From contig JAFYFU010000007.1 in assembly GCA_017543595.1 (NCBI GenBank), forward strand, positions 1 through 53,531: 53,531 nucleotides of DNA. Direction: 5' to 3'. Under the pieces are notes generated by a model. It was not told where the DNA came from and made no database searches. It saw only the letters and a list, made by a program, of their open reading frames with translations. Source of the stretch: Ruminococcus sp. (GTDB taxonomy: Bacteria > Bacillota > Clostridia > Oscillospirales > Ruminococcaceae). This document shows positions 1-53,531 of the stretch, piece by piece. Made by a program: the position numbers and the translations under genes. Positions within the stretch are counted from its first letter, which is position 1. Each line of letters opens with the position of its first letter.

Positions 1-72
1 AAAGTACGACACGGGCAAAGGACAGTCCGAAGCTGTATAAAGGACAAGTAAAGGACAGAAGCCGTATAAGGG

Positions 73-115
73 TAAAAGAAAAACTCTCAAATGGCGATAT
101 ATCGTCATTTGAGAG
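73..115 (-). terminator. Rho-independent terminator of the tRNA pair
   Basis: A near-perfect 15-bp inverted repeat occupies 84-115 (arms beginning CTCTCAAATG). On the minus strand it is followed by a T-rich run, seen as the A-rich stretch 74-83 on the plus strand. It lies just downstream of the two minus-strand tRNA genes and is the expected end of their transcript. Confidence 0.75.
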
Positions 116-124
116 CCTTGTGTG

Positions 125-199
125 TGGTGACCCGTACGGGAATTGAACCCATGATTCCGCCGTGAAAGGGCGATGTCTTAACCTCTTGACCAACGGGCC
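125..199 (-). tRNA. tRNA-Glu (TTC anticodon)
   Basis: Read on the minus strand, the sequence folds as a cloverleaf. The acceptor stem GGCCCGT pairs with ACGGGTC, the anticodon loop CTTTCAC carries TTC, the T-arm contains GGTTCAATTCC, and the 3' end is encoded as ACCA. The gene is separated from the adjacent tRNA-Met by 6 bases, so the two are probably co-transcribed. Confidence 0.95.
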
Positions 200-205
200 T
201 TTTAT

Positions 206-282
206 TGGTAGCGGCAGTAGGATTTGAACCAACGACCAATCGGGTATGAACCGAGTACTCTAGCCAACTGAGCTATGCCACC
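206..282 (-). tRNA. tRNA-Met (CAT anticodon, elongator type)
   Basis: The minus-strand cloverleaf starts GGTGGCATAGCTCAG and has the anticodon loop TTCATAC, a GGTTCAAATCC T-arm and an encoded CCA end. The first acceptor pair is a G-T wobble, and the three consecutive G-C pairs of the initiator anticodon stem are absent. It is therefore called the elongator form. It is the first gene of the two-tRNA unit. Confidence 0.92.
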
Positions 283-538
283 GTGTTAGCCGCACTATCA
301 CCTGCGACTTAATTATTATACAACAAGAAAATAAAAAAGTCAATAGGAAAATTGCAAAAACGGCATATTATACAAAAAATTTTTTTATATCTTTTATTTT
401 TGTGAATATTCAATAACTATCATGGGATTTTCAAACAGGCAGGCAGAAATACCTGTGCTTTCCGATTCCAAAAAACAGGGGAAAAACCTGTTATATTTGT
501 AACAATGGACAATTTTAATATAAAAATTCGTCTTTGGC
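283..538. other. Intergenic stretch without a recognised gene
   Basis: This AT-rich spacer lies between the tRNA pair and the dehydrogenase promoter. Short open frames on both strands here lack ribosome binding sites and recognisable protein features. It presumably holds the tRNA promoter on the minus strand, which I could not place with confidence. Confidence 0.5.
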
Positions 539-567
539 TTGATATTTTTGCTTTTTGGTGTTATAAT
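539..567 (+). promoter_or_regulatory. Sigma-A type promoter of the dehydrogenase gene
   Basis: TTGATA (539-544), a 17-base spacer and TATAAT (562-567) form a near-consensus vegetative promoter. It lies about 65 bases upstream of the ATG at 632. No operator-like repeat is obvious in the short leader. Confidence 0.8.
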
Positions 568-631
568 AATATTATTCAGAAAGGATTTGTGTCGTTTCTT
601 CTGGATAAAAATATTTTCGGAGGTCAAAAAA

Positions 632-1582
632 ATGGCAGAAAATAAAGGCGGAAAAAAAATAACTATCCTCGGTGCAGGTAATGTTGGTGCAACTATCGCA
701 TATACTTTTGCGGTTGCGGGAACTTGTTCGGACGTTATTCTTATTGATATAAATAAGGAAAAAGCCAAGGGCGAAGCTATGGATATTCGTCAGGGCGTTA
801 CATTTGGTCACAATGTCGAAATATGGGACGGTACATACGATGACGCAAAGGATTCGGATATCGTTGTTGTAACTCTCGGACTTGCACGCAAGCCCGGACA
901 GACAAGAATTGACCTTGCTCAGGCAAATGTAAACATTGTAAAGGACGTTATGCCGAAAATCGCTCAGGCTGCTCCCGATGCAATATATGTCGTTGTAAGC
1001 AATCCCGTTGACATCATCACTTATACGATTCTCAAATGCACCAATCTCTCACGCAGTCAGGTAATCGGTTCGGGTACAGCCCTTGATACTTCCCGTCTGC
1101 GTACAAGCATAGCCGACCACGTTGGTCTCAGCCCCAACAGCATACACGCCTATGTATTCGGCGAACACGGCGATACTTCAATGATACCGTGGTCAATAAC
1201 AAATATCGCAGGTATCCCTATGGAGGACTATTGCAAGGAACAGGACCACGCCGATATCGACAAGGACGAAATTATCACGGAAGTACGCAAGGCTGGAAGC
1301 GAAGTAATCAAGAGAAAAGGTGCTACCTTCTACGCAATCGCCATGAGCGTAAACAAAATATGCGATACCATTCTCCGTGATTCAAACAATATCATAACGG
1401 TATCAACTTATCTTGACGGCATATACGGCATAAAAGACGTATGTCTCAGTATTCCCTGCGTAATAGGCGCAAAGGGCATTGAAAGAATCGTTCCCCCCGC
1501 ACTTACCGATGACGAAAAAGAAAAACTCAATGCAAGTGCAAATGCCCTCAAATCAGTTATCGGACAGATAAATCTCGACTGA
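632..1582 (+). CDS. ldh: L-lactate/malate dehydrogenase family protein
   Basis: This is a cytoplasmic NAD-dependent 2-hydroxyacid dehydrogenase of 316 aa, the normal family length. An N-terminal Rossmann motif GAGNVG lies at residues 14-19. The mobile loop ARKPGQTR carries the catalytic Arg92, LDTSR supplies substrate-binding Arg155, and GEHGD provides catalytic His179. The ATG at 632 was chosen because GGAGGT lies 7 bases upstream; the frame is open further upstream without a better start. Overall motifs (GEHGDT, GATFYAIA) look like L-lactate dehydrogenase. However, the residue that selects between pyruvate and oxaloacetate, six before the catalytic Arg, is Arg86 instead of the Gln usual in LDH, which points toward malate dehydrogenase activity. 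The gene is monocistronic, with its own promoter and a terminator hairpin that contains a parS-like site. Family assignment is sure; substrate is not. Confidence 0.88.
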   Translation: MAENKGGKKITILGAGNVGATIAYTFAVAGTCSDVILIDINKEKAKGEAMDIRQGVTFGHNVEIWDGTYDDAKDSDIVVVTLGLARKPGQTRIDLAQANVNIVKDVMPKIAQAAPDAIYVVVSNPVDIITYTILKCTNLSRSQVIGSGTALDTSRLRTSIADHVGLSPNSIHAYVFGEHGDTSMIPWSITNIAGIPMEDYCKEQDHADIDKDEIITEVRKAGSEVIKRKGATFYAIAMSVNKICDTILRDSNNIITVSTYLDGIYGIKDVCLSIPCVIGAKGIERIVPPALTDDEKEKLNASANALKSVIGQINLD

Positions 1583-1613
1583 TATTCCGAATTTTTATAT
1601 ATGCAGGCTTTCA

Positions 1614-1656
1614 ATCCCGAAGTGTTCCACGTGGAACATTTTCGGGATATTTTTTT
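1614..1656 (+). terminator. Dehydrogenase terminator with a parS-like site inside the hairpin
   Basis: ATCCCGAA (1614-1621) and TTCGGGAT (1641-1648) are exact inverted complements, and a T-rich tract follows at 1650-1656, as in a Rho-independent terminator. The interior of the stem is the 16-bp palindrome TGTTCCACGTGGAACA, so the hairpin could extend to more than 20 base pairs with small bulges. Confidence 0.8.
1623..1638. promoter_or_regulatory. parS-like centromere site 1
   Basis: TGTTCCACGTGGAACA is a perfect 16-bp palindrome that matches the bacterial parS core (consensus TGTTNCACGTGAAACA, with the symmetric variant here). It is one of six identical copies in the window. ParB-family proteins load at such sites and spread to organise the origin region. 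Confidence 0.85.
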
Positions 1657-1661
1657 AAATG

Positions 1662-1683
1662 AAAAAACTCCCTTTTACGGGAG
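1662..1683 (-). terminator. Terminator of the 373-aa surface-protein gene
   Basis: On the minus strand CTCCC-GTAAAA-GGGAG is followed by six T residues. The hairpin lies 26 bases beyond the stop codon of the minus-strand surface-protein gene and closely resembles the terminator of its paralogue at 9799-9824. Confidence 0.7.
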
Positions 1684-1708
1684 CTTCTTCATGGAGTATT
1701 TATCTGAA

Positions 1709-2830
1709 TTATTTTTTGGAGAATTTCTTTGATGATACTATACCTGCCGTACCTGCTGCGATTGCTGCGATTGTAAGTGCAATTACGGGGAATTTATCGC
1801 CTGTCTTGGGAGAATCAGTTGAGGCAGGAGCTTTCTTGACAGCCTGTGTCGCTGTTGTTGTCGTTACAGCCTGAGAAGCTGCTGTTGTATTTGTTGTTTT
1901 CTTGACTTCCGTTGCTTTAACTGTTGTATTTACTGCGGGAGCTGTTGTTGCTGCGGGAGTTGTTACTGCTGTCGGTTCTGTCTGTGAAAGAACTTCAAAT
2001 GTTCCGTCAGCCCATGAAAGTGAGAATGTGCCGTCAGCGTTGTAATTAACAACTGCGTGGCTTCCTCTTGCTGCGCCGATTATGTGAAATTCAAGGTCTG
2101 CGCCGTCAATCGTGTATTCAAATTCACGGGCAGAGCCGTCAAAATCATACATACAGCCGATTGGTTCAATGATGTCAAAGCAATATTTCTTAGAGCCTGC
2201 GGTATTTGTTACGTACCATGTGCCGTGTGCGAGCATGGGCTTATTGTATCTGTTTTCTGTTGTGATTGTGGTAACTTCGGGTTCGATATTAACCGAGGGG
2301 TGTGTTGTGCTGAGTCTTTCGGAGAATCCGTTGTCCCATGCGATTACCATATCATATCCTTCATATGAAACAGTACCTGAAAGTGTTGTGTTGTTGTCGT
2401 AGTAAAATACTACTCTGTTTCCTGCGAAATCATAGCTGAAATAGCTTATATTGCCTGTGCCTTCGTCTGTACAGCTTCCCTGCGCACGGCTTGCGCTGAA
2501 CCAGTAATCTTTTACACCGCTCATTCCGACACTGTACCAGTTGCCCTGAGCAAAGATATTTGAATAGTCGGGAACTTCTGTTGTTTCGGGGGCTTCTGTT
2601 GTTGTTTCAACGCTGTCAACAGGGTTTGTGAAGTATCCGTCTGTTATGATGTCGTAACCGTCAGCGGGTTCAACATAAGCTTCTGCTGCGGCATTTGCTG
2701 CGGCTGCGGCAGCGTCTGCCTGTTCTTTTGTCATTCCGTCATTTGCGGAAGCGGAAATGCTTATCATGCTTGTGATTGTTGTTAAAGCTGCAACAGCCAT
2801 GATTGTTATTTTTGACATTGTTTTTTTCAT
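1709..2830 (-). CDS. SPKTG-anchored surface protein with two GxWY repeat domains
   Basis: This is a secreted, probably cell-wall-attached protein of 373 aa with no function I recognise. Residues 1-30 form a signal peptide ending ASA. An Ala-rich segment follows. Two homologous beta-rich domains of about 85-90 aa (about 91-175 and 198-286) begin with G(N/T)WY and end with a (V/L)xW motif. Then come a Thr/Ala/Pro linker and a C-terminal sorting signal: SPKTG at about 340-344, a hydrophobic helix and a Lys-rich tail. SPKTG resembles the sorting motif used by the C. difficile sortase, so sortase anchoring is inferred. AAAGGAG precedes the ATG. Its two domains are nearly the same as the last two of the 677-aa protein at 7739, so the genes are paralogues. 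The upstream ECF-type motif at 2921-2953 suggests control by the neighbouring sigma factor. Confidence 0.85.
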   Translation of the reverse strand: MKKTMSKITIMAVAALTTITSMISISASANDGMTKEQADAAAAAANAAAEAYVEPADGYDIITDGYFTNPVDSVETTTEAPETTEVPDYSNIFAQGNWYSVGMSGVKDYWFSASRAQGSCTDEGTGNISYFSYDFAGNRVVFYYDNNTTLSGTVSYEGYDMVIAWDNGFSERLSTTHPSVNIEPEVTTITTENRYNKPMLAHGTWYVTNTAGSKKYCFDIIEPIGCMYDFDGSAREFEYTIDGADLEFHIIGAARGSHAVVNYNADGTFSLSWADGTFEVLSQTEPTAVTTPAATTAPAVNTTVKATEVKKTTNTTAASQAVTTTTATQAVKKAPASTDSPKTGDKFPVIALTIAAIAAGTAGIVSSKKFSKK

Positions 2831-2920
2831 AATAATTACTCCTTTAAATTTTTTTCATTAATTTTGTTTATTGGTTTCTGTTTTCATTTTTTTCATATTG
2901 GTTTTATCAACCGTTCTGTT

Positions 2921-2953
2921 TATATATTCGTTCAGACAGACGAAAAAAGGACA
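2921..2953 (-). promoter_or_regulatory. Candidate ECF-sigma promoter, copy A
   Basis: On the minus strand TGTCC, a T-run, 12 bases and CGAATATATA stand about 90 bases upstream of the surface-protein start. The same bipartite motif occurs upstream of the sigma-factor gene, the 6830 gene and the 7739 gene. It does not resemble a sigma-A promoter. Assignment to the local ECF factor is inferred from its recurrence and position. Confidence 0.65.
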
Positions 2954-2980
2954 CGGAAAAAATAAATATTTTCATTTAAC

Positions 2981-3010
2981 AAAAAAATCCCTCACCAAAG
3001 GCAAGGGATT
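2981..3010 (-). terminator. Terminator of the sigma/anti-sigma operon
   Basis: On the minus strand ATCCCT...AGGGAT forms a short hairpin followed by seven T residues, starting a few bases after the anti-sigma stop codon. It separates the sigma/anti-sigma operon from the downstream surface-protein gene. Confidence 0.75.
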
Positions 3011-3013
3011 ATA

Positions 3014-4042
3014 TTATGAACCCGTTTCGGATTCCTGATTAAATGCTTCGTGGAAATCATATCTCGAAAAGATATCAAAGTCCTGCGTGTCGTCCCAGAT
3101 GATAACAAAGTTTTCGTCATCGCAGAAACATATTCTGCCGTTCTTTATAACTTCTGTCTTGGTGCTTTCGGAATGGTTGAAAGTCAATCGGCTGAAAGTC
3201 AGGCTGTCGTCTTCCCTGATATTGAAATCAGCACTGTATGTCATGTCTTTTTCAAGGTTTTCACCGCATATGACACCGTTTTCATAGAAATGATACTTTA
3301 TGAATGTGCCGTTGCTTTCAAGGCAGTACCAGTCGCCTGCGCCTATTATACTTGCAGGTTCTTCCGTTGTCGGCTGTTCGGTGGGAATTTCCTCATCGAG
3401 GATTGAATTATCGGGAATTGAATTTTCGGGAACATACTCCTGAATAATATCTGCCGAATTGTCGGGGATTTCGATATCTTCGGGAATAAATTCGCAGTCC
3501 GTAAATATTTCCGTTTCGGGTTGGACAGTCTCCGCAGTTATATCCGTGACGGCAACTGTTTCCGATACGGGACATTCCATAAAGCTGACATCTGAAATTG
3601 TGGCAGATGATGACAGGGGTTCAATAAGATAGATTTTTGAAAATGATTTCTCAGGCTGTTCAATACTTGTGCTTTCGGTTGTTCTTGCAATTCCCGCACC
3701 GAACATATTATTATTGTTATTCGGCGTAATGTTTATGTTTGCATTTCTGCCTGCATACATCATACAGCCTGCGCCTATGGCAATAAGCAGTATTGCCGCA
3801 ACCGATGACATATATTTCCGCCACAGCGGACGGTGATATATTTCCGTGCCTGTGACAGTCTGCATATCGGATTTTGTATTGTTCACCTTAAAGAATGAAA
3901 CGGGCGTTTTGTGTACGCATAATTTCATAATTCTTTCCCTTGCTGCCCTGTAAAGTGCAGGATACTCCACGGCTATCGTCATGACGGTCTTGTCGTCAAA
4001 CCCGTGTAAATTTTCATATAATATCTTTTCTTCTCTGTCCAT
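3014..4042 (-). CDS. Membrane anti-sigma factor with extracellular GxWY sensor domain
   Basis: This 342-aa single-pass membrane protein lies directly after the ECF sigma gene (53-base gap) and is inferred to be its anti-sigma factor. Residues 1-77 are cytoplasmic and would bind the sigma factor, 78-98 form a transmembrane helix, and 99-232 are an acidic Pro/Thr/Asn-rich extracellular linker. Residues 233-330 form a domain starting GAGDWY and containing VIIWDD near its end. That domain shares the pattern of the repeat domains in the two neighbouring surface proteins (G-x-WY, aromatic Y-x-F, D-x-L-x-F, and a late I-x-W). The ATG at 4042 was preferred over the GTG nine bases earlier because GGAAGG lies 9 bases upstream of it. 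No conventional zinc anti-sigma (HxxxCxxC) motif is seen. The regulatory role rests on synteny and topology. Confidence 0.75.
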   Translation of the reverse strand: MDREEKILYENLHGFDDKTVMTIAVEYPALYRAARERIMKLCVHKTPVSFFKVNNTKSDMQTVTGTEIYHRPLWRKYMSSVAAILLIAIGAGCMMYAGRNANINITPNNNNNMFGAGIARTTESTSIEQPEKSFSKIYLIEPLSSSATISDVSFMECPVSETVAVTDITAETVQPETEIFTDCEFIPEDIEIPDNSADIIQEYVPENSIPDNSILDEEIPTEQPTTEEPASIIGAGDWYCLESNGTFIKYHFYENGVICGENLEKDMTYSADFNIREDDSLTFSRLTFNHSESTKTEVIKNGRICFCDDENFVIIWDDTQDFDIFSRYDFHEAFNQESETGS

Positions 4043-4095
4043 AAGATTCACCCTTCCGTTAAAGAGTGAAAATGGATTTTTTAACTATGCGGAAA

Positions 4096-4659
4096 TTATC
4101 TGTTTTCACTCAATATTTTTCTCAGTTTTTCTCTTGCACGTGTGCTTCTTTTCTGAACGGCATCACGCTTCATATCGAGCTTTTCCGCTATCTTGACGAC
4201 AGTCATTCCGTAAAAATACTGATACATGATAATTTTGGAATCGGGTTCGCCGAGGCTCTGCACGGCTTTCCAGAGTTCTGATTTTTCCATTTTCTTATCG
4301 TTGTCCGCCTCAATGTTTTCCTCTGAAACGGGGACATATGCGTCCTCCTCCTTGTCCAGCGAATCAGATGCATTGTATTTTCTTGAAAGCTGTCTGAAAG
4401 CGTCAATAGCCCTTCTTTTTGAGATAGTGCTGACAAAGCTTTTGAGAGAACCCGTTTCGGCTGCGAATTTCTTTGCATTTGTGAATATTTCCACAAAAAC
4501 ATCGCTTACACAGTCGTCAATGTCTTCCCTGCTGCATGAACTTCCCAGTTTGTTTATAACAATGGCATAAACGAGATTTCCGAAGTTTTTAAATAAGTAT
4601 TCGTATGCCTCTTTTGGTGAACTGTCAAGGATTGCGCTCCATTCGTTGTCAGTCATCAT
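4096..4659 (-). CDS. ECF-type RNA polymerase sigma factor
   Basis: This 187-aa sigma-70-family protein contains only regions 2 and 4, the hallmark of extracytoplasmic-function sigma factors. Region 2 spans about residues 18-95, including the helix around EDIDDCVSDVF and the promoter-melting segment FVSTISKRRAIDAFR. Region 4 spans about 128-185, with the helix-turn-helix around MTVVKIAEKLDMKRDAVQKR. It directs RNA polymerase to a small regulon and is presumably held inactive by the membrane protein encoded downstream. Two ATGs lie in tandem after AGAGGTGG; 4659 is the longer choice and 4656 is equally possible. The candidate motif B at 4681-4713 suggests that it activates its own operon. Confidence 0.9.
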   Translation of the reverse strand: MMTDNEWSAILDSSPKEAYEYLFKNFGNLVYAIVINKLGSSCSREDIDDCVSDVFVEIFTNAKKFAAETGSLKSFVSTISKRRAIDAFRQLSRKYNASDSLDKEEDAYVPVSEENIEADNDKKMEKSELWKAVQSLGEPDSKIIMYQYFYGMTVVKIAEKLDMKRDAVQKRSTRAREKLRKILSENR

Positions 4660-4680
4660 ACCACCTCTTTCAGTGTCTAA

Positions 4681-4713
4681 TATATATTCGTTTTTGTTTG
4701 TAAAAAAGGGACA
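4681..4713 (-). promoter_or_regulatory. Candidate ECF-sigma promoter, copy B (autoregulatory)
   Basis: On the minus strand TGTCCCTTTTTT, 11 bases and CGAATATATA lie about 22 bases upstream of the sigma-factor start. The AT-rich stretch before it also resembles the segment before copies C and D. It would make the sigma/anti-sigma operon self-activating. Confidence 0.65.
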
Positions 4714-4762
4714 GAGAATATAAAAATATTATTTTAATTATATTCCTGTTAAATAATTAAAG

Positions 4763-6571
4763 TCAGTTCAGAACAAGTTCGTCATTGATTATCTGCGGAA
4801 TAAGAGTTTCGGGAGAACCAAGTGATGAATATTCGTACCATTTATATACAGTAAGCTGTCCTGTTTCCTTATCAATCTGGAATTTATAATGTTCACCTGA
4901 CGAACAGTCCAAAATTGAATAGCTTTTATCATTATGCAAATCATAAATAAATATTGTATCCATAGGCATTCCGCTTCCGATAGTTTCGGACAGGCACATT
5001 TCGGGATAGCCGTCATCATTCAGGTCTGCAAAGAAGAAATCTCCGATATATCCTGCGTATTCAAGTATTATATCTTTCGTGCCGTCTGTATAGTATCTGA
5101 TATTTTCTTTCCAGATAAAAGTTTTTTCGGGGAAAGAATTTATTTTAATGCTGTCATTGATAACAGAACCTTTTCCGTCAAAATCCTGTTTCGGAAACCA
5201 CTGAAAAACATCTCCGCTGTTCCATGTTATATATGTATCGTCAAAGGATTCGGGGAGTTTTGAAATAACTCCTGCATCGAAATTCTGTATCGCACCTGCG
5301 TCATTTCCCGTTATTCCGTCACCCGCATTGAAAACATCGGCATTTATTTTTGCGTCATCTGACAGGGGATATTTGCCTGCATTTGCAAGGTACTGCAATA
5401 TCGCAACGGAATCGGAAATGCTTGTATTGTTGTCCATATTGGCATCGCCTGCGAGATATTTGAAGTCAAGTGACCTGAACTTACATTTTTCTATTCCCAT
5501 GGACATAAAGGAAACTGCATACTTTTCAAAGTAAGCCTGTGCGGTTGAATCCGTATGACCGCATATCGTACCCTGAAAGACGTTTACGTGTCCGTCTGCG
5601 ATAACGCCCGTTGAACATATGGTATCATCAGAATCGAAAATTTCGCAGTCGGGATTTTCAATGATTATCTTTTCAAGGTTACTGCACATATTGAAAGCCT
5701 TTTCGCCTATATAGTCTATATAATCATAGACTGTTATATCTCTGAGTCCGCTGTTTGCGAATGTATTTTTTTCGATTCTTGAAACTGACGGGGGGAGGTA
5801 TATATTTTCAAGGGAAGAACAGTTCGAGAATGCACTCTGTCCGATTTCTTTAATATTATATTTCGGCTGACCGTTTTCATATTGTCCATGACCAAAAATG
5901 ACATTTTTAAGGTTCTTACAGCCCATGAAAGCACCATTGCCGATTTTTTCGACAGTTTTGGGAATATATACACTTGTTACATCGGTATCTTTAAAGGCAA
6001 GACCTGCGATTTCCCTGACATTCGGAATATTATATGCGTCCAATGTCTTTGTTGTTGCGTCAATGAGTATGTCATTTACGACTACATAGGGACTTTCGGC
6101 TTGTCTGTCCTTAATCCATTCAGTGCCGTAAAACGCCCACAAACCAACGGAATTTACGCTTTCGGGGATTTCGATGTCCTTTAATTTTTCACAGCCCGCA
6201 AAAGCCATATTTCCCACCGATTTAACGCTGTCGGAAATTATAACGTCCGTAACTTCGGGGAAAGTATAAAATGCATAGTCCGCAATATCCTCCGAACCGT
6301 TTATTATAATTTTTTTGATTTTGTCCTTGTGTTCATACCATTCGGGATAAATTCCCTCTGCGACTGCACTTTTATTATAAGGTGTCATAGTTCCCGTTCC
6401 GTCAATTGTGAATGTTCCGTCAGAATCAAGTGTCCATGAGAGACTCTCCCCACATTCGCCCGAAATTAAATCCTCGGCAGATACACTTGAAATATTGTCT
6501 GTATATATCGGGTAAACTGCACCTGCCGAAATGCACAAAGCCGTAACAGCAGATACAAAATGTTTTAACAT
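4763..6571 (-). CDS. Secreted leucine-rich-repeat protein with internal dockerin
   Basis: This 602-aa exported protein has a signal peptide at about 1-32. A BspA-like (LRR_5) solenoid follows at about 70-345, with repeats such as AFAGCEKLKDIEIPESV. A dockerin module occupies 374-442, with the calcium-loop pattern DANMDNNTSISD and a second, degenerate loop around DVFNAGDGITGND. A C-terminal domain of about 160 aa contains an Asp-rich DLNDDGYPE loop. Dockerins bind cohesins on scaffoldins, so the protein is probably a non-catalytic member of a cellulosome-like complex or a surface adhesin. Its dockerin is internal, whereas most are terminal. It has its own sigma-A-like promoter and is not obviously part of the ECF regulon, although it adjoins the ECF operon. 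The ligand is unknown. Confidence 0.85.
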   Translation of the reverse strand: MLKHFVSAVTALCISAGAVYPIYTDNISSVSAEDLISGECGESLSWTLDSDGTFTIDGTGTMTPYNKSAVAEGIYPEWYEHKDKIKKIIINGSEDIADYAFYTFPEVTDVIISDSVKSVGNMAFAGCEKLKDIEIPESVNSVGLWAFYGTEWIKDRQAESPYVVVNDILIDATTKTLDAYNIPNVREIAGLAFKDTDVTSVYIPKTVEKIGNGAFMGCKNLKNVIFGHGQYENGQPKYNIKEIGQSAFSNCSSLENIYLPPSVSRIEKNTFANSGLRDITVYDYIDYIGEKAFNMCSNLEKIIIENPDCEIFDSDDTICSTGVIADGHVNVFQGTICGHTDSTAQAYFEKYAVSFMSMGIEKCKFRSLDFKYLAGDANMDNNTSISDSVAILQYLANAGKYPLSDDAKINADVFNAGDGITGNDAGAIQNFDAGVISKLPESFDDTYITWNSGDVFQWFPKQDFDGKGSVINDSIKINSFPEKTFIWKENIRYYTDGTKDIILEYAGYIGDFFFADLNDDGYPEMCLSETIGSGMPMDTIFIYDLHNDKSYSILDCSSGEHYKFQIDKETGQLTVYKWYEYSSLGSPETLIPQIINDELVLN

Positions 6572-6619
6572 AATATCATCTCTTTTCCGAATAACCGTGC
6601 AGAAAAAACCTGCAACTTA

Positions 6620-6648
6620 ATTATATCAAATTTTATGCGAAAAATCAA
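6620..6648 (-). promoter_or_regulatory. Sigma-A type promoter of the 602-aa LRR-dockerin gene
   Basis: On the minus strand TTGATT, 17 bases and TATAAT lie about 50 bases upstream of the ATG at 6571. It points away from the ECF motif C at 6735, so the region carries divergent promoters of two kinds. Confidence 0.75.
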
Positions 6649-6693
6649 TAGTAAATTAACATATTTCCGATATTTAAAAAATATTTCAGGAAA

Positions 6694-6747
6694 TTAAGCC
6701 TGTTATATAATTAAAATATTAATTTTTATTTTCTTGTCCCTTTTTTG
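6694..6747 (+). repeat. Promoter-region direct repeat, copy 1
   Basis: About 54 bases beginning TTAAGCCTGTTATATAATT recur almost unchanged at 7587-7641, with one substitution and a one-base length difference. The repeat ends inside the TGTCCCTTTTTT element of the candidate ECF promoters C and D. The segment before copy B on the other strand is a more diverged version. Confidence 0.85.
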
Positions 6748-6768
6748 GTGCGCTCAAACGAATATATA
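6735..6768 (+). promoter_or_regulatory. Candidate ECF-sigma promoter, copy C
   Basis: TGTCCCTTTTTT, 12 bases and CGAATATATA lie about 60 bases upstream of the ATG at 6830. The spacing is one base longer than in copies A, B and D. Confidence 0.65.
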
Positions 6769-6829
6769 ATCATAAAGGTTCAAAAGAACCTATAATAAAT
6801 AAATGAAAAAAAAGAAAGAGGTAGTCATT

Positions 6830-7423
6830 ATGAAAAACAAAAAGAAAATCGCAGTCGCTCTCACAGGTCTCGCAATCATGTCGGCAATGGCAATGCCCGC
6901 CGCAGCAATTTCTGCCTGCGCTTCGGAAAATGCAGTAGTTGAAAGCGTTGAAAACGAACAGAAATCAATAGAACTCAGACTTGAAATATACAGAGATGAA
7001 TATTTTGCAAATTCTCCTTTCACACTTGTCGGAAAAAAGACAGGCAGTGACAGCTACGAAATGATAGGCGATTTCTTACACTATGACGAAAATGCAAAAT
7101 TTGTCGGAACTTTTAATATTCCCGAAAGCTATGATTTGAGTTCGCTTAAAATAGACAGATATTCCATAACTGAGGGAACATTCAAAAACTATGACGAACT
7201 GGAAATCCCCGCTTTTGAAGTCAAGGACGGCAAGGCAACTGTAAAATTCGGTGAAAGATATTCAAAGGACGATGAACTCTATGCGCAGATAATTGACGCA
7301 TACAGCAGAGGCGATTACAGCAGCATTGACCTGAAAGATTTGGTTCACCTGTATGATATAGGCAAAATCGGACCGAACACTCTGGGACAGATGTACGAAA
7401 GAATTGAAATGGGAATTTATTGA
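6830..7423 (+). CDS. Small secreted or lipoprotein-like protein of unknown function
   Basis: This is a 197-aa exported protein that I do not recognise. The N-terminus has a Lys-rich start, a hydrophobic core and AISAC at about residues 26-30. That fits a lipobox (I-S-A-C), so a lipoprotein is possible, as is an ordinary signal peptide. The mature part is charged and mixed alpha/beta, with no catalytic motif seen. An upstream ATG at 6803 is in frame, but the ATG at 6830 is preferred because GAGGT stands 8 bases before it and the protein then starts directly with a signal sequence. It is monocistronic between an ECF-type promoter (copy C) and a strong terminator. This makes it a likely member of the sigma/anti-sigma regulon and the only one without a GxWY domain. 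Confidence 0.75.
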   Translation: MKNKKKIAVALTGLAIMSAMAMPAAAISACASENAVVESVENEQKSIELRLEIYRDEYFANSPFTLVGKKTGSDSYEMIGDFLHYDENAKFVGTFNIPESYDLSSLKIDRYSITEGTFKNYDELEIPAFEVKDGKATVKFGERYSKDDELYAQIIDAYSRGDYSSIDLKDLVHLYDIGKIGPNTLGQMYERIEMGIY

Positions 7424-7438
7424 GTTATCTAATATCAG

Positions 7439-7466
7439 GGCAGGCACTTAAAGCCTGCCTTTTTAT
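7439..7466 (+). terminator. Terminator of the small secreted gene
   Basis: GGCAGGC and GCCTGCC (7439-7459) enclose a short A/T loop and are followed by a T-rich run. It lies 15 bases after the stop codon at 7423. Confidence 0.85.
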
Positions 7467-7476
7467 TATTTAGAAT

Positions 7477-7563
7477 GGGGGGAGCCGCCCTTTCAGGCTT
7501 GCGCTTTCGTTCACTCCGCTACGCTCCGTTCACTTTCAGCGCAAGGGGCGGCTTTTTCCCCCC
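7477..7563. repeat. Long GC-rich imperfect inverted repeat
   Basis: The outer arms GGGGGGAGCCGCCC (7477-7490) and GGGCGGCT plus CCCCCC (7546-7563, with a TTTT bulge) enclose inner arms TTGCGCT and AGCGCAA and a loop rich in CGCTCCGTTCACT-type sequence. It is much more GC-rich than its surroundings. It contains no gene and could be a repetitive palindromic element of the genome. With its neighbours it fills the otherwise gene-free 7424-7738 stretch. Confidence 0.7.
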
Positions 7564-7586
7564 AAGCCCCCCTGATATCTTCTATT

Positions 7587-7641
7587 TTAAGCCTGTTATA
7601 TAATTAAAATATTAATTTTTATTTTTTTTGTCCCTTTTTTG
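7587..7641 (+). repeat. Promoter-region direct repeat, copy 2
   Basis: This is the second copy of the roughly 54-base segment at 6694-6747. It immediately precedes and overlaps candidate ECF promoter D. The identity extends well upstream of the motif, which fits either recent duplication or a conserved upstream activating element. Confidence 0.85.
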
Positions 7642-7661
7642 TCCGCACGAACGAATATATA
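7629..7661 (+). promoter_or_regulatory. Candidate ECF-sigma promoter, copy D
   Basis: TGTCCCTTTTTT, 11 bases and CGAATATATA lie about 78 bases upstream of the ATG at 7739. Spacing matches copies A and B. No sigma-A promoter is visible nearer to the gene. Confidence 0.65.
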
Positions 7662-7738
7662 TTCAGAGCGGTTGATGACCGCCATGAAAATCACTTGAAT
7701 ATAAATCTTATGAAAAAAATTTTTAAGGAGTAATTATT

Positions 7739-9772
7739 ATGAAAAAAACAGTATCTAAAATGGTAATCACAGCTGTCGCAGCTGCTATGACATTCGCAAA
7801 CATGATGAGCGTTTCCGCTTCCGCAAATGACGGTATGCGCTACAACAACAAATCAACGGAAATCGGAACGGCAGGTTCTTCAATAAAGAATTTCGTTTCG
7901 GGTACATGGTATTCATCAGGCACAGCCGAAGGAGTAATGTACTACAATTTCGATTCAAATACAATGACAGGCAATGTTTACATTGAAAATACAGGCAAGA
8001 CCAAAACTTTCACATATTCCTATGACGGATACACACTTTCAATGTACTACGCTGACGGAACAACAGCAAGCGGTACTGTAATCATGAACGGAAATTCAAT
8101 GACTGTTACATGGGCAACAGGCTGTATCGACAATTTCTCAGCAACATACCCCACAGCAAATAACAAGTCAGTTTCCGCAGGTGCTTCAAAAAACCTCCTC
8201 GCATCAGGTACATGGTATTCAATGACTCCCGCAGGTCCGAGAACTTATATATTTGAATACAACATGACAGCAGGCGAATACACAGACGAATATGACGGCA
8301 GAAAGAACAGCTTCACTTATGACCTTAACGGCAATTCTCTCACAATGTACAACAACAAGGCAGGCGTTACTCTCTACGCAACCGTAAATTATGTTGACAG
8401 CGAAACAATAGTTATCAACTGGAATGAATTTTCGGAAACTCTCAAAACTACAAAAGACGCTGCCAAGAAAGCCGCAGAAACAACAACGGCAGTTACTGCT
8501 TCAAATACCGCAAACGTTATCACATCAGGCACATGGTATTCAATGACTCCCGCAGGTCCGAGAACCTATACATTTGAATCAAATGCTCCCTCATGTCAGT
8601 ATACTGACGAATACAGCGGAGAAACAAGCGGTTTCACTTATGACCTCAAAGGCAGTTACCTCACAGCTTACAACAACAAGGCTGGCGTTACTCTCTATGC
8701 AACTGTAAGCTATCCCGACAATGAAACAATAGTTATCAACTGGGACGCTTTTTCGGAAACTCTCAAAACCACAAAAGATGCCGCTAAGAAAGCTGCAAAT
8801 TCTGTAAATATCTTCGCTCAGGGCAACTGGTACACTTCCGGAATGGACGGAATCGTCAACTATTTCTTCAATGCTGATTCCGCAACAGGTACTCGCACCA
8901 ATGAAACAACAGGTTTTTCGGAAAATTTCACTTATGACTTTGACGGAAACAAAATCGTAATGTACTACGGAAACTATTCTGTAACAGGTTATGTTTCATA
9001 CAGCGGATATGATATGATAATTTCTTGGGAAAGCGGATTTTCTGACACACTCTCAACAGTTCACCCCTCAGCAAACGTTGACCCTGTTGTTACCACAGTT
9101 ACAACAGATGACCGCTACAACAAGCCCATGCTCGCACATGGTACATGGTACGCAACAAGCAACGCAGGTATCAGAACTTTCTGCTTTGACCTTATTGAAC
9201 CTGTCGGCTGTCTCTACGACTTTGACGGCTCTGCACTCAACTTTGAATACACTATTGACGGCGCAGACCTTGAATTTCACGTAATCGGCGCAGCAAGAGG
9301 CGAACACGCAACTGTTTCTTACAATTCTGACGGTACATTCTCACTCACATGGGCAAGCGGTCTTTTCGAGACTTTCTCACTGAAACAGCCTGCACCCCAG
9401 ACAACTCCCGCACCTGTTCAGACAGCTCACGCAACTCAGGCAACTCAGGCAGTCCAGACAACAACTGCACCCGTTCAGACAACTCCCGCAACTCAGGCAA
9501 CTCAGGCAGTTCAGACAAAACCTGCACCCCAGACAACTCCCGTAACAACACAGACTGCGGTAATCATCACTCAGAAAGCACAGCAGACAACAGCAGTTCA
9601 GCAGTCACAGACTCAGCAGACAACTCCTGCTCAGTCCGTTAAAAAAGCTCCTGCAAATGCGTCCGAGTCACCCAAGACAGGCGATAACTTCCCTGCCCTC
9701 GCAGTAGCAATAACAGCTCTCGCAGCAAGTGCGGTTTGTGCAGTAACAGCTAAGAAATCATCTAAAAAGTAA
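7739..9772 (+). CDS. SPKTG-anchored surface protein with five GxWY repeat domains
   Basis: This 677-aa exported protein is the enlarged paralogue of the 373-aa protein at 1709-2830. A signal peptide ends at about residue 30. Five tandem domains lie at about 50-137, 151-240, 258-347, 357-440 and 464-550. Each opens with a G(T/N)WY signature and has late W and F positions, which suggests an all-beta, lipocalin-like fold (inference). Domains 2 and 3 are almost identical at the DNA level, 321 bases apart, showing recent duplication. Domains 4 and 5 match the two domains of the paralogue. A Thr/Gln/Pro-rich stalk (551-643) leads to SPKTG at 644-648, a hydrophobic helix and a Lys-rich tail. It is probably sortase-anchored, perhaps with a glycosylated stalk. 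The start follows AAGGAG. The ligand is unknown; it is inferred to belong to the ECF regulon through motif D. Confidence 0.87.
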   Translation: MKKTVSKMVITAVAAAMTFANMMSVSASANDGMRYNNKSTEIGTAGSSIKNFVSGTWYSSGTAEGVMYYNFDSNTMTGNVYIENTGKTKTFTYSYDGYTLSMYYADGTTASGTVIMNGNSMTVTWATGCIDNFSATYPTANNKSVSAGASKNLLASGTWYSMTPAGPRTYIFEYNMTAGEYTDEYDGRKNSFTYDLNGNSLTMYNNKAGVTLYATVNYVDSETIVINWNEFSETLKTTKDAAKKAAETTTAVTASNTANVITSGTWYSMTPAGPRTYTFESNAPSCQYTDEYSGETSGFTYDLKGSYLTAYNNKAGVTLYATVSYPDNETIVINWDAFSETLKTTKDAAKKAANSVNIFAQGNWYTSGMDGIVNYFFNADSATGTRTNETTGFSENFTYDFDGNKIVMYYGNYSVTGYVSYSGYDMIISWESGFSDTLSTVHPSANVDPVVTTVTTDDRYNKPMLAHGTWYATSNAGIRTFCFDLIEPVGCLYDFDGSALNFEYTIDGADLEFHVIGAARGEHATVSYNSDGTFSLTWASGLFETFSLKQPAPQTTPAPVQTAHATQATQAVQTTTAPVQTTPATQATQAVQTKPAPQTTPVTTQTAVIITQKAQQTTAVQQSQTQQTTPAQSVKKAPANASESPKTGDNFPALAVAITALAASAVCAVTAKKSSKK

Positions 9773-9798
9773 ATATAAATAACACTCCTTAATAAAAA

Positions 9799-9824
9799 AG
9801 TTCCCCTTTACGGGGGCTTTTTTA
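9799..9824 (+). terminator. Terminator of the 677-aa surface-protein gene
   Basis: The hairpin CCCC-TTTA-CGGGG(G) is followed by a run of T residues, 27 bases after the stop codon. It nearly matches the terminator of the paralogous gene at 1662-1683, so gene and terminator were probably duplicated together. Confidence 0.8.
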
Positions 9825-9897
9825 TTTGTGCATAATATATAAATATTTTTTAAAAATTATGCATACCGCAAAAAATTATGGTTTTTTATAAAAATCC

Positions 9898-9925
9898 TTG
9901 ACTTTTTTTCTTTTTGTGATATAAT
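9898..9925 (+). promoter_or_regulatory. Sigma-A type promoter of the 327-aa LRR-dockerin gene
   Basis: TTGACT, a 16-base spacer and TATAAT lie about 47 bases before the ATG at 9972. No ECF-type motif is present here. Confidence 0.75.
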
Positions 9926-9971
9926 TAACATATCGTTAAAAAAATTTGTTGAAACAAAGGAGAAATATTTA

Positions 9972-10955
9972 ATGAATTTCAAAAAAATAATTTCTGCGGT
10001 GCTTGCTGTCTGCCTTGTCGGAACAATATGTACAAATTTCAAAAATACTTCTGATTTCCCGATAATCGCAAATGCGGAAGAAACAGAAGAAGAATACACG
10101 CAAGTTACGGAAGGGATATTTAAATTCGACGTTTATAATGATTACGCAGCCGTAAGCGGGTGCGATACAAATGCAGAGGGTGAAATAACCATTCCTGCCG
10201 AAATAAATGGTGTACCCGTTAAATATATTTTTGACGAAGCGTTTAAGGATTGTAAAGGCTTGACTTCAGTAAATGTCCCTGACAGTATTGAGGCTATTGG
10301 ATATGCATTTTGGTATTGTACAAGTTTAACTTCAATTAACATTCCTGATAGTGTTGTATTCCTTGGTGATGCATTTTTTGGTTGTTCTTCCTTGACTTCA
10401 ATTAACATTCCCAAAAATATTACACGTATTGTAGCCGGTACATTTGACGGTTGTTCTTCTTTAACCTCAGTAGACATTCCTGACAATGTTACGTTCATTG
10501 GAATGTATACATTTCATGGTTGTAATAGTTTGGAAAAAGTAACAGTATTTAATCCAGACTGTGAATTTGATGTTGATGTATTAACCGATTATGACGGAAT
10601 TATCTATGGTTATGAAAACTCAACAGCACAGGCTTATGCTGAAAAATACGGCTATAAATTTGAATCTCTTGGAATATATGAAGAGCAGAAAGAACTCCCT
10701 GTCGGAGATATAAATGACGACAATACAATAGATTCTTCTGACGCTTCCGATGTCCTTGCAATTTATTCAGAACTTTCAACAAAAGGCAAATCGGAAAAAT
10801 TCACTGCTCAGCAAATAAAAGCCGCAGATGTAAACGGGGACAAACAGGCAAATTCCACAGATGCAAGCACTATCCTGCAATACTATGCCCTTTCATCAAC
10901 AAGCGGAACGGAAACTTTTGAAGAATTTCTCGAAAGAACATTAAATAACAAATAA
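9972..10955 (+). CDS. Secreted leucine-rich-repeat protein with C-terminal dockerin
   Basis: This 327-aa exported protein has a signal peptide at about 1-35. Four to five BspA-type LRR_5 repeats follow at about 75-210, each resembling TFHGCNSLEKVTV or SLTSINIPDSV. A C-terminal type I-like dockerin occupies about 238-315, with two canonical calcium loops, DINDDNTIDSSD and DVNGDKQANSTD, each followed by a hydrophobic helix. The dockerin implies attachment to a cohesin-bearing scaffoldin, while the LRR part probably mediates binding. The start follows AAAGGAG. It resembles the LRR core of the 602-aa protein but has a better-preserved dockerin and no C-terminal extension. A parS-like site and a bidirectional terminator follow directly. 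Confidence 0.87.
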   Translation: MNFKKIISAVLAVCLVGTICTNFKNTSDFPIIANAEETEEEYTQVTEGIFKFDVYNDYAAVSGCDTNAEGEITIPAEINGVPVKYIFDEAFKDCKGLTSVNVPDSIEAIGYAFWYCTSLTSINIPDSVVFLGDAFFGCSSLTSINIPKNITRIVAGTFDGCSSLTSVDIPDNVTFIGMYTFHGCNSLEKVTVFNPDCEFDVDVLTDYDGIIYGYENSTAQAYAEKYGYKFESLGIYEEQKELPVGDINDDNTIDSSDASDVLAIYSELSTKGKSEKFTAQQIKAADVNGDKQANSTDASTILQYYALSSTSGTETFEEFLERTLNNK

Positions 10956-10957
10956 AT

Positions 10958-10973
10958 TGTTCCACGTGGAACA
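10958..10973. promoter_or_regulatory. parS-like centromere site 2
   Basis: This is an exact copy of TGTTCCACGTGGAACA, between the LRR-dockerin stop codon and the bidirectional terminator shared with thiC. Confidence 0.85.
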
Positions 10974-11005
10974 AAAAAGCCGATGAAAAAAATCATCGGC
11001 TTTTA
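10974..11005. terminator. Bidirectional terminator between the LRR-dockerin gene and thiC
   Basis: AGCCGATGA and TCATCGGCT form a 9-bp stem with an A-rich loop. T-runs follow on both strands, longer on the minus strand. It serves both convergent genes. Confidence 0.85.
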
Positions 11006-11008
11006 TTA

Positions 11009-12322
11009 TTATTTCTCTGTGCAGAATTCTACTTTTTCGCCTGCAAGTATCATATTTGTTGTTCTTACAGCACACATCTTTCCGCACATTGAACAGGTGT
11101 GGCGGTCAGCGGGAGGAGTGCTTTCAAAATATTCCCTTGCCTTTTCGCCGTCAACAGCGATTTTGAACATTTCTTCCCAGTCAACAGCATGACGTGCAGC
11201 AGCCATTTCGTTGTCCTTGTCTCTTGCGTGAGGTACGCCCTTGGCTATATCTGCGGCATGAGCGGCTATCTTGCTTGCTATTATTCCCTCTTTTACGTCA
11301 TTTATATCGGGAAGTCTGAGATGTTCCGCAGGAGTTACGTAACAAAGGAAATCCGCTCCGCTTGATGCGGCTATTGCTCCGCCTATTGCGGAAGTGATAT
11401 GGTCATATCCCGGGAAAATATCCGTTACTATCGGTCCGAGAACATAGAAAGGTGCATTATGACAGATTCTCTTTTGGAGTTTCATATTTGCGGCAATTTC
11501 ATTCATAGCCATGTGTCCCGGACCTTCAACCATTACCTGTACATCTTTTTCCCATGCACGGAGAGTCAGGTCACCGAGTTCAATAAGTTCCGAAATCTGT
11601 CCCGAATCCGTTGAGTCGTCTATACAGCCCGGACGGAGTGCGTCTCCGAGACTTATCGTTACATCATATTCACGGAGAATATCAAGAACTTTATCGTAAT
11701 ATTCATAGAAAGGATTTTCATTTCCCGTCATCATAATCCATGCAAAAAGCAATGAACCGCCACGGGAAACTATATTCATTTTTCTGCCCTCACGCATAAA
11801 TGCTTCAATAGCCCTCTTGTTTATTCCCGCATGAATCGTCATAAAGTCAACGCCCTCCTCAGCGTGCGCCCTTACAACTTTGAGGAAATCCTCTGCTGTT
11901 ATTTCAAGGAGGTCTTTTTCAAGATAGCCTATTGCATCATACATCGGAACAGTTCCAATCATTGCGGAGGATTTTTCTATAAGCTGTCTGCGGAAAGTAT
12001 TTGTTTTTCCGTAGTTGCTCAAATCCATTATTGCTTCCGCACCGAATTTGTGTGACATTTCAACTTTCTGCATTTCAACGTCATAATCTTTTGCGTCTCC
12101 CGATATACCAAGATTTACATTTATCTTTGTACGCATTTTTGTTCCTATGCCTTCGGGTGAAAGGCTTTTGTGATTTATATTGCAGGGTATGCATACTTCG
12201 CCCTTTGCAACGAGTTCACGGAGTTCTTCGGGTGTGATGTATTCTTTCTCCGCAACTATTTTCATTTCGGGAGTGATAATTCCCTTTTTTGCGGCTTCCA
12301 TTTGTGTGTGGTATTCTCTCAT
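11009..12322 (-). CDS. thiC: Phosphomethylpyrimidine synthase ThiC
   Basis: This 437-aa radical-SAM enzyme converts aminoimidazole ribotide to hydroxymethylpyrimidine phosphate, the pyrimidine half of thiamine. Conserved segments are seen throughout, for example MVEGPGH and SLGDALRPG. The C-terminal CSMCGKMC matches the unusual CxxCxxxxC [4Fe-4S] motif of the family. The length is in the normal range for the anaerobic/Firmicutes form without the long N-terminal domain. AAAGGAG precedes the ATG. It is the last gene of the thi cluster, 20 bases after thiD, and ends at a bidirectional terminator. It is regulated through the TPP riboswitch far upstream if the operon is continuous. Confidence 0.97.
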
Positions 12323-12342
12323 AACAATTCTCCTTTAATTAT

Positions 12343-13134
12343 TTAAAATCTGCTTTTTATGTCAAACATATGGTTCATAGGTCCGCTGCCTTTTCCGAGG
12401 TCAAGCATAGCACCGAGACAGCCCGATATATAATCCTTTGCACGTTCAACGGATTCGGAAATACCGTATCCCTTTGCAAGATTTGATGCAATCGCACTTG
12501 AAAGCGTACAGCCCGTGCCGTGAGTGTTGGGATTGTCTATTCTCTTTCCGCTGAACCATTTTATTTCTTTTCCGTCAAAAAGACAGTCATTTGCATCATT
12601 GAGATTATGACCGCCTTTTACAAGCACCGCACAACCGAATAAATTATATATATTCTCTGCGGATTTTTCCATGTCATCAGGGGTATTTATTTTCATACCC
12701 GTCAGGACTTCCGTTTCGGGAATGTTCGGAGTTATTATATCCGCAAGCGGAATAAGATTCTTTTTCAGACTCTCAACGGAATCATCTTTAAGAAGTGCAG
12801 AACCGCTTGTCGCTATCATAACGGGGTCAACAACAATATTTTTTGCCCCGTAGAATTTTAATTTCTCCGCTATGACTTCAATAAGTCCGCATGACGAAAC
12901 CATTCCCGTTTTAACTGCGTTCGGAAATATATCCGTGAATATGCTGTCAAGCTGTAATGCAAGAAATTCGGGGGAAGTTTCCGCTATGCCGGATACTCCT
13001 GTCGTATTCTGTGCCGTAAGTGCCGTTATTGCACTCATGGCATAAACTCCGTGTGCAGTCATGGTCTTGATATCAGCCTGTATGCCTGCGCCTCCGCTTG
13101 AATCGCTGCCCGCTATTGTCAATGCGGTATACAT
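12343..13134 (-). CDS. thiD: Hydroxymethylpyrimidine/phosphomethylpyrimidine kinase ThiD
   Basis: This 263-aa ribokinase-fold enzyme phosphorylates HMP and then HMP-P to HMP-PP. The N-terminus TIAGSDSSGGAGIQAD is the family signature that binds the pyrimidine. The C-terminal NTHGTGCTLSSA contains the anion hole and catalytic Cys/Asp region. Length is typical. The start follows GAGGTG. It lies between the hydrolase gene and thiC in the thi cluster, supplying the pyrimidine pyrophosphate for ThiE. Confidence 0.96.
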   Translation of the reverse strand: MYTALTIAGSDSSGGAGIQADIKTMTAHGVYAMSAITALTAQNTTGVSGIAETSPEFLALQLDSIFTDIFPNAVKTGMVSSCGLIEVIAEKLKFYGAKNIVVDPVMIATSGSALLKDDSVESLKKNLIPLADIITPNIPETEVLTGMKINTPDDMEKSAENIYNLFGCAVLVKGGHNLNDANDCLFDGKEIKWFSGKRIDNPNTHGTGCTLSSAIASNLAKGYGISESVERAKDYISGCLGAMLDLGKGSGPMNHMFDIKSRF

Positions 13135-13188
13135 TATATCACCTCTTTGTTAATATTGATATGATTTTTCAGGGTTAAAGACTTCTGA

Positions 13189-14316
13189 TTAAAATACTTT
13201 CTTGTATTTGATTTTATCGGAGGGCATACCACTGAATTTTACGTCCCTGCCTTTAAGATATCTGTCAAAGAATGTAAGATGACAGTATACAAGATGCTCA
13301 AACATTTCCTCAGAATCAATTTTTCCGGAAAGTACCTTTATTGTAATATAAAACTTTGCATCTGTAAATCCCATATGCTTCATATCTTCAAAAACAACCT
13401 GATAAGTGTCTGCATTTGTGTTCACAAAAGGTCTTGTTTCAAGATTGACATTTTCCTTACAGCTAATCTGACAGAAAGGCTTTTCCATTGTTTTTTCGGG
13501 ATACTCTCCGAACAGTCCGCCGTCCATATTAATACCGCAGGAAAATTTGTCACTGTACCGACAGAGATAATATGCAAGACAGCCTCCCAGAGAATGACCT
13601 GATACACCTGTGCCGTGACTGAAATCAATGCTGTTTGAATATTTTTGCTTTACGGTTTCAAAAGCCTTTTCAATATCTTCTTTCCATTCAATGACTCTGT
13701 CCTTTATGTAAGGTGTATACTTTTTCTGAAATGCTTCAAATTGCTCCAAAGCTTCCTGATGGTTCAGATTTTTCTTCTGAATTTTCCGCTGACTGAAAAC
13801 AGCACCTATCATGCTTGTATACATCATTTTGTTGATTTTTTTGTCATAAAGGTCTGTACTGCCGTCATCATAGTCATTTTCAACCGCTTCATAGGCATGA
13901 CCGACAGAGGCGACAATATAGCCGTGACTTGCAAGTGCGCACAAAAGATATGTATTCGACTCCACATAGGAATTATATCCCATGCTGAACATAATCAGCG
14001 GAAATTTCTGATTTTCCGCAAAAGGCACATCTTCATAATAATCCGCATAACACATATCATCGCTTAGACTTCTCAGGCGGAAAGCTTTTAAAATTGCTGC
14101 CTTTTTAGCCTCCGAAAAAATAACTGCACGTTTTTTTCCTTCAACAGATGATTTATCAGCGGGATAATACATTCTTACAGCAATTTTTCTTTTTCCCCTG
14201 CCGTCACCGAGAATCTCATTTCTGTCCGTATCGACAACAGAAAAACATTTTGTTCCTACGGCATATTTCCCCGAAACATAATTTTTCGGAGGAGATGCTA
14301 TTATTTTTCCTGACAT
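13189..14316 (-). CDS. Alpha/beta hydrolase inserted in the thiamine cluster
   Basis: This 375-aa cytoplasmic protein has an alpha/beta-hydrolase fold and most resembles the platelet-activating-factor acetylhydrolase-type family. The nucleophile elbow is GHSLGG, an Asp follows in NMDGG, and a candidate catalytic His lies in KHMGFTD. An upstream FPLIMFSMGYNSY segment fits the oxyanion loop. No signal peptide is present. AGGAGGG precedes the ATG. It lies between thiE and thiD, separated from thiE by a 57-base gap that holds a parS-like site and from thiD by a 54-base gap. It could be co-transcribed with the thi genes or have an independent promoter I cannot see. The substrate is unknown; a link with thiamine salvage is only suggested by position. 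Confidence 0.8.
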   Translation of the reverse strand: MSGKIIASPPKNYVSGKYAVGTKCFSVVDTDRNEILGDGRGKRKIAVRMYYPADKSSVEGKKRAVIFSEAKKAAILKAFRLRSLSDDMCYADYYEDVPFAENQKFPLIMFSMGYNSYVESNTYLLCALASHGYIVASVGHAYEAVENDYDDGSTDLYDKKINKMMYTSMIGAVFSQRKIQKKNLNHQEALEQFEAFQKKYTPYIKDRVIEWKEDIEKAFETVKQKYSNSIDFSHGTGVSGHSLGGCLAYYLCRYSDKFSCGINMDGGLFGEYPEKTMEKPFCQISCKENVNLETRPFVNTNADTYQVVFEDMKHMGFTDAKFYITIKVLSGKIDSEEMFEHLVYCHLTFFDRYLKGRDVKFSGMPSDKIKYKKVF

Positions 14317-14349
14317 ATTTCCCTCCTGTCAGATATTGAATCAAGTCAA

Positions 14350-14365
14350 TGTTCCACGTGGAACA
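14350..14365. promoter_or_regulatory. parS-like centromere site 3
   Basis: This is an exact copy of TGTTCCACGTGGAACA in the gap between thiE and the hydrolase gene, inside the thi cluster. Confidence 0.85.
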
Positions 14366-14373
14366 ATTCTGAA

Positions 14374-15003
14374 TCAGCGGAAAATTCTCCTGCAAAGTTC
14401 TTTTAATTCAGATGTTTCTTTTTGAATATCATCTGCGGAAAATACTGCCGAAACAAGTGCCGCACCGACAGCACCTATATTTTTGAGGGATTCTATATTG
14501 TCCCTGTTTATTCCGCCTATTGCAACAACGGGAATATCAACGCTTTCGGAAATCTCCCTGAACTTTTCGGGAGTTATTCTCAGTGCATCGGTTTTTGTGG
14601 GTGACGGGAACAATGCACCCGTACCGAGATAATCCGCACCGTCAGCCTGTGCCTTTTGTGCCTGCTCAACGGTTTTTGCGGTTGCACCGATTATGAAATT
14701 ATTCCCTGCGATTTTTCTTATTTCTGAAACGGGAGTATCTTCAATTCCCACATGAACGCCGTCCGCACCTGCTTTGAGTGCAACATTGTAATTGTCGTTT
14801 ATAATCAGCAGGGCATTATATTTTTTACAGAGTTCCTTTACTTTGAGAGCCTCCTGTATAAATTCTTCCCCGCTGATATTTTTTTCACGGAGCTGAATAA
14901 TTTCCGCACCGCCTTTAAGACAGTTTTCAATGCACAAATAAAAATCATGCATGATTTTTCTGTCCGTAATCGGATATATCAGAAGTTTGTTTCTGTCAAT
15001 CAC
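14374..15003 (-). CDS. thiE: Thiamine phosphate synthase ThiE
   Basis: This roughly 209-aa TIM-barrel enzyme couples HMP-PP and thiazole phosphate to thiamine phosphate. Diagnostic segments are QLREKN (pyrophosphate and pyrimidine binding), INDNYNVALKAGADGVHVG, the GTGALFPSPTK loop and the C-terminal VAIGGIN phosphate site. The GTG at 15003 has AAGG 9 bases upstream. A TTG at 15009 is in frame but too close to the same sequence. Either start overlaps the end of the preceding tenI-like gene, indicating translational coupling. Confidence 0.93.
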   Translation of the reverse strand: MIDRNKLLIYPITDRKIMHDFYLCIENCLKGGAEIIQLREKNISGEEFIQEALKVKELCKKYNALLIINDNYNVALKAGADGVHVGIEDTPVSEIRKIAGNNFIIGATAKTVEQAQKAQADGADYLGTGALFPSPTKTDALRITPEKFREISESVDIPVVAIGGINRDNIESLKNIGAVGAALVSAVFSADDIQKETSELKELCRRIFR

Positions 15004-15601
15004 TTTCAATTTCCTTTCTCAGAGATTCCATATAAGCCGATACATTTTCGCATTTCATAAAACTGCTCATAAGGCATACACCGTCCGCACCTGCTTTTAT
15101 TGTCTCTTTTATATTTTCGGGAGATATTCCGCCTATTGCATAAACAGGAACATCAACGCTTTCGCAGACGGATTTGAGGAACAATGTTCCACGTGGAACA
15201 ATTCCCTTTTTGCAGTCCGTTTCATATACATGACCTGCGGTTATATATTCCGCACCAAGAGATACCGCCTCTTTTGCGTCTTTGACGGAATGGCATGAAG
15301 AACCGATTTTAAATCCCGAAAGAATATTTTTATCCGTTTCACGGAGGATACCCAACGGGAGATGTATGTATTCCGCATTGAGTTCAATTGCTGAATTTAC
15401 AAAATTGTGAAGTATGCATCTTACATTGTATTTACCGCATATGTCCATAACTTTTTCCGCCGTTGAAATATATTCTTCCACGGATAAGTCTTTCTCCCTT
15501 AAAATTATTGCATCAGGCTGACAGACGGCAATTTTTTCAATGCGGATTAAAAAATCCTCATCACATAATTTTCTGTTTGTGACACATATTATCTTACACA
15601 T
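14996..15601 (-). CDS. tenI: TenI-like thiazole tautomerase (ThiE family)
   Basis: This is a second ThiE-fold protein of 201 aa. It lacks the ThiE pyrimidine signature and has the TenI hallmark GHVYETDCKKGIVPRG. TenI aromatises the thiazole tautomer released by ThiG, so that ThiE can use it. Its ends overlap thiH (8 bases) upstream and thiE downstream, giving a tightly coupled thiH-tenI-thiE unit. The parS-like site at 15185-15200 lies inside the coding sequence, over codons for the conserved Pro-Arg-Gly. An alternative reading as a degenerate second thiamine phosphate synthase is less likely. Confidence 0.85.
   Translation of the reverse strand: MCKIICVTNRKLCDEDFLIRIEKIAVCQPDAIILREKDLSVEEYISTAEKVMDICGKYNVRCILHNFVNSAIELNAEYIHLPLGILRETDKNILSGFKIGSSCHSVKDAKEAVSLGAEYITAGHVYETDCKKGIVPRGTLFLKSVCESVDVPVYAIGGISPENIKETIKAGADGVCLMSSFMKCENVSAYMESLRKEIESD
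15185..15200. promoter_or_regulatory. parS-like centromere site 4, inside tenI
   Basis: This is an exact copy of TGTTCCACGTGGAACA lying wholly within the tenI-like coding sequence, encoding part of V-P-R-G-T. It is the only one of the six copies inside a gene. Confidence 0.85.
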
Positions 15602-16844
15602 ACAAATAATCGTTCAGCACGGGCTGTAAGCCCTCCTGTGCCATATCCTTATACATTTTATCAAGGCTTCTGCCGTCATTTATCTCAAACTGTTCGTCAC
15701 CGCCCGAATTATCCTCTTTGCCTGTGTATTTGCTTTCGTGGTCTCCTATGCCCGTGGAAACTCCTGCGGAAATTTTCGTTGCGGCAATTTTTACTATGCC
15801 GTTTCTGAACTCCTCGCTTTCACGGGAGGAAACGGTTATCCCCGCAAAAGGCAGGAATATTCTGTATGCGCAGAGAACCTGACAAAGCTGTTTTTCTCCC
15901 ACATCATGGGGATTTATTTTTCCGTTGTTGATTATTGGTCTTAATCTCGGACATGAAAGAGATACTTCCGCATGAGGATATTTTCTTTGCAAATAATAAA
16001 CGTGCAAAGCACTTGCAAGTGCATCTTTTCTGAAATCAGACAAGCCCAGCAATGCGGAACAGGCAATACCCCTCATTCCGCCCATTAATGCACGTTCCTG
16101 TGCGTCAAACCTGTACGGGAATACCCTCTTATGCCCTAAAAGATGAAGTGTTTCGTATTTCTTTATATCATATGTTTCCTGAAATACAGTAACATAATCA
16201 ACGCCGCATTCATGTAAATATGCGTAGTCCTCAACGTTTACGGGGTATATTTCAATGCCTACCATTCGGAAATATTTTCTTGCCATTTTGCAGGCTTCAC
16301 CGATATATTTTATATCGCTCTTTGAACGGCTTTCACCTGTGAGTATTAAAATTTCCTCCATACCGCTTTCGGAAATTATTTTCATTTCGTGTTCAATCTG
16401 TTCGGTATCCAGTTTCATTCTGTGAATGTCGTTGTAACAGTTAAATCCGCAGTAAACGCAGTAATTTTCGCAGTAATTCGCAATATACAGAGGAGTAAAA
16501 AGATATACCGTATTTCCGAAATGCTTTCTTGTTTCGATTCTCGCACGTTCAGCCATTTTTTCAAGAAAAGGTTCTGCTGCGGGTGAAAGCAAAGCCTTCA
16601 AATCCTCAATGTTGAGATTGTCTTTCCTCAATGCACGGAGTACCTGTTCCGTTGTGTATTTTTCGGGCTGATAGCTGTTCATTTCGGACAAAACTTTTTC
16701 CCTTATATCGGAATTGATTATCTGCTGACCCTCCATATATTCCATGCAGTCGGTTCTTGATGACGGGTCTGTTTCAAGCTGATGCTTGCGTTTCAGGGCA
16801 GATTCCGACAATTTATCCGAATCAACAAAATATTCATTTTCCAT
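15594..16844 (-). CDS. thiH: 2-iminoacetate synthase ThiH
   Basis: This 416-aa radical-SAM tyrosine lyase makes dehydroglycine for the anaerobic thiazole pathway. The cluster motif CENYCVYC (CxxxCxxC) lies at about residue 129. The downstream GESRSK and the VTVFQETYD segment are typical of ThiH. The C-terminus carries the usual biotin/thiamin-synthesis-associated domain with SSRESEEFRNG. It requires ThiG, the ThiS thiocarboxylate and SAM. Using ThiH instead of the oxygen-dependent ThiO fits an anaerobe. A 10-base gap separates it from thiG, and its end overlaps tenI. Confidence 0.96.
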   Translation of the reverse strand: MENEYFVDSDKLSESALKRKHQLETDPSSRTDCMEYMEGQQIINSDIREKVLSEMNSYQPEKYTTEQVLRALRKDNLNIEDLKALLSPAAEPFLEKMAERARIETRKHFGNTVYLFTPLYIANYCENYCVYCGFNCYNDIHRMKLDTEQIEHEMKIISESGMEEILILTGESRSKSDIKYIGEACKMARKYFRMVGIEIYPVNVEDYAYLHECGVDYVTVFQETYDIKKYETLHLLGHKRVFPYRFDAQERALMGGMRGIACSALLGLSDFRKDALASALHVYYLQRKYPHAEVSLSCPRLRPIINNGKINPHDVGEKQLCQVLCAYRIFLPFAGITVSSRESEEFRNGIVKIAATKISAGVSTGIGDHESKYTGKEDNSGGDEQFEINDGRSLDKMYKDMAQEGLQPVLNDYLYV

Positions 16845-16854
16845 TTACAACACC

Positions 16855-17625
16855 TCAGTCATGCAGGAATCCCGTAAGCGTATCGGAAGGAGATGCACCT
16901 CTTACAAGAACTCGTCCAAGTCCCGAAAGATATGCCTGTCGTCCTGCCTCTATTGCCTTTTTGAATGCACTTGCCATAAGCGGCAAATCCCCTGCTGTTG
17001 CAAGGGCAGTATTTGACATTACCGCAGCCGCACCCATTTCCATAGCTTCACAAGCCTGTGACGGTCTGCCTATGCCTGCATCAACTATAACGGGGAGGTC
17101 AATTTCATCAATTAAAATCTGTATGAAATCCCTTGTTGCAAGACCCTTGTTTGAACCTATGGGAGAGGCAAGAGGCATAACCGTTGCCGCACCTGCATTT
17201 ACCAAATCCCTTGCCGTATTCAAATCAGGATACATATAGGGCATTACAACAAAGCCCTCATTTGCAAGTATTTCCGTAGCCTTTACGGTTTCCTGATTGT
17301 CGGGAAGGAGATATTTTGTGTCACGCATTATTTCTATCTTGACAAAATCACCGCAGCCGAGTTCTCTCGCAAGACGGGCAATTCTTACAGCCTCCTCCGC
17401 ATTTCTTGCACCTGATGTATTCGGGAGAAGTGTTACGCCCTTCGGAATAAAATCAAGGATATTTTCATTTTCTTTGGTATTTGCACGCCTTACGGCACAG
17501 GTGATAATTTCCGCACCTGCATGATTTACGGCGGCTTCAATAAGTGAAAGGGAATATTTTCCCGAACCAAGAATGAATCTTGAATTAAATTCATGACCGC
17601 CGATTATAAGCTTATCGTTTTCCAT
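16855..17625 (-). CDS. thiG: Thiazole synthase ThiG
   Basis: This 256-aa TIM-barrel enzyme builds the thiazole phosphate ring from deoxyxylulose phosphate, dehydroglycine and the ThiS thiocarboxylate. The catalytic Schiff-base Lys lies in DFVKIEIM, and the phosphate-binding region includes [10 protein letters not shown]. The frame is open upstream, but the ATG at 17625 starting [10 protein letters not shown] has AAAGGAATT before it and matches family N-termini. It starts 17 bases after thiF ends. Confidence 0.96.
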
Positions 17626-17642
17626 TTTTAATTCCTTTCCTC

Positions 17643-18275
17643 TCAGGCATCGTAAATGCCCGAAATAATTCTCAATATCATATTTGCCTGATGAGCGGCA
17701 CAAACGGCTACTCTTGCGGATACAAGCCCTATACCGTCAGAAATATCGCTTTTTCCGTCACCGCAGATATAGAATCTTTTTGTTATTCTCCTTGTAATTA
17801 TATCATTGGAAGAACCGAATCCCGCCATACCGTTTCCCGATATTAAATATTTTTCGGGGAAATTTTCAAGCACTGAATTTACAAGCATGGCTTTCTGGTC
17901 AGCCTTGTCGAAAGCCTCGCAGATTATATCATAAGGTGCAAGAAGTTCGGGGATATTTTCTTCGTTAAGCTTTACGCATTGGGAAGTTATCACAGTATAG
18001 GGAGATATGTTTTTTAAATTATTTAATAAAGCGTCCGATTTGTATTCGCCAAGCTGTGAAACAAAATACTGCTGTCTGTTGAGATTTGATACATCTACCC
18101 TGTCAAAGTCTATGAGGTGAATGTTTCCGATTCCTGCCCTTGCAAGGCTTACAGCGATATTTGAACCAAGTCCGCCGAGACCGCATACAACTACCGATGC
18201 GGCTGCAAATTTTTTCTGTATATCTTTTCCGTGTCTTTCTTCAAGGGCGGAATATATTTCTTCCTTTGAAATCAT
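17643..18275 (-). CDS. thiF: Sulfur carrier protein adenylyltransferase ThiF
   Basis: This 210-aa E1-like enzyme adenylates the ThiS C-terminus. [17 protein letters not shown] is the nucleotide-binding P-loop of the ThiF/MoeB/HesA fold, and [13 protein letters not shown] is the second signature. It is of the short type; the CxxC zinc motifs of full-length ThiF/MoeB are absent. The ATG at 18275 lies one base after the thiS stop codon, with the Gly codons of thiS (GGGGGGTGG) serving as its ribosome binding site. Confidence 0.92.
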
Positions 18276-18276
18276 A

Positions 18277-18471
18277 TCAGCCACCCCCCACAAATCCGAC
18301 AATTTCAACTTTATCTCCGTCTTTTAAAACGGTATAGCCGTATTTTGCTTTCTGGAGAATATTTTCATTGAGTTCAACTGCAACACGTTTCGGGTCATAT
18401 TTCAGTATGTCCAGAATTTCAGTCATAGTTTTTCCGTCATAATCAGTTTGATTTCCGTTTACTTTTACCAT
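18277..18471 (-). CDS. thiS: Sulfur carrier protein ThiS
   Basis: This 64-aa ubiquitin-like protein ends in Gly-Gly-Gly, the tail that is adenylated by ThiF and converted to a thiocarboxylate sulfur donor. It starts MVKVNGNQ, with GGAGGTG before the ATG. The frame continues upstream into the riboswitch terminator but has no plausible start there. It is the first gene of the thi operon. Confidence 0.94.
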   Translation of the reverse strand: MVKVNGNQTDYDGKTMTEILDILKYDPKRVAVELNENILQKAKYGYTVLKDGDKVEIVGFVGGG

Positions 18472-18483
18472 AATGCACCTCCA

Positions 18484-18519
18484 AAACAAAAGGGGAACTG
18501 CCAACAAGACAGCTCCCCG
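18484..18519 (-). terminator. Riboswitch-controlled terminator of the thi operon
   Basis: On the minus strand GGGGAGCTG and CAGTTCCCC form a strong stem followed by TTTTGTTTT, ending just before the thiS ribosome binding site. Its position right after the TPP aptamer makes it the likely expression platform: TPP binding should favour termination. Confidence 0.88.
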
Positions 18520-18521
18520 AA

Positions 18522-18622
18522 AATTACAGGCAGTATTTCCCTACGTTGGCATTATCCAAATCAGGTTACGGGTCGGAAACTTTTGTCTCCCTCTCAGCCT
18601 GAACACAAGCTCCCCTTATTAT
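18522..18622 (-). ncRNA. TPP riboswitch (THI element)
   Basis: The minus strand contains the aptamer cores GGCTGAGA and ACCTGATTTGGATAATGCCA followed by ACGTAGGGA, matching the conserved thiamine pyrophosphate aptamer. It lies between a consensus sigma-A promoter and the terminator at 18484-18519, upstream of thiS. It should lower transcription of the whole cluster when TPP is abundant. Ends are approximate. Confidence 0.95.
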
Positions 18623-18628
18623 GATAGA

Positions 18629-18657
18629 ATTATATCATTTCTGAATGAATTTGTCAA
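18629..18657 (-). promoter_or_regulatory. Sigma-A promoter of the thi operon
   Basis: On the minus strand TTGACA, 17 bases and TATAAT lie just upstream of the TPP aptamer. This is a consensus vegetative promoter. Confidence 0.9.
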
Positions 18658-18680
18658 GTGGTTTGAGAAACTTTTTGAAA

Positions 18681-18696
18681 TGTTCCACGTGGAACA
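18681..18696. promoter_or_regulatory. parS-like centromere site 5
   Basis: This is an exact copy of TGTTCCACGTGGAACA between the noc stop codon and the thi promoter, 12 bases beyond the coding end of the ParB/Noc family gene. Confidence 0.88.
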
Positions 18697-18708
18697 ATCT
18701 GTGAAACA

Positions 18709-19530
18709 TCAGTTTTTATGGGAATTTATCGGTATTCTCACCCTGTATTCTATGTATTCTTCGCCCTGAATCTTCTTTGAATCCGCAGAAATTCCCGCAG
18801 CCTGCATTGTTTCAACAGCTTTGTTAATCGTGTTCACGAACATTTTCACATTCTGAAAGACTTTTGAGCGTTTTTTATAGCTTGATTTTTCTTTCTGAGT
18901 GCCGAGATATTCTTCAATAAGATGCTCTGTTTTTTCTACATTGAGATTGTCCTTGACGATTTTTTCAAGGATATTCAGCCTGTCCGCAGGGCTTGCAAGC
19001 CTTAACAAAGCCCTTGCATGGCGTTCCGTGAGATTGAATTTCATGATTAATTCCCTCTCATCAGGGGTAAGGCGGAGAAGTCTTAATTTGTTTGCAATAG
19101 TGCTTTGAGCTTTTCCAAGCTTTGCGGCAGCTTCTTCCTGCGTCATTCCGTAGTATGTAATAAGCTTTTCGATAGCGACAGCCTCATCAAAAAACGAAAG
19201 ATTCTGTCTCTGGATATTCTCCACAAGGGCAAGTATTGCGGAATTTCTGTCGTTTACCTCGTGAATTATACACGGCACAACCGAAAAACCGCATAATTTG
19301 GCGGCTCTGAGTCTGCGTTCGCCTGCGATAAGTTCGTATTTGTCGCCTGATTTTCTCACGGAAAGAGGCTGTAAAATCCCGTTGTGTGCGATTGAATCCG
19401 CAAGAGAAATTATTTCTTCCTCGTTGAAATCCCTCCTCGGCTGGTCGGGGCTGGGGATTATCTGTTCAATTTCGATTTCCACAACACGGCTGATAAGTTT
19501 TTCCTTTGCAAAATTTAAAAATCCTGACAT
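18709..19530 (-). CDS. noc: ParB-family DNA-binding protein, Noc type
   Basis: This is a 273-aa ParB/Noc family CTPase and DNA clamp. The ParB N-terminal domain (about 15-105) has the CTP motif GERRLRAAK. The central helix-turn-helix domain (about 115-215) includes GKAQSTIANKLRLL and TERHARAL. The C-terminal dimerisation part lies beyond 220. The ATG at 19530 has GAGGAAAA upstream and gives MSGFLNFAKEKLISR, which could be the amphipathic membrane helix of Noc. Gln after GKA, Lys before LRLL and Arg before HARAL match the Noc rather than the ParB pattern. Position next to rsmG also fits Noc. The surrounding palindromes, however, are of parS type. It could inhibit division over the nucleoid, act in origin segregation, or both. 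No parA is in the window. Confidence 0.85.
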   Translation of the reverse strand: MSGFLNFAKEKLISRVVEIEIEQIIPSPDQPRRDFNEEEIISLADSIAHNGILQPLSVRKSGDKYELIAGERRLRAAKLCGFSVVPCIIHEVNDRNSAILALVENIQRQNLSFFDEAVAIEKLITYYGMTQEEAAAKLGKAQSTIANKLRLLRLTPDERELIMKFNLTERHARALLRLASPADRLNILEKIVKDNLNVEKTEHLIEEYLGTQKEKSSYKKRSKVFQNVKMFVNTINKAVETMQAAGISADSKKIQGEEYIEYRVRIPINSHKN

Positions 19531-19610
19531 AGTATTTTCCTCACAAAATATTATTTGAACAATTGCTCCGTAATAATATTGTAGCACCTGCGGGAAATAT
19601 TTTCTACACA

Positions 19611-19638
19611 AAAAAACCGCCAAAAACAGGCGGTTTTC
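19611..19638 (-). terminator. Terminator after rsmG
   Basis: On the minus strand AACCGCC and GGCGGTT form a stem followed by a T-run. It ends the rnpA...rsmG gene series and makes noc a separate unit. Confidence 0.87.
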
Positions 19639-19665
19639 GAGTATAAGCGACATTTTTCAAAAATA

Positions 19666-20370
19666 TCAGAGCGGTTTCCTTTTTATCTGACTGCTTGTTC
19701 TGGGGTATTTTGACGGAGTATGCGATATTTTTATTACGTGTATTATCTTCCTTGAATCGCTTTCAAGGTTGTATTCGTAAATTTTTGAAATCGCACCTCC
19801 GAGAGTGCTTATTGCAAGCCTGCCCGAATCTATATCTTCTGACGGTCCTTTCATGGATATGAAATTTCCTGCATATTTAGCAAAGGGAATACAAAGCTCC
19901 GACAAAAGCGACATATTCGCAACGGCTCTCGCACATACAAAATCAAAACTTTCCCTGTATTTTAAATCCTTTGCGATATCCTCAGCCCTGCCGTGAATAA
20001 ATTCCGCATCTATGCATAAAATTCCGCACAATTTTTCAAGAAAAACAATCCTCTTGTTAAGGCTGTCAAGGAGAGTTATTTCTATATCAGGACGCATTAT
20101 TTTAAGCGGTACGGACGGAAAACCCGCACCCGTTCCTACGTCAATAAGTGTCGAATTTTCGGGAATGTTTATGTATTTCAGTATGAGGCAACTGTCAATA
20201 AAATGTTTTAATAAAATCTCATCGGGTTCGGTAATTGCCGTAAGATTGACGTTTTCATTGTATTTTACAAGAAAATCCGCATACTTATCAAACAAATCAT
20301 ACTGCTTTTCCGTCAGTTCAAAGCCGTATTTTTTAAATTGGTTCTCTGCATATTCAAATCCTGAAAGCAT
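19666..20370 (-). CDS. rsmG: 16S rRNA (guanine527-N7)-methyltransferase RsmG
   Basis: This is a 234-aa SAM-dependent methyltransferase that modifies G527 of 16S rRNA. The SAM-binding motif DVGTGAGFPSVPLKI lies at about 73-87, DSLNKR follows, and the catalytic region FVCARAVA follows. The ATG at 20370 follows AAGGGGGG and lies one base after the mnmG stop codon, the classic mnmG-rsmG pair. Confidence 0.96.
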   Translation of the reverse strand: MLSGFEYAENQFKKYGFELTEKQYDLFDKYADFLVKYNENVNLTAITEPDEILLKHFIDSCLILKYINIPENSTLIDVGTGAGFPSVPLKIMRPDIEITLLDSLNKRIVFLEKLCGILCIDAEFIHGRAEDIAKDLKYRESFDFVCARAVANMSLLSELCIPFAKYAGNFISMKGPSEDIDSGRLAISTLGGAISKIYEYNLESDSRKIIHVIKISHTPSKYPRTSSQIKRKPL

Positions 20371-20371
20371 A

Positions 20372-22249
20372 TTATCCCCCCTTGTTTTTTTGCAGCCATA
20401 CCGCAAGCATGGATATATCCGCAGGCGAAACGCCTGATATTCTTGATGCCTGTCCAAGTGATACGGGCTGTACCTTGTTTAATTTTTCAACGGCTTCCAG
20501 CCTTAATCCGTATACATTCTTATAGTCTGTATTCTGCGGGAGTTTGGCTGATTCAAGATTACGCATACGCTCAATCTGTTCAAGCTGTTTTTCGATATAG
20601 CCCTTGTATTTTATCTGCAAATCAACCTGTTCGGCAGTATCAAAAGGCAGTTCGGGGCGGTTTTCATCAAAGGGTGCAAGGTCAAAATAATTAATCTGCG
20701 GTCTGCGAATCAAATCCGCAAGCTTACAGCCCGTTGAAAGCGGAGCAGTTCCCTTTGATTCAAGAAACTCATTAAGCTCCTTTGAAGGGGATATATTTAA
20801 ATGATTTACCCTTCCTATTTCTGCGGCGGTGTCCGAAAGCTTCTTATTCAGCCTGTCAAATCTCTCTTTTGAAATCAATCCGAGTTTATATCCTATGGGC
20901 GTTAATCTTTCATCAGCGTTATCCTGACGGAGAATCAATCTGTATTCGCTTCGTGAAGTCATCATTCTGTACGGGTCTGAACAGCCTTTTGTTACAAGGT
21001 CATCAACGAGAGTTCCAATATATGAGCTTGCCCTGTCGAGAATCAGCGGTTCTTTTCCCTGAATCTTCAAAGCCGCATTTATTCCCGCAACAAGACCCTG
21101 TGCGGCGGCTTCCTCATATCCCGAACTTCCGTTGAACTGCCCTGCACCGTAAAGACCGCTGATTTTCTTAAATTCAAGCGTGGGATAAAGCTGTAAGGGG
21201 TCGCAGCAGTCGTATTCTATCGCATAGGCAGGGCGCATAATTTCTACGTTTTCAAGCCCTTTTATCGTCCTCAGAAATGAAAGCTGAACGTCTTCGGGGA
21301 GCGATGACGACATACCCTGCAAATAATATTCTTCCGTTGTCAGTCCCATGGGTTCAACAAAAAACTGATGGCGGGGCTTGTCTGAAAATCTTACAATTTT
21401 GTCCTCTATTGACGGACAGTATCTCGGACCGACACCCTCAATTCTTCCTGCATAAAGCGGTGAACGGTGCAGGTTTTTCAGTATAACTTCATGAGTATTA
21501 CTGTTAGTATATGTCATGTAACAGCTCACTTTATTGGTTAAATCATTATCTAAATTATCAAAAGAGAACGGAACTATATGTTCATCTCCGTCCTGACGTT
21601 CCATAGAATCAAAATCAATGCTTCTCTTGTTTACACGGCAGGGCGTACCCGTTTTGAATCGCCTTAACTCAACGCCCGCCTCTGCAAGCGAAACAGAAAG
21701 CTGTTTGCTGGGAAGTGCCGAATCAGGACCGCTCTCGTAGGAACATTCGCCTATATGGATTTTTCCCTTTAAATAGGTGCCTGTGGCGATTATTACGGCT
21801 TTTACGTCATACTCCGCACCGAGAGAAGTAATAATTTTTGTTATTTTTCCGTCCTCGACACAGATATCCGCAACCATAGCCTGTTTTACACATAAATTCG
21901 CCTGTTTTTCGCAGACATTCTTCATATAGTTGTGATACATCACACGGTCAGCCTGCACACGCAGACTATGCACGGCAGGACCTTTTCCACGGTTCAGCAT
22001 ATGGCTCTGAATAAAGCATTTGTCCGCACCCTTGCCCATTTCACCGCCCAAAGCGTCAATTTCCCTGACGAGATGTCCCTTTGCAGTGCCTCCGATTGAC
22101 GGATTACAGGGCATATTCGCAATCTGGTCAAGAGAAATCGTAAACATAACCGTTTTACAGCCAAGCCTTGCGGCAGCGAGTGCGGCTTCGACACCTGCGT
22201 GACCGCCTCCGACTACTGCAACATCAAATTCACCCATTTTATAAGACAT
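20372..22249 (-). CDS. mnmG: tRNA uridine-5-carboxymethylaminomethyl modification enzyme MnmG (GidA)
   Basis: This is a 625-aa FAD-dependent protein that works with MnmE on U34 of tRNAs. The N-terminal FAD motif is [12 protein letters not shown]. The family blocks [11 protein letters not shown] and [15 protein letters not shown] are present, and the C-terminal helical domain ends near [12 protein letters not shown]. The start MSYKMGEF has AAGGAG 7 bases upstream. It follows mnmE after a 42-base gap that contains a parS-like site. Confidence 0.97.
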
Positions 22250-22275
22250 AAGCACACTCCTTTTGTTTCACAAAA

Positions 22276-22291
22276 TGTTCCACGTGGAACA
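22276..22291. promoter_or_regulatory. parS-like centromere site 6
   Basis: This is an exact copy of TGTTCCACGTGGAACA in the gap between mnmE and mnmG. It is the copy nearest the origin that I found, about 7 kb from the unwinding element. Confidence 0.87.
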
Positions 22292-23650
22292 TTATTTACC
22301 CACACAAAAACGTGAAAACACTTCATTTACGACAGTTTCTGTAATTTTTTCGCCTGTAAGTTCAAGCAGATACTGTTCTGCCTCGTCAATTACGACAGTT
22401 ACGGCATCGAGAAATTCCCCGTTTTTAAGCATATTGACGGCATTATCAACGGATTCAAGGGCTTTTTCGATACATCTTTTCTGTCTTTCGTTTGCGGCAG
22501 GAACGGAAGAAAATATCTCACTGTTTATTTTAAACAAATTCTGCACAGCTATGTTAAGCTGTTCTATGTTATTTTCTTTTGCGGATATATATACTATCGG
22601 TATATTTTTAGACTTAATCATCTCGGAGTCGAATACTTGTTCTGCATCTGACTTGTTGATTACTGCGAGGGATTTTTTATTTTTTATCCTGTCGATAAGT
22701 TTCAAATCGTCCTCGGTACACGGACAACTGCCGTCAAAGACAGCTATAACCAGTTCGGAAGAATCTATCATTTTTTCGGCAATTCCGATTCCGATTCCCT
22801 CAATTATATCCTGCGTTTCGTGTATTCCTGCGGTATCCGAAAGGCGGAGAATTATATCGCCGATTCTGACGGATTCTTCGACAACATCACGGGTAGTTCC
22901 CGAAATATCGGTAACTATGCTCCTCTCACAGCCCGCAAGACAGTTGAAAAGTGTGGACTTTCCGACATTGGGTTTTCCGACAATGACCGTTGAAACACCC
23001 TCACGGATTATGCGCCCTGCGTCATAGTTTTCCACAAGCGAAAAAAGCTCATTTCTGACGGTTTTAAGCTCCTCGGCAAGCTGATTCGGCTCAACTTCGG
23101 GGATATCTTCTTCGGGATAATCCGCCCACGCAGCAAGGTCACCGAGGATTTTTACAAGCTTGTCGGAACAGTTCCGAGCCTTTTTAAAAGCTGCACCCTC
23201 ACGGAGTTCTTCGGCTATTTTAAGCTCCATATCGCTCTTTGCGGATATAATGTCCATGACGGCTTCCGCCTGTGTCAGGTCAAGTTTTCCGTTCATAAAG
23301 GCACGCTTTGTAAACTCGCCTGCCTCCGCATTTTCCGCACCGTTTTTAAGGGCTGTGCGGAGAATTTTCTTTGAAATAAACAGTCCTCCGTGACAGGAAA
23401 TTTCAATAACGTCCTCCCCTGTGTAACTGTGGGGGGCTTTGAAAGCCGTCAGAATACAGTCATCAATTCTTTCATTGTTGTCGTGGGCGATGCCGTAACA
23501 GCAGGTATAACCCTCCATATCGGATATTTTCTTATTGTTGAAAGGCTTGAAAATGCGCTCTGCTACGGCGAAAGCGTTACTTCCCGATATTCTTATGACG
23601 GCGATACCGCCGACAGCGTTTGGTGTTGAGATAGCGGCTATTGTATGCAA
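22292..23650 (-). CDS. mnmE: tRNA modification GTPase MnmE (TrmE)
   Basis: This 452-aa GTPase is the partner of MnmG in tRNA wobble-uridine modification. The N-terminal tetrahydrofolate-binding domain (1-115) is followed by a helical domain with an inserted G domain: GKPNVGKST (P-loop), DISGTTRD (G2), DTAG (G3) and NKSD (G4). It ends FCVGK, the family's conserved C(I/V)GK tail. The start is a TTG at 23650, 7 bases after AGGAGG; no ATG fits. The gene lies between jag and mnmG. Confidence 0.97.
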   Translation of the reverse strand: MHTIAAISTPNAVGGIAVIRISGSNAFAVAERIFKPFNNKKISDMEGYTCCYGIAHDNNERIDDCILTAFKAPHSYTGEDVIEISCHGGLFISKKILRTALKNGAENAEAGEFTKRAFMNGKLDLTQAEAVMDIISAKSDMELKIAEELREGAAFKKARNCSDKLVKILGDLAAWADYPEEDIPEVEPNQLAEELKTVRNELFSLVENYDAGRIIREGVSTVIVGKPNVGKSTLFNCLAGCERSIVTDISGTTRDVVEESVRIGDIILRLSDTAGIHETQDIIEGIGIGIAEKMIDSSELVIAVFDGSCPCTEDDLKLIDRIKNKKSLAVINKSDAEQVFDSEMIKSKNIPIVYISAKENNIEQLNIAVQNLFKINSEIFSSVPAANERQKRCIEKALESVDNAVNMLKNGEFLDAVTVVIDEAEQYLLELTGEKITETVVNEVFSRFCVGK

Positions 23651-23731
23651 AAAAATCCCTCCTAAAAAAACAACGGCATAAAGCCGCTGTTCTGAAATAT
23701 GGATTCGGCAGTTTGTCTGCCGAAAACCTGA

Positions 23732-24922
23732 TTAAAGTTCGATTTTACCGTAAAGACCGCCTTCCATGCTGTCTTCGGGCTTTGGTTTTTTATAGTCCTT
23801 TTCAAAGCTTGTTGAAAGGTCAATGGGCTTGCGCTCGATAGGTTCGCTGTTGTTTCTTCTGCTGTTGCTTCTTCTGTCGTTTCTTCTTGAATTATTGCGG
23901 TCATTCCTGTCATTTCTGCCGTTTCTGCGCCTGTTGTTGGGCTTGGGATTGGTTGAGGAAATAATAATTTTCCTGTAAGGCTCTTCGCCAACCGAACGTG
24001 AGGAAACGCCATCAATAGCGGAAATTGCGGAGTGTATAACTCTTCTTTCGTAGGGGTTCATAGGTTCAAGGGGCTGTGACCTGCCTGTCCTGAGTACGGA
24101 TTTGGCAACTTTAACGGCAAGCTGTTCAAGAGTTTCTTTTCTCTTGCTTCTGTAACCGAGACAGTCAATAGTGATTCGGAAATAGTCCTTATCGCCCTTA
24201 TTTGCGATAATTGAGCAGAGATATTGGAGAGAATCGAGAGTTTCGCCTCTTCTTCCGATAACAGTTCCGTTGTTGTTGCTTTCGATATTTACAACTGCGC
24301 CTGTTTCATTCTGATAAACAGTAAATTCAGGCTCTATATCCATAGCTCTGAGGACGCTTGTTATATAATCCATAGCGATTTTAACTTTGGGTTCTATGAG
24401 GCTTTCGTCCTCTATGAGAGTGAAATTGTCAAGTGAAAATTCCTCATCATCGCCTTTTTCTTCTTCTTTTTCGGGAGCTTCTGCGGACTTTTCAACACTT
24501 TCCTCAACAGGCTGTTGAATCTCCTCCGCAACTTCGGGAACAGCGGGGATTTCCTCTGTTTTTTCGGGAATTTCCTCGGTTTTCTCCTCTGCGGTCACGG
24601 GCTTTTCTTCAACAGTTTCAACGTTTTCAACCGTCTTTTCAACAATTTCCTGAACGGGTTCTTCGGGCTTTGTTTCGGGAACAACGGGCTTTTCAACAGG
24701 TTTCTCAACAGGCTTTTCAACAGGTTTGGAAACTTTCGGGGCAGCCTGTACGGGTTCATAGGTAGCTTTTACCTTTGCGTCTGATTTTCCGATAATGCCT
24801 AAAAGACCCTTTTTACCCTCATCAATAACTTCAAATTTTATGCGGTTTATGTTGACTTTGAATTTTTTAGCCGCAAGGCTTTTAGCCTCCTCAACTGTTT
24901 TCGCTGTAAAGACCTCAGTCAT
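23732..24922 (-). CDS. jag: Jag/KhpB RNA-binding protein with a long acidic linker
   Basis: This is a 396-aa protein of the Jag (KhpB/EloR) family, tied to RNA binding and cell elongation. The Jag-N domain spans 1-57 (AKKFKVNINRIKFEV and the KKGLLGI motif). Residues 58-178 are a Pro/Glu-rich linker with PVEKPVEKPVEK-type repeats. A KH domain with the loop IGRRGETL is followed by an R3H domain (MNPYERRVIHSAI). The C-terminus is rich in Arg and Asn. The linker and tail make it roughly twice the usual family length. The ATG at 24922 was chosen over an upstream frame because GGAGG lies 8 bases before it. It is placed after yidC, as in other Firmicutes. Confidence 0.93.
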   Translation of the reverse strand: MTEVFTAKTVEEAKSLAAKKFKVNINRIKFEVIDEGKKGLLGIIGKSDAKVKATYEPVQAAPKVSKPVEKPVEKPVEKPVVPETKPEEPVQEIVEKTVENVETVEEKPVTAEEKTEEIPEKTEEIPAVPEVAEEIQQPVEESVEKSAEAPEKEEEKGDDEEFSLDNFTLIEDESLIEPKVKIAMDYITSVLRAMDIEPEFTVYQNETGAVVNIESNNNGTVIGRRGETLDSLQYLCSIIANKGDKDYFRITIDCLGYRSKRKETLEQLAVKVAKSVLRTGRSQPLEPMNPYERRVIHSAISAIDGVSSRSVGEEPYRKIIISSTNPKPNNRRRNGRNDRNDRNNSRRNDRRSNSRRNNSEPIERKPIDLSTSFEKDYKKPKPEDSMEGGLYGKIEL

Positions 24923-24935
24923 ATTTATACCTCCA

Positions 24936-26054
24936 TCAATCCTTATTGTCGTTTTCGTTATATTCATCGCCGTATTTTTCAGCCATGCGCTTTCTTGCCT
25001 CTGCTATACGGTCATAATTCTGTTTGCTTGATTCAGAGCGTGAAATTTTCTCATTGTTGTTGTTATTGTTTGCCTGCTGCTGCAATTCTGCCTGTTCCAT
25101 GAGTTTCTGCATGAAAGTCTTTTTATCGGGGTGTTTTTCGGCGTATTCCTTCATTTTCTGCTTTTCTTTCTCGTTTATCACGGCGGTTCTTTCGGGTGTG
25201 AAATACTGGTTCAGCGCAAAAGTGATTATAAACGAAAAGAGTGATGACCATATCCAGTAGAAACCTATGCCTGCGGGGAGAGAGAAAGCAAAATATATTG
25301 ACCATATGGGCATAAGGTACATCATGGCGGACATACAGCCCATATTCTGCATATTGGGATTTACTTTCTTCTGGTGCATCTGGCTGTAAACAGACGATAA
25401 AAGCTGTGCAATGCCCGCAAGGAACGGAATTGCAAACAGTATTATTGATTCCCTGTTCCATTCATCGGGGCGGAAAGAGGGAGTTTTTCCGAGGTTAGCT
25501 CCGAAAAGCGTGAATTTTGCGTTGAAATCCGCAACGACATCTTTGAAATTTTCTGCAATATTTGTGAAAGCATCGGGATTTTTGTCAAGCTGTTCCATTG
25601 TGAGAAGTTCGCATCTCAGGTTGCTTGTGCTGAATCCTTTTGCCGTAAGACCCGAAGCCACTTTTACTGCGGCGGATATTACGGATTTGCTTATATGCAG
25701 GATATGCGTTATAGGCTTGTAAACAACGTCAATAACTCCGAAAAGCAATATCATCTGGACAAGTGCAGGCAGACAGGAAGCCATAGGGTTTACGCCCTCC
25801 TCCTGATAGAGTTTCTGCTGTTCCTGCTGAAGTCTTTCGGGGTTTGTGGAATAACTTTTCCTCAGTTTTTCAAGTTTGGGATTGAGAAGCTGCATTCTTG
25901 CTGCACTTTTCTGTGTTTTGTAGTTCACGGGGAAAAGAAGGAGTTTTGTGACTATTGTAAACACGATGATGGAAACGGCGTAATTGCCGAACAAACTGTA
26001 AATAATGCTCATAAGGTACCCGAAGGGGATACCGATAATATCATAAAGACCCAA
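24936..26054 (-). CDS. yidC: Membrane protein insertase YidC/OxaA
   Basis: This 372-aa integral membrane insertase places proteins in the cytoplasmic membrane, alone or with Sec. The Oxa1 domain begins with SIIVFTIVTKLLLFPVNYKTQKS, where the conserved Arg of the hydrophilic groove appears to be Lys in this stretch. Five hydrophobic segments follow. The loop after the second helix has the expected charged MQLLNPKLEKLRKSY sequence. Unlike many Gram-positive YidCs there is no lipobox. The tail is hydrophilic with a poly-Asn run. The start is TTG at 26054 with GAGGT 8 bases upstream. It is transcribed with yidD and rnpA. Confidence 0.94.
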   Translation of the reverse strand: MGLYDIIGIPFGYLMSIIYSLFGNYAVSIIVFTIVTKLLLFPVNYKTQKSAARMQLLNPKLEKLRKSYSTNPERLQQEQQKLYQEEGVNPMASCLPALVQMILLFGVIDVVYKPITHILHISKSVISAAVKVASGLTAKGFSTSNLRCELLTMEQLDKNPDAFTNIAENFKDVVADFNAKFTLFGANLGKTPSFRPDEWNRESIILFAIPFLAGIAQLLSSVYSQMHQKKVNPNMQNMGCMSAMMYLMPIWSIYFAFSLPAGIGFYWIWSSLFSFIITFALNQYFTPERTAVINEKEKQKMKEYAEKHPDKKTFMQKLMEQAELQQQANNNNNNEKISRSESSKQNYDRIAEARKRMAEKYGDEYNENDNKD

Positions 26055-26070
26055 TTAAAATACCTCGCTA

Positions 26071-26370
26071 TCAGGATACGTCATCATTATCAGGCACATA
26101 CTCGGATTGATGCGGATAATCTCCGAATCGGTCATATTTTTTTACTTTGAATGTAAATTTTTCGGGAACATAGTCAATACCGCCCATAGACCACGGATTA
26201 CAGCGCAGCAAACGCCACACGGAAAGGGCAAGACCTCTCAGTGTACCGAATCTTTCAAAGGCTTTGAGTGCGTAACAGCTGCACGTCGGATAATACTTGC
26301 ATTTCGGCGGTGTAAGCGGGGATATGAATTTCCTGTAAAACTTTATCAAAGACATAAAAATAAACTTCAT
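26071..26370 (-). CDS. yidD: Membrane protein insertion efficiency factor YidD
   Basis: This 99-aa small membrane-associated protein of the YidD (haemolytic) family assists Yid[24 protein letters not shown] and WRLLRCNPW are the family's conserved blocks with their Cys residues. The ATG at 26370 (MKFIF) aligns with the family start; a GTG at 26379 overlapping the rnpA stop is possible. It lies 5 bases after rnpA. Confidence 0.94.
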
Positions 26371-26375
26371 AAAGG

Positions 26376-26729
26376 TCACTTCTGCATCTTTTTAATATTT
26401 TTAATAATTTCGGGAACGCCGTATTTCCGCATATAATGGCAATATTCATCGGATTTTATTGTACAAAGGGTATCTCTTGCAACAATAACAATGTCAATAC
26501 CTATGGGCAAATCCTTTTCGCAAAGCCTGTAAGCAAGTCTTATGAGGCGTTTTGCCCTGTTTCTGCAAACGGCATTTCCGATTTTTTTGCCTGCGGTTAT
26601 GCCGAAACGGTTGAAAGGTCTGCCGTTCGGCTTTACATATATGACCGAATATTTTGACGGAATATACCGTCCCTTTTTGTACAGGGCGAGAAAATCCCTG
26701 TTATCTTTAAGAATCTGAGTATAAAGCAT
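26376..26729 (-). CDS. rnpA: Ribonuclease P protein component RnpA
   Basis: This 117-aa basic protein assists the RNase P RNA in 5' processing of tRNA. The RNR signature is present as [13 protein letters not shown]. The start ATG at 26729 has only a weak ribosome binding site. A terminator separates it from rpmH, so rnpA may begin a new transcript running through yidD, yidC, jag, mnmE, mnmG and rsmG. Its own promoter was not clear. Confidence 0.95.
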
Positions 26730-26815
26730 AATAATACCAATTAATAAAAATCAGGCACAAAATGTGCTGCACGGGGCGAATCGGCTTATTTTCGGGGAAA
26801 GCCAACCGATTCTTA

Positions 26816-26849
26816 ATAAAAAAGACCACAAAAAACAAATTTTGTGGTC
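26816..26849 (-). terminator. Terminator of rpmH
   Basis: On the minus strand GACCACAAAA and TTTTGTGGTC form a 10-bp stem followed by six T residues. It comes 7 bases after the rpmH stop codon. Between it and rnpA lies another imperfect hairpin (about 26778-26816) without a T-run. Confidence 0.87.
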
Positions 26850-26856
26850 AGCTTCG

Positions 26857-26991
26857 TCAGTGAGTTAATCTTGCTCTGCCCTTAGATCTTCTACGAGCTA
26901 AAACCTTTCTGCCGTTCTTTGTAGCCATTCTCTTCATGAAGCCATGCTCTTTTTTTCTGTGGAGCTTCTTGGGCTGATATGTTCTTTTCAT
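26857..26991 (-). CDS. rpmH: Ribosomal protein bL34 (RpmH)
   Basis: This 44-aa, highly basic large-subunit protein starts [18 protein letters not shown] and ends GRARLTH, a clear bL34. GGAGG lies 9 bases before the ATG. It is the first gene on the left arm of the origin and has its own strong promoter and terminator. Confidence 0.98.
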
Positions 26992-27090
26992 ATTCAGAGA
27001 CCTCCTCTCGGTAAATATTAATACAAGGACAAAAGTCCTGATTCGGTAAAACAATGTGACAGAAACACGCTATCACAGCTACACTATAAG

Positions 27091-27119
27091 ATTATAATTC
27101 AAAACAAGCCGAATGTCAA
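27091..27119 (-). promoter_or_regulatory. Sigma-A promoter of rpmH
   Basis: On the minus strand TTGACA, a 17-base spacer and TATAAT form a consensus promoter about 100 bases upstream of rpmH. Confidence 0.9.
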
Positions 27120-27236
27120 GCTTTTTTCGGAAAAATTTTTAAATCTTCGATATTTTTAGTTGTTTTAACATAAAATTCGGGTATTTTTGCCGCTGCCGCC
27201 ACAATATGCAGTGATAAAATAAATTTTTTTACTGTA

Positions 27237-27387
27237 TGTTGAAATGTTGAAACAATTGTTGAAAACTCGGAAAAAGCTTTTTTAACACCCTTTTCAAGCC
27301 CTCAGCCTTTCCCGATAATGCGCAGATACGGGCTGTGCTACAAAATCCGCCCTTATTTCAACAGATTGTTAGTTAAGATGTTGAAAA
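27237..27387. other. Left sub-region of oriC: five DnaA-box-like sites upstream of dnaA
   Basis: TGTTGAAA-type motifs (reverse of TTTCAACA) occur at 27237, 27245, 27257 and 27379, and a direct ATTTCAACA lies at 27355. They lie between the rpmH and dnaA promoters. Together with the array after dnaA they make a bipartite origin. They may also let DnaA repress its own gene. The box form differs from the standard TTATCCACA. Confidence 0.7.
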
Positions 27388-27410
27388 TGTGATTTTTTCA
27401 AAATTTTCTC

Positions 27411-27439
27411 TTGCATTTTAATCGCAAATATGTTATAAT
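27411..27439 (+). promoter_or_regulatory. Sigma-A promoter of dnaA
   Basis: TTGCAT (27411), a 17-base spacer and TATAAT (27434-27439) are followed by a leader of about 165 bases before the dnaA ATG. The leader carries no gene. Its unusual length leaves room for regulation, but I saw no known element in it. Confidence 0.8.
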
Positions 27440-27612
27440 ATATTATGCATTATTAATAAGAGAGCAGTGTTGATAGGCAATACTTTTAACATCTTTCAGC
27501 TGCACCCGCACCACGCAGTTTTCCGAACGGTTTCAATGCGTTGTATTATGTGCATACATCTGTGACAACGGCAGCACGGCTTTCTTCATACAAATTTTAA
27601 CGGAGGTACAAC

Positions 27613-28983
27613 ATGAACTCATTTGAGGAAGTCTTTGAAAAAGTAAAGAAATACTGCCTTGAAAACAACAAAATACCGGAAATCGGTCTGAAAACATGGA
27701 TAGACCCGCTTACGCCCGTGAGATTTGACGGCTCGGAAGCAGTATTCAGCGTACAGACCGACTTTCAGAAAAATATTGTCATGACAACGTATGAAGCTAT
27801 TCTCAGCGAAGCTTTCTACAATGTTCTCGGTCTTAAAGTCAAGATAACGATTGATGTTGAGTCGGAAGAACCCGTCCCGCCACCTACACCCACCTATGCG
27901 GAACTCGACCAGAAGAACGAAGAACTCGAACAGTCCTATAAATTCGCAAATTATGACTATACTTTCGATACTTTCATTGAAGGACCTTCAAACAGCTTTG
28001 CCCTTGCGTGCAGTAAGTCCGTTGCGAAAAACTGCGGTGAAAGAGAAGTTCCCGGATATAACCCGCTTTTCATATACGGTCCTTCGGGAATGGGAAAAAC
28101 CCACCTCATAACCGCTATCGCAAATGAAGTAAGAAAAAATCAGCCCGATTTCAACGTTGTCTATGTAACAAGCGAAACTTTCGGAAACGACCTCATAGCC
28201 GCAATAAAAACCAACCTTATTTCCGACTTTCAGGAGAAATACCGCACGGCAGACATTCTCCTCGTCGATGATATACAGTTTTTCGCAGGAAAAGAAAGAA
28301 TGCAGGAAGAATTTTTCCACACTTTCTACAAGCTTCATCAGGAAGGAAAACAGGTGGTCATAACCTCCGACAAACCGCCGAAAGAACTCATAACCCTCGA
28401 AGCACGACTCAGAACACGCTTTGAAGGCGGTCTTATAGCAGATATCTCAACCCCCGACTACGAAACAAGACTTGCAATCATAAACCGCAAATCGGAACTC
28501 CTCGATTTGAGAATGCCGCCCGAAGTTTCGGAATTTATGGCAAACCGCCTCAAATCCAATATAAGACAGCTCGAAGGCGCAGTCATGCGCTTAAAGGCAA
28601 TAACTCATTTTGCAGGCAACCCCATAAGCATTTCAATGGCACAAAGCGTAATCCGTGACGTTCTCACGGACGAACAGCCCATACCAATAACAGTTGAAAA
28701 GATAATATCCGAAGTTTCCACGGTTTACGGCGTTTCTCCCGAAGATATCCGCTCAAACAAACGCTCGCAGCAGGTTTCGATAGCAAGAAAAGTCGCAATA
28801 TATGTGGTCAGGGAAATAACTCAGATGCCCCTTGCATCAATAGGCACGGAGTTCGGCGGACGTGACCATTCAACAATAGTTTATTCGGTGAACAGCGTCA
28901 CGGAAGCAATCAACAAGGACTCAAATCTCAACAACCTTGTGAGCGATATTATTAAAAATATCAAGGACAAAAGCAAGCCCTGA
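27613..28983 (+). CDS. dnaA: Chromosomal replication initiator protein DnaA
   Basis: This is a 456-aa AAA+ initiator. Domain I spans about 1-80 and a short linker about 81-110. The AAA+ domain begins DYTFDTFIEGPSN and has Walker A GPSGMGKT (156-163), Walker B ILLVDDIQF and sensor-1 VITSD. The DNA-binding domain IV contains GGRDHSTIVYS. The usual motif is RDHTT followed by a His a few residues later; here Thr is Ser and that position is Tyr, which coincides with atypical DnaA boxes nearby. The ATG follows GGAGGT. The gene is flanked by both halves of the origin. Confidence 0.98.
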   Translation: MNSFEEVFEKVKKYCLENNKIPEIGLKTWIDPLTPVRFDGSEAVFSVQTDFQKNIVMTTYEAILSEAFYNVLGLKVKITIDVESEEPVPPPTPTYAELDQKNEELEQSYKFANYDYTFDTFIEGPSNSFALACSKSVAKNCGEREVPGYNPLFIYGPSGMGKTHLITAIANEVRKNQPDFNVVYVTSETFGNDLIAAIKTNLISDFQEKYRTADILLVDDIQFFAGKERMQEEFFHTFYKLHQEGKQVVITSDKPPKELITLEARLRTRFEGGLIADISTPDYETRLAIINRKSELLDLRMPPEVSEFMANRLKSNIRQLEGAVMRLKAITHFAGNPISISMAQSVIRDVLTDEQPIPITVEKIISEVSTVYGVSPEDIRSNKRSQQVSIARKVAIYVVREITQMPLASIGTEFGGRDHSTIVYSVNSVTEAINKDSNLNNLVSDIIKNIKDKSKP

Positions 28984-29412
28984 CTTTCAACAATCTTTCA
29001 ACAGTCAAAAATTGTTGAAAGTGTTTAACTAACAGCTTTCCACAATTCTTTCAACAGCGTGTGGAAAACTTTGTTGAAAACTTTTCGTGCTATATCAAGC
29101 CGTTTTTCAGACTTTTCCACAAGAGTTTCAACAGGTTTTCAACATCTTTCAACAATCCACTTTCAACACTTTCAACTTGTTGAAAGTTAAATAAATTAAA
29201 AAGGCTGAGTTTTCAACATTTTTTCAACAATTTCTCCACAATTTCTCAACATTTTCAACAGATTAAATCTTTTAAATAAGTTTTCAACATTTTTCAACAT
29301 TTTTTCAACAGTCAATTGTTGAAAACTTTTGGCTATATACAGCCCTAAACAGGCTAAACTAACTTTTCCACAGCCCCTACTACTACTACTAAAATAAATA
29401 TACTTATCTTAT
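28984..29412. other. Chromosomal origin oriC: DnaA-box array and unwinding region
   Basis: Seventeen TTTCAACA cores lie here. Thirteen are direct, at 28984, 28995, 29048, 29125, 29136, 29146, 29160, 29210, 29221, 29252, 29281, 29291 and 29302. Four are inverted, at 29013, 29072, 29178 and 29317. Four TTTCCACA cores lie at 29036, 29060 (inverted), 29113 and 29364. Variants TTCTCCACA and TTCTCAACA occur at 29232 and 29243. The array ends at the DnaA-trio element and an AT-rich stretch. Genes diverge across this interval. It is the strongest candidate for the replication start. Confidence 0.9.
29364..29400 (+). other. Basal unwinding element: DnaA box, GC-rich spacer and DnaA-trios
   Basis: TTTTCCACA (29364-29372) is followed by GCCCC and five CTA triplets (29377-29391), then AAATAAATATA. 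On the other strand the triplets read 3'-GAT-5', the DnaA-trio motif on which a DnaA filament assembles to melt the origin. Order and spacing match the Bacillus arrangement. Confidence 0.85.
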
Positions 29413-29465
29413 CATGCATGAATGTCGGCAAAAATTTTCTTGAAGCTTGTTTTGTGAATCCGAAA

Positions 29466-29483
29466 AAAAGAGTATACTCTTTT
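29466..29483. promoter_or_regulatory. Palindrome overlapping the likely dnaN promoter -10
   Basis: AAAAGAGTATACTCTTTT is an exact 18-bp palindrome. Its centre, TATACT, could be the -10 element of a dnaN promoter, although no good -35 is visible. It might be an operator. It lies about 90 bases before the dnaN start. Confidence 0.45.
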
Positions 29484-29574
29484 CAGAAAAAATCACATCA
29501 TGTTCTTCCCGAATATTATCTGCCGACAAAGACAATATATGCATAAAAGACAAAACCGACACACGGAGGTAAAA

Positions 29575-30675
29575 ATGAATTTCATATGCAACAGAACAGC
29601 TCTCAGTGAAGCTATCACCAATGTATCGAGGGCAGTATCGGTAAAGTCAACCATATCTGCACTTGAAGGAATAAAAGTCAGTGTTTCTCCGAACAAGGTA
29701 GAACTTACAGGATATAACCTTGAACTCGGAATACAGACTTCAATAGCCGCAAATACCGATGATACGGGAGAATTTGTGGTAAATGCAAGGCTTTTCAGTG
29801 AGTTTACAAGAAAAATGGCAGGAGATACCATAACCTGTCAGACAGACGAAAATGATAACATACAGCTTTCATGCAGTTCAACGGAATGCAGTTTCTCTGC
29901 AATGTCCGCAAGCGAATTTCCGGACCTTCCAATGGTTGACAACGAAAAAAGCTTTACCGTAAAGCAGAAAACCCTCAAATCAATGATAAACATGACAAGC
30001 TATGCCGCATCTGTAAAGGACAGCAAGCCAATACTCACGGGAGAACTTTTTGATATCTCAGATAAAACTTTCAATCTTGTGGCAATAGACGGATTCCGAC
30101 TTGCAATAAGAAGCGAATCAACAGAGTATGACGAAAATCTCAATTTTGTAGTACCAAAGAAAACACTCCAGGAGATTTCTTCAATGCTCAAAGATGACGA
30201 CAACGACTGCACCGTCTGCACAAACAGCAAGCACGTTATTTTCAGGATAGACAATATTCTTGTAATATCCAGACTTCTTGACGGTCAGTTCCATAATTAC
30301 AAGCCCAGCGTACCGGTAAGCTGTAAGACGGAGGTTATAATAAACAAGAAAGATTTTATGACAAGCCTTGACCGCTGTTCGCTGATAATTGACGAAAAGA
30401 ACAAAGCTCCCGTCCGCTTTGAGGCTGAAAACGGAATAGTAAAAATAAACTGCAAGACAAGCATAGGAAAGCTCAATGATATAATCAATGCGGATATTTC
30501 GGGAGAACCCGTAACCATTGGTTTCAATAACAGGCTTATTCTCGATGCTCTCAGAGCCGCAGAGGGTGACAAAGTGAGAATGAGATTCAGCGGTGCAAAA
30601 AAAGTAATAGAAATACTCCCGCTTGAAGGAGAAAGCTATATCTTCCTCGTAATGCCCGTACAGCTCAGAGGCTGA
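29575..30675 (+). CDS. dnaN: DNA polymerase III subunit beta (sliding clamp) DnaN
   Basis: This 366-aa ring-forming clamp has three repeated domains of about 120 aa. The N-terminal [27 protein letters not shown] is typical, and the C-terminus ends [12 protein letters not shown], the conserved (L/M)P(V/M)(R/Q)L region next to the protein-binding pocket. The frame is open further upstream, but GGAGGT sits 6 bases before the ATG at 29575. It follows the origin and precedes yaaA and recF. Confidence 0.97.
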
Positions 30676-30694
30676 AAGGGCGGAAAGGACTGTT

Positions 30695-30904
30695 ATGTCT
30701 GAAATAAAAATCACAACCGAATTTATAAAGCTTGATGCGCTCCTGAAATTTGCGGGTCTTGCCGATACGGGCGGAGAGGCGAAATTACTCATACAGCAGG
30801 GACAGGTACTCGTAAACGGGGAAGTATGCACGATGAGAGGCAAAAAAATACGCACGGGCGACTGCGTTTCGGTCGCAGGCAAAGAAGAGGTAACTGTCGT
30901 TTGA
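30695..30904 (+). CDS. yaaA: S4-domain RNA-binding protein YaaA
   Basis: This 69-aa protein is a single S4 RNA-binding domain ([33 protein letters not shown], then a GKKIRTGD turn; positions about 11-58). It is conserved between dnaN and recF in Firmicutes, where it has been linked with 50S ribosome assembly. AAAGGA precedes the ATG. Its stop codon overlaps the recF start, so the two are translationally coupled. Confidence 0.92.
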
Positions 30905-32022
30905 TAATAACTCATGCCGAAATTGACGGATTCAAGAATCTCAAAGGCATATCCTTTGACCCCGACCCGAAATATAATATAATAACGGGCAGAAATGCTC
31001 AGGGGAAAACAAATCTCCTCGAAGCCATGTGGATAATGTCGGGCTGCAAGAGTTTCAGAGGCTCAAAGGAAAAAGATTATATAAGCCTTGACGGTAACAA
31101 AATGTCAGCCGAAATAAAACTCCTCGACAGCGTGAGAGAGCATAAAATAAAATTTGAAATGACGGGAAACAGAAATGTTCCCAAAACCATACACCTCAAC
31201 GGTGTCAGGCAGAAAGGCACAAAATCCCTTTTTGACACGTTCAAATGCATAGCCTTTACCCCCGAAGATACCGAGATAATCAGGGGTGCGCCCGAAAAGC
31301 GCAGGAATTTCACCGATATGGCAGCCGCACAGCTTGAACCCGTGTTCGTTTCGCATATAAACAGAAATAATGCCATAATGAATCAGCGCAACTGCCTCCT
31401 GAAAAAAATTATGCAGGGACAGGCAAAGCCCGATATTCTCAGCGCATGGGACAGACAGGCGGCAAAGGAAGGCGCAGTTATTTCATATATGCGGAACTCA
31501 TATGTTAAAAAAATAAATAAAATATGCGGAAAGCTTTACCGTATGATTTCGGGCGGAAATGAGGACATGGAGCTTGAATACAGGTCAAATGTTTTTGCAA
31601 AAGACGATTTTTCCGCTCCCTGCGGAGAATCCGCATATGAACGCTATTACAGGAAACTCTGCGAATCCGCAGAATACGATATCCGCACAGGGTCAACACA
31701 TTCGGGTGTGAACCGTGACGAGATATTAATAAAAATAAACGGCGTAAGCGCAAAAGACTACGCATCTCAGGGACAGATAAAATCAGCCGCTCTTGTCATG
31801 AAACTCGCACAGGCTGAAATTTTCATGCAGAGGTCAAAAGATGCTCCCGTTGTTTTTCTTGATGACGTAATGGGAGAACTTGACGGAAACAGACAGAGAT
31901 TTATATTCGATATAATAAAAAATATGCAGGTGTTTCTCACAACACCGAACGAAAGTGCGCTCCTGCCCGAAATAAAGGGCAGAATAATTCACATAAGCGA
32001 AGGAAGGATAACAGATGCCTGA
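30901..32022 (+). CDS. recF: DNA replication and repair protein RecF
   Basis: This is a 373-aa SMC-like ATPase that binds single-strand gaps and helps load RecA. Walker [14 protein letters not shown] lies at about residues 30-42, the ABC-type signature region is near [14 protein letters not shown], and Walker B is [12 protein letters not shown]. The start is inferred as TTG at 30901, overlapping the yaaA stop (TTGA) with AGAGG about 10 bases upstream; longer in-frame extensions lie inside yaaA. The end overlaps remB by 8 bases. Confidence 0.95.
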
Positions 32023-32287
32023 TGCAGTATATCTGCACATAGGAAACGGTTTTTCGGTCGAAACAGGCAGTATTGTCGGAATATTTGACATGGACAACAC
32101 AACCGTTGAAAAATGCACCAAAAAACTCCTCGAAAAAGCCGAAAAAGACGGCATATGCATATATACCGCACAGGAACTCCCGAAAAGCTTTATAATAACC
32201 GTCAAGGACGGCGAAACAAGAATATATATATCACAGCTTGCCGCATCTACCCTGAAAAAAAGACTTTCGGCAGGCGGAGGATTTTAA
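32015..32287 (+). CDS. remB: Extracellular matrix regulator RemB-like protein (DUF370, YaaB)
   Basis: This 90-aa DUF370 protein lies in the conserved recF-remB-gyrB order. YLHIGNGFSVETGSIVGIFDMD and SQLAASTLKKR match YaaB/RemB. Relatives are small DNA-binding regulators of matrix genes in Bacillus; the role here is unknown. It starts inside the end of recF. Confidence 0.88.
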   Translation: MPDAVYLHIGNGFSVETGSIVGIFDMDNTTVEKCTKKLLEKAEKDGICIYTAQELPKSFIITVKDGETRIYISQLAASTLKKRLSAGGGF

Positions 32288-32308
32288 TATAGATTACCGC
32301 ACAGAAGG

Positions 32309-32341
32309 CTTTCAACACTTTCCATGTTGATATGTTGAAAA
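32309..32341. promoter_or_regulatory. Pair of DnaA-box-like sites upstream of gyrB
   Basis: CTTTCAACA (32309-32317) and the inverse TGTTGAAAA (32333-32341) lie in the 103-base gap before gyrB, facing each other about 15 bases apart. They match the box form used at the origin and could allow DnaA to modulate gyrB. Confidence 0.55.
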
Positions 32342-32390
32342 CCCGACTGTAAAAAATTAACGGCAAATGACTGATTTTGGAGGTAAACAA

Positions 32391-34316
32391 ATGAGTCAGC
32401 AGAACAATAACTATGACGAAAATGACATAGAGGTGCTGGAAGGACTTGAACCCGTCAGAAAACGCCCCGGAATGTATATCGGTTCAACGGGTTCTTCGGG
32501 ACTGCATCACCTTGTCTACGAAATAGTCGATAACTCAATAGACGAGGCTCTCGCAGGCTACTGCACCGAAATAACCGTGGAAATCCTTGAAGGCGATATC
32601 ATACAGGTATCCGACAACGGTCGAGGCATACCCACGGGTATTCACCCGAAAGAGGGAATATCCGCCGCAACGGTTGTATATACCGTACTCCATGCGGGCG
32701 GAAAATTCGGCGGAAGCGGATACAAGGTTTCGGGCGGACTTCACGGAGTCGGTGCGTCCGTTGTAAACGCACTTTCCGAATGGCTTGAACTTACCGTAAA
32801 TGACGGCACACACACATGGTTTCAGCGTTTTGAAAGGGGAGAATATTCAAAACAGCTTGAAATTATCGGAGATACGCACAAAACAGGCACAAGCGTAAAA
32901 TTCAAGGCAGACCCAGAAATATTTGAAACAACAGTCTACGACTATGAAGTCCTTCTGAAAAGACTGCGTGAACAGGCTTTCCTCAATGCGGGACTGAAAA
33001 TAATATTCTCCGACAAGCGTGACAAGGACGACATAAAAACAGAAACTCTCTGCTATGAGGGCGGAATAAAACAGTTTGTCGAGCATATCCACGAAACGAG
33101 AGGTCTTGAATCCCTTAGCGGAGAGGTAATACATTTCTCAGGCTCTCAGGGCGAGGCATTTGCTGAAATAGCCTTGCAGTACAACGACAGCTACAACGAG
33201 ATAATTCTCTCCTTTGCGAACAATATACACACAAAAGACGGCGGTTCACATGAAACAGGCTTTAAAAACGCCATAACCAAAGTTATCAACGAATACGGCA
33301 GAAAAATGAATCTGCTCAAAGACAGGGAAAAATTAAGCGGTGACGATGTAAGAGAGGGTCTTACTGCGATAATCTCCGTGAAACTCACGGACTGCGAATT
33401 TGAAAGCCAGACAAAAGTAAGGCTCGGAAATCCCGAAGTAAAGCCTTTTATTGAAAAGCTTGTCACTGAAAAGCTTATGAATTTCCTTGAAGAAAATCCC
33501 GAAATCGCCAAGAGCATTTTCGATAAGAGCCTTTCCGCACTCAAAGCCCGTGAGGCTGCAAAGCGTGCAAGAGAAGCCGAAAGAAGCAAAAACGCTTTCG
33601 GAAAATCTCCCATGCCCGAAAAACTTGCCGACTGCGCCGAACGTGACAACAGATACACGGAACTCTACATTGTCGAGGGAGATTCTGCGGGCGGTTCGGC
33701 AAAGCAGGGCAGAGACAGACGCTATCAGGCTATACTTTCGCTCTGGGGAAAAATGCTCAACGTTGAAAAGGCGAGAATTGACCGCATTTACGGAAATGAC
33801 AAGCTTGCACCCGTTGTTACCGCTCTCGGTACGGGTATAGGCGAGGATTTCGACATAGAAAAACTCAGGTACGGAAAAGTAATCATAATGGCAGATGCCG
33901 ATGTTGACGGTATGCATATCAGAACGCTCCTGCTGACATTCTTTTTCCGCTATATGCGTCCGCTTATCACCAACGGAAATGTATATATAGCCCAGCCTCC
34001 GCTCTATCGTGTCGAGAGGAACAAAAAGGTCATGTATGCCTTTTCCGATGCCGAAAGGGATAAATATATAGCCGAACTCTCCGAGGACGGCAAATACAAA
34101 GTCGAAACCCAGCGTTACAAGGGTCTCGGCGAGATGGACCCCGAACAGCTCTGGGAAACAACTATGGACCCCGAAAACCGCACAATAATCAGGATAGGCA
34201 TGGAAGATGCCCTTAAAGCGGACGAAACGTTTACTATCCTCATGGGTGACAAGGTTGAGCCGAGAAGGCTGTTTATTGAGAAAAACGCTAAATTTGCACA
34301 GGATTTGGATATATAA
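32391..34316 (+). CDS. gyrB: DNA gyrase subunit B
   Basis: This 641-aa ATPase subunit of gyrase has a GHKL ATP-binding domain with EIVDNSIDEA, DNGRGIP and GGLHGVGASVVNALS, then a transducer domain. The TOPRIM region contains EGDSAGGSAKQGRDR and ADADVDGMHI. It ends RLFIEKNAKFAQDLDI as usual. The ATG at 32391 has GGAGG 7 bases upstream; an earlier in-frame ATG lacks a site. A YcxB-like gene begins one base after the stop codon. Confidence 0.97.
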   Translation: MSQQNNNYDENDIEVLEGLEPVRKRPGMYIGSTGSSGLHHLVYEIVDNSIDEALAGYCTEITVEILEGDIIQVSDNGRGIPTGIHPKEGISAATVVYTVLHAGGKFGGSGYKVSGGLHGVGASVVNALSEWLELTVNDGTHTWFQRFERGEYSKQLEIIGDTHKTGTSVKFKADPEIFETTVYDYEVLLKRLREQAFLNAGLKIIFSDKRDKDDIKTETLCYEGGIKQFVEHIHETRGLESLSGEVIHFSGSQGEAFAEIALQYNDSYNEIILSFANNIHTKDGGSHETGFKNAITKVINEYGRKMNLLKDREKLSGDDVREGLTAIISVKLTDCEFESQTKVRLGNPEVKPFIEKLVTEKLMNFLEENPEIAKSIFDKSLSALKAREAAKRAREAERSKNAFGKSPMPEKLADCAERDNRYTELYIVEGDSAGGSAKQGRDRRYQAILSLWGKMLNVEKARIDRIYGNDKLAPVVTALGTGIGEDFDIEKLRYGKVIIMADADVDGMHIRTLLLTFFFRYMRPLITNGNVYIAQPPLYRVERNKKVMYAFSDAERDKYIAELSEDGKYKVETQRYKGLGEMDPEQLWETTMDPENRTIIRIGMEDALKADETFTILMGDKVEPRRLFIEKNAKFAQDLDI

Positions 34317-34317
34317 C

Positions 34318-34881
34318 ATGGACGGAACTTACAGGCTTGAAAAAGATTATAAAATATCCGTTGATATTTTCCGTGAGGGGTACAGGGCATATCAGAAAAA
34401 ATACGTCTACCCGAAAAGCTGTATATTCATGGGGCTTTTCACGCTGCTTGCCCTTGATTTCATCTATGCTTCGGTAAGAGAACCCGACAACTATATGTCA
34501 TATCTGCTTGTTGTGGTCTGTTTCGGATTTGCAATAAGGGAATGGTATAATCCCCGAAAAATCCGCAGATGTCTTGTTGAATCATACGCTGAAAACCCCG
34601 AAAACGTTTACAGGCTTTCCGTAGGGGACGGCTATGTCGATATATCAACAGTTTCGGAAATGATTGCTGAAAATTCCGATGTTCCCGAAGATGACGGCAC
34701 AGAACCCGAACCGCCCCCCGAACCTACCCGTATACCCCTTGACGAACAGTTCGGTATACTTGAATATGATGATTTTTTCCTGCTTGTATACGGGAAATCG
34801 GTGGTATATATAATTCCTGCGGAAAACTTTACGGAAGAAGAAAAAGATACGGTCAGAAACCTGAAAAGTCAGGAAAGCTGA
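34318..34881 (+). CDS. YcxB-like membrane protein between gyrB and gyrA
   Basis: This 187-aa protein has two predicted membrane helices (about 37-55 and 60-77) and a C-terminal soluble domain. That domain ends with a YcxB-like pattern: an aromatic-rich strand (FFLLVYGKSVVYIIPAENFTEEE) preceded by an acidic Pro-rich linker. The ATG is one base after the gyrB stop codon, so it is probably translated by coupling. YcxB-like domains have no known function. Its place between the two gyrase genes implies co-expression with them. Confidence 0.75.
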   Translation: MDGTYRLEKDYKISVDIFREGYRAYQKKYVYPKSCIFMGLFTLLALDFIYASVREPDNYMSYLLVVVCFGFAIREWYNPRKIRRCLVESYAENPENVYRLSVGDGYVDISTVSEMIAENSDVPEDDGTEPEPPPEPTRIPLDEQFGILEYDDFFLLVYGKSVVYIIPAENFTEEEKDTVRNLKSQES

Positions 34882-34900
34882 GATACGGAGGTAAAAGATT

Positions 34901-37519
34901 TTGTTATACAACGACAATTCAAAGGTGATAAATTCCGAAATCGTTGACGAAATGGAAAATTCAATGCTCCAGTATGCGATGTCGGTTATTGTTGCGAGAG
35001 CTTTGCCCGATGTAAGGGACGGACTTAAACCCGTACACAGAAGAATTTTATACACTCTCCACGAAAACGGACTTACTCCCGAAAAGGCATACAGAAAATG
35101 CGCCGATACTGTCGGTGCTGTACTGGGACGCTATCACCCTCACGGTGATACTGCGGTATATGATGCGCTTGTGCGTCTTGCACAGGATTTTTCCATGCGT
35201 TACCCGCTTGTTGACGGTCACGGAAACTTCGGTTCGATAGACGGTGACGGCGCAGCCGCATACCGTTATACCGAGGCTAAAATGGCAAAACTCACCCTTG
35301 ATATGCTCACGGACATAAACAAGGAAACAGTTGATTTTGCGCCCAACTATGACGACAGACTGAAAGAACCCACCGTACTGCCTTCACGTTTCCCGAATCT
35401 GCTTGTAAACGGCTCAACGGGAATAGCAGTCGGCATGGCTACGAATATTCCGCCCCACAACATGGGAGAAGTAATAGACGCATTACAGCTTCTCATAGAT
35501 GACCCCGACTGCACCCTTGAACAGCTTATGGAATATATCAAGGGACCCGATTTCCCGACAGGCGGAATCGTAATGGGCAAATCAGGCATAAGGGCAGCAT
35601 ACGGCACGGGCAGAGGAAAAATAACCCTCCGCAGCCGTACACATTTCGAGGAAATACAGGGAAGAAACTGCATTATAGTTGACGAAATCCCCTACATGAT
35701 TAAGAAAACCCTTATTCTCAAAAATATTAACCAGCTTTGCAAGGATAAGCGCATAGAAGGCATATATGACCTCCGTGACGAATCCGACAAGGACGGAATG
35801 AGAATAGTCATTGAACTGAAAAAAGACGCAAATCCGCAGATAATCCTCAATAAACTCTTTGCCATGACCAAATTGCAGGATACCGTGGGAATAATCATGC
35901 TTGCCCTTGTGAACGGCGAGCCGAAAATTCTCACCCTGAAACAGATGCTTCAAAATTATCTTGATTTTCAGGTTGAGGTTATCCAGAGGCGTACAAGGTT
36001 TGAACTCCGCAAAGCCCTTGAAAGAGCGCATATACTCCAAGGTTTCATACTTGCGGCAGACCACATTGACGAGGTAATATCAATTATCCGCAGCAGCAAG
36101 ACAATTCCCGAAGCCAAAAACGCAATGATTGAAAGATTTGCCGATATTGACCTTGCGGAACTCCTCGACAGAACACAGTATGACATGAAAGGTCTGCACC
36201 TTGAAAGCAAAAAAGGTCTTTCTCAAGAACAGGCTGAGGCAATCGTGCAGATGAAACTTGGTGCGCTCACAGGTCTTGAAAGACAGAAAATCACGGACGA
36301 ACTCTATGAACTCCTGAAAAAAATCTCCGACTATGAGGACATTCTCGCAGATGTAAACCGTGTATATCAGATAATCATGGACGATTTGAACGTGATAAGA
36401 AAAAAATTCAGCGATTCAAGAAGAACCGATATCGAATCAATAAGCGGAGAAGTTGACATAGAAGACCTTATCCCGAAAGAGGACTGCGTTGTAACATTCA
36501 CAAACAACGGATATATCAAGCGTATGCCGCTTTCCGAATACAAGACTCAGCACCGTGGCGGTCGTGGAATAACAGGCATGAAACAGCGTGAGGAGGATTT
36601 CGTTGAGGAAATGTTCATCTGCGGTTCTCATGACAATATTCTGTTTATTTCAAACAAGGGCATAATGTACAAGCTCAAATGCTATGAAGTTCCCGACGGT
36701 TCAAAGGCATCAAGGGGATTCAATCTGATAAATCTCTTACCGCTCACCGAAAACGAAAAAATCGCAGCCATGATAAAAACTACCGATTTCAGCGATGAAA
36801 AATATATAGTCATGGTTACCAAGAACGGCAAGATAAAGCGTTCAAACCTCTCACTTTACAAAAACGTCAGAAAGAAGGGGCTTATAGCCATAGGTCTTGA
36901 CGAGGGCGATGAAATAGCAGGTGTACGTATGACTGAAGGCAATGCAAGAATATTTGCTGCAACAAGAAACGGCATGGCTATATGCATAGAGGAGAACGAT
37001 GTGCGTTCGATGTCACGTTCTTCTCACGGTGTAAAGGCAATAACTCTCCGTGAGGACGACTATGTTGTAAGCATAGCAAGAGTCCGTGAGGGTGCATCTC
37101 TCCTGACCGTTACCGAAAACGGCTACGGAAAGAGAACGGAACTTGAAAATTACCGTGTTCAGAGGAGAGGCGGTTACGGTCTTGCAAACTACAAGGTAGA
37201 TGACATAAGAGGTCATGTATGCGGAATAAAAATAGTCGATGAAGATGATGATATAATTCTGATTTCAAGTGACGGCGTAATCATAAGAATACTCGCAAAA
37301 GACATAAGAATAACAGGACGTACCGCAAAGGGTGTGCGTGTTATGCGTGTCGGTGAGGGTGCAAAAGTTGTGGCTTTCACCCGTGCGGAACATGATGATG
37401 ACGCACAGACAGAAAAAGTTGAACAGCTTACCGAAGAACAGGCAAAACTTCAGGACGAACAGGCTGAACTTGACGAACAGAACGAAACAGTCACCGAATC
37501 CGAAGAAAATGAAGAATAA
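34901..37519 (+). CDS. gyrA: DNA gyrase subunit A
   Basis: This 872-aa subunit cuts and rejoins DNA. The breakage-reunion domain includes the active-site Tyr123 in RYTE and the quinolone-region sequence HPHGDTAVYD (Thr at the Ser83-equivalent position). The C-terminal beta-pinwheel has a GyrA box read as QHRGGRG. The tail (about 835-872) is acidic with Gln/Glu runs. The start is TTG at 34901 with GGAGG 9 bases upstream. The last codons overlap the next gene. Confidence 0.97.
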   Translation: MLYNDNSKVINSEIVDEMENSMLQYAMSVIVARALPDVRDGLKPVHRRILYTLHENGLTPEKAYRKCADTVGAVLGRYHPHGDTAVYDALVRLAQDFSMRYPLVDGHGNFGSIDGDGAAAYRYTEAKMAKLTLDMLTDINKETVDFAPNYDDRLKEPTVLPSRFPNLLVNGSTGIAVGMATNIPPHNMGEVIDALQLLIDDPDCTLEQLMEYIKGPDFPTGGIVMGKSGIRAAYGTGRGKITLRSRTHFEEIQGRNCIIVDEIPYMIKKTLILKNINQLCKDKRIEGIYDLRDESDKDGMRIVIELKKDANPQIILNKLFAMTKLQDTVGIIMLALVNGEPKILTLKQMLQNYLDFQVEVIQRRTRFELRKALERAHILQGFILAADHIDEVISIIRSSKTIPEAKNAMIERFADIDLAELLDRTQYDMKGLHLESKKGLSQEQAEAIVQMKLGALTGLERQKITDELYELLKKISDYEDILADVNRVYQIIMDDLNVIRKKFSDSRRTDIESISGEVDIEDLIPKEDCVVTFTNNGYIKRMPLSEYKTQHRGGRGITGMKQREEDFVEEMFICGSHDNILFISNKGIMYKLKCYEVPDGSKASRGFNLINLLPLTENEKIAAMIKTTDFSDEKYIVMVTKNGKIKRSNLSLYKNVRKKGLIAIGLDEGDEIAGVRMTEGNARIFAATRNGMAICIEENDVRSMSRSSHGVKAITLREDDYVVSIARVREGASLLTVTENGYGKRTELENYRVQRRGGYGLANYKVDDIRGHVCGIKIVDEDDDIILISSDGVIIRILAKDIRITGRTAKGVRVMRVGEGAKVVAFTRAEHDDDAQTEKVEQLTEEQAKLQDEQAELDEQNETVTESEENEE

Positions 37520-37973
37520 CAGTAAAAAAGAGGAGAATCGCCTGAAATACGGCGAAACTCCTCTTACTGCAATTGTGATGTTTTTTACAAGCCTTTTCTG
37601 TCAGTGGGGGAACTGGTTCATATACGAAAAATTTGATTATCACTGGGTATTTACGCTTTTCACACCGCTGATTCTCTGCCTGATGTATCATTTTGTGAGG
37701 CTTGATGCAGACGGAAACGGGAATTTTTCGGGGAAATTTCTTTTTGTTTTCTCGGTAATTGCTCCGCTTTTATTCGGGATAATCCTTACAGTTATTATGA
37801 TTCTGACAAGCCCCGACATAAGCAATTTCAATCCCGATGCGGAATACAGGGGCAGTGTGCGTGAGATTATCGCAACATATGCGGGCAGATTTGTAATAAC
37901 TTCCCTGTATCTGCTGATATTTGCGCCGATTGATTTTATATTCACACACCGCAGAGGAGGAAAAAATGAATAA
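37509..37973 (+). CDS. Small four-helix membrane protein
   Basis: This is a 154-aa protein I do not recognise. Four hydrophobic stretches (about 18-38, 47-65, 78-101 and 124-145) suggest a polytopic membrane protein with a basic N-terminus and C-terminus. The ATG at 37509 lies inside the last codons of gyrA (11-base overlap), and its end overlaps the phosphoesterase start by 8 bases. It is tightly coupled to both. Confidence 0.7.
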   Translation: MKNNSKKEENRLKYGETPLTAIVMFFTSLFCQWGNWFIYEKFDYHWVFTLFTPLILCLMYHFVRLDADGNGNFSGKFLFVFSVIAPLLFGIILTVIMILTSPDISNFNPDAEYRGSVREIIATYAGRFVITSLYLLIFAPIDFIFTHRRGGKNE

Positions 37974-38769
37974 AAAAATTTTGTCTGCGGTGATATCCGC
38001 ATTTGCGCTGTATGCCGCATATGGAAATATATTTGCTTTTAAAATCCGCAGGGAAAAACTCGGAAACGGGTTAAAAATATTTCAGATATCCGACATACAC
38101 AAGAAAAGATTTGGTGAGAATAACTGCAAAATCGCCGAAACTGCAAAAAAAGAATCCCCCGACCTCATTTTTCTGACAGGGGATACCGTTTCACGCCGTC
38201 AGAAAAATTTTGCTCCCGAAAAGATTCTGCTTGAAAATCTCTGCAAAATTGCACCCGTATATGTCACACTCGGAAATCATGAGGGCGACCTTGGCGATAA
38301 ATATTTAAAAAAATTTATCGGTATAGTTAAAAATTCAGGTGCGGTTTTGCTGAGAAACGAAATAAAAACCGTTGAAATAAAAGGCAGAAAATTTAACATA
38401 TGCGGTCTTGAACTCCCGCAGACGGTCTACAAGAAAAACGGCAGATATAAAAATCTCGATATTCCGACACTTGACGATATAAATTCACTTGTGGGCAGGT
38501 GTCCGCAGGGCGAAACGCTTCTCCTTGCACATAATCCTCTTTTCGGGGAATTGTATTCGGAATGGGGGGCGGATTATACATTCAGCGGTCATGTACACGG
38601 CGGAATAATAAATATCATGGGACAGGGGTTACTCTCTCCCGAAAGAAAATTCTTTCCGAAATACTCAAAGGGAATATATGAAATAAACGGAAAGAAACTC
38701 CTTGTTTCCGCAGGTATAGGAAAACTCAGGCTTTTCAACCCCTCGGAAGCAGTTGTTTACGAATTATAG
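37966..38769 (+). CDS. Membrane-anchored metallophosphoesterase
   Basis: This 267-aa calcineurin-type phosphoesterase has all metal-binding motifs: SDIH (DxH), GDTV, GNHE, AHNP and GHVHGG. An N-terminal hydrophobic segment (about 5-22) is an uncleaved anchor or signal. It resembles YaeI/YkuE-type enzymes, which act on phospholipid-like or nucleotide substrates; the substrate here is unknown. GAGGAGG precedes the ATG. It is the last gene of the gyrB-onward series and overlaps the convergent ytaF-like gene by 13 bases. Confidence 0.87.
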   Translation: MNKKILSAVISAFALYAAYGNIFAFKIRREKLGNGLKIFQISDIHKKRFGENNCKIAETAKKESPDLIFLTGDTVSRRQKNFAPEKILLENLCKIAPVYVTLGNHEGDLGDKYLKKFIGIVKNSGAVLLRNEIKTVEIKGRKFNICGLELPQTVYKKNGRYKNLDIPTLDDINSLVGRCPQGETLLLAHNPLFGELYSEWGADYTFSGHVHGGIINIMGQGLLSPERKFFPKYSKGIYEINGKKLLVSAGIGKLRLFNPSEAVVYEL

Positions 38770-39377
38770 CTTGCAACGGCGAATATTATAAGCAGAAGTC
38801 CGCCCGTCCATGATAGGTCATGTTTGAGTGATGAAATTTTTCTGCCCGTCACCGAACCAAGAAAAATTGCAATACAGCCGATGACAAAAGTAAAAAAGGC
38901 TGAAACAAGCGGATTGATTCCCGAAATTCCACAGCCCAGACCTGTTGCCATTGAATCAAGTGAACCTGCGACAGCAAGTGTGACAGCCTCACGGGGCGAG
39001 AGAATTTTTGAATTGTCAGTGTCCGCAGCAGTATCATCAAGGTAAAGCTGAATGACAAAATTAAGACCGCACATTTTGACTGAAAGTTTATTTTCGCCGT
39101 TAAGGTGCTTTACGGCGTTTCTGACGGCACTTTTGCCTATTGCAAGTATACCGATAGCCACCATGACCAACGTGCCTGAAATGCGGCATAAACTCTCAGA
39201 AATGAGATTTCCGAAAACTGACGACAGATAAATTGAAATTCCGAACACAAAAGCACATATGAAACTGATAACAAATGCCGAAAAAAGAGGTATCTTTATT
39301 CCGCTGCTGCGGTATGCCGCTGCGAAAAGAAAAGTATCAACGCTTATTATGACGGCAGGTATTATTTCATTTGCCAA
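38757..39377 (-). CDS. MntP/YtaF-type membrane protein
   Basis: This is a 206-aa polytopic protein with about six membrane helices. Both halves carry the family's repeated motif with a conserved Asp: SVDTFLFAAAYRSSGIKIP near the start and GSLDSMATGLGCGIS in the second half. This matches the MntP manganese-efflux/YtaF sporulation-membrane family. YtaF is more likely by length and the FAAAYR pattern. The start is TTG at 39377, 7 bases after GGGGG. That G-run is part of a hairpin arm that could block translation. Confidence 0.8.
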   Translation of the reverse strand: MANEIIPAVIISVDTFLFAAAYRSSGIKIPLFSAFVISFICAFVFGISIYLSSVFGNLISESLCRISGTLVMVAIGILAIGKSAVRNAVKHLNGENKLSVKMCGLNFVIQLYLDDTAADTDNSKILSPREAVTLAVAGSLDSMATGLGCGISGINPLVSAFFTFVIGCIAIFLGSVTGRKISSLKHDLSWTGGLLLIIFAVASYNS

Positions 39378-39384
39378 AATATCA

Positions 39385-39421
39385 CCCCCGCTGTCATGAT
39401 ATGAAAAAGCGGGGGTTTTTG
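39385..39421 (+). terminator. Hairpin upstream of ytaF: plus-strand terminator and possible SD-blocking stem
   Basis: CCCCCGCT (39385-39392) and AGCGGGGG (39408-39415) form an 8-bp stem followed by TTTTT on the plus strand, a good terminator for transcripts coming from the gyr-phosphoesterase operon through ytaF. On the minus strand the same stem holds the ribosome binding site of the ytaF-like gene. Confidence 0.65.
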
Positions 39422-39493
39422 TTAATAATCTCGAAATTTATGCGGTTTACGCACAAAAAACATTAATTTTTCCGTCAGATTTTAAAAAAATTG

Positions 39494-39522
39494 TTGACTT
39501 TTCATGCATTTGATGCTATAAT
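39494..39522 (+). promoter_or_regulatory. Sigma-A promoter of the isomerase-nrdR unit
   Basis: TTGACT (39494), a 17-base spacer and TATAAT (39517-39522) lie about 35 bases upstream of the TTG start at 39556. Confidence 0.85.
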
Positions 39523-39555
39523 AAAAAACAGTATCCGAAAAAAGGAGGAGCGCAT

Positions 39556-40350
39556 TTGAAAGCAGGAGTATCAACAGCCTGTCTTTATCCCATGCCCGTT
39601 GAGGAAAGCCTTTATCAGCTTGCCGTGAACGGTGTCGCAAACGTGGAAATATTCATAAACACACATTCCGAACTCAAAAAAGATTTTGCCTGCAATATCG
39701 CTGATATTCTTAAAAGATTTGACGTAAAATGCAGAGCCGTCCACCCTTTTACCTGCGAACTTGAACCGCTTATGTTCTTTTCGGAATATGAAAGGCGAAT
39801 GGACGATATACTTGAATATTACAGGCTTTATTTCAGCTTTATGAACATTGTCGGGGCGGATATATTTGTTTTCCACGGCGCAAAGGGAAATATCACAAAA
39901 GAACTTTACTGCGAAAGATATTCAAGGCTTTTCAGCCTCGGAAAAGAATACGGTGTGCGTGTTGCAGTTGAAAACGTTTCACGTTGCAGAAGCAGTTCTT
40001 CCGCATTCATAAGGGATATCGCAAAAATGCTCGGAAACGATTTTTCTTTCGTCCTCGATACAAAACAGGCAATACGTTCGGGTGAAACGCCGTTTGCTTT
40101 CGTTGAGGCGGCTGGAAAAAGCCTTGAACATATTCACATAAGCGATTCGGGCGAACTTGGCGACTGTCTGCCGGTCGGAAAAGGAAATTTCCGTTTCAGG
40201 CAGTTTTTCGACAAGGTGAACAGCGTTAATCCCGATGCAAGCGTAATCCTTGAACTGTACAGAAACAGTTTCAGGGGCATAAGCGACCTCGTTTCAGGAT
40301 ACAATATACTTGCCAATATGACGGCACAATATAAAAATCGGGGGGATTAG
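39556..40350 (+). CDS. Sugar phosphate isomerase/epimerase-like TIM-barrel protein
   Basis: This 264-aa protein belongs to the xylose-isomerase-like (AP-endonuclease 2) superfamily. Metal-ligand candidates fit the barrel: Glu in NVEIF, His in FHGAKGN, Glu in VAVENVSRC, Asp in VLDTKQA, His in EHIHISD and Glu in VILELYR. It should bind a divalent metal and act on a sugar or related substrate that cannot be named from sequence. The start is TTG, 7 bases after GGAGGAG. It ends 2 bases before nrdR, so the two are co-transcribed. Confidence 0.82.
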   Translation: MKAGVSTACLYPMPVEESLYQLAVNGVANVEIFINTHSELKKDFACNIADILKRFDVKCRAVHPFTCELEPLMFFSEYERRMDDILEYYRLYFSFMNIVGADIFVFHGAKGNITKELYCERYSRLFSLGKEYGVRVAVENVSRCRSSSSAFIRDIAKMLGNDFSFVLDTKQAIRSGETPFAFVEAAGKSLEHIHISDSGELGDCLPVGKGNFRFRQFFDKVNSVNPDASVILELYRNSFRGISDLVSGYNILANMTAQYKNRGD

Positions 40351-40352
40351 GC

Positions 40353-40799
40353 ATGAAATGTCCGTTCTGCGGTTTCGATGATTCAAAAGTTGTCGATTCA
40401 CGCCCGAAAGACGGAAAAATAAAACGAAGAAGAGAATGTACCAAGTGCAGCGCAAGATTCACAACATTTGAGACCGTTGAAAAACCTCTCCTCATGGTGG
40501 AGAAAAAAGGCGGTACTTATGAGCCTTTCAACAGAAACAAACTCATACAGGGGATTTTTTCCGCAATAAAGAAAAGACCCGTGACAATTGAAGATGTTTC
40601 GGGAATAGCAGACTATGTTGAGAATCATTTTGCAAACAAGCTCATGACAGTCGCAAAATCAAAGGAAATCGGAGAGCTTGTTCTCGAAAGGCTCAAAGAT
40701 ATAGATTCAATATCATACATAAGGTTCGCATCGGTTTATGAGGATTTTACCGATATTGAGAGCTTTGTCTCGATAATAAGCGAACTCGAACGCAAATAG
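40353..40799 (+). CDS. nrdR: Transcriptional repressor NrdR
   Basis: This 148-aa repressor controls ribonucleotide reductase genes in response to nucleotides. The N-terminal zinc ribbon MKCPFCG...RRECTKC is followed by an ATP-cone domain starting near LLMVEKKGG. The length and motif order are canonical. No nrd genes are in the window, so its targets lie elsewhere. Confidence 0.97.
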   Translation: MKCPFCGFDDSKVVDSRPKDGKIKRRRECTKCSARFTTFETVEKPLLMVEKKGGTYEPFNRNKLIQGIFSAIKKRPVTIEDVSGIADYVENHFANKLMTVAKSKEIGELVLERLKDIDSISYIRFASVYEDFTDIESFVSIISELERK

Positions 40800-40818
40800 C
40801 AAACAGGGGGTAAACATT

Positions 40819-41208
40819 ATGAACAAAATAGCTGAGATATTTGATATGCTTCTTGACCCGTTTGACGACAAGGAGTCAAAAAGCGGATTCGGCGAGGATT
40901 TCGGCAAGTACAGAAAGCTTACGATTCTTTCCTATATTTTTCCGATTCTCTTTTTCCTGCCCGCAGTAAAAGACAAATATTCTCCGTTCTGCAAATTCCA
41001 TGCAAATCAGTCGTTTCTCTGGCTGATTACCTGCATAGTGGTCAATGTAATAGGCAGAATAATAAAGCTTGTGCCTTTGGTGGGCGGATTGGCTTCATGG
41101 GTCGTAAGCCTTGCATTGGTGCTTGTAACTGCTATGCTTGCCTACGGCGAATACACGGGAAAAGCAGTTAAACTCCCCGTAATAGGCGATATGCTTAAAT
41201 TATTCTAA
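40819..41208 (+). CDS. Small Tic20-like (DUF4870-type) membrane protein
   Basis: This 129-aa protein has three hydrophobic segments (about 35-49, 66-84 and 88-109) and the motif KFHANQSFLWLI typical of DUF4870/Tic20-like proteins. Function is unknown. AGGGGG lies 8 bases before the ATG. It follows nrdR by 19 bases and overlaps the convergent gene by 4 bases. Confidence 0.8.
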   Translation: MNKIAEIFDMLLDPFDDKESKSGFGEDFGKYRKLTILSYIFPILFFLPAVKDKYSPFCKFHANQSFLWLITCIVVNVIGRIIKLVPLVGGLASWVVSLALVLVTAMLAYGEYTGKAVKLPVIGDMLKLF

Positions 41209-41633
41209 CTCACGGGAGATACAATGGTTTTTCCGTCCTCACTGTATACGAGAGATGCAACGGCATTTCCTTCGCATACGATGAGTTCCGCAAGCATTTT
41301 CTGATTGTCGGGGCGGAAATTCCTGATGTCATATACATAGATTACAGCGTTCTTTCCTGCATTTTCACGCAGGGGAAGTCTCTGCCTGTCCTGTATTTCT
41401 GCATATTCCGAGTATTTCTCGGAAAATACGGCAGGTATAAGTATATCACTGCATGATATTTCCCTGACTTCCCAGCCGTGGGAGGCAAAATAGGCTGTCC
41501 TTTCGCTTTCGTTCGATGCGGGAATCACAAGCGGCTGCTGTGTTTTCTTTTCGGGTCTGAAATGCAGCATTAAGGCAAAAGATGCGGAGGTCAAAGCTGT
41601 AACGGCAACAACTGCGGTAATTTTTCTGTTCAT
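41205..41633 (-). CDS. DUF4830-type exported protein
   Basis: This 142-aa protein has one N-terminal hydrophobic segment (about 6-24). Its exported domain has the DUF4830 pattern of a GWEV strand followed by IPAVFSEKYSEYAEIQ and a late LVYSEDGK. It is probably membrane-anchored and extracytoplasmic. Function is unknown. It stands alone on the minus strand and overlaps its convergent neighbour by 4 bases. Confidence 0.72.
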   Translation of the reverse strand: MNRKITAVVAVTALTSASFALMLHFRPEKKTQQPLVIPASNESERTAYFASHGWEVREISCSDILIPAVFSEKYSEYAEIQDRQRLPLRENAGKNAVIYVYDIRNFRPDNQKMLAELIVCEGNAVASLVYSEDGKTIVSPVS

Positions 41634-41692
41634 AAAAGCACTTCCGTTTCTGAATTTATATTTTGTAAATATTATGCCGAAAGGAGAAAAAT

Positions 41693-42463
41693 ATGCCGCT
41701 TATCAGACTTGACAGATTTATTTCGGAGAGAACCGAATACACACGCAGTACAATAAAGGAACTCGCAAAGAAAGGGAAAATTTCCGTTGACGGCGTTGTC
41801 CAAAAATCTTCCGATATGAAAATAGACCCCGAAAATTCCGAAGTGAAAATCGGCGGCAGGCTGATATCCTCGCAGAGATACAGATATATCCTGCTCAACA
41901 AGCCCGAAGGCTATGTATGCTCCACGGACGACAAGGACGGCGAAACCGTCATGAAACTTGTTCCTGAGGAGTGGCGCACAAAAAATATGTTCCCCGCAGG
42001 ACGGCTCGACAAAGACTCCCTCGGCGCACTTCTCATAACCGATGACGGGGAGCTTGCACACAGAATGTTGTCACCTGCAAGCCATGTGCCGAAAATCTAT
42101 ATTGTGAAACTTGACAGACCTTTCCAAAGTAAATATATTGACATATTCAAAAATGGGGTGGTTCTGCCTACGGGCGAGTTATGCCTTCCCGCAAGGCTCA
42201 GACCTGTTGAAAACTGCGATAAACTGGCATTTGTAGAGCTTCATGAGGGAAAATATCACCAGATAAAAAGAATGTTCGGGGCTGTCGGGAACTCTGTTGA
42301 GCAGTTGGCGAGAGTTTCTGTCGGAGGGCTGATTCTGCCCGAAAAACTGGCAATTGGTCAGTGTATGGAATTATTGCACAAAGATGTTGAAAACTTGTTT
42401 TCAGACCCTGATTTTGACCTGATTTGCCGTAATTTTTCGGGATTTTTTCGGCATTTCCAATAA
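41693..42463 (+). CDS. RsuA/RluB-family rRNA pseudouridine synthase
   Basis: This 256-aa enzyme has an N-terminal S4 domain (IRLDRFISERTEYTRSTIKELAKKGKISVDG) and a catalytic domain with GRLDKDSLG, where the Asp is the nucleophile; a KPEGY segment precedes it. The GKYHQIKRMF block is typical of the RsuA (16S psi516) group, so rsuA is the best guess. RluB or RluE type cannot be excluded. AAAGGAG lies before the ATG. Confidence 0.92.
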   Translation: MPLIRLDRFISERTEYTRSTIKELAKKGKISVDGVVQKSSDMKIDPENSEVKIGGRLISSQRYRYILLNKPEGYVCSTDDKDGETVMKLVPEEWRTKNMFPAGRLDKDSLGALLITDDGELAHRMLSPASHVPKIYIVKLDRPFQSKYIDIFKNGVVLPTGELCLPARLRPVENCDKLAFVELHEGKYHQIKRMFGAVGNSVEQLARVSVGGLILPEKLAIGQCMELLHKDVENLFSDPDFDLICRNFSGFFRHFQ

Positions 42464-42495
42464 ATAAATAATTGTAACTTTGGCAATTTAGCATC

Positions 42496-42524
42496 TTGAA
42501 AAATTTTGAAAAGTTTGTTATTAT
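42496..42524 (+). promoter_or_regulatory. Sigma-A promoter of the msmK/ugpC-type gene
   Basis: TTGAAA (42496), a 17-base spacer and TATTAT (42519-42524) lie about 60 bases upstream of the ATG at 42586. Confidence 0.75.
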
Positions 42525-42585
42525 ATTAGTATAGCTGATAATGTGTTTTCATCAGCAAGAAATTTGAACTGGAGGACTGGATTAA

Positions 42586-43725
42586 ATGGCAGGCTTAACA
42601 CTTAAAAACATTTACAAGAAATATCCGGGCGGCTTCACGGCTGTTACAGATGTTAATTTAGAGATAAGAGACAAGGAGTTCATCGTACTGGTAGGACCTT
42701 CGGGCTGCGGTAAATCTACAACACTTCGTATGATTGCAGGTCTTGAAGAAATTTCAGAGGGTGAGCTTTACATTGGCGACCGTCTTGTAAACGACATCGC
42801 CCCCAAGGACAGAGATATAGCAATGGTTTTCCAGAACTACGCTCTTTATCCTCATATGTCCGTTTTTGACAACATGGCTTTCGGACTTAAACTTCGTAAG
42901 GTTCCCAAGGACGAAATCGAAAGAAAAGTTACAGAGGCAGCTAAGATTCTCGACCTCTCACACCTCCTCGACAGAAAGCCCAAGGCTATGTCAGGCGGTC
43001 AGAGACAGCGTGTTGCTCTCGGTCGTTGTATAGTTCGTTCGCCTAAGGTATTCCTCCTTGACGAGCCTCTCTCAAACCTCGATGCTAAACTCCGTGCGCA
43101 GATGAGAACCGAAATTTCAAAAATCCACAAGAAGCTCGGTACAACGTTCATTTACGTAACCCATGACCAGACAGAGGCTATGACAATGGGTGACAGAATC
43201 GTTTGTATGAAAGACGGTTTCATTCAGCAGGTTGATACCCCCCAGAACCTTTACGAGAGACCCGTAAACAAGTTCGTTGCAGGATTCCTTGGTTCTCCTC
43301 AGATGAACTTCATTGATGCTGTTCTCAGAGAAGAATACGGTCAGTATATCGTTGAGTTTGGTTCAAACGACTCAAAGACACAGAGAGGCGTTAAGTATCA
43401 GATAATCGTTCCCGAATCCAAGTCCACTCCCGAACTCGGAAATTATGTAAATAAAGAAATTATCCTCGGTGTTCGTCCCGAAGATATCCATGATGAGCCT
43501 GTACATCTTGCAAATGCTACAACAGGTGTCGTTGATGCTTATGTTGAACTTACTGAAATGATGGGTGCAGAAACTTACCTCTACCTCATCTGCGAAGGCA
43601 ACTCAATGACAGCAAGAGTAAACCCAAGGTCTACGGCAAGACCCGGAGATGATATCAAGGTTGCCATTGACCCCAACAAGATTCACATCTTCGACAAGGA
43701 AACTGAAAAGACTATCGTAAACTGA
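42586..43725 (+). CDS. Sugar ABC transporter ATP-binding protein, MsmK/UgpC/MalK type
   Basis: This 379-aa ATPase energises carbohydrate importers. Walker A is GPSGCGKST (38-46), the signature is MSGGQRQR, Walker B is VFLLDEPLSNLD, and the H-loop is VTHDQ. A C-terminal regulatory TOBE/OB domain starts near GFLGSPQMNF. No permease or binding-protein genes adjoin it, so it probably serves several transporters, like MsmK in streptococci. Codon choice (many AAG, CTC and CGT) differs from its neighbours and suggests high expression. Own promoter and terminator make it monocistronic. Confidence 0.95.
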   Translation: MAGLTLKNIYKKYPGGFTAVTDVNLEIRDKEFIVLVGPSGCGKSTTLRMIAGLEEISEGELYIGDRLVNDIAPKDRDIAMVFQNYALYPHMSVFDNMAFGLKLRKVPKDEIERKVTEAAKILDLSHLLDRKPKAMSGGQRQRVALGRCIVRSPKVFLLDEPLSNLDAKLRAQMRTEISKIHKKLGTTFIYVTHDQTEAMTMGDRIVCMKDGFIQQVDTPQNLYERPVNKFVAGFLGSPQMNFIDAVLREEYGQYIVEFGSNDSKTQRGVKYQIIVPESKSTPELGNYVNKEIILGVRPEDIHDEPVHLANATTGVVDAYVELTEMMGAETYLYLICEGNSMTARVNPRSTARPGDDIKVAIDPNKIHIFDKETEKTIVN

Positions 43726-43796
43726 TAAACTAAGAAATATTCACTTTTCATATTTATCCTTTCTTTCTATCGCTGTATGCGCAAGTATCAGCGAAC

Positions 43797-43826
43797 GAAA
43801 AGCCGTAGTTTTACTGCGGCTTTTTG
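43797..43826 (+). terminator. Terminator of the ABC ATPase gene
   Basis: AGCCGTAG and CTGCGGCT form an imperfect stem with a TTTTA loop, followed by TTTTTG. It lies about 70 bases after the stop codon. Confidence 0.85.
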
Positions 43827-43939
43827 TTTTGCATAACAGAGGAAATTTTTGCCCCTTGAATCGGGAGAAAACGCAGTGCAGTGAACGAAGATTCAAGACT
43901 CAAACGGCAAAAATTGACGATTTTAAACAGGAGGTTTTA

Positions 43940-45223
43940 ATGGAATTAAAACAGTATTTTCAGGAACATAAACAGGAAATGGTTGATTTTCTGCGTGAAT
44001 TGATATCTGTCAGGAGCGTTCAGAATGAACCGTCAGAGGGATTCCCTTTCGGAAAAAAGCCTGCAAAAGCCCTGAATATCATGCTTGACAGGTGCAGGCA
44101 GGAGGGATTTGCCGTTGAAAATGTTGAAAACTATGTCGGTACGGCAGTTTTCAACAATGCGGAGTTGAAATTGGGGATACTCTGTCACCTTGATGTAGTT
44201 CCCGAAGGTGACGGCTGGACGGGCGACCCTTATGTACTGCGTTATGAACCTGATACCGACAAGCTTATCGGACGTGGGGCAATAGATGACAAAGGTCCTT
44301 CCGTTGCGGCATTTTTTGCTCTCAAAGCGATAAAAGATTTAAATATTAAATTAAAAAGCGGAGTACAGCTTATTTTCGGAACAAATGAGGAAAACGGTTC
44401 TGCCGACCTCGCATATTACAGGAAAAATCACGAATTTCCGCCTTGTGTATTCACTCCCGATGGGGAATACCCCGTTATAAACGGCGAAAAGGGTATGCTC
44501 AGAGTTTATTTTTCTGCGGATTTCAAAGATAACATAATTAACAGCATAAAGGCAGGGACGGTTATAAATGCAGTACCAAACAAATGCACAACAACCTGCG
44601 GTTTTGAGGCGTTTTTTTATGAGGGAAAATCCGCACACGCATCAACTCCAGAAAAGGGTGAAAACGCAATAACAAAATTTCTTGCGGAATACAGTAAAGA
44701 ATTTAACAATGAGTTATTGCTGAATCTTGCGGAATTATTCCCGCATAACGAATTTGACGGAAAATCCTGCGGACTTGGCTTTTCTGACGAAATATCGGGG
44801 AAAATGACCTGCGTGCTGTCCATGCTCAACACAGAAAACGGAAAGCTTAAAGGCGGAATAGATATAAGATTTCCTCTTGACAGGACAAAAGACGAAATAA
44901 TTAAAATATTAAAGGAAAAAATTGAAAGCGCAGGATTTGAGATAACTTCATACGAGGGCGCAGAGCCTCATATAACGGACGAAAACAGCCCCTTTGTACA
45001 GACGCTCCTGAACGTCTATGAGCGTGTAACGGGCGAAAAAGGATACTGTATAGCGATAGGCGGCGGTACTTATGTACATGAAATAGAGGGCGGTGTTGCA
45101 TTCGGTGCAGAGTTCCCCAATCAGGACGGAAATATGCACGGTGCAGACGAATTTATCACCCTTGAAAATCTCCTGAAAAATGCCGAAATAATGGCGGAAG
45201 CCATAATTGAAATATGCAAGTGA
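43940..45223 (+). CDS. pepV: M20 family dipeptidase PepV-like
   Basis: This 427-aa zinc peptidase cleaves dipeptides after import. Zinc and catalytic motifs are HLDVVPEGDGW (first His and Asp), GRGAIDDKGP (bridging Asp), TNEENGS (catalytic Glu) and a late GNMHGADE. The insertion domain of M20A dipeptidases is present. The ATG at 43940 has GGAGG 7 bases upstream. A bidirectional terminator follows. Confidence 0.93.
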   Translation: MELKQYFQEHKQEMVDFLRELISVRSVQNEPSEGFPFGKKPAKALNIMLDRCRQEGFAVENVENYVGTAVFNNAELKLGILCHLDVVPEGDGWTGDPYVLRYEPDTDKLIGRGAIDDKGPSVAAFFALKAIKDLNIKLKSGVQLIFGTNEENGSADLAYYRKNHEFPPCVFTPDGEYPVINGEKGMLRVYFSADFKDNIINSIKAGTVINAVPNKCTTTCGFEAFFYEGKSAHASTPEKGENAITKFLAEYSKEFNNELLLNLAELFPHNEFDGKSCGLGFSDEISGKMTCVLSMLNTENGKLKGGIDIRFPLDRTKDEIIKILKEKIESAGFEITSYEGAEPHITDENSPFVQTLLNVYERVTGEKGYCIAIGGGTYVHEIEGGVAFGAEFPNQDGNMHGADEFITLENLLKNAEIMAEAIIEICK

Positions 45224-45227
45224 CGAA

Positions 45228-45264
45228 AAAATCTCCCCATGACTTCATGAGGAGATTTATTTTT
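45228..45264. terminator. Bidirectional terminator after pepV
   Basis: AAATCTCC and GGAGATTT enclose CCATGACTTCATGA, which can pair further. T-rich runs follow on both strands, serving pepV and the convergent lipoprotein gene. Confidence 0.85.
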
Positions 45265-45706
45265 ACTCTGTAAAAGTATCATCGGTTTCAAGGGTTTCGA
45301 CAGTTTCGGTTTCGCCGTCCATGCCGTCAACAATATTTTCGCCTGCGTCCTGTGCGCCGTCAATGAGTTCATCGCCTGCGTTTTGTACCCCGTCAATGAT
45401 GTCTTTCCCCGCATCGCCAACGCCGTCAATAACGTCTTTACCTGCATCGCCCACACCGTCGGCAGCGTCTTTTATGTGATTGGAAACAGAATTTTTCTTG
45501 CTGTCGGTTACGCTCATATTGTTTTCGTTGCGCCGTCTTTCGTTGTCATCACTTGTAATTCTCTTGTCGTGGTCGTAGTCGTGGATATCGGTAGTTGAAA
45601 CGAAGCTTTCGTCTGTGTAGCTGTCGTTGTAGTTGTCCGCACCGCAGCTTGTAAACGAGGCGCAGACAGTGAGGAGAAGTGAAGTAACTATAAGTTTCCT
45701 GTTCAT
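45263..45706 (-). CDS. Lipoprotein with 11-residue amphipathic repeats
   Basis: This 147-aa exported protein has the lipobox-like FTSCG at about residues 18-22, giving a likely lipid-modified Cys. Residues about 84-130 hold four to five 11-residue repeats of the form DGVGDAGKDVI, a periodicity seen in group 3 LEA-like and other amphipathic helices. The N-terminal half is Asp/Asn-rich. It probably lies on the outer face of the membrane. Function is unknown. A cluster of DnaA-box-like motifs starts 75 bases upstream of its start codon. Confidence 0.75.
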   Translation of the reverse strand: MNRKLIVTSLLLTVCASFTSCGADNYNDSYTDESFVSTTDIHDYDHDKRITSDDNERRRNENNMSVTDSKKNSVSNHIKDAADGVGDAGKDVIDGVGDAGKDIIDGVQNAGDELIDGAQDAGENIVDGMDGETETVETLETDDTFTE

Positions 45707-45781
45707 AAAAATACCGTCCTTTTAAGGGATTTATTGCAGATTCTCCGCAATATGAGGTTATTATTGACAGTATTTTTAAAT

Positions 45782-45861
45782 TTATCCGCATATAATTAAA
45801 ATTAAGTTTTCAACAGCTTTCAACAGAGTTTTCAACAGTCAGTGGAAAGAGGTGTTGAAAA
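45782..45861. promoter_or_regulatory. Off-origin cluster of DnaA-box-like motifs
   Basis: TTTTCAACA occurs at 45807 and 45829, CTTTCAACA at 45817, and the inverse TGTTGAAAA at 45853. TTATCCGCA, one base from the classic box, lies at 45782. All fall within 80 bases of intergenic DNA between the lipoprotein gene and the CPBP protease gene. The spacing of 10-12 bases resembles the origin array. Confidence 0.65.
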
Positions 45862-45866
45862 CTTAA

Positions 45867-46508
45867 TCAGAGCATAAATGCAAGCAAATCCCAGTACATA
45901 TGCAATATTATCGGGACAAGCAGATTTTTCGTCTTTATGAAAGAATACGAGAATATAACGCTTAAAAGTATTATCTGTATAAATCCGCCCGAAACGATAT
46001 TTGCAAGCAGTACGCCTTTTACTGACCATATAGGGAAATGTATCAAAAGAAACATTACAGCATTTATTCCTATTGAAAGATATTGATTTTTTTCGGTATA
46101 GGTTGAATTGAGAAGCCAGCCACGGAAAACAGTTTCTTCCGTGACACCAACGAAAAGCACTATTATGATACTGTGTACTCCGAAACTTTCATTTATGGCA
46201 ATTTTTCCGTTTGTGCGGTATGAATTTATGAGTATGAAAACGGAAAATACTGCGATTACGGGAAGGAGTTTCAGCCACGGAATTTTCAATCCGAAAATGT
46301 TTTCTTTCTTAACAAACATGGAATCATTGTATTTGCCAATAAGAATCCATGCAGGAACAAACCATATCAGCGTTTTTATTATTTCTTTTAATATTTGTGC
46401 GGTTATCGGGTTGATGTCAGAGAATAAATCTGAAAAAAGGATTGTTCTTACAGTCCATATTGCATAGAATACAACGACATATATGGTAAGTGCAAGTTTT
46501 TTCCGCAT
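45867..46508 (-). CDS. CPBP family intramembrane glutamic endopeptidase
   Basis: This 213-aa polytopic protein is of the CAAX protease/bacteriocin-processing (Abi) family. Motif 1 EETVFRG supplies the catalytic Glu pair, motif 2 is the His in LLIHFP, and motif 3 is HMYWDL near the C-terminus. Six to seven helices are predicted. The ATG at 46508 has GGTGAT before it; an in-frame ATG at 46535 is possible. Relatives act in peptide maturation, self-immunity or membrane protein degradation. Confidence 0.87.
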   Translation of the reverse strand: MRKKLALTIYVVVFYAIWTVRTILFSDLFSDINPITAQILKEIIKTLIWFVPAWILIGKYNDSMFVKKENIFGLKIPWLKLLPVIAVFSVFILINSYRTNGKIAINESFGVHSIIIVLFVGVTEETVFRGWLLNSTYTEKNQYLSIGINAVMFLLIHFPIWSVKGVLLANIVSGGFIQIILLSVIFSYSFIKTKNLLVPIILHMYWDLLAFML

Positions 46509-46567
46509 AGTATCACCAGCCTTGTTATATTGCATGACCCTGCCGAAAAATCAGCAGGGTCACAATA

Positions 46568-49500
46568 TTATTTTTTCTTTTTCTTCTTTTTGGGTTTGTC
46601 TGATTCGTCTTCCGAAACATCGTCATTATCCGAACCGCTGTCGGAATCATCGTCAGAATCTTCGGGAGTTTCGGTATTTTCCGAATTGTCTTTTGTTTCT
46701 TCTTTTTTGTCCTCTTTATCTTCTTCTTTTTTCTTCTGTGATTTGAGAATCTGAACTTTTTTGTTATTGTCTGCGGATTCTTCTGTGGGAGGGAGACCCT
46801 GTTTCATGCGGTCACGCATTTTTCTTTCAGCTTCCCAAACTTTGTCATTCTTTTTGTCATAGAGGTAGAAAAGAACAAGTACGGCTATGCCGATGAGGAG
46901 AGTAACAATTCCCATATTGAATCCGGGAGGAGAATAAGTCATTGAGACAGTGTGTTCTCCGGGGGTAAGCCTTAAACCTATCATGGCATTGAGAATAACA
47001 ACAACGCCTGTATCGCCTTCTATGTTGTTTTTAGCGAGTTTGGAACCATCATCTTTTATTGTGTCCGTAAAGAGGTTGTCAACTTTCTTTCCGTCAACCT
47101 TGATAGTCCAGCCCGGTTCATAGGGTATGGAAGTATAGAGAATCTGACCTTCTTCTGCGGTAACAGTACCCTCAATGTGGTCGTCCTTGAACTTGTCCAA
47201 GTTTATGTTCATGGGTGAGGATTTGAGTTTCTGTATGTCTTCGTGGAAAGCATCATAATCAAGCTGATAGAACTGGAAATCCTTAATCATGATATATTCA
47301 TTGTTTCCCGTCTTGTCAATCTGTCTTATGGTAAGTCTTACTTCGATATCCGTTCCGGGTTCAAATTTGCCGAGATTTACGATAGAATATTCATATCCGT
47401 CAAAGTAACCGCCCATTCCCTTATGGTTTATAAAGTTTCCGTTTTCGTCCTTTTCGGTTGAGAGCCATACATTTGCGCCCTTCTGGTTGTCGGATTTGAG
47501 GAACATATAGATGCAGTCATTGTTTTCGGCAGTCAAATGGAGATTTACGGTCGGGTCACCTGCCTGAGCATTTGCATTGTAGCAGTGCTGTCCGTTGTAG
47601 TCAGATTCCCAGCATTCTTTCATTTCAACTTCGGGGTCAGGGAGTCTGACAAAATAAGCCTTTGGTTCAAGTGCGCCCGAATAATCGGGTGTACTGCCTG
47701 TCATACTGCTCATGAAATTGTTCATGCTGTTGAAGGGGTTGTCGTTTCCGAGGAAGCTGAGTTTAAGGATATCATCATCAGCCATGAAAGCTATCGGGAG
47801 AGCATCGGGATTTTCGTATACATCGAGGTCGGCTTCTTCACCGCCGAGATTTATATATTTTGTTGAGAAAACCTTGTTGTAGTACGGGCTTAACAGTGAT
47901 TTCTGTCCCGAAATATTCTTGTTCGGGTCATTCAGAACGTACTTTATGCCGAGGAGAGAGTCCGCAACGGGTGTATTTCCGTCATATCTTGTTTCATAGC
48001 TCTTTGTTGAATATCCGAGAGTTTCGATGAATCTCAGGATTCTTGTATTCATGACGGAGCTTGAATGTGAAAGACCTTTAAGTCCCCATGCCTGATTGTC
48101 GTTTACGTTACGGAAGAAAGTTTTTTCTGTTCGGTAAAGACTGTTGTCATATTCTTCAAGTTGTTTTGTGACATTCGGGGCATATTTTACCATGTCATAG
48201 GTTTTGTGTTCGGAATAATAAACTTCCTTGTGGATTTTCCAGAAAGTATCGTAGGTATTATATCCTGCCTCAAAGAAAACAACTGCCGCAAGTGCAACGG
48301 AAATCATATTCTTTGTCTTGATTTTCTTGGCATTTGAATATAAATACACGATAATAAGATAAATTGCCGCAAGGACAAGACCAAAGGCAAGAGTTCCGAG
48401 CCAGAGGCGTTTCCATTCCTCGCCGTTGTATGTTTCGGTGGTGGTATAGGGGAATTTCGCAACATACTGATACTTTGTCTCATTGTATTCAAAAGAGGGC
48501 ATTTTCGCCTCAAAGAGAAATACAAGTATGGCAAGAACGGCAAATATTCCGCCGAGACTTTTTGAAGAAACCTTATATGCACCGAGTTTCGCAAATATAT
48601 CCGCAGCCATTGCAACGAGTATGAACGAAACAAGGAAAGAATATCTGTAAGGGAGCCAGTTGGGGTCTTGTCCGCCGTGCCACATCATGTTTACGGGCTT
48701 GATGTACATACTTATGAACATGACAAAGAGAAGTGCGCCGTAGCCTATTTTCTTTCTGAGCTTTATTTCCCTGTTTATGAAATAAAGTGGTGCAAGACAG
48801 GCTGAAAGCACACCGCAGTATATTTCGGGTCTGCCGTAGAGTTTCGTACCCGTATCAACGTTTACGGAGTAATACTGGTCGGGGAGCAGACAGGGGATAA
48901 GTTCAATCGGGTTGAACATGGTCTTGAATGAATAATCGGGCTTTGAGAAATTGAATTTACCGAGGGCAAGTGCATTGTATACGGGCATTATCATGATATA
49001 ACTGCACAGCAGGACGGTAATTGTTGCGATTATCATAGTGCCGATTGTTGTCGCATATTCGGTGATATTCCTGAATTTGCGGCTTGTGCCTGCAAAGAGA
49101 TAGTACACGAAATAGAGTGCAACAAAGATGGCAACCATGAATCCGATATAGAAGTTTGCTATAAACATTATTGAAAGCGGAATTATATAGTTGATTTTTC
49201 TTCCGTCATCAACAAGGTATTCAACGCCGAGAATTATAAGCGGCAGATATGCAGGACCGTCAACCCACATTGGGTCAATGAGCTGTATAACGGAATATGC
49301 CATAAGTGCGTACATTGTTGAGAATATTACCGACTGCAAGGGCGGAACATTCTTTGATTTCTGAGCATATACGCAGAAAGCCGTGCCTGCCGTGCCGATT
49401 TTGCAGAGCTGCATTATCATAAGGCTTTCAAGCAGGAAAGACCTCGGCAGAAGTATTACAATAAAAGTGAACGGGCTTGCGAGATAGTATCCTATTACGC

Positions 49501-49792
49501 CCTGAAAACCTCCCGAAAGGTTTCTCGCCCAGCTGTAAAGGGCTGTTCGTCCCTCCCAGAAGCACCTGCGGATATTTTCAAAGTAATAGACATACTGACC
49601 GTTAAGGTCAAGGGTGAGAACCGAACGTGTGCCGAACGGGTAGACCCTGAAAAATGCGTAGGCTATGAGTCCGAGAAGTGCAGGTATAAGGAAGGCTGCG
49701 ATATAGTAGAGCGGTCTGTATTTGACATATGCTCTTATCGGCTCAACGCTTACGGCTGCATGGGACTTTGAGCCTGCTTTGGACTTAGACAA
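46568..49792 (-). CDS. yfhO: YfhO family membrane protein
   Basis: This is a 1074-aa GT-C-like polytopic membrane protein. About a dozen helices lie in the first 530 residues, with conserved loops such as DLNGQYVYYF. A large extracytoplasmic domain (about 530-970) is followed by a final helix near 980-1000 and a charged tail of Glu/Asp/Ser ending in poly-Lys. YfhO proteins take part in glycosylation of cell-envelope polymers such as lipoteichoic acid, using lipid-linked sugars. The start is TTG with GAGGAGG 7 bases upstream, and its own promoter at 49829-49857 diverges from the flippase. The acidic then basic tail is unusual in length. Confidence 0.9.
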   Translation of the reverse strand: MSKSKAGSKSHAAVSVEPIRAYVKYRPLYYIAAFLIPALLGLIAYAFFRVYPFGTRSVLTLDLNGQYVYYFENIRRCFWEGRTALYSWARNLSGGFQGVIGYYLASPFTFIVILLPRSFLLESLMIMQLCKIGTAGTAFCVYAQKSKNVPPLQSVIFSTMYALMAYSVIQLIDPMWVDGPAYLPLIILGVEYLVDDGRKINYIIPLSIMFIANFYIGFMVAIFVALYFVYYLFAGTSRKFRNITEYATTIGTMIIATITVLLCSYIMIMPVYNALALGKFNFSKPDYSFKTMFNPIELIPCLLPDQYYSVNVDTGTKLYGRPEIYCGVLSACLAPLYFINREIKLRKKIGYGALLFVMFISMYIKPVNMMWHGGQDPNWLPYRYSFLVSFILVAMAADIFAKLGAYKVSSKSLGGIFAVLAILVFLFEAKMPSFEYNETKYQYVAKFPYTTTETYNGEEWKRLWLGTLAFGLVLAAIYLIIVYLYSNAKKIKTKNMISVALAAVVFFEAGYNTYDTFWKIHKEVYYSEHKTYDMVKYAPNVTKQLEEYDNSLYRTEKTFFRNVNDNQAWGLKGLSHSSSVMNTRILRFIETLGYSTKSYETRYDGNTPVADSLLGIKYVLNDPNKNISGQKSLLSPYYNKVFSTKYINLGGEEADLDVYENPDALPIAFMADDDILKLSFLGNDNPFNSMNNFMSSMTGSTPDYSGALEPKAYFVRLPDPEVEMKECWESDYNGQHCYNANAQAGDPTVNLHLTAENNDCIYMFLKSDNQKGANVWLSTEKDENGNFINHKGMGGYFDGYEYSIVNLGKFEPGTDIEVRLTIRQIDKTGNNEYIMIKDFQFYQLDYDAFHEDIQKLKSSPMNINLDKFKDDHIEGTVTAEEGQILYTSIPYEPGWTIKVDGKKVDNLFTDTIKDDGSKLAKNNIEGDTGVVVILNAMIGLRLTPGEHTVSMTYSPPGFNMGIVTLLIGIAVLVLFYLYDKKNDKVWEAERKMRDRMKQGLPPTEESADNNKKVQILKSQKKKEEDKEDKKEETKDNSENTETPEDSDDDSDSGSDNDDVSEDESDKPKKKKKKK

Positions 49793-49828
49793 TGTTTTTC
49801 CTCCTCTTATTTAAAATCGCTGACTTCT

Positions 49829-49857
49829 ATTATACTATACTTTTTCAGCAATTTCAA
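49829..49857 (-). promoter_or_regulatory. Sigma-A promoter of yfhO
   Basis: On the minus strand TTGAAA, a 17-base spacer and TATAAT lie about 37 bases before the TTG start at 49792. Confidence 0.85.
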
Positions 49858-49932
49858 GGGGGTGACAAAAATTTTTTTTAACAAGGCTGTTTGTGCATTT
49901 ATTGGATTCTGTCGGATTTTTTAAAAAAACAG

Positions 49933-49961
49933 GTGACAAATATAAAAACTTGTGTTATAAT
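49933..49961 (+). promoter_or_regulatory. Sigma-A promoter of the flippase gene
   Basis: GTGACA (49933), a 17-base spacer and TATAAT (49956-49961) lie about 30 bases before the ATG at 49992. It diverges from the yfhO promoter about 75 bases away. Confidence 0.78.
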
Positions 49962-49991
49962 ATAGTCAAGTATTATATCGGAGATGAAAAA

Positions 49992-51422
49992 ATGAACAAA
50001 TACAAAAAGCTTGCTTTTAATACCGTAATTTTTGCCATAGGTACTTTCGGGTCAAAAATTCTTGTCATACTCCTCACGAATCTCTATACAAAAAATATAT
50101 CGACTGACGGAATGAGCGACAAGGATTTGCTTGATACAATGCTTCTGTTTCTTCAGCCTGTGTTTACTTTTGCGTTGCAGGAATATCTCATAAGGTTCGG
50201 ACTTGACAACAATTATGACAAAAGGGAAGTTTTCACGACATCTTTCTGCATGACGGCAGTCGGAATGATTGCATCTGCGGGGGTTATACCTCTCTTGGGG
50301 CTGATACATTTTTTCGGCTTTATAAACGGCTATACGCTTATTTTAATCATATACCTGAGTACGTCCTCGCTGAGAATGTTGTTTGCCCAGTTTGTGCGTT
50401 CGAGGGATATGGTAAAATTATTTTCTCTTGACGGAATAATTGCAACCCTTACGCTTTTTATATTCAATGTATTGTTTATATCATATGCTCATCTCGGAGT
50501 AAAAGGCAGTATGTATGCGGTAATACTTTCTGATTTCTGTTCCTGTGTTTTTCTTTTTATAGTGGGCGGTCTGCATAAATTCATAGGTAAAAAATATTTA
50601 AGCAAAGAACTTGCGAAAACAATGCTTAAATTTTCCCTGCCCCTTATCCCGACAATAGTTATGTGGGCTATAACAAGCCTTTCGGACAGACTTTTCATAC
50701 GCTATATGACAAGCGACAGGGCTGAACTCGGAGCAGGTCCTGCGGGACTTTACGCTGTTGCGAACAAGATTCCAAATCTCATATCAATGGTTTCGACCAT
50801 ATTTTTTCAGGCGTGGAATATGTCGGCAATAACCGAGAATGAATCCGATGACAGGAGCATATTCTATGAAAAGGTGTATTCCGCATATGAGGCGATGCTT
50901 TTTATTGCCTCGGCTTTTCTGATACTGTTTGCAAAGCCTGTAAGCTCGATAATAGCCAATTCAAGCACATACAGCGAGTACGGGACGGTATATGTCTATA
51001 CGCCCGTCCTTATAATTTCCGTAATTTTCACCTGTCTCAACCAGTTTCTCGGAAGTGTGTACTCGGCGACAAAGCACACGAAAAATTCGTTCTGGACTGC
51101 GCTTATTGCCTGCTGTGTGAATCTTTTCATGAATTTCATGCTTATTCCCGAATGGGGCATACAGGGGGCATCTGTTGCCACTTTCCTGAGCTATTACATA
51201 TGTTTCTGGGTGAGAATGATAGATGCAAGGTATTATGTTCCCTTTAATTTCAGCAAGGAAAAATCAATACTGAACACGGTTCTTCTGCTTGAAATGAGCC
51301 GTCTTATAATATTTGACTGCAACAATTGTTTCCTCCGAATGGCTATAATCACAGCCGCAGTCTGCGGTATAAATTTCCGTTCCCTGCTTTCAACCGTTCA
51401 GAAAATCCTCAGAAAAAGTTAG
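49992..51422 (+). CDS. Oligosaccharide flippase-like (MOP superfamily) protein
   Basis: This is a 476-aa polytopic protein with about 12-14 helices, similar to Wzx-type polysaccharide transporters. The N-terminus NTVIFAIGTFGSKILVILLTNLYT and the central FSLPLIPTIVMWAITSLSDRLFI are the expected family blocks. It probably exports lipid-linked sugar units for the envelope, in keeping with divergent yfhO. The ATG at 49992 has GGAGATG before it; an in-frame upstream extension lacks a site. The next gene starts 31 bases later. Confidence 0.88.
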   Translation: MNKYKKLAFNTVIFAIGTFGSKILVILLTNLYTKNISTDGMSDKDLLDTMLLFLQPVFTFALQEYLIRFGLDNNYDKREVFTTSFCMTAVGMIASAGVIPLLGLIHFFGFINGYTLILIIYLSTSSLRMLFAQFVRSRDMVKLFSLDGIIATLTLFIFNVLFISYAHLGVKGSMYAVILSDFCSCVFLFIVGGLHKFIGKKYLSKELAKTMLKFSLPLIPTIVMWAITSLSDRLFIRYMTSDRAELGAGPAGLYAVANKIPNLISMVSTIFFQAWNMSAITENESDDRSIFYEKVYSAYEAMLFIASAFLILFAKPVSSIIANSSTYSEYGTVYVYTPVLIISVIFTCLNQFLGSVYSATKHTKNSFWTALIACCVNLFMNFMLIPEWGIQGASVATFLSYYICFWVRMIDARYYVPFNFSKEKSILNTVLLLEMSRLIIFDCNNCFLRMAIITAAVCGINFRSLLSTVQKILRKS

Positions 51423-51453
51423 TTTTATCAAAAATATCATCATGGAGGTACTT

Positions 51454-52374
51454 ATGAATATAGAACTTAACAGAATAAACGATGAAATCCGTGAGAGTGC
51501 TTCTGAATTTGTCCTTGCGACAAATGAAGCATATATGTATCATCTTGAAAGAATAGTCGACAATATAGAAAAAAATAAAAACGAAAAGCCCGTAATACTT
51601 CTTTCAGGTCCTTCAGGTTCGGGAAAAACCACCACGGCTTTCATGATACAGAAAATACTCAACGAAAGAGGCTGTACAACACATACTCTCTCAATGGATA
51701 ATTATTTCTGTCCGCTGACGGAAGAAGAAAAAGAACTTGCTGCCCTCGGAAAAGCCGACCTTGAATCACCCGACCGTGTTGACAAAGTTCTCCTTAATGA
51801 ACAGATAGAGGCAATAGAAAAGTGCCTGCCCGTTGAGATACCGAAATATAATTTTGCGGAATCATGCCGTGACAAATCTGAAATGACACTCACACGAAAA
51901 GAAGGGGAAATCGTTATCTTTGAAGGCATACACGCCCTGAATCCCAATGTTGTAACCGTTCCCGACAGCCGTCTGTGCAAAATTTACGTAAGTGTCAGAA
52001 CGAGAGTAACCTGTGATGACATAATTCTTCACCCCTCGAAAGTAAGGCTTATGCGCCGTATGATAAGAGATAAATTCTTCCGCAAGCGTTCTCTCAGGGA
52101 AACAATGAATATGTTTGCAAGCGTTGAAAACGGTGAAAACAAGTATATCATGCCTTACAAGCACCGTTCGGATTATGATATAGATACTTTCATGCCGTAT
52201 GAAATAAATATATATAAGGATTTGCTCATAAATCAGGTCAGGGAACTGGGAGATATCCCCGAACTGGCAGATGTAAACAAAGTCCTTGAAGCGGCTGAAA
52301 GCCTTGACCGTTCGCTTGTACCTGCCGATTCCCTCATAAGGGAATTTATCGGTGACGGACAGTTTAAATATTAA
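51454..52374 (+). CDS. Uridine kinase-like nucleoside kinase
   Basis: This 306-aa P-loop kinase is related to Udk and phosphoribulokinase. Walker A is GPSGSGKTT at about 51-59, DNYF follows as in uridine kinases, and IFEGIHALNP is the Walker B/substrate region. An N-terminal extension of about 45 aa and a C-terminal part differ from short Udk. It should phosphorylate a nucleoside or small alcohol; the substrate is unsure. The ATG has GGAGG 7 bases upstream. Confidence 0.85.
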   Translation: MNIELNRINDEIRESASEFVLATNEAYMYHLERIVDNIEKNKNEKPVILLSGPSGSGKTTTAFMIQKILNERGCTTHTLSMDNYFCPLTEEEKELAALGKADLESPDRVDKVLLNEQIEAIEKCLPVEIPKYNFAESCRDKSEMTLTRKEGEIVIFEGIHALNPNVVTVPDSRLCKIYVSVRTRVTCDDIILHPSKVRLMRRMIRDKFFRKRSLRETMNMFASVENGENKYIMPYKHRSDYDIDTFMPYEINIYKDLLINQVRELGDIPELADVNKVLEAAESLDRSLVPADSLIREFIGDGQFKY

Positions 52375-52422
52375 TTTGAAATAAAAAATTATCAAGAGGA
52401 AGATTTTAAATAGGAGGTCAAA

Positions 52423-53531
52423 ATGGATAATTATTCTCTCGGCATTGACATAGGCTCTACTACGGTAAAGACTGTCATAACCGATACGGACGGAAATATT
52501 ATAAGCTCTAAATATCTGCGCCATCTCTCAAAAGTAAGGGAAACCGTAAAAGACCAGCTCAAAATAATTCAGGCTGACTACCCGAACGAAAAATTCACGG
52601 TATGTATTACGGGTTCGGCAGGGCTTGGTCTTGCAAATGCCGCAGAAATCCCCTTTGTTCAGGAAGTCCATGCGGCTTTTCTCGCTGTAAAGAAAAAATA
52701 TCCCGATGCAGATGCAGTTATAGAACTCGGCGGAGAGGACGCTAAAATAATTTTCCTCACGGGGGGAACGGAACAGCGCATGAACGGTTCATGTGCGGGC
52801 GGTACGGGAGCATTTATAGACCAGATGGCTACTCTCCTCGGAATATCCGCAGATGAACTCGACAAGCTTTCCCTGCGTGCAAACAAGATATATCCGATTG
52901 CATCAAGGTGCGGAGTTTTCGCAAAATCCGATATTCAGCCCCTTTTGAATCAGGGCGCAAAGCGTGAGGATATTTCGGCAAGCATATTTCAGGCAGTTGT
53001 TGACCAGACGGTTTCGGGTCTTGCACAAGGCAGAACCATAGAGGGAAAAGTCCTCTTTCTCGGAGGACCTCTGTTTTTCCTGAAAGGTCTGAGAAAAGCC
53101 TTTAAAGACACTCTCGGTCTTGATGACGAAAATGCGGTATTTCCCGATGAAGCTCCTGTTTTTGTGGGGTATGGCTGTTCGCTCTATGCCTCGACTTTTG
53201 ATGACACTCTCACGGCGGAGGAAATTATTTCCAAGATAGACAACGCAAAAATTTCCGACAATATCGTAACGGGAGAACCTCTTTTCAAATCTCAGGCGGA
53301 ATATGATGAATTTATCGCAAGACACAAGAAATTTGACCTCGGATATGCCGACATAAGAAAATATAAAGGCGATGCATACCTCGGAATAGATGCGGGTTCG
53401 ACAACGACAAAACTCGTCCTTATAACCGATGACGGCAGGATACTGTATCATCATTATTCTTCAAATCAGGGTCAGCCCCTTGACAAGATAGTCAGTCAGC
53501 TTAAAACAATTTACGGAATATTAAACCCCGA
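52423..53531 (+). CDS. 2-hydroxyacyl-CoA dehydratase activator (BadF/HgdC type), 3' end beyond window
   Basis: The first 369 codons of a longer gene are visible. The N-terminal ASKHA domain has GIDIGSTTVKTVI, GGEDAK and a GSCAGGTGAFIDQM segment whose Cys, together with the Cys in SRCGVFAKSD, ligates the [4Fe-4S] cluster of archerases. From about residue 325 a second ASKHA domain begins (GIDAGSTTTKLVLI). This shows the long, fused form of the family, often called acyl-CoA dehydratase activase-related. It supplies high-energy electrons to a dehydratase, using ATP. AGGAGG precedes the ATG. No stop codon occurs before the window ends. Confidence 0.9.
   Translation, partial: MDNYSLGIDIGSTTVKTVITDTDGNIISSKYLRHLSKVRETVKDQLKIIQADYPNEKFTVCITGSAGLGLANAAEIPFVQEVHAAFLAVKKKYPDADAVIELGGEDAKIIFLTGGTEQRMNGSCAGGTGAFIDQMATLLGISADELDKLSLRANKIYPIASRCGVFAKSDIQPLLNQGAKREDISASIFQAVVDQTVSGLAQGRTIEGKVLFLGGPLFFLKGLRKAFKDTLGLDDENAVFPDEAPVFVGYGCSLYASTFDDTLTAEEIISKIDNAKISDNIVTGEPLFKSQAEYDEFIARHKKFDLGYADIRKYKGDAYLGIDAGSTTTKLVLITDDGRILYHHYSSNQGQPLDKIVSQLKTIYGILNP

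What the first reader, a model, noticed from the sequence alone, without database searches (positions are those of the whole stretch)
1709..9772. ECF sigma regulon in which the anti-sigma ectodomain shares the domain of the surface proteins it may control
The anti-sigma factor (3014-4042) ends in an extracellular domain opening GAGDWY and closing with an I-x-W strand. The two SPKTG-anchored proteins nearby are built of two and five copies of a domain with the same landmarks. A recurrent promoter motif precedes the sigma operon and these genes. This implies that the sensor and the surface layer recognise the same ligand, or each other, so the cell measures its own surface layer or a bound substrate. 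In sigma-I/RsgI systems the anti-sigma factor likewise carries a binding module shared with its targets, but here the sigma factor is of the ECF type and the domain is unfamiliar. The domain similarity was judged by eye.
Basis: partly seen in the sequence, partly recalled or inferred. Interest (0 to 1): 0.86.

Follow-up and report, generated by a model that had tools for sequence, protein, structure and literature searches.

The report
Sensor and surface proteins share barrel
In a rumen/gut Ruminococcus, a stress-type gene switch senses the outside through a small lipocalin-like barrel, and the cell-surface proteins it appears to turn on are built from repeats of that same kind of barrel, which suggests (but does not prove) that sensor and surface proteins bind the same thing.

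Summary
An ECF sigma factor (4096-4659, -), its membrane anti-sigma (3014-4042, -) and two SPKTG proteins with two and five copies of a ~90-residue domain are there. An HMM built from orthologous anti-sigma ectodomains, without the window's own, finds all seven surface repeats (21.5-29.3 bits). Both domains are predicted as the same eight-strand lipocalin-like barrel, so the domain is not unfamiliar. With one promoter pattern the genome has 15 sites and its sister species 14, against 0-1 in each of 118 other genomes of the genus. A TGTCC/CGAAT motif precedes sigma in 26 of 31 orthologous loci. So this looks like a real, autoregulated envelope regulon. A third SPKTG protein with the domain has the motif in the sister species. 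Against a strict 'cell measures its own surface layer' reading: domain-bearing SPKTG proteins were found only in this species and its sister, and the sister has lost the anti-sigma but kept sigma and targets. A shared ligand is inference. Closest known: SigI/RsgI (logic) and VtrC/ToxS (sensory lipocalin-like barrels). New variant of a known kind.

The parts
4096..4659 (-). ECF sigma factor, 187 aa
   Evidence: Sigma70_r2 and r4_2 above Pfam cut-offs; only match in this genome at E<=1e-3; the relatives studied here as orthologues are 47-81% identical
3014..4042 (-). membrane anti-sigma factor: N-terminal cytoplasmic part, hydrophobic segment, low-complexity linker, lipocalin-like ectodomain (GTG alternative start at 4051)
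   Evidence: N-terminus and hydrophobic segment align with relatives in which hydropathy gives mostly one TM segment; anti-sigma role inferred from position and family
3056..3349 (-). ectodomain: lipocalin-like barrel
4681..4712 (-). putative promoter of the sigma operon (GTCCCTTTTTT-N9-AACGAATATATA)
   Evidence: a TGTCC-N16-21-CGAAT motif precedes sigma in 26 of 31 orthologous loci
1709..2830 (-). SPKTG-anchored surface protein with two domain copies
2282..2560 (-). surface domain copy 1 of the two-copy protein
1961..2239 (-). surface domain copy 2 of the two-copy protein
2921..2952 (-). putative promoter of the two-copy surface protein
   Evidence: present at the homologous gene in G353
6736..6768 (+). 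putative promoter of ORF 6803-7423 (spacer one base longer)
6803..7423 (+). small secreted protein (signal peptide by eye) of unknown function, probable regulon member
   Evidence: no Pfam or NCBIfam match at E<=1
6776..6791 (+). 5' UTR hairpin AGGTTC-AAAA-GAACCT
   Evidence: fold -7.3 kcal/mol, z -7.2 against mononucleotide shuffles
7630..7661 (+). putative promoter of the five-copy surface protein
   Evidence: present at the homologous gene in G353
7668..7682 (+). 5' UTR hairpin GCGGT-TGATG-ACCGC; a hairpin of different sequence lies at about the same place in G353
7739..9772 (+). SPKTG-anchored surface protein with five domain copies
7886..8164 (+). surface domain copy 1 of 5
   Evidence: AlphaFold pLDDT 89.1, eight strands
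8192..8470 (+). surface domain copy 2 of 5
8513..8791 (+). surface domain copy 3 of 5
8807..9085 (+). surface domain copy 4 of 5
9125..9403 (+). surface domain copy 5 of 5

Best explanation
An autoregulated ECF sigma / membrane anti-sigma pair controls an envelope regulon of about 15-18 promoters. SHOWN by sequence: sigma class, anti-sigma anatomy, the motif and its conservation, homology of the sensor ectodomain with the repeats of sortase-anchored proteins that carry the motif, and (by prediction) the same lipocalin-like fold. INFERRED: that sigma reads the motif and the anti-sigma holds sigma; the ectodomain binds a ligand, most likely a small hydrophobic molecule or a wall/envelope component; binding leads to cleavage of the anti-sigma by regulated intramembrane proteolysis as for RsiV and RsgI; sigma is released and transcribes its own operon and the surface genes. 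The multi-copy surface proteins then bind the same class of ligand at the wall, as sponge or buffer, so that sensor and effector form a sense-and-sequester loop. In other species of the genus the same sigma has, at the stringency tested, little more than its own operon; the expansion to domain-sharing surface proteins looks specific to this lineage.
For: Domain homology with controls; same predicted fold and overlapping PDB neighbours, including sensory barrels ToxS (both models) and VtrA/VtrC (surface model) (passages). Motif: 15 sites in G000 and 14 in G353 against 0-1 in each of the other 118 genus genomes (seven with one, 111 with none; control one in all); four of the seven single sites lie 38-43 bp upstream of the sigma orthologue. 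TGTCC-N16-21-CGAAT before sigma in 26 of 31 orthologous loci, 0 of 620 shuffles. 8 of 14 G353 sites precede a homologue of a gene behind a G000 site, two of the eight leading to the same gene. The domain is rare: 11 copies in six genes of this genome at E<=1e-5 (a twelfth hit, E 0.05, lies in a broken frame), eight of them in the three regulon genes of the window; a third SPKTG protein (G000:C64, its upstream part beyond the contig end) has the motif upstream of its G353 counterpart. Of nine exact sites in 16 orthologue genomes, seven are at the sigma operon; the other two precede an SPKTG protein (G308) and, by eye, a wall-binding-repeat secreted protein (G135).
Against: No ligand, no expression data. 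The shared fold is a superfamily that binds very different ligands. Surface domains form one clade (98/92); the window's anti-sigma domain is a long branch whose position is unresolved. Domain-bearing SPKTG proteins were found in only two genomes, this one and its sister, while 27 of 32 orthologous anti-sigmas carry the domain. Sister G353 keeps sigma and regulon but lacks the anti-sigma at the locus and gave no hit elsewhere. The window's three genes are neighbours, so their joint membership is not three independent events. The two structure models share alignment rows, so they are not fully independent; designed barrels rank among their best PDB matches too.
Confidence: 0.5

Rival explanations
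1. Envelope-stress ECF system with independent domain recruitment: the lipocalin-like module is a generic surface building block of Ruminococcus. Sensor and surface proteins have it by common descent but bind different things; the regulon is a general wall-repair response.
For: The domain also occurs in secreted proteins that by eye are dockerin + domain + VanY-type carboxypeptidase, in this genome not among the motif sites found, and even in G323 which has no sigma homologue at E<=1e-20; surface domains are their own clade; regulon includes, by eye, a PAP2 phosphatase, small membrane proteins and an SH3-like secreted protein; anti-sigmas of related sigmas in another genus of the family carry M23 and PASTA ectodomains.
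Against: Three of the six genes with the domain in this genome are in the regulon, and the counterpart of a fourth has the motif in the sister species; a random envelope regulon would not be expected to be enriched for a rare domain.
Confidence: 0.36
2. One reading: the anti-sigma ectodomain touches the surface proteins themselves (homotypic contact), so that the cell measures the state of its own surface layer.
For: Shared domain and shared regulon; lipocalin-like sensory domains can form heterodimers, as VtrA/VtrC and ToxR/ToxS (listing, passages).
Against: Orthologous sensors keep the domain in genomes where, in the hits read, no SPKTG protein with the domain was found; G353 keeps the surface proteins without the sensor.
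Confidence: 0.1
3. The promoter motif belongs to another sigma factor, for example a SigI, whose -10 element is also CGAA.
For: SigI promoters have a CGAA -10 tetrad (passages of PMC6056542 and PMC4711584).
Against: SigI -35 is described as C-rich plus an A-tract, here GTCC plus a T-tract; motif counts follow this ECF orthologue across 120 genomes, and the motif sits before the ECF gene itself in 26 of 31 loci. I did not search the genome for SigI.
Confidence: 0.04

Closest known systems
SigI/RsgI biomass-sensing systems of Acetivibrio (Clostridium) thermocellum
   Same: Operon of alternative sigma and membrane anti-sigma; several paralogues with different ectodomains; ectodomain modules related to those of target proteins; autoregulation; -10 CGAA (passages)
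   Different: Here sigma is ECF-type with region 4; the anti-sigma has no Pfam match; ectodomain is lipocalin-like rather than CBM3, PA14 or GH10; -35 is GTCC + T-tract; targets are sortase-anchored and other envelope proteins
SigV/RsiV (ECF30) of Bacillus subtilis
   Same: ECF with a one-TM anti-sigma that is itself a receptor on the outside (passages)
   Different: Lysozyme-binding RsiV with DUF4179; the window's anti-sigma has no DUF4179 match; no domain shared with targets in the passages I read
VtrC / ToxS lipocalin-like sensory barrels of Vibrio
   Different: Two-protein transcription-factor systems in a Gram-negative, not ECF/anti-sigma; sequence relation not tested
Pfam Lipocalin_4 / DUF5640 domains
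   Same: G-x-W start and predicted eight-strand barrel; surface repeat 1 scanned alone passes the Lipocalin_4 cut-off
   Different: The full surface protein, the ectodomains scanned and the window's anti-sigma stay below the cut-offs or give no match

Membership tests
ECF sigma factor with cognate membrane anti-sigma | Only sigma-70 regions 2 and 4, about 190 aa | tested here: met
ECF sigma factor with cognate membrane anti-sigma | Adjacent co-oriented gene for a membrane protein with cytoplasmic N-terminus | tested here: met
   (29 of 32 orthologous loci have such an ORF over 250 aa); anti-sigma function itself not shown
ECF sigma factor with cognate membrane anti-sigma | Autoregulated promoter shared with a regulon | tested here: met
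   by sequence only:
ECF sigma factor with cognate membrane anti-sigma | Signal-dependent proteolysis of the anti-sigma | not testable with these tools
   needs experiment
SigI/RsgI | Anti-sigma with the RsgI N-terminal domain (a Pfam family, recalled) | tested here: not met
   Pfam scan of the anti-sigma at E<=1: 0 families
SigI/RsgI | -35 element C-rich with A-tract | tested here: not met
   matrix of 29 sites: GTCC then T-tract against PMC6056542 passages; the sites were found with patterns holding GTCC and Ts
SigI/RsgI | -10 element CGAA | tested here: met
   CGAAT in 29 of 29 sites, but the sites had been found with patterns holding it; also in 26 of 31 upstream regions
SigI/RsgI | Ectodomain module shared with regulon products | tested here: met
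   analogous, with a lipocalin-like module:
Lipocalin-like (calycin) barrels | N-terminal G-x-W | tested here: met
   all eight window copies; over the 31 rows the W, not the G, reaches 90%
Lipocalin-like (calycin) barrels | Eight-strand antiparallel barrel | tested here: met
   predicted models only
Lipocalin-like (calycin) barrels | Curated Pfam cut-off passed | tested here: inconclusive
   surface repeat 1 alone 24.0 against 22.4; full five-copy surface protein 19.6; anti-sigma no match
Lipocalin-like (calycin) barrels | Ligand binding in the barrel | not testable with these tools
   needs experiment
RsiV / DUF4179 anti-sigmas | DUF4179 | tested here: not met
   no match for the window anti-sigma at E<=1; matches far below the cut-off in two distant relatives, L111 and L118

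The most novel reading that the evidence does not exclude
Ruminococcus and related genera carry a large, modular ECF/anti-sigma sensor array (21 or more sigma relatives in one genome) with exchangeable ectodomains, the ECF counterpart of SigI/RsgI. In this member the anti-sigma uses a lipocalin-like ligand-binding barrel, and its regulon deploys multi-barrel sortase-anchored proteins that bind the same ligand, closing a sense-and-sequester feedback loop on the cell wall.
Probability: 0.35. Interest if true: 0.78.

Novelty: new variant of a known kind. Interest (0 to 1): 0.62.

Why it matters
It extends the principle that an anti-sigma factor carries a module of its own targets from SigI/RsgI to ECF systems and to a lipocalin-like barrel. 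It gives a concrete promoter-defined regulon, and orthologues of the sensor in R. flavefaciens FD-1 and XPD3002, in which an unknown envelope signal of gut and rumen bacteria can be looked for: sensor and effectors can be purified as small domains and screened for a common ligand. It also points to an array of related ECF/anti-sigma pairs in this bacterial family, with M23, PASTA, DUF4367 and lipocalin-like ectodomains, for which my literature searches found no description.

Tried and rejected
Considered and set aside: chance similarity (2000 shuffles; reversed and N-terminal profile controls); chance promoter (reversed-pattern controls and shuffles); an unfamiliar fold. A profile search of PDB sequences with A1 gave only weak, mostly immunoglobulin and spike matches (best E 0.0049), which I regard as noise. 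The cohesin-like look of one relative's ectodomain (L093) found only a weak match to scaffoldin C (E 0.091) and no Pfam family. Foldseek 'pdb' itself could not be run; only the VIA-align second look was obtained. Site C48:7966 looks spurious. A loose TG..C/CGAnT pattern before the more distant sigma relatives was only some three times background (19 of 41 against a shuffled rate of 0.16); a stricter TGTCAC type gave 7 of 41 against 0.004. A crude count of hydrophobic N-termini among window ORFs (12 of 42) was not used.

Rows dropped and parts given: three of the 32 orthologous loci had no downstream membrane-protein ORF over 250 aa and were left out (G353, G369, G377), and three loci were added, giving 32; 15 of these were also seeds of the HMM, and five (L085, L193, L197, L204, L205) had no hit. 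In one search one locus without enough upstream DNA was left out (31 of 32). In one search five weak domain halves were dropped of 64, and the G353 five-copy protein was missed by the script, so it is not in the tree. One search was given 16 genomes and 26. Of the domain hits, those at G337:C3, G353:C120, G390:C95 and G304:C7 were not read. Of 39 anti-sigma ORFs listed, 20 were given to Pfam.

Literature: searches (open-licence library only) listed no paper whose title or abstract start describes these Ruminococcus ECF systems. I read search listings only, except passages of PMC6066255, PMC6056542, PMC4711584 and PMC9214523. The ECF re-classification paper (NAR 2021, recalled) is not held, so the ECF group number is unknown.


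Full report
What is there. On the minus strand an ECF sigma factor (4096-4659) is followed by a membrane anti-sigma (3014-4042 or 4051) and, behind its own promoter motif, an SPKTG-anchored protein (1709-2830). On the plus strand lie a small secreted protein (6803-7423) and a larger SPKTG-anchored protein (7739-9772). Sigma is ECF-type. It is the only match of its kind in this 2.4-Mb genome at E<=1e-3, although 105 of 120 sampled genomes of the genus have a relative at E<=1e-20, one of them 21.

The shared domain. All eight window copies start G-x-W; W8, F22, G30, F39 and W86 are nearly invariant over 31 rows. An HMM of the repeats prefers the real tail (14.7 bits) to 2000 shuffles (best 9.8). 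The stronger test uses orthologues. Of 32 orthologous anti-sigmas 27 carry the domain (15 of them seeds of the HMM, five without a hit), some in two or three copies, and the window's anti-sigma is hit at 19.4 bits. This HMM, which does not contain the window's anti-sigma, finds each of the seven repeats (21.5-29.3 bits), and profile-profile comparison gives Prob 98.2 with clean controls. The window's single anti-sigma sequence against the repeat profile is not significant on its own (Prob 1.5), so the link runs through the orthologues.

The regulon. GTCCCTTTTT-N11-ACGAATATATA occurs 18 times in the genome with up to three mismatches (reversed control 2). With a slightly different pattern over 120 genus genomes, G000 has 15 sites and G353 14; seven genomes have one and 111 none, and the control found one in all. 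Four of the seven single sites lie 38-43 bp upstream of the sigma orthologue. With the orthologues' own spelling, 9 of 16 genomes have one site each: seven at their sigma operon, one about 50 bp before the likely start of an SPKTG-anchored protein (G308) and one about 30 bp before a secreted protein that by eye has wall-binding repeats (G135); 7 of 16 have none. TGTCC-N16-21-CGAAT lies in the stretch from 220 bp upstream to 40 bp into the sigma match in 26 of 31 orthologous loci and in 0 of 620 shuffles. By eye, 12 of the 18 first genes in G000 encode secreted or membrane proteins, one is the sigma operon and five are unclear, one of these probably spurious. 8 of 14 G353 sites precede a homologue of a gene behind a G000 site, two of the eight leading to the same gene.

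How special is the sharing. The domain is rare: 11 copies in six genes of this genome at E<=1e-5. These are the anti-sigma, the two SPKTG proteins, a third SPKTG protein cut off by the end of contig C64, a protein that by eye is dockerin + domain + VanY-type carboxypeptidase (C81), and a large protein (C106). The G353 counterpart of the third SPKTG protein has the motif upstream. In other genomes of the genus the domain sits in the anti-sigma and, in several, in the same kind of dockerin-VanY protein, also in G323 which lacks the sigma at E<=1e-20. In the census, 17 of 18 genomes with the sigma orthologue and 3 of 8 without a close one have the domain at E<=1e-5. Surface domains form one clade (98/92). 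The window's anti-sigma domain is a long branch; joining it to them is not rejected (p 0.198) nor shown. The pairing of sensor and domain-sharing surface proteins thus looks like a feature of this species and its sister, built on a conserved lipocalin-like sensor.

A result against the strong reading. In G353 the stretch between sigma and the two-copy surface gene lacks the anti-sigma gene, and the sigma's own promoter motif is gone too, with well-matching flanks. A search of that genome (81% complete) gave no anti-sigma hit at E<=0.1; the same query does hit its own genome and six others. The surface genes and their promoters remain. The surface proteins therefore do not seem to need this sensor for their upkeep in evolution.

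The wider family. Anti-sigmas beside more distant relatives of sigma, mostly from other genera of the same family, keep a similar N-terminal part and hydrophobic segment but carry other ectodomains: M23 peptidase (1.5e-23), PASTA (5.1e-19), DUF4367 (1.1e-10), and many without a family (20 of 39 scanned). This resembles the SigI/RsgI array of A. thermocellum (passages of PMC4711584 and PMC6056542) in logic, with another sigma class. The searches listed under Tried and rejected showed no paper on it.

Judgement. Observation confirmed; regulon and homology solid by sequence; shared ligand a reasonable but untested inference; direct measurement of the surface layer unlikely. New variant of a known kind.

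Noticed in passing
6776-6791, 7668-7682, and regulon leaders in L033-L041 and L169-L177: Many regulon transcripts begin with a short hairpin a few bases after the -10 element (19 of 29 leaders with z of -2 or lower against mononucleotide shuffles); the stem sequence differs between genes and between the two sister species while the position stays, possibly an mRNA-stabilising 5' hairpin.
   Followed up: partly
L170 (G353:C104) against window 2701-4800: The sister species lacks the anti-sigma gene and the sigma's own promoter motif at this locus, with sigma and the downstream regulon promoter kept.
   Followed up: partly
L086-L120: Large family of related ECF/anti-sigma pairs in this bacterial family with exchangeable ectodomains (M23, PASTA, DUF4367, others); one genome of the window's genus has 21 sigma relatives at E<=1e-20.
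   Followed up: partly
L093:6519-7793: One related anti-sigma has an ectodomain that looks cohesin-like by eye; only a weak match to scaffoldin C (E 0.091).
   Followed up: partly
L218, L323, L332, L334-L337: Secreted proteins that by eye are dockerin, one to three of the lipocalin-like domains and a VanY-type carboxypeptidase, several lying behind what looks like nadB; a hint that the domain works at the cell wall.
   Followed up: partly
L037 (G000:C109), behind the site at 54513: Three successive lipoproteins follow a regulon gene and may be cotranscribed with it; one, scanned with a mistyped start, passes Lipocalin_4 (26.2 against 22.4).
   Followed up: no
4763-6571 and 9972-10955: Two LRR_5 proteins lie among and beside the regulon genes; the second has a dockerin, the first a dockerin-like stretch by eye.
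   Followed up: no
L236 (JAMPEF010000001.1): Record titled Alistipes senegalensis carries this Ruminococcus-type locus, probably mislabelled.
   Followed up: no
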